Source of the DNA: Calothrix sp. PCC 7507
Lineage (GTDB): Bacteria; Cyanobacteriota; Cyanobacteriia; Cyanobacteriales; Nostocaceae
Direction of reading: 5' to 3'
Length of the DNA stretch: 64,000 nt
Assembly: GCF_000316575.1 (NCBI RefSeq)
Contig: NC_019682.1
Location: 6,249,501-6,313,500 of the forward strand
The stretch's first letter is position 1; every line of letters starts with the position of its first letter. The translations under genes and the position numbers were made by a program. Positions 1-64,000 of this stretch are shown here, piece after piece. The notes under the pieces were generated by a model. The model searched no databases and had not been told where the DNA came from. It saw nothing but the letters and a program-made list of their open reading frames with translations.

Positions 1-482
1 GCTAGCTTGATAAACCCTTGGCGACCAGCAAAATATATCTGATTACGCAAAGAATGAGGTCGAAAGACATCTTCTGCACCACCAGGATAGACGAGTACAC
101 TAGCTCCGGAGTTCAAAGCCGTATAAGCCATTTTAGGATGCGCTCTGACTGCTCCAGCTTTAGCGGCTAGTTGCGCTACTGGGCTAAAAACCTCCCAAGC
201 TGTGGGGTGCATAAGACCGTAGATGGGTTTCTCCACACCAAATCGGCGAAACCAATCATACATCATCATCACCATATCAGGAGCCGCCAGACCCCCATTG
301 TGGGAACCGACATAGAGGACTTTTTCATCGGGTGAGACATGCTCCCAGCCGCTAGTTTGCACTCGAAAATAGTAGTGATAAAACCACCCCAATAGCGGCA
401 TGATGGATTCAATGAATCTTGGATCTCGCTCATCCAAAGACCATCCGAGTTTTGTCTTTTCGTGTTGTTGTGTATCTGACAT
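1..482 (-). CDS. Lysophospholipid acyltransferase family protein (C-terminus cut by window edge)
   Basis: Reading the - strand from an ATG at 482 gives an open frame that runs off the left edge, so only about 160 N-terminal residues are visible. The stretch contains GSHNGGLAAPDM, which resembles the HxxxxD-type catalytic block of PlsC/DGAT2-like acyltransferases, and later VYPGGAEDVFRP, which resembles the PGG block of the monoacylglycerol/diacylglycerol acyltransferase group. Such enzymes move an acyl chain from acyl-ACP or acyl-CoA onto a lipid hydroxyl at the membrane. A hydrophobic LLGWFYHYYF stretch lies near the N-terminus. The gene is divergent from ddl. Substrate cannot be read from this fragment. 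The family call is fairly firm, the exact acceptor unknown. Confidence 0.8.
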   Translation of the reverse strand, partial: MSDTQQHEKTKLGWSLDERDPRFIESIMPLLGWFYHYYFRVQTSGWEHVSPDEKVLYVGSHNGGLAAPDMVMMMYDWFRRFGVEKPIYGLMHPTAWEVFSPVAQLAAKAGAVRAHPKMAYTALNSGASVLVYPGGAEDVFRPHSLRNQIYFAGRQGFIKL

Positions 483-491
483 CCAGGAATA

Positions 492-526
492 TTATCAGTT
501 ATCAGTTAGCAGTTATCAGTAATCAG
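492..526. repeat. Five-unit 7-bp tandem repeat (TTATCAG)
   Basis: Five consecutive heptamers, TTATCAG with single changes in units three and five, lie in the divergent gap between the acyltransferase and ddl. This is the short tandemly repeated repetitive sequence type seen in heterocystous cyanobacteria. Confidence 0.8.
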
Positions 527-658
527 ATTGATGGCTGCGTACTGATTGACAGTCTATTAGCCTTCACCCTATGTCTTTTATTTTACCAAATTCTTTCTTT
601 TTACTTTTGCCTTGTTCGGTGATAGGCTAACTGCGTGACGAGTGTCGAGGTATTGAAG

Positions 659-1759
659 ATGAGTAAACTGCGGGTGGGGTTGCTGTTTGGTGGACGCTCT
701 GGGGAGCATGAAGTTTCGATTAGTTCAGCAAGAGCGATCGCTACAGCTTTAAGTGCCCAGCCAAATGCTAGCAAATATGAAGTCCTGCCATTCTACATCC
801 AAAAAGACGGCCGTTGGCTAGCAGGCGACTTACCCCAACAGCTTCTGGGTTCTGGCGCACCCCTGCTGGAATCCCCAAAAACACCCCAAGGGGAAAATCA
901 TCTCACATCCAACCCGCAAAACCAAATCCTCAGCCGTTGGCAATCACCCTCTCAAGTCGCGGAAGTGGATGTTTGGCTGCCAATTCTTCACGGGCCCAAT
1001 GGTGAAGATGGTACAATTCAAGGCTTACTGACGTTAATGCAAGTCCCCTTTGTTGGTTCTGGGGTGTTGGGTTCAGCCTTAGGAATGGATAAAATCGCCA
1101 TGAAAATGGCATTTGATCAAGCTGGATTACCCCAAGTAAAATACAAAGCTGTCACAAGGGCGCAAGTTTGGTCAAATCCTTGTGTGTTTCCTAAACTTTG
1201 TGATGAAATTGAAGCAGCGTTGGGCTATCCTGCTTTTGTCAAGCCTGCTAACCTAGGTTCATCCGTCGGCATTGCCAAAGTGCGATCGCGTCAAGAATTA
1301 GAAGCCGCATTAGATAATGCAGCTGGTTATGATCGGCGGCTAATTGTAGAAGCCGGAGTTGTCGCTAGGGAAGTAGAATGCGCCGTTTTAGGCAACGATC
1401 AACCCCAAGCCTCTGTGGTGGGGGAGATTACTTTTGACAGTGATTTTTACGATTATGAAACTAAATATACTGAAGGCAGAGCAGACTTATTAATTCCCGC
1501 ACCACTCCCCGATAATATCAGCCGTCAAATCCAGGATATGGCTTTGCAAGCATTTGCCGCCGTTGATGCTGCTGGGTTGGCAAGAGTAGACTTTTTCTAT
1601 GTGGAAGCGACAGGAGAATTGCTAATCAACGAAATCAATACCTTTCCTGGTTTCACCGCCACTAGCATGTATCCTCAACTGTGGGCGCATAGTGGAATTC
1701 CCTTCCCAGAATTAGTTGATCGATTAATTCAACTTGCCCTAGAGAGATATTCTGTTTAG
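659..1759 (+). CDS. ddl: D-alanine--D-alanine ligase
   Basis: ATP-dependent cytoplasmic ligase that joins two D-alanines for peptidoglycan precursor synthesis. It shows the full ATP-grasp Ddl pattern: N-terminal [24 protein letters not shown], the ATP-binding loop [15 protein letters not shown], and the C-terminal metal and substrate block [17 protein letters not shown]. At 366 residues it has the usual length. I chose the ATG at 659 because GAGG lies 8 bases upstream and [12 protein letters not shown] is the normal Ddl start; the frame is open further up to a GTG at 635, which would add eight unlikely residues. The ftsQ-ftsZ genes that often follow ddl in cyanobacteria are not next to it here. 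Confidence 0.96.
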
Positions 1760-1763
1760 GGCA

Positions 1764-1840
1764 TTGGGGATTGGGGATTGGGGACTGGGGACTGGGGACT
1801 GGGGACTGGGGATTGGGGATTGGGGATTGGGGATTGGGGA
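1764..1840. repeat. Eleven-unit 7-bp tandem repeat (TTGGGGA/CTGGGGA)
   Basis: Eleven uninterrupted heptamers, seven TTGGGGA and four CTGGGGA, start five bases after the ddl stop codon. The same family recurs in inverse orientation at 29689-29737 next to another gene end. Confidence 0.95.
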
Positions 1841-1875
1841 AGTGAGGGAGATATAATTCTTGACCCTTGACTCTT

Positions 1876-1903
1876 GTAGAGACGCGATTAATCGCGTCTC
1901 TAC
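1876..1903. repeat. Perfect 28-bp palindrome
   Basis: A perfect 14+14 palindrome (GTAGAGACGCGATT and its complement) sits between runs of the pentamer-like CTTGACC repeat. It could form a strong hairpin downstream of ddl and resembles interspersed palindromes scattered through Nostoc genomes. Confidence 0.9.
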
Positions 1904-2047
1904 CCTTGACCCTTGACCCTTGATAAAATTCTGTAGCTGAGATTGCACAAAAAAGCTACTTAAATCTGGATTTAAACTACGGATATCTGATTTTTGGCTC
2001 TTCCAGTACAATCATGGATCTAGAGGGGTACAAATCTGAAAGTAATC

Positions 2048-2707
2048 ATGGAAAATAGTCAGAGTGTACAGCACGAGCCAACCCAACCTACAAGGACTGC
2101 TCTCGAGCTGACAGATAATAAATCGGGAGCAGTAGATAGCTCACAGATTCTGATGCATTTGCTAGTACGCAATCCTTGGCTGTTATTAGTTGGTTTGTTG
2201 ACGATGTTTCTAGGAAGCGCTGCTTTTGCCTTGTACAGCCTAGGCTCTGTTGGGTATGCGAAACAGCCACAAGAACCCGAGCAAATCCCAGAAGCACCTA
2301 CTGTATTTGAAGAAGCAGCGAATACACCCTCTGAGATGAGCAATCCGATACCTTTATGGATGGTTGTAGCGATCGCCCTCAGTTGTGGTAGTGGTTGTTT
2401 GGTAATTTTGCGCTTAATCAACCAGCCAACAGAGCGTCAAAAAGCCCAGAAACCTAAACGTTATCAGGCACCTCCGGGACAAGGCAATCAGCACAGACTC
2501 AAACCACAGACGCTAAAAACTCCGCCAGTTTTTTCGCCAGTGTCATCACTTAAACCCTTTGTGTCAATGCAGCCTCAAACAAAACCTTTAATGACTGTTT
2601 TGCCAGTAGAACACAGGCATCGCCTGGATAATACTCAAGAATCTTTAGCAGATATGCTGGATATTCGCAAACAGAGTTCTTTGTCTACTATTTTACGTAA
2701 GTATTGA
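2048..2707 (+). CDS. Hypothetical two-span membrane protein
   Basis: I do not recognise the family. The 219 residues contain two clear hydrophobic segments, about residues 43-68 (PWLLLVGLLTMFLGSAAFAL) and 100-122 (IPLWMVVAIALSCGSGCLVI), joined by an acidic, proline-rich loop. The C-terminal hundred residues are basic, rich in K, P and Q, and end in a DMLDIRKQSSLSTILRKY-like tail. The N-terminus is polar. This suggests a small inner-membrane protein with both ends in the cytoplasm. It is not FtsQ, which would be expected after ddl: there is only a short loop where the POTRA domain would be. No clear ribosome binding site is seen before the ATG. Confidence 0.6.
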   Translation: MENSQSVQHEPTQPTRTALELTDNKSGAVDSSQILMHLLVRNPWLLLVGLLTMFLGSAAFALYSLGSVGYAKQPQEPEQIPEAPTVFEEAANTPSEMSNPIPLWMVVAIALSCGSGCLVILRLINQPTERQKAQKPKRYQAPPGQGNQHRLKPQTLKTPPVFSPVSSLKPFVSMQPQTKPLMTVLPVEHRHRLDNTQESLADMLDIRKQSSLSTILRKY

Positions 2708-3546
2708 AAACAATGCAAAACAAAAGCCTTTCAAATTAATGCTTTGGCATTTCAGGGCACGGGAGACTGTGCCCTTACTTGTGTTTAATAGTCAGTGAAG
2801 AGGACTCTTGAGACAAAGGAAATTGGGAACAAGAAAATGGGGATAATTTTCTCAATATCCCCTTCTTCTCTGTGGTCAAGTGCGTAGGACACCTACCCCT
2901 ACGGAAATGCCAAAGATGTACACAAAGCCTCGACTCAATTTAAGAATATTTTTATTTTTTAGAGTAATAAAAAAGTAATAACTCCTAATGGTTTATAACA
3001 CAATAGGGTTCAGTTTAATGAATTTTTAATTTTGACAAGTGACCTACGAAGGAAAAAAATCAGTAATTCTACTCCTGTTATATGTTACAGTAATGCGTCA
3101 TCATTGACTTGGTAAAATCTAAATTTTAAAAGCTAAAAATAACCATATTTAATTATGTGGAGGGAAATATAAAAACCCAAGAGGCTGTTCATTATATACA
3201 ATACTAAATCACCTTTCCCAAAGCCAGGTCAGCCTAATGGATAGAAAAAATAGACGCTAGTTAATGTCAAAGATTCTAGGTTTTTTTCTTGATCTAGGCA
3301 TTTTTAAGTAGATAGGCGCGAATAAATATAATATTTTCTGTTATTGCGAGATGCTAGGCGTTAAGCGTACCCCTGCGGGGAAGCTATGCCGTTCGCGTTA
3401 GCGTCTCCCAAGGAGAAGGCTTTACATAATGACATCTTACATTTAATTATGCCTACATTCTTACCTTAATTTTTATGTCAAGTTTTGATGCTTAACTAAA
3501 AATTTGGTGTCACAGATGCTGAATAACCAGAAAAAGCAAAAAAATT
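2708..3546. other. AT-rich intergenic region with one palindromic repeat
   Basis: No supported gene. It holds short hairpins such as GGGCACGGGAGACTGTGCCC near 2754 and the palindromic repeat listed at 3361-3424. The rest is AT-rich and probably contains the promoter and leader of the kinase gene at 3547. Confidence 0.6.
3361..3424. repeat. Interspersed palindromic repeat (AAGCGTACCCCTGCGGGGAAGC family)
   Basis: The block AAGCGTACCCCTGCGG, GAAGCTATGCC, TTCGCGTTAGCGTCTCC, GAGAAGGCTTTA matches, piece by piece, the longer copy at 24901-25011. A shortened relative sits inside the NRPS gene at 5611-5646. Confidence 0.75.
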
Positions 3547-4977
3547 ATGCTTTCACAAAAAACATGCAAGGGATCTATTCTCATTGTGGATGATAATCCC
3601 ACTAATTTAGAAGTTTTATCGGATACTTTAACTGCTGCTGGATTTCAAGTTGCAGTTGCACTTGATGGAGAAACAGCACTAGAACAAGTTCAATATTATC
3701 AAGCTGATCTAATCATACTGGATGTGATGATGCCTGGCATTGATGGATTTGAAACTTGCAAACGTCTAAAAGCAAACCCTCTAACTCGTGATATTCCCAT
3801 CATCTTTGCAACTGCATTATCTGATACTACCAATAAAGTTACTGGGTTGTCTGTAGGTGCGGTTGATTATGTCACTAAACCATTTCAATGTGAAGAAGTT
3901 CTCGCAAGAATTCAAATTCATTTGAAGTTACGTAACTTAGATAAAATTCTAGAGACTCAAAACCTGTTGTTGAAACAGGAGATTCAGCAACGCAAAATAG
4001 CAGAAAGCTTGCTACAGAAGCTCAATCAAGAATTAGAACAGCGAGTGAGTTACCGGACAATTGAACTTTCTGAAGCATTGCAGAAGCTGGAACAAACCCA
4101 GGTTCAACTCGTACACAATGAAAAAATGTCTTCTTTAGGAAGGCTCGTTGCTGGCGTAGCCCATGAAATCAATAATCCTGTGAATTTCATTTATGGTAAT
4201 CTCAACTACGCAATGGAATATAATCAATGCTTGCTTACATTGCTAGAACTTTGTCAAGAAAATTTTTCCAGTTTACCTAGTGAAATTCAGCTTTATCTGA
4301 AAAAAGTTGATTTTGACTACTTGAAACAGGACATGCCCAAGCTTTTGTCTTCAATGAGGATTGGGACTGAACGTATTTGTGAAATTGTACTGTCTCTACG
4401 TAAGTTCTCGCGCTTGGATGAAGCTGATAAAAAAATCGTAGATATACATGAAGGTATTGAAAGTACTCTGTTAATTTTACAAGAACAACTCAAGGGTAGA
4501 GCAAATCACCCGGAGATTAGGGTTATAAAAGAATATGGGGAATTACCACTTATAGAGTGCTATGTTGGTCAGTTAAACCAGGTTTTTATGAATTTGTTGA
4601 CAAATGCAATAGATGCTTTGGACGAACAAAATTCCCGACCCTATTTGGTGAACAATGCAGAACCTGCAACCATCCAGATTCGGACACAGAGAGTACATCA
4701 GGATTGGGTAAAGATATGCATTGCTGACAACGGCTCAGGCATTCCAGCCGATTTACAACCAAAGGTGTTTGACCCCTTCTTTACCACTAAACCAGTTGGT
4801 AAAGGAACAGGGCTAGGGCTATCTATCAGCCATCAAATTATTGTGGAAAAGCATCAAGGACAATTACTTTGTCATTCTGAACTAGGGAAAGGAACAGAAT
4901 TTGTCATTAACCTGCCTTGTAAAATTAAACATGATCATCAGCAAAAGCAAAACCTAGAAATATTACAAACAATCTAA
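3547..4977 (+). CDS. Soluble response regulator-histidine kinase hybrid
   Basis: Two-component signalling protein of 476 residues with no membrane segment. Residues 9-125 form a receiver domain: acidic pair in LIVDDNP, phospho-acceptor Asp in ILDVMMPGIDG, conserved Lys in YVTKPF. A coiled linker (about 130-190) leads to the kinase: H box VAGVAHEINNP with the phosphorylated His near residue 206, N box NLLTNAIDAL, G1 IADNGSGIP, F/G2 DPFFTTKPVGKGTGLGLS. The H-box wording is typical of cyanobacterial kinases that take input through an N-terminal receiver, so this protein is likely a middle or late relay member. It lies upstream of the NRPS-like gene on the same strand, separated by about 240 bases. 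The ligand and output partner cannot be read from the sequence. Confidence 0.92.
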   Translation: MLSQKTCKGSILIVDDNPTNLEVLSDTLTAAGFQVAVALDGETALEQVQYYQADLIILDVMMPGIDGFETCKRLKANPLTRDIPIIFATALSDTTNKVTGLSVGAVDYVTKPFQCEEVLARIQIHLKLRNLDKILETQNLLLKQEIQQRKIAESLLQKLNQELEQRVSYRTIELSEALQKLEQTQVQLVHNEKMSSLGRLVAGVAHEINNPVNFIYGNLNYAMEYNQCLLTLLELCQENFSSLPSEIQLYLKKVDFDYLKQDMPKLLSSMRIGTERICEIVLSLRKFSRLDEADKKIVDIHEGIESTLLILQEQLKGRANHPEIRVIKEYGELPLIECYVGQLNQVFMNLLTNAIDALDEQNSRPYLVNNAEPATIQIRTQRVHQDWVKICIADNGSGIPADLQPKVFDPFFTTKPVGKGTGLGLSISHQIIVEKHQGQLLCHSELGKGTEFVINLPCKIKHDHQQKQNLEILQTI

Positions 4978-5217
4978 TCTCTAGTTTGAATTCACAAAAT
5001 ATTATTATCTACATCTGTGCTAATTCTTGTATTGGATATGTATTATATACTATTTAAGCAAAATTTGCTCCTTATTTCCCCTACTTCTTTAAGAAATTGG
5101 GGTTTTAAATCCTATATACATCTGGTTTTCAGTTTTCATTAAAAGCGAAAACTAAAAAGCATATTTAGTGTGTTTAAACATGAGACTTTAATAATTTTAC
5201 TGAGTATTTTTATGATT

Positions 5218-8200
5218 ATGAATTATCAACATCTGACCATTCATGAATTAGTTGAAAACCAAGTATCCTTAACACCTGATAAAGTAGCTGTTATTTTTCA
5301 GAATCAGCAATTAACCTACCGACAACTGAATGAAAAAGCTAACCAGTTAGCACATTACCTGCAATCCTTAGGAGTCGGTTCAGAAACATTAGTGGGTATT
5401 TGCGTGGAGCGATCGCTCTCTATGTTGATTGGCTTGTTGGCAATCCTCAAAGCAGGCGGTGCTTACGTTCCACTCGATCCATCCTACCCCTGGGATCGTC
5501 TGGCTTTTATGCTAGAGGACTCGCAACTAACTGTTTTAGTAACTCAACAGCATTTGTCAGACAAACTAACTCCACACTCAGCTAAAATCGTTTGCCTCAA
5601 TAGCGATGGGGAAGCGATAAGCCCTGCGGGCATGGCTTCGCTTACCGCTCAACATAGCAACCAGAATCCCCACAGTCTAGTATCTGCCGATAATTTGGCG
5701 TATACCATTTACACTTCCGGTTCAACTGGTAAGCCCAAAGGTGTACAAATTATTCATGCTGCTGTTGTTAATTTCTTGCTCTCTATGCAACAAGAGCCGG
5801 GATTGACAACGCAAGATGTGCTTCTAGCAGTGACTACGATTTCTTTTGATATTGCTGTTTTAGAACTCTTCCTACCCCTCATAGTAGGCGCTACTACCGT
5901 TATGGTGAGTCGTGAAGTTGCAAGCGATGCATTTCAACTATCTAAAATCATCAATCAATCTCATGCTACGGTCATGCAAGCTACGCCGGCAACTTGGCGC
6001 ATGTTGCTAGCTATTGGTTGGCAAGGTAATCAACATCTGAAAATCCTTTGTGGCGGAGAAGCTCTGACTCGACATCTTGCAAACCAATTACTAGAAAGGA
6101 GTTCTGCGGTTTGGAATATGTATGGGCCAACAGAGACTACTATTTGGTCAACCGTTCATCAGGTAGAACCAGGCGATCGCGCCATACCTATTGGTCGCCC
6201 CATCTTTAACACGCAAATCTATATATTCAAAGACCCAGCTCGGCGTAAGAATGATACTTTGAAACCTGTTGAAGAAGAAGAAGAGGGACAACTTTACATT
6301 GGTGGTTTAGGACTAGCAAGAGGCTATGGGAATCGTCCCGATCTCACATCTGAGAAGTTCATACCTGACCCGTTTAGTAACGATCCCACAGCCCGTCTCT
6401 ATAAAACAGGTGATTTAGCTCGTTATTTACCAGACGGTAACATCTTGATCGTGGGACGAATTGACCATCAAGTAAAAATTCGTGGACATCGGATTGAATT
6501 AGGAGAAATTGAAGCAACACTATCGCAACATCCCCAAGTACAGGAATGTGTAGTAGTTGCTAGAGAAGACTCTCCTGGAGATTTACGTTTAGTGGCCTAC
6601 GTAGTGTTGAAGTCGCCAGAAAAAAATCTGCGTCCAGCACAATTAAAGGGATGGCTGCAAGAAAAACTATCTGATTACATGGTTCCTGCGATTGTAGTCT
6701 TTATGGATAAACTGCCATTGACTCCTAACTGTAAAGTTGATCGTCGGGCATTACCAGTACCAACTCTGGATTTAATGGAGGAATTTGTATCTCCCCGAAC
6801 AGAGCTAGAAAAACAACTGAGCCAAATTTGGACGACTATTTTAGGTGTGGAAGTTGGTGTGTATCAAAACTTTTTTGAATCAGGAGGTAATTCGCTCACT
6901 TCGGCTTTGTTAATACACCGCATAAATGAAACATTAAAAATAGAATTGTCTCTAGAGTGCTTATTTAAAGCGCCGACAATTGCTGAGTTAGCTGAAATAA
7001 TTCCAGCTTCTGGTTCTACAGCTAAATTTGCCAATCACCTCGAACAGATGCAGGCTGATGCAGTCTTAGAAGCAACAATCCACCCACTAACTATCACCCA
7101 GACTGAACCTCAGCGTATCTTCTTAACTGGTGCAACAGGTTTTATTGGTGCTTTTCTGCTGCAAGAATTACTGCACCTGAATCCACAGGTAACTGTTTAC
7201 TGTCTAGTCCGTGCCAATAGTTTAGAAGCAGCTAGCGAGCGACTGCGTAAGAGTCTAGAAAGTTATGAAATTTGGCAAGATAGTTTTGGTTCCAGAATTG
7301 TCCCTGTGCTGGGAGATTTATCACAGCCTTTGTTAGGACTATCAGAGGCACAATTTAGGGAATTAGCAGATCGAATTGAGCTAATTTATCACAGTGGTGC
7401 TTATGTAAATTTAGTTTATCCCTACACGGCTTTGCGAGAAACAAACGTACTCGGTACTGGAGAAGTGTTACGTTTGGCAGTTCATACAAAAACCATTCCA
7501 ATTCACCATATTTCTACTTTAGATGTCTTTCAATCCTCTGCATATGAACAGAAGAAAATAATTTTAGAAACAGAGGATATTCTCAGTGGGGCGGGGTATT
7601 TTGATGGTTATTCCCAAAGTAAATGGGTAGCCGAAAAATTAGTTATGGCAGCACGCGATCGCGGTTTGCCTGTCTGTATTTATCGGTTAGGAATGATTAC
7701 AGGGCATAGTCAAACCGGTGTTTTTCAGCCTAGTAACCTGATTAGCAGAATGATTAAAGGGTTCATCCAAATGGGTTACGCACCTGAATGGGAACTAAAT
7801 ATGAACTTGACTCCCGTAGACTACGTAGCTCAAGCGATCGCATATTTGTCACGCCAACCAAAATCTGATGGCAAAACCTTTCATTTATTAAGTCCCTATG
7901 TATTATCGATTAACCAGCTAGCGGCTGATCTGAACTCACTGGGATATCCGATTACTTCTATTTCTTTCGACCAATGGCAGACAAAACTACTCAATATGCC
8001 TCCAGAGAATGCTTTAACACCAATAGCATCGATGTTTACCAAGAAGGTATCAAATCAGCAAGAAACTTTTATCGAAACAACCGCCCTAACATCATCCCAA
8101 GTCTTTGATTCCCGTAACACACAATTGGGACTAGCGAGTAGCGATATTATCTGTCCTCCTATTAACTCTTCCGTGCTAAAAGCTTATTTGTCTTATTTCA

Positions 8201-8265
8201 TGCGTTGCGGTTTCCTCACTAAATCTACTAGTGTGGCAAGCGGCAACCTGAAAATGTTTGGTTAA
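5218..8265 (+). CDS. NRPS-like A-T-R enzyme (adenylation, carrier, thioester reductase), predicted glycine-activating
   Basis: A free-standing module of 1015 residues. The adenylation domain (1-500) has A3 YTIYTSGSTGKPKGV near 161, A4 ISFDIAVLELF and A5 NMYGPTETTIW. Aligned by eye to gramicidin synthetase A, the pocket reads D-I-L-Q-L-G-M-I-W-K, one conservative change from the published glycine-type code DILQLGLIWN apart from the constant last Lys position. The carrier Ser is in GGNSL near 557. The reductase begins at IFLTGATGFIG near 634 with catalytic YSQSK near 796. There is no condensation domain, so the expected reaction is activation of one amino acid and NADPH release as an aldehyde or alcohol. 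The frame is open up to a GTG at 5170; I prefer the ATG at 5218, where MNYQHLTIHEL matches usual A-domain starts. It sits between two sensor kinases. Confidence 0.88.
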   Translation: MNYQHLTIHELVENQVSLTPDKVAVIFQNQQLTYRQLNEKANQLAHYLQSLGVGSETLVGICVERSLSMLIGLLAILKAGGAYVPLDPSYPWDRLAFMLEDSQLTVLVTQQHLSDKLTPHSAKIVCLNSDGEAISPAGMASLTAQHSNQNPHSLVSADNLAYTIYTSGSTGKPKGVQIIHAAVVNFLLSMQQEPGLTTQDVLLAVTTISFDIAVLELFLPLIVGATTVMVSREVASDAFQLSKIINQSHATVMQATPATWRMLLAIGWQGNQHLKILCGGEALTRHLANQLLERSSAVWNMYGPTETTIWSTVHQVEPGDRAIPIGRPIFNTQIYIFKDPARRKNDTLKPVEEEEEGQLYIGGLGLARGYGNRPDLTSEKFIPDPFSNDPTARLYKTGDLARYLPDGNILIVGRIDHQVKIRGHRIELGEIEATLSQHPQVQECVVVAREDSPGDLRLVAYVVLKSPEKNLRPAQLKGWLQEKLSDYMVPAIVVFMDKLPLTPNCKVDRRALPVPTLDLMEEFVSPRTELEKQLSQIWTTILGVEVGVYQNFFESGGNSLTSALLIHRINETLKIELSLECLFKAPTIAELAEIIPASGSTAKFANHLEQMQADAVLEATIHPLTITQTEPQRIFLTGATGFIGAFLLQELLHLNPQVTVYCLVRANSLEAASERLRKSLESYEIWQDSFGSRIVPVLGDLSQPLLGLSEAQFRELADRIELIYHSGAYVNLVYPYTALRETNVLGTGEVLRLAVHTKTIPIHHISTLDVFQSSAYEQKKIILETEDILSGAGYFDGYSQSKWVAEKLVMAARDRGLPVCIYRLGMITGHSQTGVFQPSNLISRMIKGFIQMGYAPEWELNMNLTPVDYVAQAIAYLSRQPKSDGKTFHLLSPYVLSINQLAADLNSLGYPITSISFDQWQTKLLNMPPENALTPIASMFTKKVSNQQETFIETTALTSSQVFDSRNTQLGLASSDIICPPINSSVLKAYLSYFMRCGFLTKSTSVASGNLKMFG
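5611..5646. repeat. Palindromic repeat inserted inside the adenylation-domain coding sequence
   Basis: GAAGCGATAAGCCCTGCGGG followed by CATGGCTTCGCTTACC forms an imperfect hairpin (AGCGATAAGCC against GGCTTCGCT). It is read in frame as E-A-I-S-P-A-G-M-A-S-L-T between core motifs A2 and A3. The middle resembles the genome-scattered element at 3361. Confidence 0.65.
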
Positions 8266-8283
8266 TCAGATAAAAAACACGTA

Positions 8284-8310
8284 GCCCACCAAAACCCGGA
8301 TATGGTGGGC
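8284..8310. terminator. Hairpin after the NRPS-like gene
   Basis: GCCCACC and GGTGGGC form a 7-bp stem around a 13-base loop, 18 bases after the stop codon. It belongs to the interspersed GCCCACC/GGTGGGC repeat family (also 19975 and 51516) and has no T run, so its role as a terminator is only possible. Confidence 0.45.
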
Positions 8311-8419
8311 AACTTACACACAAGTAACGGAAAAACAAACCACAGAGGAAACAGAGAAATGAGAGTTTGAGAGGTTTTTTGCATAAGTCCTATGACGAAA
8401 TATTTTTTAGGATGCCAGA

Positions 8420-11266
8420 ATGAGCATAAATTGGGGGGAAAACTTTAAATTACCTGCATCTGTTCCGCAGGTTGAAAGCGATGCTCGAAGCAAGCACAGA
8501 GGATCGCTGACGCAACAAACGCTGATCAAAACCGCAATCAGTATGGGCATCGTCATTGTTGCATCCACAGGAATTGGTTACTTCCAAGTGATTTCACGGG
8601 TGACAGAGCAGTCTTTGTCACAACTTGAGCAATATGTCAAACTAAGAGCGCAGCGTGAGAGAGCAATATTCACGTTGGCTGAAGATAACCATGTCTTGTT
8701 GAAACAGGCTTTGCTAAAGCAGCTTCAAGCATTAGGCGATCGCGATCCCCAAGCCGAGTTTGAGCAGTTGTTTGTCAAATACAAGGATGGTACGATTCGC
8801 AACCGTCCTAACATTTTTGAAATTGACAAGACTCCTGGTGTGTTTCTGGGTAAAAATGTCAAAGTCGATGCTGATATGCGCCGCCGAGTCTTAGCTTATT
8901 ACAATACCCTCAGCGCTTACGGGCCTGCATGGCGCAATCGCTTTGCCAACAGCTACACCCAAATTCCAGAGAATGGCATGGTGATGTACATGCACGAATA
9001 TCCGTGGGCATTGAAAGCACCTTCTAGGAAATCGTTCCGCGTCACCGATGATGAGTCCTTTCAAATTACCCGACAAGTTTATGATCCTGAACGCAAAACC
9101 GTCTGGACAGGAATTTATTACGATCAGGTTGCTGCTGCTTGGATGGCATCTTGTGTCACACCGTTGGATGTAGATGGCAGACATATTGCTACACTCGGAC
9201 ATGATATTTTGATTGGTGAGTTACGCGATCGCACGCTGAATGATGTCCTCACAGGCACATACAACATGATCTTTAGAAAAGATGGGCGTTTAGTAGTCCA
9301 TCCTGCTCTGATGGAAGATATTAAACAAGGAAATGGTCAATTTTCCATTGGGCAATCAAAAGACTCTCATCTGCGTCAAATTTTTAAGTTAGTCACTCAA
9401 ACACCAGGAAATCGGGTGATTGATAATTCTGAGAATGATGAATACCTAGCTGTAACCACAATTAATGAGCCAGATTGGTATTTAGTTACAGTTTTTCCTA
9501 AATCTCTATTAACTCAAGAAGCTTTTAACACAGCGCGGCTAATTCTCTTATTAGGACTAAGCTCACTCATCATTGAGATTATCATTGTATTCCTGATTTT
9601 ACATCGTCAAATTGCTACTCCACTAAACAAACTTATGGCAGCAACTGAAAGTATTTATGCTGGTAATCTAGATATTAAAGTTGATGTCAGGTGTCCAAAT
9701 GAACTAGGGCGTTTGGGATATTTATTTAATAAAATGTCTCAGCAACTCCGAGAATCTTTTGTTAAATTAGCTAGAACTAATGAGGAACTCGAAATAAGAG
9801 TAGAGGAACGTACTACAGAACTCAAGAAAGCTAAAGAAGCAGCCGATCAAGCAAACATTGCCAAGAGTGAGTTTTTAGCAAATATGAGCCATGAATTGCG
9901 TACTCCTCTCAATGGTATTTTGGGATATGCTCAAATTCTTAAGCGCTCAAAAAATTTTGTTGATAAAGAACAAAAAGGCATTGATATTATTAGCCAATGT
10001 GCATCCCATCTTTTAACATTGATCAATGATATTCTAGATATTTCTAAAATTGAAGCTCAGAAGATGGAGTTACATCCTGTAGACTTTCACTTTCAGTCTT
10101 TCTTGCAAGATGTTGTGGAAATCTGTCGGATTAAAGCTGAACAAAAAGGTATTGATTTTATTTATCAACCTGATAATAAACTGCCAGAAGCTATTTATGC
10201 TGATGAAAAAAGACTACGACAAGTGCTAATTAATTTACTAGGCAATGCTGTCAAATTCACAGACAAAGGAAAAGTAGTCTTTTCTGTAAAATGCCAGGAT
10301 ACCACAGGCTCAAGATTACAAGAAAATTTAGCTGACAAAATTTGTTTTCAAATTGAAGATACTGGTATTGGTATTCCTCAGAATTATCTCGAAAATATCT
10401 TTTTGCCGTTTGAACAAGTTGGAGATAGCAACAAGCAATCAGAAGGAACAGGATTAGGGTTAGCAATTAGCCAAAAGATTGTCCAGATGATGGACAGCAC
10501 TTTAGAAGTACGAAGTCAACTAGGACACGGAAGCATTTTTTGGTTCAATGTTGAATTGCAAAAATCTCAATATTGGCAGAAAATTCACTCTGTTTCTCAG
10601 CCAGGTAATATTGTTGGTTTTGTAGGTGAGAAACGAAAAGTTTTAATTGTTGACGATCACTGGGAAAATCGCTCATTTATCATCAATTTTTTGCAACCTC
10701 TCGGCTTTGCAATGCAGGAGGCAGAGCATGGCAAACAAGGGCTAGAAAAGGCTATAGAGTTTGAGCCTGATTTGATCATAACTGATATTTTGATGCCAGT
10801 TATGGATGGTTATGAGATGCTCGCAAGTCTGCGTCAATCACCTTTATTCCAGAATATACCTGTTGTTGTGTCCTCAGCCAGCGTATTTAAATCAGACAAG
10901 CATAAAAGCTTAGAGGCTGGAGCTAATGAATTTTTACCCAAACCTGTGCAGGCTGATAGTTTATTAGAGGCATTGCGTGTACATTTGCAACTGGAGTGGA
11001 TGTACGAGGAAGCTTTAGAGGAGAAAAAGCACAATAAACAGACAAAAGTTGATATAGATGCATCCGGCATCATACCACCATCCTATGAAGACTTGGTTTT
11101 ACTTTATGAATTAAGCCGTAAGGGTTTGGTTAACGATTTACTCCAAGAACTGGCAAGGATTGAAAATTTAAATAGCGAGTTTTCTCCGTTTGTCCAAAAA
11201 CTCAGTAACTTCGCTAAAGGCTTCCAAATTAAACAAATAAAAATCTTCATAGAAAAATATTTGTAG
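8420..11266 (+). CDS. Membrane hybrid sensor histidine kinase (dCache-like sensor, HAMP, kinase, receiver)
   Basis: A 948-residue receptor kinase. The first membrane span is at about 34-57, followed by a 310-residue extracytoplasmic region with the look of a double-Cache domain (W-T-G-I-Y-Y-D and P-D-W-Y-L-V-T-V-F motifs), which usually binds small molecules such as amino acids or carboxylates. The second span (LILLLGLSSLIIEIIIVFLI) is at about 374-394, then a HAMP domain, H box SHELRTPLNG (His near 490), N box NLLGNAVKFT, G1 IEDTGIGIP, F/G2 GTGLGLAIS, and a receiver domain with DILMPVMDG (Asp near 788). A C-terminal tail of about 60 residues (YEDLVLLYELSRKG) follows. It lies 154 bases after the NRPS-like gene on the same strand, so a shared pathway is plausible but unproven. 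Confidence 0.92.
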   Translation: MSINWGENFKLPASVPQVESDARSKHRGSLTQQTLIKTAISMGIVIVASTGIGYFQVISRVTEQSLSQLEQYVKLRAQRERAIFTLAEDNHVLLKQALLKQLQALGDRDPQAEFEQLFVKYKDGTIRNRPNIFEIDKTPGVFLGKNVKVDADMRRRVLAYYNTLSAYGPAWRNRFANSYTQIPENGMVMYMHEYPWALKAPSRKSFRVTDDESFQITRQVYDPERKTVWTGIYYDQVAAAWMASCVTPLDVDGRHIATLGHDILIGELRDRTLNDVLTGTYNMIFRKDGRLVVHPALMEDIKQGNGQFSIGQSKDSHLRQIFKLVTQTPGNRVIDNSENDEYLAVTTINEPDWYLVTVFPKSLLTQEAFNTARLILLLGLSSLIIEIIIVFLILHRQIATPLNKLMAATESIYAGNLDIKVDVRCPNELGRLGYLFNKMSQQLRESFVKLARTNEELEIRVEERTTELKKAKEAADQANIAKSEFLANMSHELRTPLNGILGYAQILKRSKNFVDKEQKGIDIISQCASHLLTLINDILDISKIEAQKMELHPVDFHFQSFLQDVVEICRIKAEQKGIDFIYQPDNKLPEAIYADEKRLRQVLINLLGNAVKFTDKGKVVFSVKCQDTTGSRLQENLADKICFQIEDTGIGIPQNYLENIFLPFEQVGDSNKQSEGTGLGLAISQKIVQMMDSTLEVRSQLGHGSIFWFNVELQKSQYWQKIHSVSQPGNIVGFVGEKRKVLIVDDHWENRSFIINFLQPLGFAMQEAEHGKQGLEKAIEFEPDLIITDILMPVMDGYEMLASLRQSPLFQNIPVVVSSASVFKSDKHKSLEAGANEFLPKPVQADSLLEALRVHLQLEWMYEEALEEKKHNKQTKVDIDASGIIPPSYEDLVLLYELSRKGLVNDLLQELARIENLNSEFSPFVQKLSNFAKGFQIKQIKIFIEKYL

Positions 11267-11371
11267 ACGCATAGCCAAGACTTCGCCATTAATATAATCT
11301 TGTAATGCTTCTCAGTCGGGGTATTGCTAGATACTTATTTTTTGAGGTGGAAAGTTGGCAAGCATCACCCA

Positions 11372-12415
11372 ATGATTACAAATAAACGCATTCAATTTCT
11401 GCTACCAATTTTATCCCCCTTGGTGGCGATCGCATCTGCTTTACTGGTTGGTGCAGGTTTAATTGCACTGGCTGGCGCAAATCCGCTTGCAGCCTACACC
11501 GCGTTATTTCAAGAATCTCTCTCTACCTACTTTGGATTTGGTAACACCTTGACAAAAATGACACCGCTACTATTCACCAGTTTAGGTGTGTTGGTGGCGT
11601 TGCGTGGTGGTCAATTTAACATTGGTGGGGAAGGGCAAATTTATCTGGGTGCTTTGGGAAGTACTTTGATTGGGTTGTATGTGCAGGGATTACCTGCGGT
11701 GATTCACATTCCCTTAGCGCTGTTAGCAGGATTTCTCTTCGGTGCTGTTTGGGGTGGAATTCCTGGTTATCTCAAGGCTGTAAGAGGGGTAAACGAGGTA
11801 ATTACCACCTTGCTACTAAATTACATTGCAGTGAATTTAGTGAGCTACTTGGTGCAAAATCCCATGAAAGCACCAGCAGCACCTAGTCCTTATTCACCAC
11901 TGATTGCTAAATCTGCCCAGTTACCGATCATTTTACCTGGGAGTCTTGCCCATGCAGGTATTTTATTAGCATTAATTGCAGCAGTAATTTTGTGGTTGTT
12001 GTTAGTGCGATCGCCTCTAGGTTACCAAATCGCAGCGGTGGGATTTAACCCAATTGCTGCTCATTATGCGCGGATTTCTGTTCAGCGTACCATCATGTTA
12101 GTCATGGCGTTAGCGGGTGGTTTAGCGGGGTTAGCGGGTGCAACTGAAGTCATGGGGTTGAAATATCGTTTATTTGAGGCTATTTCACCTGGTTATGGTT
12201 TTGATGCGATCGCGATCGCCTTTTTAAGCCGTGGTAGCGTCGTCGGTGTGGTACTAAATTCCCTATTTTTTGCCGCGCTGCGTAGTGGTGCTAATGTGAT
12301 GCAACGTAGCGCAGGTGTCCCCGTGACAGTAGTTTACGCCATTCAAGGGTTGACGGTATTATTTATTGCTATCAGTCTCGCTGTGGAAAAAAATATAAAA
12401 ACTATAGAACCATAA
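11372..12415 (+). CDS. Nucleoside-type ABC transporter permease (first of a pair)
   Basis: Hydrophobic 347-residue inner-membrane protein of the BPD_transp_2 class that includes guanosine/nucleoside permeases (NupP/YufP type). The family block GGQFNIGGEGQIYLGALGS near residue 100 and several further membrane segments support this. The - frame is closed, and the frame is open upstream to a TTG at 11324, but the ATG at 11372 (MITNKRIQFLLPILSP) gives the natural start. With the second permease at 12490 it would form the heterodimeric channel of an importer. The ATP-binding protein and the lipoprotein receptor normally encoded beside these genes are not in this window, so they must be encoded elsewhere. 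Confidence 0.88.
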   Translation: MITNKRIQFLLPILSPLVAIASALLVGAGLIALAGANPLAAYTALFQESLSTYFGFGNTLTKMTPLLFTSLGVLVALRGGQFNIGGEGQIYLGALGSTLIGLYVQGLPAVIHIPLALLAGFLFGAVWGGIPGYLKAVRGVNEVITTLLLNYIAVNLVSYLVQNPMKAPAAPSPYSPLIAKSAQLPIILPGSLAHAGILLALIAAVILWLLLVRSPLGYQIAAVGFNPIAAHYARISVQRTIMLVMALAGGLAGLAGATEVMGLKYRLFEAISPGYGFDAIAIAFLSRGSVVGVVLNSLFFAALRSGANVMQRSAGVPVTVVYAIQGLTVLFIAISLAVEKNIKTIEP

Positions 12416-12435
12416 CGCAGATAAAAATCAAAACA

Positions 12436-12477
12436 CCTCTGCGTTACTCTGCGCTTCCCTCAGCGCTCCTCTGCGTT
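12436..12477. repeat. CTCTGCG-type short repeats between the permease genes
   Basis: The 74-base gap between the two permease genes contains ACCTCTGCGTTACTCTGCGC and CTCCTCTGCGTT, copies of the same CGCAGAG motif that fills the gaps of the hgl cluster. Confidence 0.7.
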
Positions 12478-12489
12478 AAAAAAACCTGA

Positions 12490-13431
12490 ATGAATAACCT
12501 CAACTTCCTCTCAGATTACCTCGTAGCCAGTCTCCGCCTTGCCATACCCTTGGGGTTTGCCGCTTTGGGCGGTTTATACTCTGAACGTTCGGGAGTGTTA
12601 AATATTGCCCTGGAAGGGATGTTGTTGACTGGTGCTTTTGCGAGTGCATCCGCAACTTTTTACACAGGTAATGTCTGGATTGGTATCCTAGCCGCCTTAA
12701 TTGCTGGGGGTTTAGTAGGACTGCTCCATGCTTTTTTGTGTATAACTTTGCGTGTTGATCAGTTAGTGTCTGGTTTGGCAATTAATCTTGTAGCCGCTGG
12801 GTTAACATCGTTTTTATCAAGGCTGGTGTTTACTGGTGCTAGCACCCAACAATTACCTGGAATTACGGCAATTATCATTCCTGGTTTGGCGAAGATTCCT
12901 TTAATTGGCCCATTGCTATTTCAGCAGGATATCTTAGTATATTTACTATTTACTCTAGTAGCTTTTAGTATATATTTTTTATTCCATAGCAGTTTTGGTT
13001 TAACGTTGCGGGCTGTGGGGGAAGCGCCCAAGGCGGCTGACACAGCTGGGATTTCCGTAAAACTTGTACGTTATCTGGCTGTAGTTATGAGTGGTTGTCT
13101 GGCAAGCTTAGGAGGTGCTTATTTAACTTTAGTACAGGTGAAATTCTTTGCTGAAGGGATGACTGCAGGTAAAGGATTTATTGCGATCGCTGCTTTAATT
13201 TTTGGGAGATGGCATCCTCTAGGTAGTGCTTTGGCTTGTTTGCTGTTTGGGGCTACAGAAGCCTTGCAATTGCGAATTCAGGCGTTGGGGGCAAATATTC
13301 CCTACCAATTTTTGGTGATGCTACCTTATGCGATCGCCTTGTTAGCATTAGTCGGATTAGTTGGTAAATCCACACCGCCAAAAGCATTAGGTATTCCTTA
13401 CACTCGAACAAAAACAACTTGGCATAAGTGA
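12490..13431 (+). CDS. Nucleoside-type ABC transporter permease (second of the pair)
   Basis: A 313-residue, highly hydrophobic protein of the NupQ/YufQ type. The typical N-terminal block LGGLYSERSGVLNIALEGM is at about residues 26-45, and eight or so membrane spans can be counted through PYAIALLALVGLV near the end. It should pair with the preceding permease to import nucleosides or a related ligand across the inner membrane. The two genes are 74 bases apart on the same strand and are probably co-transcribed. The substrate cannot be fixed without the receptor lipoprotein. No unusual feature is seen apart from missing partner genes. Confidence 0.88.
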   Translation: MNNLNFLSDYLVASLRLAIPLGFAALGGLYSERSGVLNIALEGMLLTGAFASASATFYTGNVWIGILAALIAGGLVGLLHAFLCITLRVDQLVSGLAINLVAAGLTSFLSRLVFTGASTQQLPGITAIIIPGLAKIPLIGPLLFQQDILVYLLFTLVAFSIYFLFHSSFGLTLRAVGEAPKAADTAGISVKLVRYLAVVMSGCLASLGGAYLTLVQVKFFAEGMTAGKGFIAIAALIFGRWHPLGSALACLLFGATEALQLRIQALGANIPYQFLVMLPYAIALLALVGLVGKSTPPKALGIPYTRTKTTWHK

Positions 13432-13877
13432 CATTTTTGCTCAAAATCGTCTCAAAACAAATTCGATTGATTCCATGTTGAAATAAATTAGGGTTGCCCA
13501 ACCTGATCGGGTACGATTTTCAGCCACAAACTCGTAGGGGCGGGAAAACCCCGCCCTCCATCGTATTTAATCGTAGTGAGAAGCACTATATACTGTCTTG
13601 CCCATAATTAACGTGAAAAACCATGATGTAATTAGTAAAAATTCTGCCTAAGCACGAATTGATGAAAAATGAAATTTATTTATATCTCAAATAGTGGGTA
13701 ATTTCCCTATATAAAGTAGTCCATCAATATTTAAAATAAAGTATACCATTGAGAGGAGAGGTTTTATAAAAATTGTGTTTTAATTGGGATTCTAGCGCCC
13801 AATAAACTCGTTACAAGCACTATATTAAACACAAAAAAACATTTCTCAATAAGTTCTAACTTTTCAAGAGGTTTGTA
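13432..13877. other. Intergenic region with a GGGGCGGG hairpin
   Basis: No gene is supported. A hairpin at 13537-13556 (GGGGCGGG-AAAA-CCCCGCCC) follows the permease gene and may stop transcription. The remaining 300 bases are AT-rich and presumably carry the promoter of the glycosyltransferase gene. Confidence 0.6.
13537..13556. repeat. Perfect GGGGCGGG/CCCCGCCC hairpin
   Basis: Eight-base arms with an AAAA loop. The flanking CGTAGGGGCGGG and CCCGCCCTCC resemble a hairpin repeat common in Nostocales genomes. It lacks a T tail. Confidence 0.75.
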
Positions 13878-14963
13878 ATGCGAATTGCTCAAATCGCCCC
13901 ATTATGGGAGAGAGTACCACCACCAGCTTATGGAGGTATTGAGTTAGTAGTAGGGTTACTGACTGATGAATTAGTTAGACGTGGACATGAAGTCACTTTA
14001 TTTGCATCGGGAGATTCTATCAGTCTGGCAAAACTTGTGTCAGTTCACCCCCGTGCCCTCAGACTTGATACCACCATCAAAGATTGCAGCATCTATGAGA
14101 TGCTAAATCTAGCTTCAGTATATGAACGAGCAGAAGAATTTGATATTATTCACGCCCATACAGGGCATGGGGCATTGACTTACGCAAATCTCGTCACAAC
14201 CCCTACAGTTCATACGTTGCATGGTATTTTTACCCCTGACAACGAAAAAATGTTTAGGTTCGGTAAAAATCAACCCTACGTTAGTATTTCTAATTCGCAA
14301 CGAGAACCAAGATTAGAACTGAATTATCTAGCAACAGTCTATAACGGAATAGATGTTAGTAGTTATGAATTTTATCCTCAACCAGAAAATCCTCCTTACC
14401 TGGCATTTTTAGGGCGGATGTCTCCAGAAAAGGGCGCGCACTTAGCAATAGAAATTGCCAAACAAACTGGCTGGCACTTGAAAATGGCAGGGAAGATAGA
14501 TGCCGTTGATGTGGAATACTTTGAGAAAGAAATTAAACCACATATAGACTCTAAACAAATTGAGTATCTAGGTGAAGCCAACCACGTGCAAAAAAATGCC
14601 CTCATGGGAGGCGCAGTTGCAACTCTGTTTCCTATCACTTGGCGAGAACCATTTGGGTTGGTGATGGTTGAATCTATGGCTGCAGGTACACCAGTAATTG
14701 CGATGAAATTGGGGTCTACTGTTGAAGTCATTGATCACGGCAAGACGGGTTTTCTCTGCAATAATATTCAAGAGTTTATCAGTGCTATTGATCAGGTAAC
14801 TCAGTTAGACCGCTATGCTTGTCGTCAGCACGTCGAAAACTGTTTTAGCACTAGACAAATGACCAATGGTTATGAAGCAGTTTATCAACAAATTCTAGCA
14901 GAGCGATTTGCTAAAAATGGGCATCTTCGTAGTTTGGTTAGTTTAGCTAACAGCCAAAGCTAA
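13878..14963 (+). CDS. Glycosyltransferase family 4 protein
   Basis: A 361-residue GT-B glycosyltransferase that transfers a sugar from a nucleotide donor with retention of configuration. The N-terminal domain opens with the GT4 pattern APLWERVPPPAYGGIE and contains HAHTGHGAL. The C-terminal domain has FLGRMSPEKGAHLAIEIA and the donor-binding block FGLVMVESMAAGTPVIA followed by VIDHGKTGFL. An AGAGG ribosome binding site lies about 8 bases before the ATG, supporting the start. No signal peptide or membrane segment is present, so it works in the cytoplasm or at the inner membrane face. It stands alone, so whether it serves polysaccharide, glycolipid or another acceptor cannot be decided. Confidence 0.9.
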   Translation: MRIAQIAPLWERVPPPAYGGIELVVGLLTDELVRRGHEVTLFASGDSISLAKLVSVHPRALRLDTTIKDCSIYEMLNLASVYERAEEFDIIHAHTGHGALTYANLVTTPTVHTLHGIFTPDNEKMFRFGKNQPYVSISNSQREPRLELNYLATVYNGIDVSSYEFYPQPENPPYLAFLGRMSPEKGAHLAIEIAKQTGWHLKMAGKIDAVDVEYFEKEIKPHIDSKQIEYLGEANHVQKNALMGGAVATLFPITWREPFGLVMVESMAAGTPVIAMKLGSTVEVIDHGKTGFLCNNIQEFISAIDQVTQLDRYACRQHVENCFSTRQMTNGYEAVYQQILAERFAKNGHLRSLVSLANSQS

Positions 14964-15191
14964 TTAATTTTAACCTGTCTCTAATCGTCTCTAGATATTG
15001 ACGAACGACATCCAAATCACATTAACCCAAAGATGAAGAGTGCTGAGTTAAAAATGCTGAGTACTCTTCTTACTCGGTAGTAAGTATAGTAAAGCTGAGG
15101 GAAATTGGAGTGCAATTAGCTTTACAGTTAAAATAAAACCATACATCATCCACAAATCCCAATAAACTACCCTTGAATTCTGCATATAAAT

Positions 15192-15665
15192 ATGGAATCC
15201 GAAAAAATTCAAACTGAAAAGCAGCTAGATTATAGAGCCTTATTAACCGCTGCCAAGCAGGCTTTAAAAGTTGAATACCAGAGATCAGCTGCTTTAATCT
15301 CACAACTGCAAGCCATAAAAACTCAGTTAGAGCAAGTTCAAGCTGAAAATAAAATCTTGAGAGAGAGTGCTGATGAAGATATAATTAAGCACTTTGAGGC
15401 GCGCAGTCAAGCAGCAGAAGCGCGATCGCTCAAAACCGAAGTGCGTCAAAAGTTCCTTGAAGCCAATGGTTGCAAGGATGATGAGAGTTTTGACACTCTA
15501 TGGGACAGCATTAAGCATAAGATTCAGATCCAAGATGGTGAGGTGAGAATTATTTCTCAAAATGGCACTCCTAAGTTCACCTTCAACGGCACAATGCTCA
15601 CTTTGAAGGATTTTATTCAATCCCTCAAAGAAGACCCAATCTCGAAAAAATTTTTCTTGGACTAG
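15192..15665 (+). CDS. Hypothetical coiled-coil protein
   Basis: I do not recognise this protein firmly. Residues 20-85 are rich in A, Q, E, K and L with heptad spacing and should form a coiled coil (QLQAIKTQLEQVQAENKIL). The C-terminal half is compact: EVRQKFLEANGC, then DGEVRIISQNGTPKFTFNG and LTLKDFIQSLKEDPISKKFF. This layout, coiled coil then a small acidic domain, is seen in some phage scaffold-like or small-subunit proteins, but that is only an impression. No strong ribosome binding site precedes the ATG. Neighbouring DNA shows no other phage genes. The full-length open frame and ordered composition make it likely to be a real gene. Confidence 0.55.
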   Translation: MESEKIQTEKQLDYRALLTAAKQALKVEYQRSAALISQLQAIKTQLEQVQAENKILRESADEDIIKHFEARSQAAEARSLKTEVRQKFLEANGCKDDESFDTLWDSIKHKIQIQDGEVRIISQNGTPKFTFNGTMLTLKDFIQSLKEDPISKKFFLD

Positions 15666-15926
15666 CCTACCTAGTAAACTTCGTTGTACAACTCCCATCA
15701 AAAGCCAAAATCATCTCATCAAGATTAGCGATCGCCTCATCGAACTAGAATGCTGCTCCCAGCAAATTAACGCCCGCACAAGAAAAGATATGAAGAGATG
15801 ATACTGACACTAAAATTATTAATTTGCCGTTGACCGTTTACAGTAGCCGCACACTTTTAAGAGACTTTGTAATACCTTCGTCAAAAGCATCAACGAAGAT
15901 ATTTTCCATACTAAAAATAAAAAACT

Positions 15927-16235
15927 TTAGTTTTCTCTCTCTAAAGCAACAAAGCTAGATTCAGGCTTCTCCTGGATGCTACTCACACAAGAATTAATAT
16001 GGTCACGGATAGCCCGCTCATAAACTATGGTCTGCTTTGTTCGTATTCCTACAGGCTGGTATATCAAGTTAATGTCCGGAAACTCACACCAAGACATCAA
16101 AAAAACGTCTTTAGCAGGAGTAGTGATTTCATAATTATTCTCCTGTCTTTTTTTCCTGAGCCTACAATTATTTAGTTGTAATTTTTGTCTAAATAATTTT
16201 TCAAATTCTGGAATTATATTTGAACCGTTTTGCAT
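15927..16235 (-). CDS. Hypothetical 102-residue protein
   Basis: No family recognised. The open frame starts at an ATG (16235) and has mixed composition with a basic N-terminal third (KLFRQKLQLNNCRLRKKRQE) and a middle CEFPDINLIYQPVG. Such proteins can be small DNA-binding or toxin/antitoxin-like factors, but nothing specific is visible. Its best support is a short inverted repeat ACACGTT-AA-AACGTGT just 8 to 23 bases upstream of the start, which looks like an operator. No ribosome binding site is evident. It lies downstream of infC in the same direction with a 390-base gap. It may be a chance open frame. Confidence 0.4.
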   Translation of the reverse strand: MQNGSNIIPEFEKLFRQKLQLNNCRLRKKRQENNYEITTPAKDVFLMSWCEFPDINLIYQPVGIRTKQTIVYERAIRDHINSCVSSIQEKPESSFVALEREN

Positions 16236-16622
16236 AATTTGTACACGTTAAAACGTGTTATTTAGACAAGGGATATCCAGTGATATTACTAAGTATAACA
16301 CTTCAGCTACCTAAGTTGTAAAACAGAGACGTTGAATGTTAAGGCTGATGAGGTCTTAGGAGATTTCCTCCAATAGAAATTACCATGCGATCGCGGATCA
16401 ACCGTAGGGGCAACCGGTTGTTTGCCCTCTAAATTGGTAAGATTATTTTTAGAAATCACCTTATTTGTTCTAATAAACAAAGCCCCGTGTGTTGTCTCCT
16501 CTCCCACGCTCCTTGCGTTTCAGGATTTGGTTACACCACACGGTAGCACTACAGTAACCAGCACACTTTAACAGTTTCTCTGGCTACTTGATTTGGCTAA
16601 ATAATATTCCTGAAAAATTAAT
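16236..16622. other. Gap downstream of infC
   Basis: Apart from the inverted repeat at 16243 no supported gene is seen. It contains a GTAGGGGCAACCGGTTGTTTGCCCT hairpin-like repeat near 16403, split here as GTAGGGGCAACC and GGTTGTTTGCCCT. The open frame crossing this repeat is not credible. Confidence 0.5.
16243..16258. promoter_or_regulatory. Inverted repeat ACACGTT-AA-AACGTGT, candidate operator
   Basis: Perfect 7-base arms separated by two bases, directly upstream of the 102-residue open frame. The size fits a dimeric repressor site. The binding factor is unknown. Confidence 0.4.
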
Positions 16623-17114
16623 TTAGGCCGGAACAACTTGAGCCACTAGTGAGCGTTTATCCAGCGACTGGACTTTACCTACCTCACCCAGAGCATTGAC
16701 AATCCGCTCTAACAGTTCTCCAGCTTGTTCACGATATTGATTTTCTCGCCCTCGCAAACGAATCACAAACTTGACTGAATCACCTTTACTCAACCACCCA
16801 ACTGCTTGCTCGATGCGTAAGTTATAGTCGGCGACACCCACGTTGGGACGGAGCCTAACTTCTTTTACTGTAGGTCTAGCACTTTGTCCTTGACGCTTTT
16901 TCTTTTGGTACTGAAGTTTACCGTAGTTAAGAATCTTTGCAACAGGAGCGTCTTTGCCTTCCGAGACTAGAACTAAGTCAAGCTCTACGCTCTGTGCTAG
17001 CTGTAGAGCTTCACTTGTATCGAGCAGACCACGGTTATTGTTCTCATGGTCAATCAAGAAAACTTGAGGTGACTTGATTTGCGAGTTAATTAGTTGCTTT
17101 TGGATTGCGATAAT
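16623..17114 (-). CDS. infC: Translation initiation factor IF-3 (divergent paralogue) with AUU or AUC start codon
   Basis: IF-3 binds the 30S subunit and checks start codon and initiator tRNA. The N-terminal domain begins INSQIKSPQVFLIDHENN (the INxxIR pattern), followed by ALQLAQ, LDLVLVSEG and VAKILNYGKLQYQKKK; the C-terminal domain has KEVRLRPNVGVADYN and FVIRLRGREN. Compared with the main cyanobacterial IF-3, the PPVCRIMDYGK block is altered and the end RNMMMLLSPK is missing, so this is probably a second paralogue. An in-frame TGA at 17126-17124 closes the frame; between it and a TTG at 17057, which would cut off the conserved N-terminus, there is no ATG, GTG or TTG. The codon at 17114 is ATT (ATC at 17111), five bases after GAGAGG. 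This gives 163 residues. Confidence 0.9.
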   Translation of the reverse strand: MIAIQKQLINSQIKSPQVFLIDHENNNRGLLDTSEALQLAQSVELDLVLVSEGKDAPVAKILNYGKLQYQKKKRQGQSARPTVKEVRLRPNVGVADYNLRIEQAVGWLSKGDSVKFVIRLRGRENQYREQAGELLERIVNALGEVGKVQSLDKRSLVAQVVPA

Positions 17115-17466
17115 ATTTTCCTCTCAATTTTTCAATACTTCAATGAATGCAAGTAATGCTAATGTAACACAACACTAACTAGAAATTATGAACTGAGCGA
17201 TCGCCGAAGGACTCAATCGCACCCCAAAGCCTGTTCCCTGGCTCTTATGAGTAAATTCAAGAATCAAATCGGATTGGTATGTAACTTTATGTAAAGCTTT
17301 ATGCCACTTCCTCCCTAAAAGTTGTCTGCTGCGTCATGATGGTAGATGAGAGTTAATTCGGTTAACAGGTTTTGTTTTTAGTATTGACAGGCTTTTTGTT
17401 TTTGGTATTTACAAACTTTTCTCCGAAACTTAAATCTCTACACATTTATGATTTCGGAGACAACTT
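17115..17466. other. Divergent promoter region of infC and the RRM protein gene
   Basis: The 350-base gap separates two divergently transcribed RNA-related genes. The long AT-rich stretch before 17467, with repeated GTTTTTGTTTTTAGTATT-like words, could be the long leader typical of cold-induced cyanobacterial RNA-binding protein genes. No gene is seen in it. Confidence 0.5.
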
Positions 17467-17766
17467 ATGTCGATTTATGTAGGCAATCTTTCTTACGAAG
17501 TTACACAAGATGGCCTTAGTGGTGTCTTTGCAGAATATGGTTCTGTCAAGCGGGTTCAGCTACCTACAGATCGTGACACAGGTCGTGTGCGCGGCTTCGG
17601 CTTTGTAGAAATGGGTACAGATGCTGAAGAAACAGCCGCCATTGAAGCGCTAGATGGCGCAGAGTGGATGGGGCGTGATTTGAAGGTGAATAAGGCTAAA
17701 CCTAGAGAAGACAGAAGTTCATTTGATGGTAATCGGGGCAACAGCAGCTTCCGGAACCGCTACTAA
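17467..17766 (+). CDS. Cyanobacterial RNA-binding protein with one RRM domain
   Basis: Single RNA recognition motif protein of 99 residues. RNP2 is at residues 2-7 (SIYVGNLSY) and RNP1 near 42 (RGFGFVEM). A short glycine/arginine/asparagine-rich tail, ending GNSSFRNRY, is typical of the cold-regulated Rbp group. Such proteins bind RNA and assist mRNA stability, localisation or cold adaptation. GGAG lies seven bases before the ATG. The long AT-rich leader and a downstream rho-independent terminator fit a single-gene transcript. Which rbp paralogue it is cannot be decided from the sequence alone. Confidence 0.93.
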   Translation: MSIYVGNLSYEVTQDGLSGVFAEYGSVKRVQLPTDRDTGRVRGFGFVEMGTDAEETAAIEALDGAEWMGRDLKVNKAKPREDRSSFDGNRGNSSFRNRY

Positions 17767-17817
17767 GCTTTATAAGATACTAGCTTACTAGTTTAGCAAA
17801 TTAATTAACGTAGCAGT

Positions 17818-17846
17818 GGCTCAGGCAAAGGTGCTTGAGCCTTTTT
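17818..17846 (+). terminator. Rho-independent terminator of the RRM protein gene
   Basis: GGCTCAGGCA and TGCTTGAGCC form a ten-base stem with one wobble, AAGG loop, followed by TTTTT. It ends where an alternative TTG start for the next gene would lie, which argues against that start. Confidence 0.85.
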
Positions 17847-17889
17847 GATAGAACATTTAGCAGCTAAAAACCATTCTCTGGAGTTGTAT

Positions 17890-18195
17890 ATGACAAACTT
17901 AGCCTTTCCTATCGAATCTGCTGTCTTGATCACTATCATTGGTGAGACAGTACTCAAAGACCGGATTGTTAAGCTACTAAAAAGCCATAATGTCAGCGGT
18001 TACACCATCAGTCAAGTACAGGGTGAGGGCGGGCATGGAAGACGGCTGTCAGACTTAGCAGGCTACAACACTAACATTGAAATTAAGACTCTTGTTTCAC
18101 TAGAAGTATCTGATGCTATCTTTTGGGCGCTGAAAGAGGAACAGGGCAACTATGCCTTAATCGCCTTCCGACACAATGTAGAAGCCTTTTATTAA
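17890..18195 (+). CDS. PII-like signalling protein
   Basis: A 101-residue protein with the ferredoxin-like PII fold: VLITIIGETVLKDRIVKLLKSH at the start, the T-loop region SQVQGEGGHGRRLSD, then a second beta-alpha-beta unit with IKTLVSLEVSDAIFWAL. It lacks the canonical Tyr51/Ser49 T-loop of GlnB and the C-terminal Cys pair of SbtB, so it belongs to the broader PII-like group that controls transporters or carboxysome functions by binding nucleotides. I chose the ATG at 17890 because GGAG lies seven bases upstream and the earlier TTG at 17845 overlaps the terminator. No bicarbonate or ammonium transporter gene is adjacent, so its target is unknown. Confidence 0.75.
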   Translation: MTNLAFPIESAVLITIIGETVLKDRIVKLLKSHNVSGYTISQVQGEGGHGRRLSDLAGYNTNIEIKTLVSLEVSDAIFWALKEEQGNYALIAFRHNVEAFY

Positions 18196-18368
18196 TTAAG
18201 CTTGCTTCTGCTGCGGTCAGCGCCTTGTAGCTTTAGCTACAAGGGTGAACAAACAAATCTGGGAAAAAGATGGGGCTAAATATACCGTGGTATGCGGCGA
18301 TATATTCCCACCCTTTAGCTAACGGAGAATATTTGTATGCGATCGCCCCCACTTACCAGATCATACAA

Positions 18369-18476
18369 TTATTGACTTAAGCCATCATATCTATTTGGGT
18401 CTTTTTTATCCTTTTTCTTCTGAGGATCTTTTTTTGGTTTTTTCGTTTCTCTATTGCCCTTTTTTTCCTTTGACAT
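18369..18476 (-). CDS. Lysine-rich 35-residue protein
   Basis: A short gene with a good ribosome binding site (GGAGAG, five bases before the ATG at 18476). It encodes MSKEKKGNRETKKP, then a K/D/P-rich stretch and the end NRYDGLSQ. Twelve of 35 residues are Lys and two are Arg, so the peptide is very basic and probably disordered; nucleic acid or ribosome binding is a guess. It lies between the PII-like gene and apcA, on the apcA strand but downstream of it. A clean start signal and non-random composition are the reasons for calling it. Confidence 0.6.
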   Translation of the reverse strand: MSKEKKGNRETKKPKKDPQKKKDKKDPNRYDGLSQ

Positions 18477-18634
18477 AATTACTCTCCAATGTAGTGATAG
18501 GTAAATTAGCTATAATGCCAGCCCAGTCTTTCCCAGATGATATTCTTTTACTGAAAGAAAGCTCCAGAGGTGGAGAAAGCCTGGACTAGAAAAGATTTCC
18601 ATCACAGCCACGTTTCCGACTGAGAGGTGAAACC

Positions 18635-19120
18635 CTACTGGAGTCCAGCTATTAAGTAGTCGAAGTAACCCCCAACTTCGCTAGCGTCTTCTGCTGACAT
18701 CATCGAGGTGGTAATATTCTTCATCGCACGGATACTTTCAGCCACGGCTTCAATCGGAGTTCCCAGAGACCTGTACATTTCGCGGGCACCAATGACCCCA
18801 ATTTCCTGAATTGGAGTGGCATCACCAGCTACGATACTGTAAGTGATCAAGCGTAGATAGTAATCTATATCTCGCAGACAAGTCGCAGTCATTTCTTGTC
18901 CATAGGCGTTTCCACCAGGTGAGACAACATCAGGGCGCTTTTGAAACAGCTGGGTTCCAGATTGCTTAACAATGCGTTCGCGGTTTTCAGTTAAAGCTTG
19001 AACAAGGCGCAGACGACGCTCACCATTCTTAACAAAGCTCTTAATTGGCTCGAGTTCGCCAGGGGTGAGATAGCGAGCTTCTGTGTCTGCGTTGAGAATC
19101 GACTTGAGGATCAAACTCAT
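18635..19120 (-). CDS. apcA: Allophycocyanin alpha subunit paralogue (ApcA2-like)
   Basis: Phycobiliprotein of 161 residues that carries one phycocyanobilin and belongs to the phycobilisome core. The chromophore Cys is at 81 in [14 protein letters not shown], and the conserved [23 protein letters not shown] and [10 protein letters not shown] blocks match ApcA rather than ApcD. AAGGA lies nine bases before the ATG. Several positions differ from the highly conserved main ApcA (for example [20 protein letters not shown] and [19 protein letters not shown]), and no apcB or apcC follows, so this is probably the stand-alone second copy known in several Nostocales. It may replace ApcA under certain light or cell-type conditions. 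Confidence 0.9.
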
Positions 19121-19202
19121 TATATAGAATCCTTAAAAAAATGAAATTATGTTTGCCATATCGAGATTTCAAAGGTTAGGAACTAGTTTTGAGGGGTTTT
19201 TG

Positions 19203-19247
19203 GTAGTGCGGGCCGAAAAGCCCGCGTGAGCGAGACGCTCACACTAC
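19203..19247. repeat. Palindromic repeat with two nested hairpins
   Basis: GTAGTG and CACTAC bracket two adjacent small hairpins (GCGGGC/GCCCGC and GTGAGCG/CGCTCAC). It lies upstream of apcA in a form often scattered through Nostoc genomes. Confidence 0.7.
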
Positions 19248-20220
19248 AGTCCCTCATTTCAACCCTGACAGACTACTAGTAGGCTGAGAAAAAGCTGCTA
19301 GTTCAAGGTTTCAGTTCCTTTGACTCACGACTTGGAAGTTTAGATCATGCACTAAAAGCAATGAGGCTTTTTAAAGACATAATCTTAAGCAGAAGAGTAA
19401 TTATTTAATGCTTGCAGTCATCAGAAAAAAACCTACTTTCCTTACGGGAATAACATTTTTGTATCTGTTAATTTCTCAGATATGATTTCCTCAAATTCGC
19501 CCCAGCAAAATCTACTTTTCTCAGAGTTGCTCGAATTAAGCTGATTCCTGGGAAATTCGCCAGCCTAAAATTTATTTCCCTGGCTGCATATCGCCTTAAA
19601 ACTTCGTTGGCATCCATATTGGCTGCCTCACAATGTGTAGCGTTGTCGCTGTTTTCATGTTCATATTATAGCAGTTATATTTCATTATTAGTTGCCTCTG
19701 TCTTTAGAATAGGAAAGAAAGGCACTCGCAAGGCACAACTGATATTTAAAAATTACTGAGATTATTGGGGATTTCCTACTTAGTCACCAAAATTGTTCAG
19801 ACAGTATAGATAAAAATTCTGGGAATAAATTGACTATTAAAACGGAAGTAAAATTATATTTTATGTATAAAAAATGTGCAGTAGTCTTATATATTTCAAT
19901 TAAATTGATTAGTCAAATCCATAACAGTAAATACTATAGGACTACTATTTGATTTTTGAATTACACCTAGGTATTGCCCACCAAAACCTAGATATGGTGG
20001 GCGTTGCCCACCCTACCAACACTTAAAGATGTTCAAAAATCAAATCGGATTGTTATATTCTTTTTAAGATGCTGGCTTTTTGATGTTCAGTACAGTAATT
20101 TTTGTTAATCTAAACTTTCACTTTTTGACTTAACTCCGGACTGAACTTGCTCAAGCCTTTTTAACGTAAAAATTTGGTCACTAGAAGATTGTGAAGGGTC
20201 AAGTTATGGCTTAATATCTC
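19248..20220. other. Long intergenic region between apcA and nifH
   Basis: Apart from the small pentapeptide frame (19468-19617) and a GCCCACC-type repeat at 19975-20018, I see no gene. It is AT-rich. Confidence 0.5.
19468..19617 (-). CDS. Very short pentapeptide-repeat protein or remnant
   Basis: Forty-nine residues beginning MDANEVLRRYAAREINFRLA, the usual N-terminus of cyanobacterial pentapeptide-repeat proteins, followed by only a few A(N/D)LXX-type units (RLANF, RATLR, FAGANLRKSYL) before a stop codon. Family members normally carry dozens of repeats that form a right-handed beta helix. The short length points to a truncated gene, although very small members exist. No clear ribosome binding site is seen. 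It stands alone between apcA and nifH. Confidence 0.55.
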   Translation of the reverse strand: MDANEVLRRYAAREINFRLANFPGISLIRATLRKVDFAGANLRKSYLRN

Positions 20221-20248
20221 AAAAAAAAACAGCGACATTTTGCGCTGT
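20221..20248 (-). terminator. Rho-independent terminator downstream of nifH
   Basis: On the - strand, ACAGCG-CAAAATGT-CGCTGT is followed by a run of eight or more T. It lies about 160 bases after the nifH stop codon. Confidence 0.75.
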
Positions 20249-20361
20249 AGTGAATACCATCGGATAATAACCAATTAACTTAATTTTACTAAAAAATATT
20301 TAGTTATTGCACAAAGTATTTATTTCTTATTACTACAAAAACTCAGGATTTAGGTTTAGGC

Positions 20362-20404
20362 CAATGCTTATCAGGGTGGGTTGCAACCCACCCTGATAGC
20401 ATTG
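20362..20404. repeat. Large palindrome at the 3' end of nifH
   Basis: The inner 30 bases are a perfect palindrome (TATCAGGGTGGGTTG and its complement), extended by CAATGC and GCATTG. It ends one base from the nifH stop codon and could protect the 3' end of the mRNA. Confidence 0.85.
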
Positions 20405-20405
20405 C

Positions 20406-22567
<2,162 letters not shown>

Positions 22568-23192
22568 TTAGCTATTACCCATGATCAAAGCATGAAATCG
22601 CATATCACTTCTAATTCCGTCAAAATCGGAGTCAGTTTTGAGCATTTCTCGACATTCCTCAGAATTATGTTTGATAACTTGTCGTAAGTTCTCAATCGCT
22701 AAATCTACATCTCCTAACAATCCATAACAGCAGGCTTTGTTATAGTAGGCGCAGTTGTCTTGGGGTTGAATTAATAGGGCTTGGTCGTAGGATGCGATCG
22801 CATCGTGATATTTTTTTAAATAAGCCAAAGCCAATCCCCGATTATTCCAAGCTTCGTGTTTGTCGGGTTTAATGGCGATCGCTTGGTCGTAAGATGTTAA
22901 AGCTTCGGCATATTTACCCAAATTACGCAGGGCATTACCGCGATTGTACCAAGCTTCGTGTTTGTCGGGTTTAATAGCTAATGCTTGGTCGTATGCCGTC
23001 ACCTCAAAAGCAAAAGTATCTGGGGGAATGCGTCGCAGACGATGTCGCCATATCAACCACCCGAAAAAAACTCACAATTGCCGACAAAATTGCAGGTAAT
23101 CCACAAGAAAGCAAGTTATCCAAAAAATCCTGGTTGTCTATATAAAAATTGAGAATTGGCCCCAGAATATTCAACACGAGGGTATTGGTCAT
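22568..23192 (-). pseudogene. TPR-repeat protein broken by a one-base frameshift in a T7 run
   Basis: Two overlapping frames together make one protein. The first starts at an ATG (23192), reads MTNTLVLNILGPILNFYIDN and on to ILSAIVSFF with a hydrophobic membrane-like segment, then hits a stop. The second carries GWLIWRHRLRR and then three tetratricopeptide repeats (AWYNRGNALRNLGKYAEAL, AWNNRGLALAYLKKYHDAI, CAYYNKACCYGLLGDVDLA). They join at a run of seven T on the coding strand (23064-23070); with six T the reading would continue SFFGWLIWRHRL. This can be a true mutation, phase variation, polymerase slippage or a sequencing error. Function: probably a membrane-anchored protein-protein interaction scaffold. 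Confidence 0.8.
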
Positions 23193-23259
23193 TGGTCAAG
23201 AGTCAAGAGTCAGGAGTTATTTAGTGAACAGCTATTGCCTATTGCCCATTGCCTATTCC

Positions 23260-23802
23260 CTAATCCCCAATCAACTCCACTGCATCTCGACCATCCAAGT
23301 CTTGTAAGTAAACTTTAACTACTTCTTCTTTCGCAGTAGGTAGTTTTTTCCCAATAAAATCTGGATGAATTGGTAGCTCACGATGGCCCCTATCTACCAA
23401 CACAGCTAAACGAATCACCTCTGGTCTACCATATTCATTCACTGCATTTAAAGCTGCACGAATCGTCCTACCTTTAAAAATCACATCATCCACAAGCACA
23501 ACTGTTTTTCCCGTCAGGTCAAAAGAGATATTGGTTTTCGCTGGAGTCCGTAACCCAATTTGGTCGAGGTCATCTCGATAAAATGTAATGTCCAAGGCAC
23601 CCACGTCTACGGTTACACCTTCTAGTACTTCAATCTGACGCGCCAGTAATTCCGCTAACAGTGGACCCCTTGTATAAATACCCAGAAGTACCAGTTGGGA
23701 CAAATCACGTGTCCTTTCCACAATCTGAGAGGCCAGGCGGGTCACAGTGCGCCGGAGTTCTTCAGATGAGAGAATTTCAACTACTTTGACAGACATAGTC
23801 AT
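23260..23802 (-). CDS. pyrR: PyrR: pyrimidine regulatory protein / uracil phosphoribosyltransferase
   Basis: A 180-residue type I phosphoribosyltransferase. The PRPP-binding loop is [18 protein letters not shown] at about residue 98, and [24 protein letters not shown] and [18 protein letters not shown] are diagnostic of PyrR. In Bacillus it binds pyr mRNA as an attenuator and also makes UMP from uracil; in cyanobacteria the enzyme or regulatory role is less clear. AGGAG lies nine bases before the ATG at 23802, so I kept the first start although a second ATG follows two codons later. No pyr biosynthesis gene is adjacent. Confidence 0.95.
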
Positions 23803-23893
23803 AGACTGATACTCCTGGGTGGTAAATTTTACTGCACTGCGCGTGTCATTTTTTATTGGTCATTTGTCAACAGTCATCTCCCCATATCCATCT

Positions 23894-24862
23894 TTACCTG
23901 TTTTGAGGTATTAATAATATAGCGATCGCTACCCCTAACCAAAGTAAAAAGCAATATCCAGTTAATTGCAAAGCTGTTTGAATGCTAATCGCAGTGATCG
24001 GATTTATCGCATCTCCCAAAAATGGTTTGTACTTAGCTACTCCACGATACCAATTAGTACCTCCCATTTGCACGCCTAAAATTGCCGCATAGGCGCACTC
24101 ACTCCACCCAGAATTAGGACTCGGATCAGTAACAGCATCCCGGCGACAAATTCGCCACACATGCAACGGTCTACCTGATAACAGTGCCAGAGTCATCACT
24201 GTTAAGCGACAAGGCAGCCAAGTTAAGCAATCTTCTAACCGGGCACTAAACCAACCCAAATAAGTATAAGGTGCTTCCCGATAGCCCACCATAGAATCAA
24301 GTGTACTACTAGCTTTATATGCTAAAGCCAAAGGAGCTGCCCCCACAAATGGCATGAATGCTCCCAAAATTGCATAAAAAAGCGGAGCCATCACCCCATC
24401 AGTAGCATTTTCTGTCACTGTTTCCAGAACCGCACGCAAAATTTCTCCTTCTGCAAGATTTTCGGTATCTCGACCAACGTAATTCCTTAAAATATGGCGC
24501 GCCTCTCCCAAGTTTCCGGCTGTTAAAGGTTGTAAAACAGCAGCTGCTGCTGCTCTCAAACTAGAGAGAGCAAAACAGCTAGCTAGGAGAATACTTTCTA
24601 AAGCAATTCCCAATAAAGGATGCAGCCATTTGGCACTTTGAATTATTAACCAGCCAATAGCACCGCTACCCACGATTAAGATTATGCCTAGTGCGATTCC
24701 GACTATGCGTTGTGTTAGAGAATTATGACAGTACTTTAGAGCCAGCTTGGTAATGTGAGAAATTAGCCACCCCATAAATTGCACTGGATGAGGCCAACCC
24801 CAAGGATCACCAATCAAGTAATCTAAAAGGGTGGCAATAATTAAGATCGCAACCGATGTCAT
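23894..24862 (-). CDS. cbiB: Adenosylcobinamide-phosphate synthase (cobalamin biosynthesis)
   Basis: Inner-membrane enzyme (also called CobD) that attaches the aminopropanol arm to adenosylcobyric acid to give adenosylcobinamide or its phosphate. The start LLDYLIGDPWGWPHPVQFMG is the family signature; RNYVGRDTENLAEGEILRA, VTENATDGVMAPLFY, YKASSTLDSMVGYR and the end SPNSGWSECAYAAILGVQMGG (given in parts) confirm it. It has 322 residues with several hydrophobic spans, the last at LTGYCFLLWLGVAIAILLIP. It is the only cobalamin gene in the window. It is followed by pyrR with a 91-base gap in the same direction, probably without functional link. Confidence 0.95.
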   Translation of the reverse strand: MTSVAILIIATLLDYLIGDPWGWPHPVQFMGWLISHITKLALKYCHNSLTQRIVGIALGIILIVGSGAIGWLIIQSAKWLHPLLGIALESILLASCFALSSLRAAAAAVLQPLTAGNLGEARHILRNYVGRDTENLAEGEILRAVLETVTENATDGVMAPLFYAILGAFMPFVGAAPLALAYKASSTLDSMVGYREAPYTYLGWFSARLEDCLTWLPCRLTVMTLALLSGRPLHVWRICRRDAVTDPSPNSGWSECAYAAILGVQMGGTNWYRGVAKYKPFLGDAINPITAISIQTALQLTGYCFLLWLGVAIAILLIPQNR

Positions 24863-24900
24863 TTGTCATTTGTCCTTTGTGAATACCAATGACCAATACT

Positions 24901-25011
24901 TCTCTGCCAGAGGCTACGCCCTAAGCGTACCCCTCATCTCGTAGAGAAGCTATGCCGTGGGCGAACGCGAACAGCGTGTCGCAGACAAGCCTCTCGTAAA
25001 GAAGGCTTTAC
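24901..25011. repeat. Long copy of the palindromic repeat family
   Basis: Contains GCCAGAGGCTACGCCCTAAG, CGTACCCCT, GAGAAGCTATGCCGTGGG, CGAACGCGAACAGCGTG and AAGAAGGCTTTACG. Related to 3361-3424, with several nested inverted repeats. It fills the gap between cbiB and the Rrf2 gene. Confidence 0.7.
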
Positions 25012-25044
25012 GGCTCCCCTCAGTACAGTACAAGTGACCAATGA

Positions 25045-25488
25045 CTAAACCACAAAACTAGCTTCTTCTCCAATAGAAGCTTGCCAGCTGCGAGCATCAT
25101 AGTAGAGGTCTGCCAGAGTAATACTATATAAAGCTTCCTTGAGTTTTTGGTTGAGCCTCTGCCACAAAGAAAATGTTACCCAGTCTTCAGCTTGTGCTGG
25201 CGAGGGAGTGGATTGGGGTAAATGGGTAATAGCTTCACCGACTGCTTCTAAAATTTGTCCTATAGAAATTTTTGCAGGCTCTTGTGCTAATTGGTATCCA
25301 CCAATGCTGCCACGAATTGATTTCACTAACCCAGCACGACGCATTTCTATCAGCAACTTTTCTAGATAAGGAGCAGGGATATCTTGGCGCTTGGCAATTG
25401 CTTTGACAGATGCGGGCCCGTAACTTGGTTGTAAGCTCAAATCTAGCAAAGCTTTGACACTGTAGTGTCCTCTGGTAGTTAGTTTCAT
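25045..25488 (-). CDS. Rrf2-family transcriptional regulator without cysteines
   Basis: A 147-residue winged-helix regulator. The N-terminal KLTTRGHYSVKALLDLS and the helix-turn-helix VKAIAKRQDIPAPYLEKLL followed by VKSIRGSIGGYQLA are typical Rrf2/IscR/CymR. The IscR group binds an Fe-S cluster through three Cys in the C-terminal half; this protein contains no Cys at all, so it must sense something else, as in CymR, which answers to a cysteine synthase partner. I prefer the ATG at 25488, preceded by GGTGAG, over the GTG at 25494. No obvious target operon is adjacent. Confidence 0.9.
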   Translation of the reverse strand: MKLTTRGHYSVKALLDLSLQPSYGPASVKAIAKRQDIPAPYLEKLLIEMRRAGLVKSIRGSIGGYQLAQEPAKISIGQILEAVGEAITHLPQSTPSPAQAEDWVTFSLWQRLNQKLKEALYSITLADLYYDARSWQASIGEEASFVV

Positions 25489-26197
25489 GCTCACCAGCTT
25501 TATGGTTTAGTCAAGAGTCAAAAATCCAAAGTCCAGAGTGCAAATATTGACCCTCCGAATTTTAGATTTTGGATTTTGGATTTGAGATTTTTTGGGGTAC
25601 GAGCAAGACCCCATGTGTCTGTAATCAATCTAAAATCGTCTGCATCTTCAATCCCCAGAGCCAAGTACCGCAAGTGGCGCGGGGTCAATCCAAAATCGCA
25701 AATCTAAAATCCAAAATTGGTTGACTCTTGACTCTTGACTAATAACTAAGGATCAGTTTTGCTTATAATTTTGTGCCTCAATCATCAAGTTCAGCAAGTA
25801 GACAACCTTTTTAACGCAATTTTCACATGAATGGAATACACCTTTCCTCCAAGGAGTCAGGAGCCAGAATATTGAACTCTCCTGAATTTTGAATTCTGAC
25901 CCCCCAATCAAGGGTTTATTGCATTCGACTGACAACTGCCATAGCGTTAGTTTAGAAAACTTAAACAAGTATAGTCTACCAATAATTCACAAACTATATA
26001 CAGTTATCAGCATTGCCAGCATTCTAGAAAATAGATTGTCTGGAAATATTTAGTAATTGAGTAACAATTATGCCTATGAGTGTAATATACTTGGCAAGGC
26101 TGAGATGAAAAATAAAGGAGTATGTTCCTACTAGCTCAATGTCAGCTAAAATAAAATCGATTCAGCCACTTCAAACATTCGTTTTCGACCTAAGTTG
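25489..26197. other. Intergenic region rich in simple repeats
   Basis: Holds CAAAGTCCAGAG, GATTTTGGATTTTGGATTT and GACTCTTGACTCTTGACT runs. An open frame at 25753-25968 on the - strand has no ribosome binding site or family likeness and is left out. The last 200 bases likely contain the promoter of the AbrB gene. Confidence 0.5.
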
Positions 26198-26611
26198 ATG
26201 CCTAAACAGAAAAAAATTGAACCCCTAGTCGGTGAAGAACTCCTCAAAAAAGTCAAGGAGCTAGAGAGCGAGAGCAAGGAAGACAAAGCCAAGAAGTGCG
26301 GCTACTATACCGTTACTAAAAATGGTATAGAGCGTGTCAATATGATGAAGTTCTTAAATGCCCTAATTGATGCCGAAGGTATTCAGTTAGATAGCACACC
26401 CAGCGCTAACGGGCGTGGTGGACGTAGTGCTAGCTATAGAATTAGTGTGCAATCGAATGGTAACTTATTAATAGGTTCAGCTTATACTAAACAGATGAAT
26501 CTTAAACCAGGTGATGAGTTTCTCATTACTTTGGGTAAAAAGCACATTCGTTTAAGACAGGTAGACCCAGAAGGCAGGGAAGAGGCTGAAGCTTTAGAAG
26601 TTACAGCTTAA
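26198..26611 (+). CDS. Cyanobacterial AbrB-family transcriptional regulator
   Basis: A 137-residue cyAbrB protein. It starts PKQKKIEPLVGEELLKKVKE, then CGYYTVTKNGIERVN and NMMKFLNALIDAEGIQLD, with the AbrB-like DNA-binding swapped-hairpin region at the C-terminus (GNLLIGSAYTKQMNLKPGDE, LGKKHIRLRQV). The N-terminus wording fits the cyAbrB1/CalA branch better than cyAbrB2, but I am not sure. These proteins bind many promoters in cyanobacteria and have been linked to nitrogen and carbon regulation and to heterocyst development genes in Anabaena. A TTG one codon upstream (26195) is open but the ATG is preferred. Confidence 0.92.
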   Translation: MPKQKKIEPLVGEELLKKVKELESESKEDKAKKCGYYTVTKNGIERVNMMKFLNALIDAEGIQLDSTPSANGRGGRSASYRISVQSNGNLLIGSAYTKQMNLKPGDEFLITLGKKHIRLRQVDPEGREEAEALEVTA

Positions 26612-26679
26612 TAATATAGTCAAAAGTCCAAAGTCGAGAGTCAACCCTTCTCCTTGCTTCCACGAAGTGGTACGGCCGC

Positions 26680-26713
26680 GCTCAGAGTTGACGGTGAGCG
26701 CAACACTCTGAGC
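26680..26713. repeat. Hairpin repeat between two converging genes
   Basis: GCTCAGAGT and ACTCTGAGC arms enclose GTGAGCG. It lies between the convergent AbrB and ClC genes, with GACTGTTGACTGTTGACT heptamers beside it, and could act as a bidirectional stop. Confidence 0.6.
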
Positions 26714-26735
26714 CGACCGAAGGGTAGTTAAACCG

Positions 26736-28673
26736 TCAAGAGTCTAAATATTGACCATTGACTGTTGACTGTTGACTTATGACTATATCTGTTGTTGATA
26801 CTACTGGTAAATAGCGGCGGAGTGCCTTGCGTGTTAATGCCAAATTACAAGTTAATGTAATTTGTTCGCGCTCTAGTAAGCCTAAAATGCGCTCATGGTT
26901 ATCTCTTGCTACTACTGGTAACTGATGTAAACCTCGAAGTGCCATACGGTCTAAAGCTTCAGATAAGGGTTCGTCCCTCCAAGCATAAAGAATTTCAGTG
27001 GTACAAATTTCCATAAGAGTTTGACTAGATAAATTACTTTGAATTTCGCTTGGTGAATTCTGGTAATTTTGCCAACTGGAAAGGGCGCGGTTAATATCTT
27101 CTAAAGAAACGATGCCAATTAATTGCTCGGCTTCATCAATTACTAAAGCACTATGACAGCGATCGCGTGTCATTTCAACAGCTGCCTCTAACACCCCAAA
27201 AGTTGCTGGCAGCTTTTTTGGACAAGTGAGCATCGCATCTTCTACTAAGATTTCCTCGAGAATATCCACCTTGTCATCTTTCAACTCAGAAAGACCGATT
27301 TGTTGGAGATTAGTATTAGAATTAAAAGTTGGCTTAATGCGCTCCACTAACCAGACACTTAAACCCACTGCCGCCATCAAAGGTAAAACAATGCGGTAGT
27401 CGCGGGTTAATTCAAATAGCATCAAAATTGCTGTTAATGGTGCCCTCACACTACCAGCTAAAACTGCTGCCATACCTACCATTGCATAAGCTGGAGGGGC
27501 TGCCATCTGTGCGCCAATTATCGGGGCAACTAAAGCCACAACTTTGGCATAAGCCGAACCAAAAGAAGCACCCAAAAACATTGCGGGAGCAAACAAGCCG
27601 CCCACAAAACCACTACCAGCACTAATCGCTGTCATTAGCAGCTTCATAACCAACAGCACCACCAATAGTTGCAGCGAAAACTCCACATCTTGAAGCATCG
27701 CTTGCACAGTGCCGTAACCTATGCCCAAAATTTGGGGAAAATATAAAGCAACAGCACCAACAATAACGCCACCGATAATGGGATGAATATATTTAGGAAT
27801 TCGTCCCATAAAGTCAAAGCCGGGAATCTGTCCAGCAAACCAGGCTTTGGCCAAACGAATTGATTGAGTATAAGCTACAGAAACTAGACTAGCCCCCAAA
27901 CCCAAGCCCAGATAGAGGGGTAATTCCAGGGGACTACGGACTTGGTAAGCAGGTAAGGCAAAAGCAGGTTGTGCCCCCAAACCAATTTGAGCAATTAATG
28001 CTGCTACTACCGCTGCCAATAGCACTACACTGACAGCAGAGGTAGCAAAAGAGGTAGCTCCTATGACTACTTCTAGAGCAAAAAATACTCCAGCGATTGG
28101 TGCATTAAATCCAGCCGCCAATCCAGCCGCCGCACCAGCACCCAAAAGCAATCGCTGTTGCTCCTGAGATACCTGTAGGACTATAGACAATAGCATCCCA
28201 AAATTGGCACCAATTTCTACGCTCGGCCCCTCAGGCCCTAAAGAAGCACCACTCCCTAAAGACACTGATGCTGCGAACATTTTTGTCACGGGTCGTAGCT
28301 GTTGTCTGAGTTCTGTTCCTTGGGAGGCCGCGATTAGAGATGAAAGTCCTGGGCCAAAGTCTTGAGTGCGCCAGCGCATCAAGCTGACGATTAAGCCGCC
28401 AAATGTGGGAACACACGCTAAAGTCCAAGCACCCCAGCCGCCAATCGTACCCATTAAATTTACTAGCGTCAGTTCGTGAATTAGCTGGATCAAATAGTGA
28501 AAAGTAACTACACCCATACCCGTACCACCGCCAATTAGCACTGCTAAAAACAGCACAACGGTTTCTGGAGATGGCTGAAAATGGTTAATCAGGTGAGCTA
28601 AATGGGCAGAAGGTGAAGGCAAAGCAGGCTGTTCCGTCACCTTCCTCAGTTCTGTGGGAGGCAAGAGAGTCAT
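26736..28673 (-). CDS. ClC-family anion channel/transporter with C-terminal CBS domains
   Basis: A 645-residue ClC protein. The gating-glutamate block is LGPEGPSVEIG near residue 149, followed by GAAAGLAAGFNAPIAG and FFALEVV near 198, and by GSGFVGGLFAPAMFLGA and the ELTRDYRIVLPL block with the pore Tyr. Two CBS domains (about 480-610) may bind nucleotides. Compared with E. coli ClC, the first selectivity motif GSGIP is GPGLS here (Ser to Pro, around residue 108), and the internal proton glutamate (E203) is Val. Pro at the first site is the change that gives nitrate preference in the plant protein AtCLCa. It is therefore an anion conductor, possibly nitrate-selective and uncoupled from protons. 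It is monocistronic and ends 124 bases from the convergent AbrB gene. Confidence 0.93.
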   Translation of the reverse strand: MTLLPPTELRKVTEQPALPSPSAHLAHLINHFQPSPETVVLFLAVLIGGGTGMGVVTFHYLIQLIHELTLVNLMGTIGGWGAWTLACVPTFGGLIVSLMRWRTQDFGPGLSSLIAASQGTELRQQLRPVTKMFAASVSLGSGASLGPEGPSVEIGANFGMLLSIVLQVSQEQQRLLLGAGAAAGLAAGFNAPIAGVFFALEVVIGATSFATSAVSVVLLAAVVAALIAQIGLGAQPAFALPAYQVRSPLELPLYLGLGLGASLVSVAYTQSIRLAKAWFAGQIPGFDFMGRIPKYIHPIIGGVIVGAVALYFPQILGIGYGTVQAMLQDVEFSLQLLVVLLVMKLLMTAISAGSGFVGGLFAPAMFLGASFGSAYAKVVALVAPIIGAQMAAPPAYAMVGMAAVLAGSVRAPLTAILMLFELTRDYRIVLPLMAAVGLSVWLVERIKPTFNSNTNLQQIGLSELKDDKVDILEEILVEDAMLTCPKKLPATFGVLEAAVEMTRDRCHSALVIDEAEQLIGIVSLEDINRALSSWQNYQNSPSEIQSNLSSQTLMEICTTEILYAWRDEPLSEALDRMALRGLHQLPVVARDNHERILGLLEREQITLTCNLALTRKALRRYLPVVSTTDIVISQQSTVNGQYLDS

Positions 28674-29163
28674 TGAGAGGCGGGGTAAATGTAAGAAAAA
28701 ATTTAAATTTTTGTCTGTTACTTCTCATTGTGAGCCATGATTTAGCAACCAGACAAGTATGCTTGATTTCCTTAATTTGCTAAATTTACAAAGTTTTGGT
28801 AAAAAAAATTTCCACTGCTCAAAATTTTTATAGGGAGAATGGTTAAATGAGGGAGAATTAATATTCAGTGGTCTGTGAGCAGTGGTAGGGTGCGAGTCAG
28901 TGCGGAGTCTATATTCTGTATAGAAAAGCACTATGTCTGGGTTGAGTGAGTGCAGCATAGAGGAACACTAACGAGGAGTCATCGTCAGCCAAATCTAGCT
29001 ATACTCATGTTGCGGCCATTGAGCCATCCTTAGTAAAAATACAAATGTTATATGTGATGCATGACTGATGTCAGACCACATCCGGTAGTCTACTAAGTGT
29101 TGTGGGAAAATTCAATATGACTATTGTTATAGAGCGAGTAAATGGACTAAGCGGACGAGGTAG
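28674..29163. other. Divergent intergenic region
   Basis: No gene supported. Regulatory space between clc (-) and the zinc-ribbon gene (+). No repeats of note. Confidence 0.5.
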
Positions 29164-29550
29164 ATGAATACACACACCTTTGATAATCATTATGTTACTT
29201 GCCCAATTTGCCAAAGAAATGCTACGCCGAAACCAGTTAAGACGTGCATTGGCTTGTTTACTTGTCCGTATTGCCAGGAACGACTAGTGGTCTGTCGAAA
29301 TGGCCATTATGTCCGCGATCCGTTTACTCTCAAACAGATAATGATCTCTTCGGCGCTACGTCGTCAAAGTAGACCTTTAGCTAGAATTATACGAGATTTT
29401 GTCCTTCTCAAACGCCCTGTGGTAGCCCTGGCTGTGGGAGGTGCTATTTTCTTGAGTATCATTGCTCTAACGCAGCAAAGCACTAGCTATGAACACCTAG
29501 CAGTTCCCAGTACAGAGAAACCTAATGAATTCCATGAAAAATTGCAATAG
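29164..29550 (+). CDS. Small membrane protein with N-terminal zinc ribbon
   Basis: I do not know the family. Of 128 residues the first 55 hold three cysteine knuckles: CPICQRN, CPYCQER and C-R-N-G-H, enough for at least one zinc site of the rubredoxin/zinc-ribbon type. A basic stretch (RRQSRPLARIIRD) comes before one clear membrane span at about 90-105 (PVVALAVGGAIFLSIIAL), followed by a short polar tail. GAGG lies seven bases before the ATG, which supports a true gene. The layout suggests a cytoplasmic zinc domain tethered to the inner membrane. Confidence 0.65.
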   Translation: MNTHTFDNHYVTCPICQRNATPKPVKTCIGLFTCPYCQERLVVCRNGHYVRDPFTLKQIMISSALRRQSRPLARIIRDFVLLKRPVVALAVGGAIFLSIIALTQQSTSYEHLAVPSTEKPNEFHEKLQ

Positions 29551-29688
29551 GGAAATTTACTGGCAAAAATCACTTTTTTATACTTCTTAGTTATATCTAA
29601 ACAAAAAATACAGTATTAATATTGGGAATGGGGAATGGGGCTTTTGTCAGGAGTCAAGAGTCAGGAGTCATAAATTATTCTCTCCTCA

Positions 29689-29737
29689 TCCCCAATCCCC
29701 AATCCCCAATCCCCAGTCCCCAGTCCCCAATCCCCAA
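29689..29737. repeat. Seven-unit 7-bp tandem repeat (TCCCCAA/TCCCCAG)
   Basis: Seven heptamers, five TCCCCAA and two TCCCCAG, ending at the stop codon of the GT39 gene. It is the inverse of the 1764-1840 family. Confidence 0.92.
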
Positions 29738-31357
29738 TTACAATCGATTGGTATCTTTTGTAATCAGTTTCCAGCCTTCAGCTTGGTCAATTAGTTTCAC
29801 CGAATCTAGGTGGAGATTGTTATAAGCAGATGTGCTAAGTAAGAAGTAGGGTTGTCCGTTGTAGTGCCAATAGTATTGTAGTTCTCCTAGAGATGCAGGA
29901 ATAATGGTGCGATCGCTATAAAAATCCAATGATGGGCGATTGTATGGAAAAGATGTGTAAATCTTCTTGACTGCTGGGTTTGCCCGCGTGATCATGGTGG
30001 CGACTGGTTTAACTGGGTAGGCTTCCCATAATTCCCAAACCCAGTAGTTAGATTTCATCAACAGCAGCAGCGAAATATAACTTCCCCAAAATAAAATCTT
30101 CAGGTATTGCCCGTCGCCGCGCTCGGCCAAAATCGCTGCTAAGGTCATAGTTAAGGCAACTACGGCAAAAATCACCTGTAAGTCGGTTTTTGGTGCTGTA
30201 CCCCAGCTAAATAAAATGCTTCCAGCAGAAGCTACCACAGCGAGTGTTGCTAAACCAGTTACCCACGAACGGGGATAGGATGACAGTAAAGGCAAATTGT
30301 CAGTCTCTGTTAACTGGGCAGCGAAAGCTAAGGCTAAACTGGGGTAAATCGGGAAAAAGTACCAGAGGAGTTTGCTGCCCATGAAGGAAATGATGAGCAG
30401 ATAGACACCACTCCAGACTAAGACAAGTTTTGCCCAGCTGAGATTACGATTTTCCCAGGTCAAGCGGAAACTTTGCGGTAAAAATAATAACCAGGGCCAT
30501 GTGTAGATTAAAATTTCTTGGATATAGTACCAGGGTGGTTTGGACTTACCAAGAGAAACTGCGCCCATGCGGTTGAGGGATTGATGCAGGATGCCCACTT
30601 GGAGAAAGGTGTGACCATAATGCAATAACTGGGCACAATACCAAAAAACTACAGGTATACTGCCAATGAAGATTGCTATCCAGAAGTAGTAACTGGTAAG
30701 TAGTCGTGGCGTATCCCAGAATAGAAACACAAGTGCGATCGCACATAATAATATGCCGAATATTCCTTGAGTTAGGCAGATTAACCCAAAGCCGATGCCT
30801 ACGCCCAGACAGTAACGTAAATCTCGACGCGATCGCAACATACACAACATCATCACCATCAAAAAACTTACTACCGCGCCATCCAACATTGCCAATCGTC
30901 CATGACGCACTACCGGTAGCATTGTTAGGTAAATCAAGGCGCTATAAACAGCTGCCCAACGCTGGCGAAAGATTTCTCGACCAATACAATACAGCAAAGG
31001 TACTGAAGTTGCTGTTAAAATTGCTCCTGGGAAGCGTGTTGTCCACTCATTCACACCTCCTAAAGAGTACGCCCAAGCAATCAGCCAGTGCATCAAAGGT
31101 GGCTTTTGATAATAAGGTTCACCGCCTAGTGTCGGATAAAGCCAACGCATTGAATCAGCTGGGGCACGCCAAATTTCCCGGGCAACTTGTGCAATAGTGC
31201 CCTCGTCCCAATCTCGCAGTGGCGCACCCCCAAGATTAATGCTAAACAGCAACACCGCAGCCAAAAACATTACTATCAGCCATATCCAGTCAATCCATTT
31301 TTCAACTGCGCGGTGCTGTTTTCCTAGATGACCCCAAATAAAGCTTCTTTCTTGCAT
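29738..31357 (-). CDS. Glycosyltransferase family 39 (PMT/ArnT-like) membrane protein
   Basis: A 539-residue polytopic enzyme that moves a sugar from a polyprenyl-phosphate donor to a lipid or protein on the periplasmic face. The N-terminal block LRDWDEGTIAQVAREIW with the acidic catalytic DE and the following LGGEPYYQKPPLMHWL are the hallmarks of GT39/ArnT. About ten hydrophobic segments follow. The C-terminal 90 residues form a soluble part (YTSFPYNRPSLDFYSDRTI). A first membrane span (WLIVMFLAAVLLFSINL) begins near residue 26. It is a single-gene unit; the acceptor is unknown. Confidence 0.92.
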   Translation of the reverse strand: MQERSFIWGHLGKQHRAVEKWIDWIWLIVMFLAAVLLFSINLGGAPLRDWDEGTIAQVAREIWRAPADSMRWLYPTLGGEPYYQKPPLMHWLIAWAYSLGGVNEWTTRFPGAILTATSVPLLYCIGREIFRQRWAAVYSALIYLTMLPVVRHGRLAMLDGAVVSFLMVMMLCMLRSRRDLRYCLGVGIGFGLICLTQGIFGILLCAIALVFLFWDTPRLLTSYYFWIAIFIGSIPVVFWYCAQLLHYGHTFLQVGILHQSLNRMGAVSLGKSKPPWYYIQEILIYTWPWLLFLPQSFRLTWENRNLSWAKLVLVWSGVYLLIISFMGSKLLWYFFPIYPSLALAFAAQLTETDNLPLLSSYPRSWVTGLATLAVVASAGSILFSWGTAPKTDLQVIFAVVALTMTLAAILAERGDGQYLKILFWGSYISLLLLMKSNYWVWELWEAYPVKPVATMITRANPAVKKIYTSFPYNRPSLDFYSDRTIIPASLGELQYYWHYNGQPYFLLSTSAYNNLHLDSVKLIDQAEGWKLITKDTNRL

Positions 31358-32251
31358 ATTCTATGATAATCATTTTGCTTACTGGTTTGATTACATAGAG
31401 ACCAGAGCGAATCTCTAATGTTGCCACCCATTAACTACCTGTTTAGCGATCGCTAGATTCTAAATTAACTCAATTTTCTCTGATCGCTAATAATTTTTTT
31501 AGCAAATACACCTGGTTTTTTGTCTTCAACTTACCAAAAGAGGTTTTCACAAAACTGATACAAATAATACAACATTTAGGATTTTTTTCATACTCATGAT
31601 TGTATTTGATTTAATTTTTATTTATTTAATTTTTAGGTTTCTATTATCAAAAATTCCGGAACTAATAGCTATGTTATTTTCATAACTCACCACAGACTTA
31701 AAAAAGCAGATGTGGGATTTTTAGATAGTGATATTCATAACTCAGAAGTGAATTGTGTTATGTAACTATAAGAATCATATTTGATTTTTGAAAAGATACG
31801 TAGTGGCGTGGCAAGGCTAAAATGTTGCATTAGGTGTAGGTTGGGTAACGCATTGCCTCAACCCAACAAAGCCTAGATAATGTTGGGTTACCCTGCGGGA
31901 AGTTGCTCCGCGTCTACGTTCCTCAAACGCCACTTCAACGCCAGTTGCTACCCTGCGGGAATGCTAAGAGCGAACAAGTCACGTGAGTGGCTCACCAACC
32001 TACAATTTTTTTTGCATCATTTTAGTTGTGTCGTTCCACTAGCAATACCTAATTTTGTTCAAAAATCAAAGCTGACTGCTATAGTGAAACCAATTGATAA
32101 TTGGGCAACCGAAAAGAATATTACTCAAAGTCATCTATCTATTGTTTTATTTGAGATTAATTATCTGATATTCTCAGTAATGCTGTTTGGGTACTTTTAA
32201 CACCAACGACAGGCAGAGTGCTACATTAAGTCTAACCAAGTGGTTTTGTGA
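31358..32251. other. Intergenic region with repeats
   Basis: Almost 900 bases without a credible gene. The stretch 31840-31960 consists of the GTAGGTTGGGTAACGC / ACCCAACA type repeat and TACCCTGCGGGAA palindromes; the 106-residue open frame over it is repeat-derived. The rest is very AT-rich. Confidence 0.55.
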
Positions 32252-33340
32252 TTAGTCATTTAGTACATCTCGCCATTTCTCTCTATTCTCCCTACTTTCT
32301 TCATCCCGTGATAAGCGTGCTTGTTGCCAAGTCCCCCAAGACAGAGCAGTTTGTTTTTCAAGATGATTGATAAACTGTATGATTGACTGATCTGCCTTGA
32401 TTGGAGTTTTTAAATCAAATTTAATTGTCCGAAAAATATTGATGTCAGCTTTGAGGAAATGATTAGCAGCAATTTTAGTTATCCACAGCACAAATCGATT
32501 ATATAACCAACTGAAAATTCCTTTGTGTTTTTTAACTATCAATAAAGTTTGAATCTCTGCTTTTCCACCTTCTAGAAGACGCATGGCAAACATAATGTGA
32601 AAATGGAGAAAGTCGGGTCCAAATGTTGTTGTACCAGTGCTACCATACCAATAGCAAACATCATATGCCATAGAATTTTTGTAGAAGGGACGGATAAGTT
32701 TAATTAAAAAAGCATTTTCACTACTGGGTGTAGTATTCCTGAAAGTAATAGCATTCTGATTCAATTCCTGTTTTTCAAAGACAATTGCTGATAATAGTTT
32801 GTGAATCGTATTGAAGTGTTGAGCATCAATAGTATTAATCAGCACTACATTAGGATGACAATTCGTAATGAAGTGGGAACTAACAACACTGCTACATTCT
32901 TTATGTTCTAACTCTGGGACAAAAGGTATAGGTTGTAATGGTGTTTCTCCAGTCCAAACCCAAATTATCCCGTATTTCTCTGCAGTTGGCCAAGCTTTTA
33001 ATGTAATAGGAAGCGGTTCATCTAAACATGGAATATCGACACAAAATCCTCCACCATCAAACTTCCAGTGGTGGAAACAACAGCGTAGTCCATTACCTTC
33101 CACTTTACCTTCTGCGAGGTGAGTGCCCATGTGTGGACAATAGGCATCAAAGGTGACTGCTTTGCGGTCTTTACCCCTATAAATCACTAGTTCTCTGCCT
33201 AATAAATTGACAGATTTGACCTCACCCACCCGCAGATCAGGGGAAAGTATTGCCCAATACCATCCCTCGATAAAACGCTCTGGATTATTGAAAGTTTTTA
33301 GCTTGCGGGTTGAGCTAATATTCTGCGAGTTGGAATTCAT
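32252..33340 (-). CDS. Rieske non-heme iron oxygenase
   Basis: A 362-residue oxygenase alpha-type subunit. The Rieske [2Fe-2S] site is Cys68-x-His70, 16 residues, Cys87-x-x-His90 (CPHMGTH and CCFHHWKF). The mononuclear iron site is seen as D-A-Q-H-F-N-T-I-H around residues 168-180, in the usual N-x-x-D-x-x-H-x(4)-H spacing. These enzymes use electrons from a reductase to hydroxylate or cleave aromatic or steroid-like rings, chlorophyll derivatives or terpenoids. No reductase or ferredoxin gene is adjacent, so it probably uses general ferredoxin. The C-terminus is not of the chlorophyll-degrading PaO type that ends in CxxC, and no transmembrane anchor is obvious apart from a moderately hydrophobic FSWLYNRFVLWI. 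Confidence 0.9.
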   Translation of the reverse strand: MNSNSQNISSTRKLKTFNNPERFIEGWYWAILSPDLRVGEVKSVNLLGRELVIYRGKDRKAVTFDAYCPHMGTHLAEGKVEGNGLRCCFHHWKFDGGGFCVDIPCLDEPLPITLKAWPTAEKYGIIWVWTGETPLQPIPFVPELEHKECSSVVSSHFITNCHPNVVLINTIDAQHFNTIHKLLSAIVFEKQELNQNAITFRNTTPSSENAFLIKLIRPFYKNSMAYDVCYWYGSTGTTTFGPDFLHFHIMFAMRLLEGGKAEIQTLLIVKKHKGIFSWLYNRFVLWITKIAANHFLKADINIFRTIKFDLKTPIKADQSIIQFINHLEKQTALSWGTWQQARLSRDEESRENREKWRDVLND

Positions 33341-33724
33341 TTTTAGGATTTCACTTGAAAGTGAAGCGGTTAATCTTTATAGTTCCTAATTTTGCTATCC
33401 TAAAAATGTAATGAGAGTTACTCTAGTTATATTCTTTGACAAATATTTTGTAGGTTATATCTGCTTTCTCACCTGGGTCATTCTATTTTATATACCAGAT
33501 TGTAAAATTTTAAATGATGAAATCCTTTCTTGGAAGCTGGTTGAGAAATTTATGTCTGTAAGGTTAAAATCAAATGGTGTCGGTTTTAGCTCAAAAAATT
33601 CGGTAAAGTAAATTTTAAAATTTGTGGAGTAAAGAATTAAATTTTTGCAAATCTTGGCAAATTTATCCGCCAAGTCAGCATTTAATTATGTTGGTAATAA
33701 AAATTACAGTAAGTGGTGGTTTTT
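33341..33724. other. AT-rich intergenic region
   Basis: No supported gene; promoters of the divergent Rieske and MerR genes should lie here. Confidence 0.5.
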
Positions 33725-34141
33725 ATGATATTAACTCAAGATAATAAATTACTTTTGATTGGACAAGTAACAGCTTTGAGCGGAATTCCGATCAGGACAA
33801 TTCGCTATTACGAGAGTTTGGGTTTATTGCAGTCATCAGGCAGAACTGAGGGAGGTTTTCGACAGTTTTCTGTAGATGTGCTGACTCGTCTTGCATTTAT
33901 CAAAAGGGTGCAAAGCTTAGGTCTGAGCTTGGAAGAAATTGGCGATATTCTCAAGGTTTATGATCAAGGACAGCCTCCTTGTGGCGAAATTAAAGAAAAG
34001 CTGGAAGACAAGCTAGTGCAGATTGAGCATCAAATTGAACAGCTGTTAGCTTTAAAGTCCGAAATCAGAGTTTTGCTTTCAGGCTGGAAGAATATGGATA
34101 GTCAGCATCAGGATAAAATTTGTTCTATTATCCAACCTTAG
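33725..34141 (+). CDS. MerR-family regulator, metal-type
   Basis: A 138-residue activator of the MerR family. The winged helix reads LIGQVTALSGIPIRTIRYYE, followed by GLLQSSGRTEGGFRQF and the long dimerisation helix. A Cys in QPPCGEIKEKLEDKL and another near the end in ICSIIQP are placed as in the metal-sensing MerR/ZntR branch, but the CxxC loop between them is missing. These proteins bend the promoter they sit on, normally with a 19- or 20-bp spacer. The ATG at 33725 is preferred over two GTGs just upstream. The copper ATPase genes now lie 8 kb away, beyond the oxidoreductase block; MerR and copA may once have been neighbours. Confidence 0.85.
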   Translation: MILTQDNKLLLIGQVTALSGIPIRTIRYYESLGLLQSSGRTEGGFRQFSVDVLTRLAFIKRVQSLGLSLEEIGDILKVYDQGQPPCGEIKEKLEDKLVQIEHQIEQLLALKSEIRVLLSGWKNMDSQHQDKICSIIQP

Positions 34142-34346
34142 TCCGATTATGCGCTGACCAAACAAGGCAAAAGTAAAAATTAACAGGCAAAAGGCAATAG
34201 GGAAATCCCCTCAACGATAGGCACGACAAGCAATCTATTCAGCACTATCTAGGGCACAAAAACATTCAGCATATGGTGCGCTACACAGATATGTCTCCAC
34301 AATGTTTGAGCGATTTCTGGCAAGATGCCCGGCATCTTGCTGCCGA

Positions 34347-35312
34347 TCATATTGAACTAGCAGTTTCCCTAGCAGCTTCTCGTAGCCGCTCCACATCGCG
34401 CATCGGTGGGGCACCAAAGAGCCGCTTGTACTCACGGTTGAAGTGCGAGGCATCGTCATACCCCACTCGATAGGCAGCACTGGTAGCGTCAAGGTTTTCC
34501 CCCAGCATCAGACGGCGAGCCTCCTGGAGCCGCAGTTGCTTTTGGAACTGCAAGGGACTCATTGCAGTGACAGACTTGAAGTGATGGTGAAAGCCTGAGA
34601 CACTCATTCCCATTTCTCGGGCGATGTTTTCAATCTTGATCGGCTCATTAAAGTCTTTACGAAGTCGCTCGACGGCTCTGGCGATGTGGTAAGTGTAGCC
34701 ACCCAGAACTGCAATATGACGGAGCCGATTACCTTGCTCTCCCATCAGGAGTCGGTAAATAATTTCCCGCTTAATCAGTGGTGCGAGAACATGAGCTTCA
34801 CCAGGGGAATCTAAAAGCCTGACGAGCCGCACCACAGCGTCCAACAAATTTGCATTCAACGGACTTACATCGATCGCTTTCACATCGGCACGGTTGCGCG
34901 ATGAGGGATACCCAGCCTTGACCATCACTGAGCCAACGAGGGTGGGGTCGAGATCGAGGCGCAGGCTCAGGTACGGTTGCGCCTTGGACGCTTCCAGAAT
35001 TTGGCTGATAATGGGCAGTTCGACCGTACCCAGCAGATAATGCATCGGGTCGTACTGATAGCGATCGCTACCCAGAAGAACTTCTTTGCTGCCCTGAGCG
35101 ATCGCACAAAAGGCAGGGATAGAGACACTATGAAGGCATTCTGAAGGCGAGGAGGCGCGGTTGAAGTGCAAACCTTTCAGTGGCTCAATCGTCCCATCAT
35201 GACGAATCGCCTGGGCAATCAGCTCAGTCAGTTCGTCTCTGTGGGCTTGCGCTCTGTCTGCCTCGCGCTTTGCCTGCGTATCGTTCATTAAATTGATATT
35301 GGCAGCGTTCAT
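34347..35312 (-). CDS. AraC-family transcriptional regulator
   Basis: A 321-residue regulator with an N-terminal AraC_N-type cupin region (SIPAFCAIAQGSKEVLLG, YLLGTVELPI) and the C-terminal pair of helix-turn-helix units (IENIAREMGMSVSGFHHHFK and TSAAYRVGYDDASHFNREY). This architecture is that of YqhC-like regulators, which in E. coli turn on the aldehyde reductase gene yqhD and a nearby aldo/keto reductase. Here it is divergent from a set of cupin, SDR, alcohol dehydrogenase and aldo/keto reductase genes, so it is the likely regulator of that block. The frame is open to a TTG at 35339; the ATG at 35312 or at 35288 is the probable start. Confidence 0.9.
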   Translation of the reverse strand: MNAANINLMNDTQAKREADRAQAHRDELTELIAQAIRHDGTIEPLKGLHFNRASSPSECLHSVSIPAFCAIAQGSKEVLLGSDRYQYDPMHYLLGTVELPIISQILEASKAQPYLSLRLDLDPTLVGSVMVKAGYPSSRNRADVKAIDVSPLNANLLDAVVRLVRLLDSPGEAHVLAPLIKREIIYRLLMGEQGNRLRHIAVLGGYTYHIARAVERLRKDFNEPIKIENIAREMGMSVSGFHHHFKSVTAMSPLQFQKQLRLQEARRLMLGENLDATSAAYRVGYDDASHFNREYKRLFGAPPMRDVERLREAARETASSI

Positions 35313-35521
35313 TTCTAAGTTTGCAGGATTGTACAACAATCTTAGACGATCGTCCTATTGCTTGCCCTTCAAAATGCCTAAGATGAAGCTAAAGCAAGGA
35401 AAAATGATTTCGGCTTCTTATAAGTATTCTGGATTTTTATTCAAGAAAAAACTCAGTTTCGATTGGGCAAAAGACTTGCCTACTAGCCATCGAAATGGCA
35501 TCAAGTAAAGGAATTAAGAAA

Positions 35522-35923
35522 ATGGACATTAAAAGAAGTGGCTCACAGCCTTCCGCTAAAGGGCAGGCTGAGTATTTTACCGGCACTGTCCGCGTTGACC
35601 CCCTGTTCGAGGCACACGATCCAGCACGCACGTCTGGCGCTAGTGTCACGTTCGAGCCTGCTGCTAGGACAGCATGGCATACCCACCCGTTGGGACAAAC
35701 CCTAATCGTGACGGCTGGCTGTGGACTTATACAGCGATGGGGCGGTGCGATCGAAGAAATTCGACCGGGGGACGCGATTTGGATCTCGCCGAGTGAGAAG
35801 CATTGGCACGGTGCTACAGCAACCACATCCATTACGCACATCGCCATTCAGGAATGGCTCGACGGCAAGCCTGTGGACTGGCTGGAGCATGTCAGCGACG
35901 AGCAGTATGAAGGAATACCTTAA
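35522..35923 (+). CDS. Cupin-domain protein (ManA/carboxymuconolactone-type)
   Basis: A 133-residue single-domain cupin. The metal-binding motif 1 is [14 protein letters not shown] and motif 2 ends at PSEKHWHGA, so His residues for a metal site are present. It resembles the small cupins of the hydroxynitrile-lyase-like group, found in other gene sets beside SDRs and aldo/keto reductases. No signal peptide, so cytoplasmic. I chose the ATG at 35522 because AAAGGA lies eight bases upstream; the frame is open to 35495. Its stop codon overlaps the next start by one base (TAATG), so the two are translated together. Confidence 0.85.
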
Positions 35924-36447
35924 TGCTTTTGAGATGGTTTTCCATCAAGGGGAAAAACTGCCAGCAGAGAATGCTGATTTTGGTTCTCGCCCTAGTGATG
36001 TCCCTGAGTTACTCAGCCTGCCGTGCCGACAACAGTATGACTAGCGATGCCTCGTTGAAGATGCCGACTGAAATATCAACCAAGCAGGCAGACAGTATGC
36101 AGATAAACATCAAGGTCAAAGACAAAATTGTTACAGCCACTTTGATCGACAGCAAAACCACTCAGGATTTTATTTCCCTGCTGCCATTAACGCTGACCTT
36201 AGAAGATTACGCGAGAACCGAAAAAGTCAGCGATCTGCCAAAAAGATTATCTACAGAAGATGCACTCCCAGGCAGCGATCCTGCTGTTGGAGATATTGCT
36301 TATTACGCTCCTTGGGGAAATTTGGCGATCTATTATCGAGATTTTGAATACTCAAACGGACTCGTGATCCTCGGAAAAATAGACGGTGGCATCGAGGCAT
36401 TGAATGTGCCTGGCTCTGTAGAAGTGACAATCGAGCTTGTTCAATAG
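35923..36447 (+). CDS. Exported cyclophilin-like domain protein
   Basis: A 174-residue protein. Residues 15-35 (QRMLILVLALVMSLSYSACR) form a signal peptide with a possible, imperfect lipobox Cys. The mature part has the cyclophilin-like fold pattern: MQINIKVKDKIVTATLIDSK, TTQDFISLLPLTLTLEDYA, VGDIAYYAPWGNLAIYYRDF and GLVILGKIDGGIEAL. In other bacteria this small domain often travels with flavin reductases, cupins and aldo/keto reductases; its reaction is not known. It starts on the last base of the preceding cupin gene, so the two genes form one operon. Confidence 0.8.
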   Translation: MLLRWFSIKGKNCQQRMLILVLALVMSLSYSACRADNSMTSDASLKMPTEISTKQADSMQINIKVKDKIVTATLIDSKTTQDFISLLPLTLTLEDYARTEKVSDLPKRLSTEDALPGSDPAVGDIAYYAPWGNLAIYYRDFEYSNGLVILGKIDGGIEALNVPGSVEVTIELVQ

Positions 36448-36580
36448 TTGCTCTGAACCCTTTTTGCAGGGGAATTTCAGTATCTTTCTCCCCTGTCCCC
36501 TGCCCCCTGCTCCCCTGCCTCTTCGGTCAGTCCATCTTCCCTAGAGATTGTTTAGTAAAACCTGAAAGTTGGAGACGGAA

Positions 36581-37078
36581 ATGAAACTGCTTGCGACGAC
36601 TATCATCTCATTTTCCCTGCTTACTTTGGCGCTTGCTCATGCGGGTCAGACACAAGTTACATCAGACAATGACACACGGATAGTGGAGATCGCTCGGAAA
36701 GGTTCGCAGCCTTCTACTAGAGGATCAACCGAATATTTCACAGGTTCCGTCCGCATCGATCCCCTGTTTTCAGCACGCGACCCATCACGCACGGCTGGCG
36801 CTAGTGTAACCTTCCAGCCTGGTGGTAGGACAGCGTGGCATACACATCCACTAGGACAGACCCTGATAGTGACGGCTGGGTCTGGTTATGTCCAGCAATG
36901 GGGCGGACAAATTCAGGAAATCAAACCAGGTGATGTTGTCCGAATTCCGCCCGGACTGAAACACTGGCATTGAGCTACAGCCACCACAGCCATGACGCAC
37001 ATTGCCATTCACGAAGAACTCGATGGCAAACCTGTGGACTGGCTGGAGCATGTCAGCGACGAGCAATATCCCAACTGA
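36581..37078 (+). pseudogene. Second cupin gene, exported form, interrupted by an in-frame TGA
   Basis: The frame from ATG 36581 (GGAG just upstream) encodes a signal peptide (LLATTIISFSLLTLALAHAG) and a cupin closely similar to the gene at 35522 ([21 protein letters not shown]). A TGA at 36971-36973 stands exactly where the sister gene has the Gly codon of HWHGATATT. After the TGA the same frame continues as [20 protein letters not shown] and ends VSDEQYPN at 37078. One base change from GGA would repair it. As it stands the product ends right after the second metal-binding His cluster. Either a young pseudogene or a gene read through at low rate. Confidence 0.85.
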
Positions 37079-37135
37079 TCTTTGCATCTGGTGGTTTTAA
37101 AACCTTATTAGGTGAAGAATTAAAGGAAAAAAATC

Positions 37136-37909
37136 ATGACAACGAACGAGAATAGAAACTACACAGGAAAAGTTGCGTTTGTGACTGGAGCAGCGAACGG
37201 CATTGGTCGAGCTACGGCGCTGGCATTTGCCCGTGAGGGCGCTAATGTAGTGGTCGCCGACATTTCAGAACAGGGCAATCAAGAAACGGCACACATGATC
37301 GAAGAACTCGGCGGACGAGCGATCGCCGTCAAGTGCAACGTAACGCAAGCCGAGGACGTGAAGGCGGCTCTTTCCAAGACCATTGAGACCTTCGGGCGGC
37401 TGGACTTTGCTTTTAATAACGCTGGTGTGGAGCAGAAAAATACACCCACAGCAGAAATCGAAGAGGAAGAATGGGATCGGATCGTAGACATCGACCTGCG
37501 CGGCGTTTTTCTGTGCATGAAGTATGAAATTCCGCTGCTACTCAAGCAAGGGGGCGGCGCGATCGTGAACACATCATCGGGTGCTGGGGTCATAGGCATC
37601 AAGGGCGGAGCCGCATACACTGCCGCAAAACACGCCGTGATCGGACTCACCAAGTCGGCGGCTCTCGACTACGCCTCGCAGAACATCCGCGTCAACGCTG
37701 TTGCTCCCGGTTACATTGACACACCGATGATGGATCGCTTCACTGGCGGCACTGCTAAAGGAAAGGAGAAGGTGATTGCAGAGGAGCCAATTGGCAGGAT
37801 GGGTCAGCCCGAAGAGATCGCCAATGCCGTCCTCTGGCTGTGTTCAGACGCATCCTCCTTCGTCGTCGGACACACCTTAGTCGTCGATGGCGGTCAAACG
37901 GTGCAGTAA
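37136..37909 (+). CDS. Short-chain dehydrogenase/reductase
   Basis: A 257-residue classical SDR with NAD(P) motif TGAANGIG near residue 18, NNAG near 93, catalytic Ser in NTSSGAG and Tyr-x-x-x-Lys in YTAAKH, and the PG motif in VNAVAPGYIDTP. An Asp after the second strand (VVVADIS) favours NAD(H). AAGGA lies nine bases before the ATG. It is part of the oxidoreductase block downstream of the AraC gene, and codon use is GC-richer than in the host genes on both sides. Substrate unknown, an alcohol/ketone or aldehyde is likely. Confidence 0.93.
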   Translation: MTTNENRNYTGKVAFVTGAANGIGRATALAFAREGANVVVADISEQGNQETAHMIEELGGRAIAVKCNVTQAEDVKAALSKTIETFGRLDFAFNNAGVEQKNTPTAEIEEEEWDRIVDIDLRGVFLCMKYEIPLLLKQGGGAIVNTSSGAGVIGIKGGAAYTAAKHAVIGLTKSAALDYASQNIRVNAVAPGYIDTPMMDRFTGGTAKGKEKVIAEEPIGRMGQPEEIANAVLWLCSDASSFVVGHTLVVDGGQTVQ

Positions 37910-38585
37910 ACTACCCCACGGCTAGAAGCCGGGGGCTTTCAGTAGCCCTGATGTGATCTGCAAGGTTGCAAGACAACACCGAACCTCCGAGCGGATTTAC
38001 TGCCGCTCCAACGATTGAAATCACTTTTGAACCATTCTCATCAGCATCACAATGATTGCCGCAATGCCCACACTTGAACGACTTGCCAGAGCGATAGGAC
38101 TTACCTTTCACAGGATGGATGTGCAAGCACTTGTGGCAAGTCTGGCTGGTGTATGCCGGGTTAACTGTAATCAGCTTCACACTATACTTCACGCTCTTGT
38201 AGCTCAGAAATAATCGCAGTTGGAAGAAAGCCCAACTGTTAGAGCGTCTACGCTCCGTCTTGTTTCTCGGCAGTTCATTGGTGCGTTCCCGAATGCCCGT
38301 CAAATCTTCAGCGGATGTCTTGGTAGACGAGATTTTGAATCGTCGTCTTACTGAATATCCCTGGTTTAACCTGCTCATTGACATAGTTGCAAGCATCCGC
38401 AAACGCTTTCAGCAGTTCCTCAGCTTTGACGGCTTGTTCAGGAGTAGGTTGAAGCTTGCAAACTATAGTCAGCGTTTGTTCGATCCCATAAATATATCAC
38501 ATGTGAGGCAAATCATGAGTAGTTCAAGGCGGCTAAAGCCCGCAACCGCTTACCTCCCCAGGCTTAAAAGCGCGGGGCATCCGCT
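37910..38585 (-). mobile_element. Decayed IS200/IS605-type insertion sequence (tnpB only)
   Basis: The element begins directly after the SDR stop codon. Its right end holds the hairpin CCCACGGCT-AGA-AGCCGGGGG, which overlaps the 3' end of tnpB as is usual for these elements and their omega RNA; the left end near 38520-38585 holds GGCGGCTAAAGCCCGC and GCGCGGGGCA hairpins. No tnpA is present. The exact outer ends are estimated. Confidence 0.75.
37911..38487 (-). pseudogene. tnpB: tnpB with a large internal deletion
   Basis: Two parts of a TnpB (RNA-guided nuclease of IS605-type elements) are joined out of frame. The N-terminal part (38487 to 38308) reads EQTLTIVCKLQPTPEQAV, FADACNYVNEQVKPG and ends IQNLVYQDIR before a TGA. 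The C-terminal part continues in another frame as AEDLTGIRERTNELPRNKTE, LITVNPAYTSQTCHKC, the second zinc knuckle CGHC, and the RuvC-III Asp in CDADENGSKVIS, ending ATESPRLLAVG. Roughly 200 central residues, including the first RuvC part, are missing, so it cannot work as a nuclease. Confidence 0.88.
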
Positions 38586-38635
38586 CGTTTGTCAGTGAGG
38601 TTCGTCGCCAACCGTGACACCGTTGCGGGGAAAGC

Positions 38636-38722
38636 TACGAGCGTCTGCTGAACAAGGATGTGCGCTACGGCTTCGTCATCGACATGGCTCCGTTGAAGGC
38701 AGACGCGCCCAACCGAAGCTAA
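38636..38722 (+). pseudogene. 3' remnant of a zinc alcohol dehydrogenase gene
   Basis: The frame Y-E-R-L-L-N-K-D-V-R-Y-G-F-V-I-D-M ... L-K-A-D, ending with TAA at 38722, is clearly the tail of a YahK-like alcohol dehydrogenase. It matches the tail YDRLLKSDVKYRFVIDM of the complete gene at 39874-40932. The body of the gene is gone; the insertion sequence next to it is the likely cause. Confidence 0.85.
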
Positions 38723-38756
38723 CCCGCTAAATAAACCTACACATATGGAGAACTCA

Positions 38757-39818
38757 ATGAAACACCTCGTTCTAATACCAACCCTCTTGATTGGTGCAAT
38801 CTACGCAACGGTGGCATTTGCGCTCGACAAAGCACCCGTACAGCAGTCCGCTGTGGTCGAGGGGGCGGACAACTTCTATAAGAGCGACAAGGTGATCGTG
38901 CAGAAAGTTATGTTCAAAAACCAATACAACATGCAGGTTGTCGGGAATCTCTTCATTCCCAAAGCCTTGGATCAAAATGCCAAGAATCCGGCAATCATTG
39001 TCGGGCATCCAATGGGCGCAGTCAAAGAACAAAGCGCAAATCTGTATGCCCAAAAGCTGGCTGACCAGGGATTCGTCACCTTGTCCCTCGATTTGTCCTT
39101 CTGGGGGGAGAGTGAGGGGCAGCCCCGCAACGTTGTTTCGCCGGATATTTATGCCGAGGATTTTAGTGCTGCGGTCGATTTTCTGGGCACTCGACCATTC
39201 GTTGACAGAAACCGGATTGGCGTTCTTGGGATTTGCGGCAGTGGGAGCTTCGTCATCAGCGCCGCCAAGATTGACCCGCGCCTGAAGGCCATTGCGACGG
39301 TAAGTATGTACGATATGGGTGCAGCCAGCCGTAACGGGCTGAGGCATTCTACGACTCTCGAGCAGAGAAAGAAAGCGATCGCAGAGGCGGCTGAACAACG
39401 CTATGCCCAGTTCACGGGCGGCGAGATCAAATACACCGGCGGGACGGTGCATGAACTGAACGAGAACTCCACCGCCATTGAGCGTGAGTTTTACGATTTC
39501 TACCGCACTCCCAGAGGCGAACACACCCCCAAAGGTTCGTCGCCAAAGCTGACAACGCACCCGACGCTTACCAGCAACGTCAAATTCATGAACTTTTACC
39601 CGTTCGATGATATTGAGACGATTTCGCCTCGTCCCATGCTGTTCATCACGGGGGCAGATGCACATTCCAGGGAGTTCAGCGAAGATGCCTACAAGCGCGC
39701 AGCCGAGCCAAAGGATCTCTACATCGTTCCGAACGCGGGACATGTCGATTTGTATGACCGGGTGAACCTGATCCCCTGGGACAAGCTTGCATCCTTTTTC
39801 AATCAGCATCTCAGTTGA
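38757..39818 (+). CDS. Exported alpha/beta hydrolase with Cys-type nucleophile elbow
   Basis: A 353-residue alpha/beta hydrolase with a signal peptide (LVLIPTLLIGAIYATVAFA). The oxyanion loop region is IIVGHPMGAVKEQS; the nucleophile elbow RIGVLGICGSGSF puts Cys where most hydrolases have Ser, as in the dienelactone hydrolase/YcjY-like group. An acid is expected in ITGADAHS and the His in NAGHVDLYD. It may hydrolyse esters or lactones of aromatic or other compounds. I chose the ATG at 38757 because GGAG lies in front of it, four codons inside the first ATG at 38745. GC-rich, in the acquired block. Confidence 0.88.
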   Translation: MKHLVLIPTLLIGAIYATVAFALDKAPVQQSAVVEGADNFYKSDKVIVQKVMFKNQYNMQVVGNLFIPKALDQNAKNPAIIVGHPMGAVKEQSANLYAQKLADQGFVTLSLDLSFWGESEGQPRNVVSPDIYAEDFSAAVDFLGTRPFVDRNRIGVLGICGSGSFVISAAKIDPRLKAIATVSMYDMGAASRNGLRHSTTLEQRKKAIAEAAEQRYAQFTGGEIKYTGGTVHELNENSTAIEREFYDFYRTPRGEHTPKGSSPKLTTHPTLTSNVKFMNFYPFDDIETISPRPMLFITGADAHSREFSEDAYKRAAEPKDLYIVPNAGHVDLYDRVNLIPWDKLASFFNQHLS

Positions 39819-39873
39819 TAAGCGAGCAACTGACAAGAGCCACAGGAATATAAACAACTAGGAGTATCTATTT

Positions 39874-40932
39874 ATGTACAACGCCAAAGCTTATGCCGCA
39901 ACCAGTGCAACATCACCATTGGCATCTGACACGATCGCACGGCGCGATCCAACCGAACACGACGTGCAGATCGAAATCCTTTTCTGCGGCATCTGCCACT
40001 CCGACCTGCATTCAGTGCGTAACGAGTGGAGCGAATTCATGCCCACGGTCTACCCAATTGTTCCCGGTCATGAGATCGTCGGCCGCGTCACCAAGGTTGG
40101 CTCGGCAGTTACCAAGTACAAGACCGGCGACCTCGCTGCGGTCGGCTGCTTGGTCGATTCGGATGGTACTTGTCCTAATTGCAAAGCTGGCCTTGAGAAT
40201 TTCTGCCCGAACCTGACCCTCACTTTCAACTCCCCGGACAAGCACCTCGGAGGTGTCACCTATGGGGGCTACTCCGATAGCGTCGTCGTCGATGAACGCT
40301 TCGTTTTGCGCGTCCCCTCCAACCTCGATCTCGCTGGAGTCGCGCCACTCCTCTGCGCCGGGATTACAACCTACTCGCCCCTGCAGCACTGGGGAGTCAC
40401 CAAGGGCAAGAAGGTCGGCGTGGTCGGTCTTGGCGGACTGGGCCACATGGGCGTGAAGTTCGCCCGTGCATTCGGTGCCCACGTCGTCGTCTTCACCACC
40501 TCGCCCAACAAGAAGGAAGACGCGCTCCGCCTCGGTGCCGACGAAGTCGTCGTCTCCCGCAACACCGACGAGATGCAGAAACACGCTGGCAGCTTCGATT
40601 TCATCCTCGACACCGTCTCCGCCAAGCACGACATCAACGCCTATCTCAACCTGCTCCGCCTCGACGGCAACATCACCCTTGTCGGCGCACCCACCAAGCC
40701 CCTGGAAGTCTCGGCATTCAGCCTCATCATGGGTCGTCGCAGTCTCTCCGGCTCTAACATCGGTGGTATCACGGAAACTCAGGAGATGCTCGACTTTTGT
40801 GGCGAACACAATATCACCGCAGATGTCGAAGTCATCCCCATCCAGAAAGTCAACGAAGCCTACGATCGCCTGCTTAAGTCCGATGTGAAGTACCGCTTCG
40901 TGATTGATATGGCATCCCTGAAATCTGAATAA
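39874..40932 (+). CDS. Zinc-dependent alcohol dehydrogenase (YahK/cinnamyl-alcohol type)
   Basis: A 352-residue medium-chain dehydrogenase that interconverts aldehydes and alcohols with NADPH. Catalytic zinc ligands are in CGICHSDLH and PGHEIVG; the structural zinc is held by CPNCKAGLENFCPN; the Rossmann loop is VGLGGLGHMGVKFA; the C-terminus is YDRLLKSDVKYRFVIDM. The codon use is strongly GC-biased, with runs of C/G third positions (around 40480-40720), unlike the rest of the window, which points to recent transfer from a high-GC bacterium. A spaced operon with the aldo/keto reductase (27-base gap) is likely, under the AraC regulator. Confidence 0.95.
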   Translation: MYNAKAYAATSATSPLASDTIARRDPTEHDVQIEILFCGICHSDLHSVRNEWSEFMPTVYPIVPGHEIVGRVTKVGSAVTKYKTGDLAAVGCLVDSDGTCPNCKAGLENFCPNLTLTFNSPDKHLGGVTYGGYSDSVVVDERFVLRVPSNLDLAGVAPLLCAGITTYSPLQHWGVTKGKKVGVVGLGGLGHMGVKFARAFGAHVVVFTTSPNKKEDALRLGADEVVVSRNTDEMQKHAGSFDFILDTVSAKHDINAYLNLLRLDGNITLVGAPTKPLEVSAFSLIMGRRSLSGSNIGGITETQEMLDFCGEHNITADVEVIPIQKVNEAYDRLLKSDVKYRFVIDMASLKSE

Positions 40933-40941
40933 CCCAGCTAG

Positions 40942-41967
<1,026 letters not shown>

Positions 41968-42054
41968 GCAGCAAAAAATATGTTCTCTGGTTGCATTCCG
42001 TAGCTCACTAAGCAAGGCAGATAGCTGGGGCAGCGATAGACGAGAAAGCGCAGT

Positions 42055-42138
42055 ATGCGAGTTGGTATTCTAGGTTCGGGATTGATGGGCAGCAAACTCG
42101 GGACGCTCTTCGCCCGTGCGGGATATGATACCGTTTCA
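42055..42138 (+). pseudogene. 5' fragment of a Rossmann-fold (NADPH-F420-reductase-like) gene
   Basis: MRVGILGSGLMGSKLGTLFA followed by RAGYDTV is a perfect N-terminal dinucleotide-binding motif (GxGxxG) of NAD(P)-binding oxidoreductases. After about 28 residues the likeness stops and repeat DNA follows, so the gene is cut off here. This marks the right edge of the acquired block. Confidence 0.75.
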
Positions 42139-42179
42139 CCGAAGAAGCGGAGGGGCAGGGGGAAAGAATTAGAGACTAA

Positions 42180-42398
42180 TCATTTGTCCCTATTGCCCGT
42201 TCCCTGTTCCCTGTCACCTATTATGGGTTTGCTGAGGAAAAACCACCATAATTCTAGGGCAATCAATGCGAAACCAGCGATCGCCACACCAATTTTCAAC
42301 CATACAGGTTGCTCTATATAGCGAAATTGGCTTGTGTGTGATGTTTCGGTGAGTCCGAAACCTGCAAGGCTTACCCAAAAGATGGATTTACTGAACAT
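42180..42398 (-). CDS. Small membrane protein downstream of copA, probably truncated
   Basis: Seventy-two residues starting MFSKSIFWVSLAGFGLTET, one membrane span at about 33-52 (WLKIGVAIAGFALIALELWW) and a tail (DREQGTGNRDK) encoded by simple repeat DNA, so the natural C-terminus is missing. It is 19 bases downstream of the copper ATPase in the same direction. From memory, similar N-terminal anchors occur in cupredoxin-like proteins beside copper ATPases of cyanobacteria; if so, the copper domain was lost when the foreign block inserted. That identification is not certain. Confidence 0.45.
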   Translation of the reverse strand: MFSKSIFWVSLAGFGLTETSHTSQFRYIEQPVWLKIGVAIAGFALIALELWWFFLSKPIIGDREQGTGNRDK

Positions 42399-42417
42399 GG
42401 GCTAAATGCTTGTGCAA

Positions 42418-44721
42418 TTAAGAGGTGATTTTTGGTTGGAAATTACGCAGTCTCAAGGCATTGGTGACTACAGAAAGAGAGGAAAAAGCCATCGCGGCTC
42501 CGGCGATAATGGGATTGAGTAACCAGCCAAAGATAGGAAAAAGAATACCTGCGGCTATGGGAATCCCGATTATGTTGTAGATAAAGGCAAAGAAGAGATT
42601 TTGTTGAATGTTGCGAATAGTAGCGCGGCTAAGTTGAATAGCAGTGACAATTCCCTGTAAATCGCCGGAAATGAGGGTGATATCGCTGGCAGCGATCGCC
42701 ACATCTGTTCCTGTACCAATAGCAATCCCTACATCTGCTTGTGCAAGGGCTGGTGCATCATTAATCCCATCACCTACCATTGCGACAATGTGGGGATTGG
42801 GAAGAAGTTTCCCCAGTCCCCCTGTTTGCAAAGACTGAATAATTGCCGCTTTTTGATCTGGCCGAACTGCAGCAAAAACTCGCTTGATTCCTACTTGTTG
42901 AGCGATCGCTTCTGCAGTTTGTTGATTATCACCAGTCAACATTACTACTTCTAATCCTAACTTTTGTAGTGCTTTCACCGCAGATGCAGATGAGGGTTTC
43001 AAAGCATCAGCAATCCCCATGATGGCTTGTATTTCTCCATCTACAGCCATCCAAATCACAGTTTTTCCAGCAGTTTCCCAAGGTTCTTGATACTGTTGCA
43101 AAGCGTCTGTTTTAATTCCCAGTTCTCTTAACCAACGTTGTGTACCAATTTGTACAAGCTGTTCTGCAACAATACCTTGAACACCACTACCTGCATGAGC
43201 CACAAATTCAGTCACCGCAGACATTGTCTCCGACGTTGTTAAATTTATCTGTTGAGACTGGGCATATTTGACAACTGCTGCTGCTAAGGGATGTTCAGAA
43301 TTCTGTTCAATTGTCGCCGCTAACTGCAAAATCTTTAACTCATTTTGCTCGGCTGTGCCGTTGACTGTGACAATGTCGGTGACAGTAGGTTTCCCTTGGG
43401 TCAGTGTACCTGTTTTATCTAACACGATTGTTTGAATTTTATGTGCCAGTTCCAAGCTTTGAGCTAACTTAATTAAGATGCCATATTCTGCACCTTTGCC
43501 TGTTCCCACCATCACAGATGTGGGAGTAGCTAAACCCAAAGCACAGGGACAGGCGATAATTAATACACCCACCGTTGTGATTGTGGCTAGGGTGAGGTTG
43601 CCCATGAAGTTAAACCAGATGACAAAAGTGGCGATCGCGATCGCAATTACAGTCGGGACAAACCATCCTGTCACCTGATCTGCTAACCGCTGAATCGGTG
43701 CTTTAGAACCTTGTGCTTGTTGCACAAGTTGGACAATTTGCGCCAGAAAAGTATCCTTTCCTACTCGTGTGGCGCGCAATTGCAACACACCAGCACCGTT
43801 AATTGTCGCACCAATCACCTCATCCCCTGGCTGCTTTTTCACCGGGAGACTCTCACCCGTCACCATTGCTTCATCTACCGTCGAAGCACCCCCAATCACC
43901 TCGCCATCCACTGGTATTTTTTCCCCAGGACGCACCAAAATCACATCGTTGATTCTGACTTTTGCAATAGGAATATCCATTTCCACGCCATCGCGGATTA
44001 CCCTAGCGTCTCTGGCTTGCAGTCCTATAAGTTTGCGGATAGCTTGAGAAGTCTCTCCCCTAGCATGATTTTCTAGCGATCGCCCCAGGAGAATTAAAGT
44101 AATTACAATAGCGGCAACTTCATAATACACATGGGGTATCAAGCCCTGATCTAGAAAAAAGTCTGGGAAGAGCGTCACAAAAAAAGAATAGAGAAAAGCG
44201 CTGGCTGTACCCAACGAAATAAGCGTATCCATTGTTGCAGTATGGTGTTTAAAAGCTTTCCAACCATTGCGGAAAAAAGACCCCCCACACCAAAACTGCA
44301 CGGGTATTGTTAGTGCTAACTGTAGCCAAGGATGATGTAGAAATGCTGGGATGAAAGGTATATTCAACCCAGTCATCATCGGCAGTGACCCCAAAAACAG
44401 GAGAATACTAATTACACCCCCCACCATCACCTTTAAGGTAAGTTGACGCTGTGCTGCTAGCCTGTGCAAAACCTCAGCATCATCTTCAAGCATAAGCATT
44501 TCTGTTTCTAGAAGTGCGTCAGATGAGTATCCAGCCGCATTAATAGCAGCTTGGATGCTCTCCAAATTGGTTTGGCTTTGGTCATAATTGATACTTGCTT
44601 GCTCGGCTCCAAAGTTAACGTTGCAGTCCATCACCCCGGGAACAGAGAGAATCGCCTGTTCAATGTTATTGGCGCAGGCGGCGCAACTCATACCTCTGAG
44701 TTTGAGTGTGAGAGTATCCAT
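42418..44721 (-). CDS. copA: Copper-transporting P1B-type ATPase
   Basis: A 767-residue heavy-metal ATPase. The N-terminal metal-binding domain carries GMSCAACA; transport Cys pair is in [15 protein letters not shown]; the phosphorylated Asp is in [10 protein letters not shown]; the ATP-binding His-Pro is in EHPLAAAV; hinge [18 protein letters not shown]. Eight membrane spans are expected. The CPC motif with a Tyr/Asn and Met-Ser pair in the last spans ([19 protein letters not shown]) identifies the Cu(I) type. Cyanobacteria have two such pumps (CtaA for import, PacS for thylakoid); linkage to the Atx1-like gene suggests that it receives copper from that chaperone. Six bases separate the two genes. 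Confidence 0.95.
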
Positions 44722-44727
44722 GTGGTT

Positions 44728-44922
44728 TTAGGCTGCTGGATAGCCAGCCGCAGCTAATGCTTCTTTGATCAGTGTTTCTGAGGCTTGAGTATCTACGCTG
44801 ACAAGCTTAGTTTGCGGATCGGCTTCAATCGTAGCGTTGACATCAACTGCTTTAAGTGCCTTGGTGATATTGTTTGCACAAACAGAACAAGACATGTTGG
44901 GAACTGTGAGTTTGAGTGTCAT
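44728..44922 (-). CDS. Copper chaperone, Atx1-like
   Basis: Sixty-four residues with the heavy-metal-associated fold. The Cu(I) ligands are in the loop MSCSVC near residue 10 (MxCxxC), and the sequence LTVPNMSCSVCANNITKAL and AAAGY-P-A-A end follow the cyanobacterial Atx1 pattern. It hands copper to the N-terminal domain of CopA encoded directly downstream. The stop codon is six bases from the ATPase start, an operon. An upstream MerR-type or other copper-responsive promoter is not evident. Confidence 0.92.
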   Translation of the reverse strand: MTLKLTVPNMSCSVCANNITKALKAVDVNATIEADPQTKLVSVDTQASETLIKEALAAAGYPAA

Positions 44923-45562
44923 AGGTTTAAGAGGGGGAAATATTTTTTCAAGACTCCATTTCAGGTTGACTTAACTTATATATCAGGCATTGTTGTTCAT
45001 GATTTTTGCCTGAGAGTCACCTCGATTTCATCTTAAACCCTCTATTCGGGTGGAGAGTCTAGCCTTCAGTACAAGTTTTTGGTGAAATAATGCAGTATGG
45101 TAATTGCGATCGCTATTAACCCGATGCAAATGTATTATCCAGGTCTTCAATCGTTGATATTGTTTATGCCGTAAGCTTTAAGCGATCGCTAACTCAAATC
45201 ACACCCCACCGCCTAAAATCTTTACTGGGACAGTTTGACCAGTGCGATCGCCGCCATTAAAAATTGTCAGCACATCACTTGCATCACTCACAATTGTGCG
45301 ATCAAACGTTATTAGTCATTTGTTAAGAGTCAAGGGTCATTCTCCCTCATTTCCCCCTGCCTCCTGTCTCCTACCCCCTGCCCCACTCTATAATCTTTGT
45401 CACATCTTCATTTTACTTTGTCATATCTTTATAACTCCACAGCATTGCTTCTGTGATAGCGTATAAACCGATGCTCAACAACTAACAGTAGATGACTGTT
45501 AACTGATGACTGTTAACTGTTAACCGTCAACCATCAACAGTTAATCTTACAAAATATTTATT
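44923..45562. other. Intergenic region with a possible gene remnant
   Basis: Several HIP1 sites and CCCCCTGCC-type low-complexity DNA. On the - strand, positions 45208-45306 read D-R-T-I-V-S-D-A-S-D-V-L-T-I-F-N-G-G-D ending in TGA, which looks like the end of a lost protein. No intact gene. Confidence 0.45.
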
Positions 45563-47218
45563 ATGCTTACTGATGCTCGTTTATTACCCGCAGACCAAGT
45601 TATTGAAACTGAAGTTTGTATTGTGGGCGCAGGCCCAGCAGGAATCACAATCGCCCGTGAATTTATTGGACACAAAACAAAAGTTTGCCTAGTGGAGAGT
45701 GGTGGACTTGATTTTGACCCCCAAACTCAAGCGCTGTCGGACGGTTTAACCGTTGGCGATCCTTTTTTGACAATTCTGGATACTCGCCGTCGCCAATTCG
45801 GTGGTAATTCTAACGCTTGGTCCATTAAAATTGGCAACGGGGAAATCGGTGTCAGGTATGCCCCTTTAGATGAAATTGATTTTGAGCAGCGAGACTGGTT
45901 TCCCTACAGCGGTTGGCCTTTCAACCGCACACACCTAGAGCCATTCTACGAACGAGCGCAGTCAGTTTGCCAAGCCGGCCCGTTTGCCTATCAGCCTGAG
46001 ACATGGGAAGACAAACAGACACAGCGTTTACCCTTGAATCAAAACCAAGTGGTAACAACAATGTTCCAATTTGGGCCTCGTGAAGCATTCAGCCACAAGT
46101 ATCGGGAGGAACTGAATCAAGCAGACAACATCACTGTTTACCTCAACGCCAATGTAGTTGAGATTGAAGCTAATGAGTCAGTGAACACAGCAACTCGTCT
46201 GCGAGTTGCTTGTTTTGGAGGAAAACAGTTTTGGATAGCCGCCAAGGTGTTTATCATCGCCAAAGGTGGACTAGAAAATCCGCGTCTATTATTAATGTCT
46301 AATCGTCAGCAAACAGCTGGCTTGGGTAATGGACATGATTTAGTCGGCAGATTTTTTATGGATCATCCCCTAGTTGAAGGTGGCTTATTTATCCCTGCTG
46401 ACCCCAACTTGTTTAACACCACAGCTTTGTATGATTTACGTCGAGTGAAAGATGTTGCTGTATTGGGTCATCTCAAACTTTCAAAAGAAACAATGCAGCG
46501 TGAGCAATTAGTCAACATTAGCGCTGTTTTGTTTCCCCGCCCTAGTTGGCGACAGTGGAAAGCGGTTGAGTCCTTTAAAATTCTAGCCGAGTCGCTCATC
46601 AAGGGACAAATCCCACCAGAAAGCTGGCACCATTTTCTCAATACAGTTAGTGGGATTGATTATGTAGCGCTTGCAAGCTACTTAGCAGCTACTAAACATC
46701 AGTCTTTATTGCACGGATTTGGCAGAGGCGGATGGTCAGAACTGCCTAATAATCAACGCAGGTTTCAGGTATTTCAAGTAGTGCATCAAGTAGAGCAATT
46801 ACCCAATCCGGCTAACCGAGTTTTGCTCGGTCAAGAACGAGATGCATTAGGCTGCCAAAAGTTAGAATTACACTGGCATTGGGAAGCTGAAAATGGCCGT
46901 AAAATTGGCCGGGTTCAAGAAATAATCGCGCAGGAAATTGCTCGTTCTGGCTTAGGTGAGTTTCAAATTGATCGCCAAGAAGGTCTTCCTCGGCTGGGTA
47001 TACCTAGTGGTACTGCTCATCATATGGGAACAACTCGGATGCATGTTGACCCTAAGCAGGGAGTTGTTGATGAAAATTGCCGAGTTCATGGTGTTTCTAA
47101 TTTATTCATGGCGGGTAGCTCTGTTTTTCCTACAGGAGGATATGCTAACCCCACGCTGACAATTGTGGCGCTTTCAATTCGCTTGGCAGATAAAATCAAG
47201 AAAGAACTAAGTAAGTAA
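45563..47218 (+). CDS. GMC-family FAD-dependent oxidoreductase
   Basis: A 551-residue glucose-methanol-choline type flavoenzyme. The FAD-binding loop is CIVGAGPAGITIAREF near residue 20; FGGNSNAW lies near 95; the C-terminal GMC block is GTAHHMGTTRMHVDPKQGVV with catalytic His and NLFMAGSSVFPTGGYANPTL. No signal peptide. Members oxidise primary or secondary alcohols or sugars, and those of this subgroup are common near glycolipid or sugar genes in cyanobacteria. It lies on the + strand, converging on the hgl operon, separated by about 1 kb of repeats. The substrate is unknown. Confidence 0.9.
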   Translation: MLTDARLLPADQVIETEVCIVGAGPAGITIAREFIGHKTKVCLVESGGLDFDPQTQALSDGLTVGDPFLTILDTRRRQFGGNSNAWSIKIGNGEIGVRYAPLDEIDFEQRDWFPYSGWPFNRTHLEPFYERAQSVCQAGPFAYQPETWEDKQTQRLPLNQNQVVTTMFQFGPREAFSHKYREELNQADNITVYLNANVVEIEANESVNTATRLRVACFGGKQFWIAAKVFIIAKGGLENPRLLLMSNRQQTAGLGNGHDLVGRFFMDHPLVEGGLFIPADPNLFNTTALYDLRRVKDVAVLGHLKLSKETMQREQLVNISAVLFPRPSWRQWKAVESFKILAESLIKGQIPPESWHHFLNTVSGIDYVALASYLAATKHQSLLHGFGRGGWSELPNNQRRFQVFQVVHQVEQLPNPANRVLLGQERDALGCQKLELHWHWEAENGRKIGRVQEIIAQEIARSGLGEFQIDRQEGLPRLGIPSGTAHHMGTTRMHVDPKQGVVDENCRVHGVSNLFMAGSSVFPTGGYANPTLTIVALSIRLADKIKKELSK

Positions 47219-47389
47219 GTAGACAGGAAAAAACCAAACTATCTAAAGAACAGTTATCAGTTACCATTTTCGACAGACATATAGCAATCCGCTTTGAGTT
47301 TTGAAAAAATCTAAGTATTTGTAGGGTGGGCACTGCCTAGGCTGTTGACTTTGATGGAATTTCCCGGTTTTTGGTCACGCTACTTTTAT

Positions 47390-47447
47390 GTCATTGCGAG
47401 CGGAGCGAAGCAATCGCCGGGGATTACTTCGCTCCGCTCGCAATGAC
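47390..47447. repeat. Long inverted repeat (GTCATTGCGAGCGGAGCG)
   Basis: Arms of 26 bases (47390-47415 and 47422-47447) with a single mismatch enclose a 6-base loop. It is a REP-like hairpin found in many bacterial genomes. Confidence 0.9.
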
Positions 47448-47506
47448 TAGACATATGTGGCTTTAGTCTGGTAGTGAAACGACACAGCTAAAATAGTGCT
47501 TTAGAC

Positions 47507-47581
47507 GTAGGTTGGGTTTCGCTCCGCTCAACCCAACATTTCCGAGGCTTTGTTGGGTTTCGTTCCTCAACCCAACCTACA
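47507..47581. repeat. GTAGGTTGGGTTTCG inverted repeat
   Basis: GTAGGTTGGGTTTCGCTCC with CAACCCAACA on the left and TGTTGGGTTTCG with CTCAACCCAACCTAC on the right. Related to the repeat at 31840-31890. An additional hairpin CCTCTCCC-CGCTGC-CGGGAGAGG lies at 47612-47636. Confidence 0.8.
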
Positions 47582-48062
47582 TTTTTTTGCTTTGAATAAC
47601 CCCGCTTCCAGACCTCTCCCCGCTGCCGGGAGAGGTTTAAAAAGCTTATTTTTTCGTACCAAGTTGTAGATTTTTGCCCCTTCCCTACAAGGGCAGGGGT
47701 TGGGGTTCCGTCGAACTCACGTTAAACTAAATATCCTCCTGCGGGTTCTGCTTCGCAGTACGACTAAGCTCAGGGCAAGAAGTCAAGAGTCCAAGCTAGG
47801 ATTTGACCTTGGACTCTTGACCTTTGACAAACTCAGCGCGAAATATACAATTTAAGTGCGTAACAGCTTAGTATATCCCGCTTCTGTCACTCTCCGAAAA
47901 CTTTTGCCATTTCTGAATTCTAGAGCTTTTGTATAGCAGGCGTTTGCGCGATTCTTTTCTAATAACAAATACAAGACCAACTTTTTTCTAATAGAATAGC
48001 TTGTATTGATTGCCTCATCGGGATTCTAGCGATCGCCCTCCCGGAGAGTGACAGAACAGGGT

Positions 48063-48169
48063 TATAGCGGTTCCCATTCAGATGCGGTACAAAATTATAT
48101 CGCAAGCTGTAAGGGCACGGCAGTGCCGTGCCCTTACGGGTGTACCTCACATAACCGAGAATTGCTATA
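48063..48169. mobile_element. MITE copy 1 (107 bp, terminal inverted repeats TATAGC...)
   Basis: Ends TATAGCGGTTC and GAATTGCTATA are inverted repeats. The centre is a palindrome (GTAAGGGCACGGC, GCCGTGCCCTTAC). It has no coding capacity. A reverse-oriented copy is at 58620-58727, 108 bp long. Such short elements with TA ends are usually moved by a Tc1/IS630-type transposase. Confidence 0.8.
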
Positions 48170-48191
48170 TCGGTATTAACTGACAATTGAA

Positions 48192-48230
48192 AACCGATTA
48201 GTGGTGGGTTCAAATCCCCCACCATCCGCC
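48192..48230 (+). pseudogene. 3'-half tRNA remnant
   Basis: AACCGATTAGTG, then a T arm GTGGG-TTCAAAT-(CC)CCCAC and acceptor strand CATCCGC-C. Without the two extra C the T stem is perfect. No matching 5' half (GCGGATG) is found in the preceding 120 bases. The pattern fits the end of a tRNA for Gly or His; it cannot be a working tRNA. Confidence 0.5.
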
Positions 48231-48273
48231 GCTGATTTCTGATAACTGTTAACTGATTTAAGATGTTTAGTTC

Positions 48274-49800
48274 CTACGCAACACTCAAGAAACCAGTTTG
48301 AATCAAATATGCCGTATAGGTCATAAATAATTCAGAAGTTATTGGCGGACAAACAATAGAACTACCCGCTAGAGCATGGAGAGTATCCTGACAGCTAATA
48401 TGCGGTCTTTTTGCTTGCAGATACAAATCCGGAATAGTCAATTGTTCATCCGACCATCTTTCTAACAAAAATGGTCGCAGAGTATATAAAGGATTGTCTA
48501 CAGAAGAGACATTATTAATTAACTCTGCTTGCCATTGTTCATAGGGAATCGCTTCAACTGGATAGCCGAAAGATTTCACCCATTTAATTAATGTACTCAA
48601 AGGGGCAGGTTGGGGATGTTGTAAGTTGAATGCTTTACCTAGCGATTCTTTCTGCATCGACAGATAAACAATAGCCTTGCTCACATAATCCACAGGAGAC
48701 ATATCCATCATATATTCCACATCAGGGAAATATCCCATTTGCAGACAACCCTTGACCATCAAATTAATAAAGTCATGGGTGTTACAAATACCTGTCTCAC
48801 TATCTCCTGAAATTAATGGCGGCCTGTGGATAGTTACAGGTAGACCACGGTCACGAGCAATCTTAACTAACTTTTCTGCAACCCATTTTGTTTGAGAATA
48901 GCCGAGGAAAATACCCTCCCAATGGTTGAAATCATCCTGTTCTTTAACCAGCTTGCCAGCATAAACAGGTGATTCAAAAATAGCCACACTAGAAACGTAA
49001 TGTACAGGCTTAAGTTTGATTTGGCTAGCTAATCTTAAAACTTCCTGAGTTCCTAAAACATTCGCGGCTTTTAGTGCTGAATAAGGGAAAACATAATTCA
49101 GCAATGCACCACTGTGATAGATGGTGTCGATGTTGGTTGCAAGAATTTGAAATTGTTCTGCACCAATACCTAAAAGTGGTTGTGATAAATCACCAACAAT
49201 AGGAACAATCCGAGAATTAAATTGCTCATCCCAAATTGCATAACTTTGCAGGTTTTTTACCAGTTTGTTTTTGCCTTCTTGGATATCAGCAGCCCGCACT
49301 AAGCAATAAATATCGGCGTTGGTTTGCTGGAGGAGTTCTTTGATTAAAAAGGCTCCTAGAAAGCCTGTACCCCCAGTTAGAAAGATATTCTTAGGTGACT
49401 CCACAAAAACTTGAGGTAAAGCATCAGGACGAATGGTAGGGTCAAGAACAGCCTCAGCTTTCAAATCTAGGATAGGGGGAGCAATGTTAGCAGTCACAAT
49501 ATTTGTCTGACGCTCAACCCCTGAATCTTGCACATCTGATTTTTCTTGAAATTCCTCAGCTAAACGCTGTGAAAGTGATGCAATGTTTGGGTAATGCCAA
49601 AGTAAAAGAGGAGAGGGTTGAAATCCTAACAGTTTTTCTAATTTACTCACTAGAATCATTGCCTGGGCTGAATCTAAACCGTAGTTTTCCAAGTTCTCTT
49701 GGATATCAATATCTTCAGCTTCTAGGCTAATTAATTCAGCTAGATTAGAAACTAGCCATGCTTGAATATTTGCTGCAGTAAAAGAAGGTTTTAGACTCAT
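48274..49800 (-). CDS. hglB: Carrier protein-thioester reductase, final step of heterocyst glycolipid chain synthesis
   Basis: A 508-residue protein. The carrier domain at 10-85 has the phosphopantetheine Ser44 in [10 protein letters not shown]. The reductase begins at [14 protein letters not shown] near 135 and has the catalytic [10 protein letters not shown]. It releases the finished very long chain hydroxy-acyl thioester by NADPH reduction to an aldehyde or alcohol, which is then glycosylated to form the heterocyst laminated layer. The SD GGAG lies within the end of hglA; the gap is two bases. The reductase half is a clear paralogue of the reductase of the A-T-R enzyme at 5218-8265 (shared [16 protein letters not shown], RDRGLPV). 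Last gene of the operon; hetN/hetI do not follow. Confidence 0.94.
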
Positions 49801-49802
49801 TT

Positions 49803-51473
49803 TTACATCTCCAATGTAGAGGAAGCTGGGCGATATTGACCGTAAGATTCGGGGATTTGTAATCCTTGAATTTTCAAACTTTGTATCCGGTATAAAAATG
49901 CAGCCCCAGTCATAATATGGTTAGCTACATCAACGACTTTGCGGTTATTTGGCTCTGAAAGATAAGTCCCACGCACCCAGTCGTTAAAGCCACCCATAGC
50001 TGGGCCACACCAAATCTGATAATCGACTTCGCGCCCTTTTTCACCAGAACTAGACCACCGGGAAGATAATCCTAAATACCAGCGGAAAATTAGAGCCATT
50101 TTCAGCTTAGGATTATTAACTGCTTTGCCTAATTTCTCTGGATTTTTTTGAGATAAATAAGCGGCGGTTCCTTCCCAAACTTCGGCGATAGTCTTACGGA
50201 AAACCTGTTTTTCTAACTTCTCTCTTTCTGGTAAGGGAATATCTTCAATTGAGTCATAGCTGCGGTATAATTCATATAGTTTCTGCGCTCGCATGGGAAA
50301 CATTGTGCCGCGTTTGAGAACTTGCAGTTTCACTCCCATTTCAAACATATCCGCAGCCGGTGCCATCATCACATCAGCCATTTCGGCCTGTGCTAATAGC
50401 TTTTTAGTATGTTCACAAGCGCCAGATTCAATGCAAGACTGATTAATTGAGCCTGTGACTACATAAGCAGCACCCATCATAAAAGCAGCTAAAGCTGATT
50501 GTGGTGTGGCTATTCCCCCTGCTACTCCCACACGAATCGGTTGAGAATATTGATATTGTGTTTGAATTTCATCTCTTAACGCCATGATGGAAGGTAAGAG
50601 ACAAACGAGGGGACGATTGTCCGTATGTCCGCCAGAATCAGCTTCGACGGTAATATCATCAGCCATCGGTACTTTGGCAGCTAGAGTTGCTTGTAACTCA
50701 CTAATTAATCCTTGCTCAACAAGTTCTTTAATTATTCTGGCTGGTGCTGGTTGCAAGAATTTGCTAGCAACTTCTCGGCGGGAAATTTTGGCAATGACTT
50801 TGTTTTTAATTTCAATTTGATTTGCAGCATTCAAACTTAATCCTGCAGCACGGTAATAAACTATGTTGGCAGTTAAATCTAGAAATGCTGAAGCTTCTAC
50901 AACTCTTACCCCATATTTGAGGAATAAATCCACAGCACGGCGTTCAATCGCCAAATCACTTGGACTGTGAATTAAATTGAAGGCATAAGGTCCATGAGGT
51001 AAGGCTTGTTGAATGCGATTAATAGCTACTTCTAAACGCTCTGGACTTAAACCACCTGCACCAAATGAACCCAAAATTTTCTCTTTTCCAAGTGCAATTA
51101 CCATTTCTTCTGAAGCAATACCGCCAGCCATTGCACCAGTAGTATAGGCATATTTCACACCATGAAAAGAAAGAAAATTTGGATCTCCTAACTGTTTAAT
51201 TTGCAGTGGAGGTACGGAGAGCAACAATTCTATTTGGGTTGCAACACTATGATCTACAGGACATAAATACCCATCATTGGTTACACCAATTTTCCCAGCA
51301 ATTTTGACGATATAACAGGGTTTATCTAATGTCAGGAATTTATCTAGAATGGTTTTTTGTTCAAATGATATACAATCTAGAGAACCTTTCCAGACAAGAT
51401 TTTGATTATAGGAATAGTTAGAAAATACCAGACCATTATTATGTTGACTTAGTGGTGTATCTACAGTCGTCAC
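49803..51473 (-). CDS. hglA: PfaD-type enoyl reductase of the heterocyst glycolipid synthase
   Basis: A 556-residue flavin-dependent TIM-barrel protein related to 2-nitropropane dioxygenase and to PfaD of polyunsaturated fatty acid synthases. It should reduce enoyl intermediates on the HglE carriers. Blocks such as [45 protein letters not shown] and DIMMAP-type [12 protein letters not shown] support this. The open frame extends upstream to 51566, but that extension is encoded by a palindromic repeat; GTG at 51473 with GAGGG nine bases upstream is the better start. It is followed by hglB after two bases and preceded by hglC after about 100 bases. Confidence 0.92.
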
Positions 51474-51515
51474 GCTAGTTATCCCTCGATTCCTCAAAAA
51501 TAGGTTGTAAAGAGT

Positions 51516-51571
51516 GTAGGGTGGGCAGTGCCCACCATATTTGATGTTTTGGTGGGCACTGCCCACCCTAC
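51516..51571. repeat. Large palindrome between hglC and hglA
   Basis: GTAGGGTGGGCAGTGCCCACC and GGTGGGCACTGCCCACCCTAC (each 21 bases, split here for reading: GTAGGGTGGGCAG + TGCCCACC) flank 14 bases. The same GGTGGGCA family is at 8284 and 19975. It starts four bases downstream of the end of hglC and could form a strong mRNA hairpin inside the operon. Confidence 0.85.
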
Positions 51572-51574
51572 GTT

Positions 51575-54500
51575 TTAAGATTCTTCATTCAGCAAATTTT
51601 CAGCACAAGCTAGTTGTAATTGAATGATTTCACTCATTTTTTGACTAAAATCTTGTCTGGTTTGTAAGAAGGCAATATGAGCTTTAGTCACTCTAGAATT
51701 ATTAGCATTCAATTTTTGATACTGAGATGGATTTAAATCAACAGTGCTAATGTCGTTAGAAAATTCTTGAGCTAGAACATTTGGTTGAGGAATTTGCTGT
51801 TTAGTGGCTGTCTTCTCAAAAGATTGTAATTGTTCTGTTTGACTCAAACCGTGTTCAATGATATCTTTCATTTTGATTTCTTCTTGTTGCTTATTATGCG
51901 CCACAAGGTTGTGAGCAAGAATACTATTTGTGGAGTTTGGCAGAGAATTTATGATTTCAGATTCTCTAGTTGATGGGATATTCTGATGTTGACGTTTAGT
52001 TGCTACGTTCTGGAAGGCTTGCCGATTATCATCACTCAAGATTGTGGCGGTAATTGAGTCACCGCCTAAAGTGATTTTTCGCAGGGTTAATTTACTTTGA
52101 TGACTAGATTCTTGAGAGAGATTGTATAGAGAGGATAAATCTAAATCAACTCGATGGCTGAGTAGTTTTCCTAGTGCTTTGATGATAGAAGTATGGTCAT
52201 CCATCCCTCTTCTATTTAAAGACACGGTGATGTGTTCTTGTCCTTCGAGGATTTTATCAATCCAGCGCGAACAGACACTACCAGCACCAGCTTCGATAAA
52301 GATTTTCACTCCATCGCCATAGACGCGGTTAACTAGGCGGGGGAAGTCTAGTTGCTGACACAGTCCTGTGGCGATACTGTGAGCTATCAGATTGCTATCA
52401 AGTGAGAGAGCTTGATATTCAGCTGCAGAATAAAATACAATACCGGGAATATTCTGTGACGGTAAAGTATTGAGTTTAACTAACTCTCCATACTCCGATC
52501 GCATTGTCTCACAATGGATGACATGGTCGAAAGGAGCAGGGAAGGCATTACAGCCCAGAGTTTGAATCACTCGCTGACATGCGGCTGGTTCCCCGGCAAT
52601 CAATACTTCTTCTGGTGTATTAATCTGCGTTAAATACACACGAGTCTCGTTTTTCAGACATTCCCTCACCTGGGATGGACTGGCCATGAGGACATAGTTA
52701 CACCAGAAATTGTTGTCTGAGGAGTCTGATGCTGGTGGTAATCCCCAATATTCACGTACAGCATTTTTCGGGCCAGATAATCTGTCACCAAATAAAGCTG
52801 ATGAGTTAAAAGAATTACTTCCTGCATAAAAATTGCTCCAGACACCTTGAGCAACCATCATGCTGGTTTCACCCAGGCTATAGCCAAAGACATATTTGGG
52901 TTTGACTTGGAAGTTATCACGAATAACTGTCGTGATTAACCTGGTGAAAAACATTTCCGCTTCAAACATTGCTAGGGAATCATCTAGCAATTTTTTTTCT
53001 AGGGTTTCTAGTTGTCGAGTTGTTAATTTACTCAAACTTCTAGGAAACACCAATTTCTCAACGTCCGAAACGCGTTTATATAAACTCTTGACAAAAGGAT
53101 CATCTTGGACATTAGGAAATAAACGGAAAAGCGTCCGACCAATACCTACATAAGAGTTAACTGCAGCCGGATAAACATAAGCCACTGAACCTTGTTTACC
53201 TAGTGGTTTGGCTGTGAAATAACTACCTATTGGTGTTTGCCAGTCTGTACCGCGTTCAAAGGCTGTGTTTACACCTTTACGTGCTGAGGCGATTTCTTTG
53301 AGTAATTCTTTCTGGTTACGTCCGGTAATTGCTAGGGCGTATTTAGCTGTGGAATGCTGTTGAAATTGGACAAAGTATGAACTGGCGGTATCCGATAGAG
53401 AAGCAGAATTTTCGATGCTTTCTTGGAGACTATCTAGCAGCTTTTCTAACTCTGATTGTTCATTAGCTGCTATAGGGAATAGATAAAAAGGCCGTTGTTG
53501 TAAATACTTACTGTTATGCTCTTTTTGATCAGGTTCATCTGACAAAATTAGATGAGCGTAAGTACCATCACAACCTATACCATTGACGGCTGCAATTCTC
53601 TTGGTGCTGTCTTTACCGAGAAACCAAGGTCGAGATTCAGTAGCGACAAAGAAGGGACTACCTTCCCATATCTGGGGTGTTTTGACACCAGTCCAGTTGG
53701 GGGTGGCGGGTATGTAGTTGTGATAGAGACACAAAGCGGTTTTGATTAAGCTGGCGATTCCTGATGCGACGTAGGTGTGACCAATATTGGCTTTGACGCT
53801 ACCGATAGCACAGTGTAAGCCGTCTCCCACTGCAGGATAAGCCTGAAGCATTCCGGTGATTTCGGCTGTGTCTTGCTGGGGGATACCGCTACCCACAACC
53901 TCTACATAGTTCACCTCTGAGGGTTGAATACCGGCGATTTGAAAGGCTTGTTGGCAGACTTGGTTAATAGTACTTGCATCTAAAGAGGTAGAATGAGCCT
54001 GCCCAATACTAATAGCATCAATGACTGCATAGATGGGTTGTCCGTTTTGTTTAGCGCTGTCATAACGCTGGAGAACTACAGCACCCGCACCTTCGCCAAC
54101 TGTCCAACCGTCGGCTTTTTGGTCAAAACTCAAGGTGTTGACGCCTGTGTTGATTTTGGCTTCTTGGTTTCGCAGTAAGACGTTTTCTACGCCACCAGCT
54201 AAATCGACAGCACCAACAACAACTGCGTCTACTTCGCCTGTAGTTAGTAGCATTTGCGCTACTTCTAAGGCTTTGAAGACAGAGGTTTCGACTGCAGTTA
54301 AGCTGAATGCAGGCCCGGTGAAATTCCACAGGGAGGAAATCCGACTCGCCATGATATTGCTGATGTAGCTTAAATACTCACCAATATCTACTTGATGATG
54401 GACGCTGTCTTTGACGATGGTTTCTAGTTGAGTGATTTTCTCTTCGGGTAAGGCAATTTCGGCTGCATTCAAACCGTCTTTAATCTGCCAGGATAAATCC

Positions 54501-54916
54501 CATCTTTGTTGTAGTTGGTGAACGGACATTTCTGTCTCAGCAGCTATGATAACTGCGACGTTTCCCCCTTCGGGAATTTTGGCATCTTTGAGGGCGCGGT
54601 CGGCAACTGTTAACAATAACAGTTGTTGAGGATTGAGTTTTTCTATTTCGTTGGGGGGGATTTTGTAGGCTAAGGTGTCGATTTCAAAGTCTGTGATGTA
54701 TGCCCCTAATGGTGGTTTGTTATCGGGGAGGTTATATTCTTTGAGGATGTGTTCTTGGGCTTCTATACCGTGCCATCTTTTGGGTGGGAGGGGAATGAAA
54801 TGCTGTTTTCCGTCGTAAATGCTGCGTTCAAATGCGTCTAAACTTTTGCATTCTCCGAAAAAGGCATCCATGCCGATAATGGCTATTTTTGATGATGGTG
54901 GGTGTTGTTCTAACAT
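51575..54916 (-). CDS. hglC: Chain-length-factor-type ketosynthase plus acyltransferase, heterocyst glycolipid synthase
   Basis: A 1113-residue PfaC-like polyketide synthase subunit. The N-terminal ketosynthase-like domain (1-460) keeps SVKANIGHTYVASG but has Glu instead of the active Cys (SLTAVETSVFKAL near 209) and lacks the His of HGTGT (VVGSGIPQQDT), so it should be a chain-length factor that pairs with the active ketosynthase HglD. The second half is acyltransferase-like with YVFGYSLGETSMM (Ser near 679). The last 200 residues are polar and probably flexible. There are 88 bases of repeat DNA between it and hglD. The HglC/HglD/HglA set follows the logic of the marine PUFA synthases. Confidence 0.92.
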   Translation of the reverse strand: MLEQHPPSSKIAIIGMDAFFGECKSLDAFERSIYDGKQHFIPLPPKRWHGIEAQEHILKEYNLPDNKPPLGAYITDFEIDTLAYKIPPNEIEKLNPQQLLLLTVADRALKDAKIPEGGNVAVIIAAETEMSVHQLQQRWDLSWQIKDGLNAAEIALPEEKITQLETIVKDSVHHQVDIGEYLSYISNIMASRISSLWNFTGPAFSLTAVETSVFKALEVAQMLLTTGEVDAVVVGAVDLAGGVENVLLRNQEAKINTGVNTLSFDQKADGWTVGEGAGAVVLQRYDSAKQNGQPIYAVIDAISIGQAHSTSLDASTINQVCQQAFQIAGIQPSEVNYVEVVGSGIPQQDTAEITGMLQAYPAVGDGLHCAIGSVKANIGHTYVASGIASLIKTALCLYHNYIPATPNWTGVKTPQIWEGSPFFVATESRPWFLGKDSTKRIAAVNGIGCDGTYAHLILSDEPDQKEHNSKYLQQRPFYLFPIAANEQSELEKLLDSLQESIENSASLSDTASSYFVQFQQHSTAKYALAITGRNQKELLKEIASARKGVNTAFERGTDWQTPIGSYFTAKPLGKQGSVAYVYPAAVNSYVGIGRTLFRLFPNVQDDPFVKSLYKRVSDVEKLVFPRSLSKLTTRQLETLEKKLLDDSLAMFEAEMFFTRLITTVIRDNFQVKPKYVFGYSLGETSMMVAQGVWSNFYAGSNSFNSSALFGDRLSGPKNAVREYWGLPPASDSSDNNFWCNYVLMASPSQVRECLKNETRVYLTQINTPEEVLIAGEPAACQRVIQTLGCNAFPAPFDHVIHCETMRSEYGELVKLNTLPSQNIPGIVFYSAAEYQALSLDSNLIAHSIATGLCQQLDFPRLVNRVYGDGVKIFIEAGAGSVCSRWIDKILEGQEHITVSLNRRGMDDHTSIIKALGKLLSHRVDLDLSSLYNLSQESSHQSKLTLRKITLGGDSITATILSDDNRQAFQNVATKRQHQNIPSTRESEIINSLPNSTNSILAHNLVAHNKQQEEIKMKDIIEHGLSQTEQLQSFEKTATKQQIPQPNVLAQEFSNDISTVDLNPSQYQKLNANNSRVTKAHIAFLQTRQDFSQKMSEIIQLQLACAENLLNEES

Positions 54917-54941
54917 GATTTAAAGGATATGAATTTGTTTC

Positions 54942-54971
54942 ACGCAGAGGCGCAGAGGCGCAAAGGGAAGA
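54942..54971. repeat. CGCAGAGG repeats between hglD and hglC
   Basis: CACGCAGAGGCGCAGAGGCG with CAAAGGGAAG fills the gap. Copies are found at 56449-56475 and 56539-56560, and a looser version at 58363-58403. Confidence 0.75.
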
Positions 54972-55004
54972 ATTTGTAAAGCTGCGCCAAATCCTGGCTT
55001 TTTT

Positions 55005-56378
55005 TCAACGCAAAGGTACGCAGAGGTTTTCTTGTTCGAGGATGAGGTGGGAATTGGTACCGCCAAAGCCGAAGGCGCTGAGGGCGGCACGTTTGATGGG
55101 GGTGTTGTTGGGCCAGGGTGTGGGGGTTCTGACTATGGTTTTTGCTGAGATGATGTTATTGTCGGCACCGATGGGTTCGGTGACGTTAATTGTTGGGGGG
55201 ATAAGGCTATGATTCATGCTACAAATTGTTTTGGTTAAGCTAACCATGCCGGCAGTAACGAGTAGGTGACCGACGTTAGCTTTGGTTGAACCAATTAGGG
55301 GTTTGGCTTGGTGTTGGCCGAAGAAGGTTTCTATGGAGTTGAATTCTGTGGTATCTCCTAATAGGGTGCCTGTAGCGTGACACTCCATATAATCTATTTG
55401 GTTGGGATTAATTTTTGCTTCGGTATATGCGCGTTCAAATGCTAAGGTTTGTCCTTTGGAATTAGGGCTGAGTAGGTGTTTACCTTTGCCGTCGTTGGAG
55501 AGTCCATTACCGATGATGGTGGCTAAAATTTTGTCGCCGTCTCTGATAGCATCACTATAGCGTTTGAGCATGACCATGCCGATGCCTTCAGATGTGATGA
55601 GTCCTCTGGAGGATTTATCTAGGGGTGAACTGATGCCGTTTTCGGGGTAGCCTTGGATTCCGGAGAATAGCATCCGCAAGAATAGTGGGTCTACACAGCT
55701 GATGGCACCAGCTAACATGACATCGGCTTTGTGCGATCGCAAGTAATGAGATGCCAGCTTGATGGCATAAAATGAGGATGAGCAAGCTGCGTCTATGCAG
55801 AAATGATTGCTAGATAAGGAGAAAGCTTGGGAGATTAACGCGGCTGGTAAGCCGGATATCATGGCGTTGCTGGGAGAGGCTTTAGCGGTTGTGGGTAATT
55901 TCGCTAGTTTGAAGTCTTGGTCTTGTAGTAGTTGTGCGATCGCTGGATTAATGGTTTGCTGATAAATGGGGGCAAATAATTGATTGGAAGATTTGGTAGG
56001 AAAGGATAAGTTGCCTAGAATTACGCCGCATTTTGAGAGAACGCTTTGGTTCCCCCAGTAGCCACTATTTTGTATCGCTTGTTTGGCGGCGTATAGTGAC
56101 CACTTGAAGGTATTATCTAAGCCGTGGAGTAGTTCTGGTGGTAGGTTATATTCGCTGGGGTTAAATTGAAAGTCGCGGATATATCCGCCTTTGAGAAAGT
56201 AAATTTTTTCCGGTTTGCCTTTATTTTGGTCGTAAAATATTGTGGGATCTACGCCTAAGTCTTGGGTGGTAACGTTAGATGTGGAGTCTTTTTCTGCGGT
56301 GAGATTTTGCCAAAACTTTTCGGGATTATTGGCGTCGGGAAAGAGACATGATAATCCGATTATGGCGATTTTTTCCAT
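55005..56378 (-). CDS. hglD: Ketosynthase of the heterocyst glycolipid synthase
   Basis: A 457-residue free-standing ketosynthase. The active Cys is in CIDAACSSSFYAI near 196, and the two His are in MECHATGTLLGD and TKANVGHLLV, so it is competent for decarboxylative condensation. FGFGGTNSHLIL closes the domain. It starts MEKIAIIGLSCLFP, with AGGA about eight bases upstream. The C-terminus (ENLCVPLR) is encoded by DNA of the CGCAGAG repeat, so the last residues are not conserved. It should form a pair with the inactive ketosynthase of HglC. Upstream gap to the ketoreductase/dehydratase gene is 243 bases. Confidence 0.94.
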   Translation of the reverse strand: MEKIAIIGLSCLFPDANNPEKFWQNLTAEKDSTSNVTTQDLGVDPTIFYDQNKGKPEKIYFLKGGYIRDFQFNPSEYNLPPELLHGLDNTFKWSLYAAKQAIQNSGYWGNQSVLSKCGVILGNLSFPTKSSNQLFAPIYQQTINPAIAQLLQDQDFKLAKLPTTAKASPSNAMISGLPAALISQAFSLSSNHFCIDAACSSSFYAIKLASHYLRSHKADVMLAGAISCVDPLFLRMLFSGIQGYPENGISSPLDKSSRGLITSEGIGMVMLKRYSDAIRDGDKILATIIGNGLSNDGKGKHLLSPNSKGQTLAFERAYTEAKINPNQIDYMECHATGTLLGDTTEFNSIETFFGQHQAKPLIGSTKANVGHLLVTAGMVSLTKTICSMNHSLIPPTINVTEPIGADNNIISAKTIVRTPTPWPNNTPIKRAALSAFGFGGTNSHLILEQENLCVPLR

Positions 56379-56621
56379 TATTCATATCCTAAGTTGGGGT
56401 TTTATGGTGTTAGGATTTACGCTGTTCCCCAGTAGGATTTTTTTGTTTCACGCAGAGACGCAGAGGCGCAGAGAAGAGGAGTTTAAGATTAATTCAGCAA
56501 CACCGAGTTTTTATTAGAGTAAAGTACACTCAATCTTTCTCTCTGCGTCTTTGCACGCCAGTTGCTACAACGGAGGAAACCTCCGCAACGCACTGGCTCG
56601 CCTCTGCGTGATCAAAATTCA

Positions 56622-58343
56622 TTATTTTGGTTGCAGTAAGTCCATTGGTACAACAACTGCTCTAGATCCTAGGATACGCGAGAATAGTTGTCCGTTGCGA
56701 TCGTGGAGGTAGAAGTCGGCGGTGGCGCTGGTGGCTTTTTTCTCTTTGATTTCGCAGGAAACATAAAAGGTTTCGTTGCAGGGTGTGGTTCTATACTGTT
56801 CGGATGTGGCCATTTGTCCTGGTAAGCAAACTTCTTGATGAAAATGGCTTAACCAAATCCATAATGGGTGGGTGCTAAGGTCTGTTGAATAGGGGTTATG
56901 CCAATGGATGGGGAATTGTCCTTGTTGTTGGGGTGTGATGTCTTTCCAAAAGCATTCTACTGTAATTTTTTCTGGGCTGATGTTTAAAACTTTTTCAATT
57001 GCTTGGAAGCAGGGGCCGTGAAATAATGAGGATGCGCCGTTCTGGTATAAGTCTTTGCCTGCGGTGGTGATGATGTTGTCTGGGGTGAGATTTACTCTTT
57101 CATAAATTGGGGCTGTGGGTAGTTCTCTTACTAGTTTGACTGTAGAACTGAAGTGATAATGGGTTTTGCCTTGGGGGGTTTTGCTGAGAATTTTGGCTTG
57201 AATTTCGATTGATTCACCATCGTTTTTGGTGAGTTCTTTTAGTTCGAGTATGTGTTCTGTTGCTACGGTTTCGTTGAAGATGATTCCTTTTAAGAATTTA
57301 AATTCCTTGCAACTGAAATATCTATAGCCTGGATAACATTCTTCACAACCGTTAATCATCCATGACATGGCGTTGGTTGCTGGTAATACTGGATATCCAG
57401 CTATCATATGATCTAGTAGAAAGGGGTTATTTTCTACTGTCATGCGCCGCCGAATGCGATAGGTTTTGAGTGTGGAATCTAGGGGCGCTGGTGGTGGTGT
57501 CATGGGGCTACCAATGACAAGTTGGGTAGTGGCGTGATGTTGGGGTTGCAGTTCTTTGACTAGCATTTGTGTGCCAACTTCTACGGGGATGATGTCAATT
57601 CCTCTTTCGGCTAAGGCTTTTTTGAGTTCTGGTGACACCATTCCACTATCCCAAGCGCCCCAGTTGATGGCGACTACGTGACAGTCTGGGTAGTTTTGTT
57701 TGATGAGGTGGGCTGATTTGTTGAGGATTTCGTTGGCGATCGCATAATCTGATTGTCCAATGTTGCCGTAAAATCCTGTTACGGAGGAAAACAACACTAA
57801 GTGCTGGAGTTGTTCGGGGTTAATGCAAGTTAACAGGTTTTCTAGTCCCTGAACTTTGGCGGTGTAAACTTTTTCAAAGTCTTGTTCGGTTTTCTTTTCG
57901 ATTAATTTATCGGCTAGGTTGCCTGCGCCATGTATGATACCTGTGATTCTTCCCACACGGTTGACAACGGCGTTTAGTTTCTGTTGTAAGGCGATTTTAT
58001 CTGTGACATCGACGCTGAGATATTCTGCAGTGCTTCCTGTTTGTTGAATGGCTGCTAAGGTTTTTTTGATTTCTCGGCTGGAGTCAATTTTGTTATAGAT
58101 TTTTTGTACACTCATGGGTGTGGGTTTCTCTCCTTGGGCTAGGAGATTTTCCATGATGCGTTTTTTTAATGGAGCGTCTTCTAAACAATCTTGAGCATAT
58201 TCTGGTTCGGTGGCTAATAGTTCCGAACGACCGAGGAGGATGAATTTACCGGGTTGTTTTTTTGCTAATTTGATGGTGCATTCGGCGGTGATTCCTTTGG
58301 CGCCGCCAGTTATGAGGAATACTGAGGGGGTTTGTGTGGTCAT
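56622..58343 (-). CDS. hglG: Ketoreductase (catalytic half) and dehydratase of the heterocyst glycolipid synthase
   Basis: A 573-residue protein. Residues 1-250 are the catalytic Rossmann subdomain of a polyketide ketoreductase: VFLITGGAKGITAEC at the start, IIHGAGNLADKLIEKK, VLFSSVTGFYGNIGQSDYAIAN and INWGAWDSGMV. The structural half of the ketoreductase is not here but at the C-terminus of the 1735-residue protein upstream. Residues 300-570 contain a hot-dog dehydratase with DHMIAGYPVLPATN (catalytic His) and a second half with GPCFQAIEKV. It removes the beta-hydroxyl after reduction. The symbol hglG is from memory of the Anabaena naming and is less certain than the function. ATG at 58343. 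Confidence 0.85.
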   Translation of the reverse strand: MTTQTPSVFLITGGAKGITAECTIKLAKKQPGKFILLGRSELLATEPEYAQDCLEDAPLKKRIMENLLAQGEKPTPMSVQKIYNKIDSSREIKKTLAAIQQTGSTAEYLSVDVTDKIALQQKLNAVVNRVGRITGIIHGAGNLADKLIEKKTEQDFEKVYTAKVQGLENLLTCINPEQLQHLVLFSSVTGFYGNIGQSDYAIANEILNKSAHLIKQNYPDCHVVAINWGAWDSGMVSPELKKALAERGIDIIPVEVGTQMLVKELQPQHHATTQLVIGSPMTPPPAPLDSTLKTYRIRRRMTVENNPFLLDHMIAGYPVLPATNAMSWMINGCEECYPGYRYFSCKEFKFLKGIIFNETVATEHILELKELTKNDGESIEIQAKILSKTPQGKTHYHFSSTVKLVRELPTAPIYERVNLTPDNIITTAGKDLYQNGASSLFHGPCFQAIEKVLNISPEKITVECFWKDITPQQQGQFPIHWHNPYSTDLSTHPLWIWLSHFHQEVCLPGQMATSEQYRTTPCNETFYVSCEIKEKKATSATADFYLHDRNGQLFSRILGSRAVVVPMDLLQPK

Positions 58344-58443
58344 AATGTTTTAGTTTTTTTTTAAACGCAGAGGGGCGCGGAGTACACGCGGAGGGGCGCG
58401 GAGTTTTGCTGGGTTGATTTGGCTGGGAATTTATGCGATCGTG

Positions 58444-58611
58444 TTCTGAGGTTGGAGTTTGAGGTTCAGAACTCGACATGTGAGGTTTGAAGTGAGAACT
58501 GTCGGGTTCAAAATGAGAACTGTCGAGTTCTGAACGAAAAGCTTCGGGTTCTAAAGGCGAACTGTCGAGTTCAGAACCCGAACTCTCAGGATTAAAACGA
58601 GAACTGTCGGG
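58444..58611. repeat. Eight-unit 21-bp minisatellite between hglE and hglG
   Basis: On the - strand, eight consecutive 21-base units starting CCCGACAGTTCTC or CTCGACAGTTC and ending GAA/AAT cover 168 bases (boundaries every 21 bases from 58611 downwards). Units are degenerate, unit five and six being closest to the consensus. The array can be read in frame as seven-residue units P-D-S-S-H-F-E but no gene start precedes it. Confidence 0.85.
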
Positions 58612-58619
58612 TTTGAAAC

Positions 58620-58727
58620 TATAGCGATTCTTATTTACGTGAGGTACACCCGTAGGGGGCACGGCAATGCCGTGCCCTTACACCCGGCGATATAATTTTG
58701 TGAGGTGTCTGAATGCGAACCACTATA
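58620..58727. mobile_element. MITE copy 2 (108 bp)
   Basis: Reverse-oriented copy of the element at 48063-48169: ends TATAGCGATTC and the inverse TATAGTGGTTC, centre GGGGGCACGGC and GCCGTGCCCTTAC. It lies inside the hgl operon next to the minisatellite. Confidence 0.8.
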
Positions 58728-58779
58728 TTTCTCGCCTCATCCTCCTCATCTCCCTTATCTCTTCACCCCCTTCATTCCT

Positions 58780-61700
58780 TTATTCTGCTGAAGTAGTTAG
58801 AGTAACTCGCCCTTGGGAACCGTAAGCAACCTCGCTAATATAGAGGTTGGAGTCGTGCAATTCAGCAATAATATGTTGTGCTGACTGCTTGGCATCAAGG
58901 GCGGGACTTAAATCAATGGCGCGTGTATATACTTTCGGCCATTCCCATCTCAGGGTTTTGGTTAATCCAAATAAACCGGCACCGATGACTCCATAATTAA
59001 CTTTGTGTTCAAAGCCGAATGCACCATCTAAGCGTGTAACTGTACAGAAACAACTGCGTCCATAATGCGCTGCGTCATTGAGGGATTTTTTCAGGTGTTT
59101 GGCGATGAAGAACACTTGTTTAACGATCGCCTTTTCTGCTTCTATGTAACCAATGGTGTTTTTGACTCTTAATGTTGGGTGAATATGGATGAAGGCGCCT
59201 ATCTTGCCAATGTTACTAGCGATCGCTGATAATTTATGTTGCAGTAATTCTTCGCTCAAGTCGGCTAGGGTGATACGTGTGACTCCCGCTGGTAACTGGG
59301 CTTGTGTTGAGACAACAGATTGCGGGAAGCTTAAAACTACAATTTGCCAACCACGTTCAATTAAGCTTTGCACTACCACCGAGGTGGTGAGGGAACCATC
59401 ATCGGTGATTAAACCAATGTGTCCCTCTGGTAATGTGAAATCTAAATCATCTGGTGGGGGGAGAAATTTGAGTTTGGCTGGACGGCGTTTGACGTTATGC
59501 TCTATATCTATCGGCTCGTCGTCAAACTCAAACTGGGACTTTTTTTTTTCACTTCCAGCAGCTAGCTTCTGGAGATAATCAACTATTTGACCGATTGTCC
59601 TTAAGTCTCCCAGTTCTTCGAGATTCGGTTTGGGTAAGTCAGGATACATTTCTTGCATCGTCCCCAGGATTTCGACTCGCTTGATAGAGTCAATCCCTAA
59701 GTCGGCTTCCATGTCCATTTCCATTTCCAGCATCTCGACTGGGTAGCCTGTCTTTTCACTGGTGATGTTTAACAGGGTTTGTCCTAAGTCTGCGTAATCA
59801 GTAGTTGCAGTTGTTTCTACTTCTGGAGTGAATGCAACGATTTCGTTGACTGGGATTGCTTGAGGAATTGCAACTGGTTCAACTACTGCTGCTACTGGAG
59901 GAATGACGACTGGTTCAACAACAGGCGCAACTTCTACAGCTTGTTGGATTTCTTGAATGGCGATATCAACAGAGACACTGCGGGAAGCGTGAGATTCTAG
60001 ATACTCAACAACTTGTCCAATGGTGCGTTTTTCCGAAAGTTCTTCTAAGTTTGGCTTGGGCAAGTTGGGGTATAACTCTTGTAGTCCTCCCAAAATTTCC
60101 ACCCGTTTGATGGAGTCAATCCCTAAGTCGGCTTCCATATCCATGTCCATTTCTAACATTTCAATGGGGTAGCCTGTTTTTTCACTGGTGATTTCTAACA
60201 GGTGTTTACCCAATTCAGCTAGATTCAAATCACTAGCTACAGGTGCTGGCTGAATTTCCGCAACTTTAGGAATTTCAACTACAGGTGCTGGTGGAATTTC
60301 TGCAACTTTGGGTGTTTCAACTACAGGTACTGGCTGAATTTCTGCAACTTTAGGAATTTCAACTACAGGTGCTGGTGGAATTTCTGCAATTGTGAAAGCA
60401 GGAACTACAGGAGTCTCAACTACAGGCGCAGGCTGGATTTCCCAAACAGGTGCAGCTACAGATGCAGGCTGAATTTCTCCCCTGCTCCCCTGCTCCCCTG
60501 CTTTTTCACCCGAGAGTAACTGAGAATATTGTTGCTGTATGAGTTGGAAAAAGTTTTTGCTGTATTCTACCTGTTCTTGCAGATACTTTTCATGGATGCG
60601 GAGGGTTTCACCTTGTTGGGCGTGAAACTGCATCATGCTACGCTGTAAGCCTTCCATGACTACAGGCTTAATTTCGGTGTTTGCTTTAGAGTTAGCCAGG
60701 ACAGAATTCTGCTGCTCCATCAGTTGAAAGAATGTTTTGGTATATTCAATCTGATGGTTGAGATAAGAACCGTGCAGTTGTAAATTTTCGCTTTGATTTT
60801 GCTGGAACTGTTTGAGCAGATATTCTAAACTTTCGAGAATCTGCTGATAATTTACAGGTTTTTCTGGCATCTTAGATTCCTGGTAAGAGGCTGGGGGAAA
60901 AGATTTCTCTCCCTGTTCCCCTGCTTCTAAGAGGGTGGGGACAACAGAGGTTTTTTTATGTCCATTTCCCTCGATGGCTGGGGTTGTGGGAGTCGCCGCT
61001 GCTAAAGTTGCGAAGTCAGCTGCAATTCCCGCAAACTCTGGTGATGGGGTAGCTGCTAACTTAACTTGATGTCCATTTTGCAAAGCTTGGGCGAAGGCGT
61101 TTTTGGTTTTTTCGGACTTATAGCTAATACCGTTCAATTTCACGGTTAAAGCTTTCTTTTTCTGGTCTTCTGGTGCGGGGGGTGTGGGTGGAATTTGGTA
61201 AGGGTCGAGGTTTTTCAAGTTCATCCCAATTACCCGCAACTGCACTGCAGCTTCTCTCAAAGAGCGATCGCTATTCTTTTGTGTACTGGGGTTCAAAGTT
61301 ACGGTAATATGGGGGCGATCGCCTAATGTATCTTTGACTAAGTTAGAAAGTATCTTCCTCGGTCCAAATTCCACGAAGCATGTCCCACCAGCCGCATAAA
61401 TATTCTCAATCTCCTGTTTAAACAGCACGGAGTTGGAAAGGTGGGTTTCCAGGATTTTTTGAATTGCTGGGGCTTCTTGGGGATATTGCTTCCCGGTGAC
61501 GTTGCTGAAAACCGGAATTTTGGGAGTTTGGAAATTAACAGACTTAGTTGCAATGGCGAAGGATTTTTGAGCAAAAGCAATTAAGGGTGTGTGGAAGGCT
61601 GCAGATACAGGTAGCAACACTGCTGCATATCCTTGGTCATGCAATGCTTGACGCACCTTAGCGATTTCTGCGGTGGGTCCTGCCAAGACAACTTGTGTGG

Positions 61701-63987
61701 GAGAATTAAAATTAGCGATCGCAACTTGGGGATAATGCCGCACTACGGCTTCTACTTTGCTAATTTCTTCTTTCACCGCCAACATGCTTCCCGCATCATG
61801 GTCAGGGTCTTCTGGTGCCGCCATTGCTTGACCCCTAGCTTTGACTAAGAAGAAATAATCTTGGTCACTCAAAACACCCGCAGCCCACAAAGCAGTCAAT
61901 TCCCCAAAGCTGTGTCCTGCCACAAAGTCTGACCTAAACCCAGCTTGTTGCAAAATGGAATACAACCCAGCGCTCAATACGCCAATCGCAGGTTGAGCAT
62001 ATTCTGTGCGTTGCAAAGCCGCAACTTGAGCGTTCTTTTCTGACTCTTCAAATACCGGATTGGGGAAAACAATCTGCGACAACGGCTGCAAATTATCTTT
62101 AAGCAACAAACTATCCATGTAGCCATAAATTCGTCGCAAGGTGGGGAAGTTCATCACCACATCCCGTCCCATTTCCAAGTATTGCGAACCTTGTCCAGAG
62201 AATAGCGCCACAACTTTACCGCCCAGTGCCATCCCAGAGGCGCGATAATAAATCCCTTGGGGATGTTCCCAAGATGCAGCAGACCCTTTGAGTTTCAACC
62301 AGTCCAGGCTAGTTTGCATAAACTTGCAAGCTTCTTGCAGAGTTTCCGCAACAAATCCAACTCTGGCTGCAGCTAAGGGAATTTCTTGGTTTTGGCAATC
62401 CTGAACTAATTGGGCGTAGTGTCTGTCTCCTTCTTTTGACTGCAACTTACCCAAAGTTTCTTCACACTTCATCACCAATTGCGCTGGAGTGTCTGCAAAT
62501 AAGAGTATCTCTGCAGGTGCATTGTGTAAGCGATAAGGACGGTTTTGTTCCGCTTCATGTTCTTCCAAAACCACATGATAATTAGTCCCGCCAAAACCAA
62601 AGGAACTCACACCCGCCCGTCTTGGCGCTTCTCCATCCGCCCGAATCCAAGGTCTAGTTTCGGTGTTCAAATAAAAGGACGAATTTTTAATGTTGAGCTT
62701 GGGGTTTGGCTCGGTAATATTAATTGTGGCTGGCAAGATTTTGTGATGTAACGCCAACGCTGTTTTAATCAAACTCGCCGCACCAGCCGCCGCTTTGGTA
62801 TGTCCAATTTGGGACTTAACGCTACCCAGTGCAATGTGCTGTCTTTTTTGGTCTTCTTCGTTAAAGAAATCTCTTAAAGACCCGAACTCGGTGGGGTCCC
62901 CAGCCATTGTCCCAGTACCGTGTGCTTCCATCAAACCTACGGTAGCGGGAGAAAACCCAGCATCATCATAAGCACGGCGTAAAGCTGATACTTGTCCTTC
63001 TTTGCGGGGCGCATAAATACTCTTATAGCGTCCATCGCTAGAAGTCCCGATACCTTTGATGACTGCATAGATTTTGTCGTTGTCGCGTTCCGCATCTTCT
63101 AAACGCTTCAAGACAATCATCCCAATCCCTTCACCCAACATCATCCCATCAGATTTAGCATCAAAAGGTCTGACATGTTCACTCGGAGAAACCGCCGGGG
63201 TTTTGCTGAAGGAAATGTAAGCCATGATGGTGTTGTCGGTATCCACACCACCAGTTAGCATCATGTCGCTGCGATGTTCGACTAGTTCGCTAATGGCCAT
63301 TTTCAAAGCACCAAAGGAACTAGCACAAGCCGCATCAACAACACAATTCATCCCGCCAAAATTCAAGCGGTTAGCAATGCGTCCCGCGACTACATTCGCT
63401 AACATCCCAGGGAAGGCGTTTTCATCCCATTTGATATAAGCGCTTTTGATTTTCTCCACAATTTTTTGAGTATCTTCATCAGATAAGCCGCTGCTTTTCA
63501 GGGCTTTTTCCCAAATGGGATACTCTAATCTGGCAGAAAGTGGCATTCCTAATTGCTTGGCCATCGCCACGCCTAAGATTACCCCAATAGTTTCGCGGCT
63601 AAATTCACGAGATTCGCCATAGCCTGCGTCTTCCATTGCCTCTTTTGCAACTACTAAACTCAATAGTTGCGATACATCTGTGACTTCTAAAATGCTGGGA
63701 GGAATGCCGAATTCCATCGGGTTAAAATCAACCTCAGGAATGAAACCACCGCGTTTACAGTAGGTTTTATCTTCTGTTGTTCTGGGATTCGGATCGTAGT
63801 AATCTTCTACGCTCCAATGTGTCGAGGGAACATCAGTAATACAATCAATTTTATTAACAATATTGCGCCAATATTCCCGTAAGTTTCTCGCCTGGGGAAA
63901 TAGAGATGCCATACCAATAATGGCTATAGGATTTTGTTGCAGTTTTCTGTTAATCTTGTTAATGGACATTGGTTTTTCTGAATTCAC
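58780..63987 (-). CDS. hglE: Heterocyst glycolipid polyketide synthase: KS-AT-ACP-ACP-KR(structural half)
   Basis: A 1735-residue PfaA-like synthase. KS (14-460): active Cys in VVDAACASSFGAL near 217, EAHGTGTMAGD, SQIGHTKAAAG. AT (about 590-900): SGQGSQYLEMG and VAGHSFGELTALW (Ser near 692). A long linker carries two similar helical stretches (YLNHQIEYTKTFFQL, YLQEQVEYSKNFFQL), then Pro/Val repeats (VVETPKVAEIPPAPVVE). Two tandem carriers have Ser near 1289 and 1432, each in ADLGIDSIKRVEIL. The last 230 residues resemble the non-catalytic half of a ketoreductase and stop there. The start is GTG at 63987 with AGAGG eight bases upstream; ATG at 63969 is the alternative. First gene of the visible operon. 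Confidence 0.93.
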   Translation of the reverse strand: MNSEKPMSINKINRKLQQNPIAIIGMASLFPQARNLREYWRNIVNKIDCITDVPSTHWSVEDYYDPNPRTTEDKTYCKRGGFIPEVDFNPMEFGIPPSILEVTDVSQLLSLVVAKEAMEDAGYGESREFSRETIGVILGVAMAKQLGMPLSARLEYPIWEKALKSSGLSDEDTQKIVEKIKSAYIKWDENAFPGMLANVVAGRIANRLNFGGMNCVVDAACASSFGALKMAISELVEHRSDMMLTGGVDTDNTIMAYISFSKTPAVSPSEHVRPFDAKSDGMMLGEGIGMIVLKRLEDAERDNDKIYAVIKGIGTSSDGRYKSIYAPRKEGQVSALRRAYDDAGFSPATVGLMEAHGTGTMAGDPTEFGSLRDFFNEEDQKRQHIALGSVKSQIGHTKAAAGAASLIKTALALHHKILPATINITEPNPKLNIKNSSFYLNTETRPWIRADGEAPRRAGVSSFGFGGTNYHVVLEEHEAEQNRPYRLHNAPAEILLFADTPAQLVMKCEETLGKLQSKEGDRHYAQLVQDCQNQEIPLAAARVGFVAETLQEACKFMQTSLDWLKLKGSAASWEHPQGIYYRASGMALGGKVVALFSGQGSQYLEMGRDVVMNFPTLRRIYGYMDSLLLKDNLQPLSQIVFPNPVFEESEKNAQVAALQRTEYAQPAIGVLSAGLYSILQQAGFRSDFVAGHSFGELTALWAAGVLSDQDYFFLVKARGQAMAAPEDPDHDAGSMLAVKEEISKVEAVVRHYPQVAIANFNSPTQVVLAGPTAEIAKVRQALHDQGYAAVLLPVSAAFHTPLIAFAQKSFAIATKSVNFQTPKIPVFSNVTGKQYPQEAPAIQKILETHLSNSVLFKQEIENIYAAGGTCFVEFGPRKILSNLVKDTLGDRPHITVTLNPSTQKNSDRSLREAAVQLRVIGMNLKNLDPYQIPPTPPAPEDQKKKALTVKLNGISYKSEKTKNAFAQALQNGHQVKLAATPSPEFAGIAADFATLAAATPTTPAIEGNGHKKTSVVPTLLEAGEQGEKSFPPASYQESKMPEKPVNYQQILESLEYLLKQFQQNQSENLQLHGSYLNHQIEYTKTFFQLMEQQNSVLANSKANTEIKPVVMEGLQRSMMQFHAQQGETLRIHEKYLQEQVEYSKNFFQLIQQQYSQLLSGEKAGEQGSRGEIQPASVAAPVWEIQPAPVVETPVVPAFTIAEIPPAPVVEIPKVAEIQPVPVVETPKVAEIPPAPVVEIPKVAEIQPAPVASDLNLAELGKHLLEITSEKTGYPIEMLEMDMDMEADLGIDSIKRVEILGGLQELYPNLPKPNLEELSEKRTIGQVVEYLESHASRSVSVDIAIQEIQQAVEVAPVVEPVVIPPVAAVVEPVAIPQAIPVNEIVAFTPEVETTATTDYADLGQTLLNITSEKTGYPVEMLEMEMDMEADLGIDSIKRVEILGTMQEMYPDLPKPNLEELGDLRTIGQIVDYLQKLAAGSEKKKSQFEFDDEPIDIEHNVKRRPAKLKFLPPPDDLDFTLPEGHIGLITDDGSLTTSVVVQSLIERGWQIVVLSFPQSVVSTQAQLPAGVTRITLADLSEELLQHKLSAIASNIGKIGAFIHIHPTLRVKNTIGYIEAEKAIVKQVFFIAKHLKKSLNDAAHYGRSCFCTVTRLDGAFGFEHKVNYGVIGAGLFGLTKTLRWEWPKVYTRAIDLSPALDAKQSAQHIIAELHDSNLYISEVAYGSQGRVTLTTSAE

Positions 63988-64000
63988 TTTTTTTTCCTCT

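Follow-up and report, generated by a model that had tools for sequence, protein, structure and literature searches.

The HglE and HglG genes of Calothrix sp. PCC 7507 carry complementary halves of a probable type I ketoreductase, with a putative slippery site ahead of the structural half

PfaA of PUFA synthases (TIGR02813) and the fused cyanobacterial HglE2-type paralogues have the domain order KS-AT-ACP-KRs-KRc-DH, where KRs and KRc are the structural and catalytic halves of a ketoreductase (KR). The hgl genes described here have the same order and are homologous throughout, but their KRs and KRc are on separate genes, whereas the KR of PfaA and HglE2-type proteins is in one chain. Type I modular KRs (MlnE 5d2e, PksJ 5ktk, EryKR1 2fr0) also consist of KRs and KRc, again in one chain rather than the two of the hgl halves. 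In some type I KRs, an ER domain lies between KRs and KRc. Interrupted relatives are described in two papers: the "split pfaA" of Type D clusters is reported as separate genes (PMC3098273), and cyanobacterial hybrid clusters have a Rossmann-fold gene of unknown function between pfaA parts (PMC13291983).

The window, a 64,000-nucleotide stretch of Calothrix sp. PCC 7507, contains the following features.

56622..58343, minus strand: HglG-like ORF, KRc then a dehydratase-like domain, 573 aa
57504..58343, minus strand: KRc, the catalytic half, HglG residues 1-280, with the TGGAKGIT cofactor motif, K163, S187, Y200 and N204
56625..57488, minus strand: dehydratase-like domain (DH) of HglG (PF14765, PF21089, tblastn)
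58344..58779, minus strand: hglE-hglG intergenic gap, 436 nt
58365-58404 and 58494-58617: tandem repeats in the gap
about 58620-58730: dispersed ~110-nt repeat in the gap
58780..63987, minus strand: HglE-like ORF of 1735 aa, with the GTG at 63987 taken as its start; domains KS-AT-ACP-ACP-KRs
58783..59493, minus strand: KRs, the structural half, HglE residues 1499-1735 (profile, AF2 and fold matches)
59539..59550, minus strand: putative slippery site GAA AAA AAA AAG, with A10 at 59540-59549
59548..59802, minus strand: second ACP of HglE (tblastn), directly upstream of the putative slippery site
59977-60225, minus strand: first ACP of HglE (tblastn)

HglE belongs to the PfaA/HglE family, scoring 1741 bits against TIGR02813 (cut-off 1010). 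The best stretches align HglE 13-1351 with profile positions 1-1306 and HglG 6-558 with positions 1997-2567; HglG alone scores 420 bits and covers just the end of the profile. The HglE-like frame is still open at the window end, and its true start possibly lies beyond. In HglG, the Pfam KR model PF08659 matches residues 8-232 (E 3.3e-38) and is followed by PKS dehydratase models. The GG..G.T motif and K163, S187, Y200 and N204, the catalytic residues of SDRs, are invariant in an alignment of 15 rows, with a spacing of 24/13/4, and KRc thus has the NADPH motif and Lys-Ser-Tyr-Asn set of a type I ketoreductase.

The end of HglE matches no Pfam family even at E up to 1. Nevertheless, a 15-row profile of KRs retrieves both FabG structures, at a best E of 2.1e-9, and ketoreductases of PksJ, at E 4.5e-4 and 0.0045, and the AF2 model of KRs alone is a predicted SDR fold (pLDDT 93.9, pTM 0.92) that matches solved structures in VIA-align with Z 18.9 to 6ulw and ~18, in ties, to many SDRs. 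Catalytic residues are absent from KRs, and alignment, profile and fold together mark it as an SDR-like structural half. These ORFs, domain matches and fold bear out the proposal of the earlier note that the structural half closes HglE and the catalytic half opens HglG. Its description of a ketoreductase divided between two proteins holds for the chains but not for the active site, which is undivided and lies entirely in HglG.

The split is not peculiar to this locus but is a trait of the family. We collected the window, 57 strong HglG places (the partial G059:C2 was omitted), three contig-end KRs places and the best 80 of 554 relatives, and dropped 10 duplicates with identical KRc DNA; the duplicates L137, L147 and L155 remain in the tree, cut-point, frame, -1-stop-null, heptamer/hairpin and distance analyses. 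The resulting 131 unique loci comprise 68 split, 56 joined and 7 incomplete ones, and the recurrence of the same cut point in the split loci excludes chance. Comparison with PfaA-type relatives, which the earlier note had called for, indeed places both halves in one chain there, and split copies and fused paralogues coexist in the same genomes. A FastTree tree (131 rows, 3 duplicates included, some long branches) implies that loci switched between the split and joined states at least 6 times, although the outgroup falls on one side of no branch. Judged from these sequences, the split is an old family trait, and the fused HglE2 clade may have been re-fused.

The position of the cut is nearly constant. 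In 69 of the 70 split loci that could be scored, KRs continues for 2 to 9 residues after its last strand (for 18 in the other), and the nearest ATG precedes the KRc motif by 6 to 12 residues in 70 of 70, one split row at each end being unscorable. The linkers of joined loci measure 18 to 25 residues in 22 of the 28 scorable loci (outliers 4, 36, 37, 47, 56 and 63), with the other 28 of 56 beyond scoring. The cut sits in the linker region of one-chain relatives, with no space for a docking domain. Docking domains were rejected, as the facing tails of just 2-18 and 6-12 residues lack docking helices.

The 436-nt gap does contain repeats, as the earlier note had observed, but these are incidental. 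The dispersed repeat has dozens of genome copies (47 matches, including the gap itself and small reverse matches). Among relatives, the gap up to the KRc domain ranges from 0 to 3800 nt, with varying content that includes whole genes in some, and therefore the split does not depend on the repeats, which were rejected as its cause. A search of the gap for ORFs of at least 70 aa found none, so the window gap lacks a recombinase.

These observations bear on a further explanation, that the halves are rejoined, either by a split intein acting on the finished chains or because heterocysts cut out the gap DNA. Split inteins occur in heterocyst-forming cyanobacteria. Excised DNA elements are likewise present in these organisms, according to PMC4874684. 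Nonetheless, the tails are too short for intein halves, which led us to reject a split intein; an excised heterocyst element was rejected on the absence of a recombinase and of any gap ORF of that size, and the varying lengths and contents of gaps in relatives also argue against excision. We regard rejoining as extremely improbable. A plasmid search with the region returned short pieces only, in two records.

Several observations suggest that the unjoined halves act together. An uncut one-chain relative, L148 (Fortiea), served as a proxy for the HglE-HglG pair: its natural KR is predicted as a single unit (pTM 0.92) in which confidence dips at residues 231-250, corresponding to the linker. Residues 1-525 of L148 match the type I KR 5d2e with Z 35.6 (431 aligned, rmsd 3.0), and the modular KRs named above match at Z 34-36. 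KRs is under purifying selection, with a median dN/dS of 0.169 in 203 split pairs and 0.209 in 32 fused pairs, and loss of KRs function was rejected on this basis. In 68 split rows, KRs and KRc distances correlate with r 0.924 (partial 0.889 on KS and 0.674 on DH), compared with r 0.546 for KRs and KS of the same chain; such correlations are inflated by common ancestry and neighbourhood. The pattern is alike in 46 joined loci (KRs-KRc 0.859, KRs-KS 0.453), so the distances are consistent with a functional pair without being specific to the split arrangement. Matching cut points, the lack of docking tails, parallel divergence, purifying selection and a single KRs match in the genome of the window all point the same way, at the level of sequence.

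The cofactor motif and every catalytic residue are in HglG, and the relatives of KRc in the PDB include free-standing SDRs. KRc might thus act alone, for example as a FabG-like homo-oligomer, with KRs a leftover on HglE. One locus, L160 on a Chloroflexi MAG contig, carries KRc-DH, and the 845 nt of sequence ahead of it contain another gene but no KRs. However, two of the other loci without a KRs match stop at a contig end (L011, L156) and the third (L116) is a distant PfaA-like ORF, KRs divergence tracks that of KRc, and the dN/dS of KRs (~0.17) is below that of DH (0.225), although above that of KRc (0.124). We consider action of KRc alone quite unlikely.

KRs and KRc usually share one chain in type I KRs, a feature that is not strictly defining, and in HglE and HglG they do not. 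The reading that we hold to be probable is that HglE and HglG together form one type I ketoreductase, with KRs present on part of HglE through a slip at A10. KRs and KRc likely reassemble via their native interface into a presumed complex: KRs would pack non-covalently on KRc through the surface used by one-chain relatives, without a docking domain. An active, NADPH-dependent KRc would then reduce the beta-keto chain held on the HglE ACPs, and the DH of HglG and other Hgl enzymes would complete the cycle. Since a dnaX-like -1 slip at A10, at the ACP2-KRs border, would end the remaining HglE chains at the ACPs, KRs is probably on only part of them.

The A10 run linking KRs to the rest of HglE was overlooked in the earlier note. 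It contains the dnaX-type heptamer A_AAA_AAG in the 0 frame, and a -1 slip there would lead to Val-Pro-Val-stop and an HglE of ~1486 aa without KRs. The sequence upstream is GGAAG in place of GGAGG. KRs is in frame in the window and a -1 slip would terminate HglE after three codons, the reverse of the layout in relatives whose KRs is in the -1 frame. HglE is probably made both with and without the KRs half, on the assumption of a slip in the window and of a stoichiometry between the two forms.

KRs is in the ACP frame at 94 of 125 loci, in the -1 frame at 28 and in the +1 frame at L112, L113 and L179. An in-phase A_AAA_AAR heptamer lies in the frame overlap of all 28 of the -1 loci (background 0.3%), of which L165, L166, L167 and L182 have A6-G only. 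A fresh Bacteroidota set has KRs in the -1 frame at 29 of 30 scored loci, 4 of which overlap the earlier set; 4 of its 34 loci were unscored for a missing ACP match or KRs on the piece (L209, L231, L232, L233), and G837 (ORF of 2160 aa, 38% identity, perhaps in-frame), with no locus assigned, stands outside the scoring. Misfits are L211, whose ACP frame is broken inside the ACP, and L225, in the +1 frame. The in-phase A heptamer occurs in the overlap at 22 of 25 Bacteroidota -1 loci, and two of the remaining three (L214, L218) have no A run but instead G_GGA_AAG, as read from the bases. A free-standing KRs was rejected for most loci with KRs outside the ACP frame, because 26 of the 28 -1 loci lack an ATG ahead of the domain, 11 lack even a GTG or TTG there, and all 28 have the heptamer; it is possible for L112, L113, L179 and, with ATG/GTG starts, L158. 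Before the KR of the 25 Bacteroidota loci, there is no ATG in 20 and no start codon whatever in 6; the other 5 have an ATG, and KR could also start there.

Where the gene is split in frame or runs to a contig end, 54 of 58 loci have a run of at least 8 A's, 51 of them A10. Of the joined in-frame loci, 6 of 36 have a run of at least 8 A's. In-frame split loci without an A run (L106, L151, L159 and L162) indicate that the KR split does not require the run. Variation between A9 and A10 among single genomes could reflect sequencing or replication slips. The third Lys codon of the run is AAG in 42 of 45 Lys cases (51 unique genes), against 26% of Lys codons in the 51 genes and at most 0.76 in 47 other conserved Lys columns. 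At in-frame split loci, a stop follows within 5 codons in the -1 frame at 44 of 54 and in the +1 frame at 13 of 54 (null 35% and 33%). A Shine-Dalgarno-like GGAGG is upstream at 29 of 54 loci (3 duplicates included; background 0.6%), the window not among them. No sign of a downstream hairpin emerged: z had a median of 0.63 and fell below -1.5 at 7 of 54 loci.

These data could be read as a mere lysine-rich linker, in-frame genes being read straight through A10 and the frame differences of relatives being errors. The predominance of KRs in the ACP frame, the lack of a hairpin signal, the error-prone nature of homopolymers, and conserved Lys columns elsewhere in the gene that are AAA in at least 95% of cases (8 of 47, which makes conserved AAA by itself unremarkable) would all fit. 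The in-phase heptamers at -1 loci, the substitute G_GGA_AAG, the near-uniform -1 frame of Bacteroidota, the AAG codon and the nearby -1 stops argue against it, and we find the linker explanation doubtful. Alternatively, transcriptional slippage on A9-A10, rather than ribosomal frameshifting, could yield two HglE forms: runs of at least 9 A's are slippage sites in bacteria, including in Nostoc IS elements, according to PMC1088944. This is rather unlikely given the four loci with A6-G only, the two with G_GGA_AAG, and near stops that prefer -1 over +1.

We lean towards a widespread control in HglE/PfaA-type lipid megasynthases by programmed -1 frameshifting of the dnaX kind at the ACP-KR border. 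It would yield the KS-AT-ACP protein in two forms, one with and one without the KR part, and so set the number of KR sites per synthase. In heterocyst glycolipid genes, those of the window included, it would act on the split KR, and several published "split pfaA" genes and the Rossmann-fold gene of unknown function would belong to the same arrangement. The loci behind this reading come from Cyanobacteria, Bacteroidota, Chloroflexota, Acidobacteriota, and Beggiatoa-type and other Proteobacteria.

Within the open literature, supplements aside, we found no report of a split KR, and none of frameshifting in PKS or PUFA synthases among the matches listed. The word "frameshift" is absent from the main text, as available, of PMC3098273, PMC11804610 and PMC13291983. 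In the searched portions of GeneTack (PMC3711429), Baranov 2005 (PMC1088944) and Atkins 2016 (PMC5009743), our terms brought up a "polyketide cyclase" row in GeneTack but otherwise neither a polyketide nor a heterocyst gene. Should the slip prove real, we know of no earlier case of recoding in a polyketide-type megasynthase; carrier-only chains and chains bearing KR would then come from one gene at a fixed ratio, and this may bear on how iterative lipid synthases determine which carbons keep oxygen. A megasynthase domain made from two genes also reveals the KRs-KRc border as a natural cut point, which is helpful for engineering, and gene clusters with overlooked, Pfam-invisible KRs become readable.

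Among known systems, 3slk is a KR-ER didomain, and the KRs-KRc border that takes up an ER domain in some type I KRs is where the hgl genes are cut. Human mitochondrial KAR (4cql) and BbsCD (7pcs) use two kinds of SDR subunit per reductase, and each turned up as a fold match to KRs; they are heterotetramers of separate SDRs, whereas HglE and HglG are megasynthase parts. As described in PMC5009743, dnaX -1 frameshifting shares the in-frame A_AAA_AAG and the early -1 stop, with a reversed layout in some bacteria, but HglE is a lipid megasynthase with a putative slip and no hairpin found. The published split pfaA genes are interrupted between the ACPs and the KR, or on either side of a Rossmann-fold piece, like the loci here. 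Our data suggest that split pfaA of the Bacteroidota type is a -1 frameshift fusion, and that the Rossmann gene of PMC13291983, judged by its description, is KRs.

The hgl-type lipid synthase cluster on the minus strand of the window includes the following features, with the genes beyond HglG listed last in their order.

58780-63987, minus strand: HglE, KS-AT-ACP-ACP, then ~237 residues without a Pfam match
59540-59549, minus strand: run of ten A's (A10) in GAA AAA AAA AAG TCC, between the last ACP and the HglE tail
58620-58730: ~110-nt dispersed repeat, dozens of genome copies, one also in the window region (G000:C1:6297563)
56622-58343, minus strand: HglG, KR domain, then dehydratase-like domain
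Beyond HglG: KS; KS-AT-like protein; PfaD-type enoyl reductase; ACP-thioester reductase

The best-matching stretches of the PfaA profile are divided between HglE (profile positions 1-1306) and HglG (profile positions 1997-2567), so that together the proteins resemble a single PfaA-like chain that has been divided. The proposal in the earlier note that a ketoreductase is divided over two proteins is borne out, with the structural half (KRs) ending HglE and the catalytic half (KRc) opening HglG, and its interpretation holds in outline, the HglE-HglG complex itself being putative. A 15-row profile of the HglE tail picks up FabG-type reductases among PDB entries (best E 2.1e-9) and gives weak matches to PksJ ketoreductases. 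An AlphaFold2 model of KRs from a 73-row alignment is a confident SDR-like fold (pLDDT 93.9, pTM 0.92), closest among solved structures to 6ulw, a KR-containing NRPS module (Z 18.9), with many SDRs tied nearby at Z ~18. Aligned with those FabGs, the tail has neither their glycine motif nor their Tyr/Lys pair. HglG residues K163, S187, Y200 and N204, the ketoreductase catalytic set, are invariant over 15 rows with spacing 24/13/4. The domain is thus divided over two chains, and the active site is undivided, in HglG. As a stand-in for the complex we folded L148, a natural one-chain relative; its prediction is a single unit (pTM 0.92, confidence reduced at residues 231-250), and along its full length it matches type I ketoreductases of known structure (5d2e, Z 35.6).

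The genes are cut cleanly, and the cut is an old one. Split genes end 2-9 residues beyond the last KRs strand in 69 of 70 scored cases (18 in the other) and resume, from the nearest ATG, 6-12 residues ahead of the KRc motif in 70/70; the KRs-KRc linker of joined genes is 18-25 residues in 22 of the 28 that could be scored. Such tails leave no room for docking helices at the facing termini, nor for split intein halves. The comparison took in 131 unique loci: the window, strong matches from a search of 60 genomes of relatives, and the best 80 of the 554 relatives that lie in named genome contigs. The KR is split in 68 of these loci and joined in 56, and 7 loci are incomplete. Split loci come from Cyanobacteria, Chloroflexota and, in one case, Acidobacteriota, the PfaA-type loci examined from Shewanella, Photobacterium and Streptomyces are joined, and several genomes carry a split hgl copy together with a fused paralogue. 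A quick tree requires at least six changes between the two states. L146, from a Trichormus sp. MAG, has a split KR within an otherwise fused clade; its KRc domain begins 47 nt after the stop, and it is perhaps a recent split, perhaps an assembly error.

Several observations bear on whether the two halves cooperate. Purifying selection on KRs is similarly strong in split and fused genes (median dN/dS 0.169 for 203 pairs vs 0.209 for 32); in the split set, KS, KRc and DH have medians of 0.061, 0.124 and 0.225. Across the 68 split loci, KRs distances correlate more strongly with KRc distances, from the other chain (r 0.924; partial correlation 0.889 on KS and 0.674 on DH), than with KS distances, from the same chain (r 0.546). 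Joined loci share this pattern (n = 46; 0.859 for KRs-KRc, 0.453 for KRs-KS), so what the split pair shows is no more than the behaviour of a one-chain KR, and the correlations are support rather than proof, since neighbourhood also produces them. In two second hgl copies, L068 (G016:C73) and L073 (G035:C1), the KS-AT parts are closest to each other and next to L146 and L106, while for KRs and KRc the closest sequences are those of ordinary hgl copies, as if the front had been swapped and the KR pair kept together. The window's genome holds one KRs match, and its next HglG match beyond the window's own is in another ORF, 30% identical (E 2.1e-13). A counter-example is L160, a Chloroflexi MAG contig with KRc-DH: KRs is missing from the 845 nt ahead of KRc, which contain a different gene that by eye looks like a DNA methylase. 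In contigs G002:C28 and G002:C50, KRs stops at residue 107, where the contig ends, perhaps through a repeat or insertion in KRs, or through assembly alone.

Across the split loci, the gap up to the KRc domain is 0-3800 nt (median ~294). The 436-nt separation described in the earlier note stands; the repeats there look like later filling, because they belong to the dispersed family. In 16 unique loci (L075, L077-L079, L081, L083, L085-L091, L135, L136, L139) a conserved carboxypeptidase-regulatory-like ORF of 147-213 aa lies between the halves; residues 1-100 of the L079 copy match PF13715 (E 1.7e-8), and several copies have, by eye, a C-terminal membrane helix. PMC8073705 describes a gene of this kind in strain HT-58-2. 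L095 (same as L142) and L113 carry a full-length SDR gene of 255-257 aa in the gap, 65% identical to each other. The 1569-nt gap of L144 (Moorena bouillonii) contains a 467-aa ORF that by eye looks like an acyltransferase/condensation-type protein; a scan of 120 residues gave no Pfam family above cut-off.

The KR split by itself is a neat variation on a known domain, and the more surprising feature is the putative slippery site adjoining it. Both domains are present in 125 unique loci. KRs shares the frame of the preceding ACP in 94 of them and lies in the -1 frame in 28; the other three have it in the +1 frame and count against a slip. Every one of the 28 -1 loci carries an in-phase A_AAA_AAR heptamer inside the frame overlap of 13-184 nt, vs 0.3% of random windows of the same lengths; 11 lack any ATG, GTG or TTG ahead of the domain, and 26 lack ATG. 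Bacteroidota genomes, used as a fresh test set, gave 26 new scorable loci: KRs is in the -1 frame in 25, of which 22 have the heptamer in the overlap, six lack all three start codons and 20 lack ATG. The remaining three comprise one with a broken ACP frame and two with GTG GGA AAG just ahead of the stop, which reads as a G_GGA_AAG heptamer.

The window has the reverse of the layout in these relatives, with KRs in frame and a -1 product that would end Val-Pro-Val. At the same place, among in-frame loci that are split or lie at a contig end, 54 of 58 have at least eight A's (A10 in 51), as do 6/36 joined in-frame loci; a second run of at least nine A's elsewhere in the gene is rare (6/57). Across 51 unique genes, the first codon of the site is GAA in 47, the second AAA in 50 and the third AAA in 51; the fourth is AAG in 42 of 45 Lys cases. 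These genes use AAG for 26% of their Lys codons, and its share exceeds 0.76 in none of 47 other conserved Lys columns; the conserved AAA is less special, as 8 of the 47 reach 95%. The residue after the run is conserved in just 44% of 54 rows. A stop follows within five codons in the -1 frame in 44/54 and in the +1 frame in 13/54 (null, 35% and 33%). Counting against a slip, a downstream hairpin gave no signal; GGAGG lies upstream in 29 of 54 loci and the window has GGAAG, which counts against a slip there.

Among the papers listed by our literature searches, none deals with a KR divided between chains or with frameshifting in such synthases. By their descriptions, the Type D pfaA called split into pfaA1 and pfaA2 (Shulse and Allen 2011, PMC3098273) and the cyanobacterial pfaA homologues split around a Rossmann-fold gene of unknown function (a 2026 paper, PMC13291983) fit the present picture. 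The annotated hglEA of PCC 7120, 4626 bp in PMC11804610, corresponds to ~1541 residues, nearer the window's short form (~1486) than its long form (1735), and hglF of that strain may be KRs. We infer that both layouts would yield one and the same pair of products, a KS-AT-ACP chain plus a longer one that adds KRs (hgl) or KR-DH (Bacteroidota). As outlined in Atkins 2016, about half of ribosomes shift at A_AAA_AAG of dnaX and then soon meet a stop, and the reverse layout exists in some bacteria. The hgl/pfa site appears to follow the same logic, and the window has A_AAA_AAG too.
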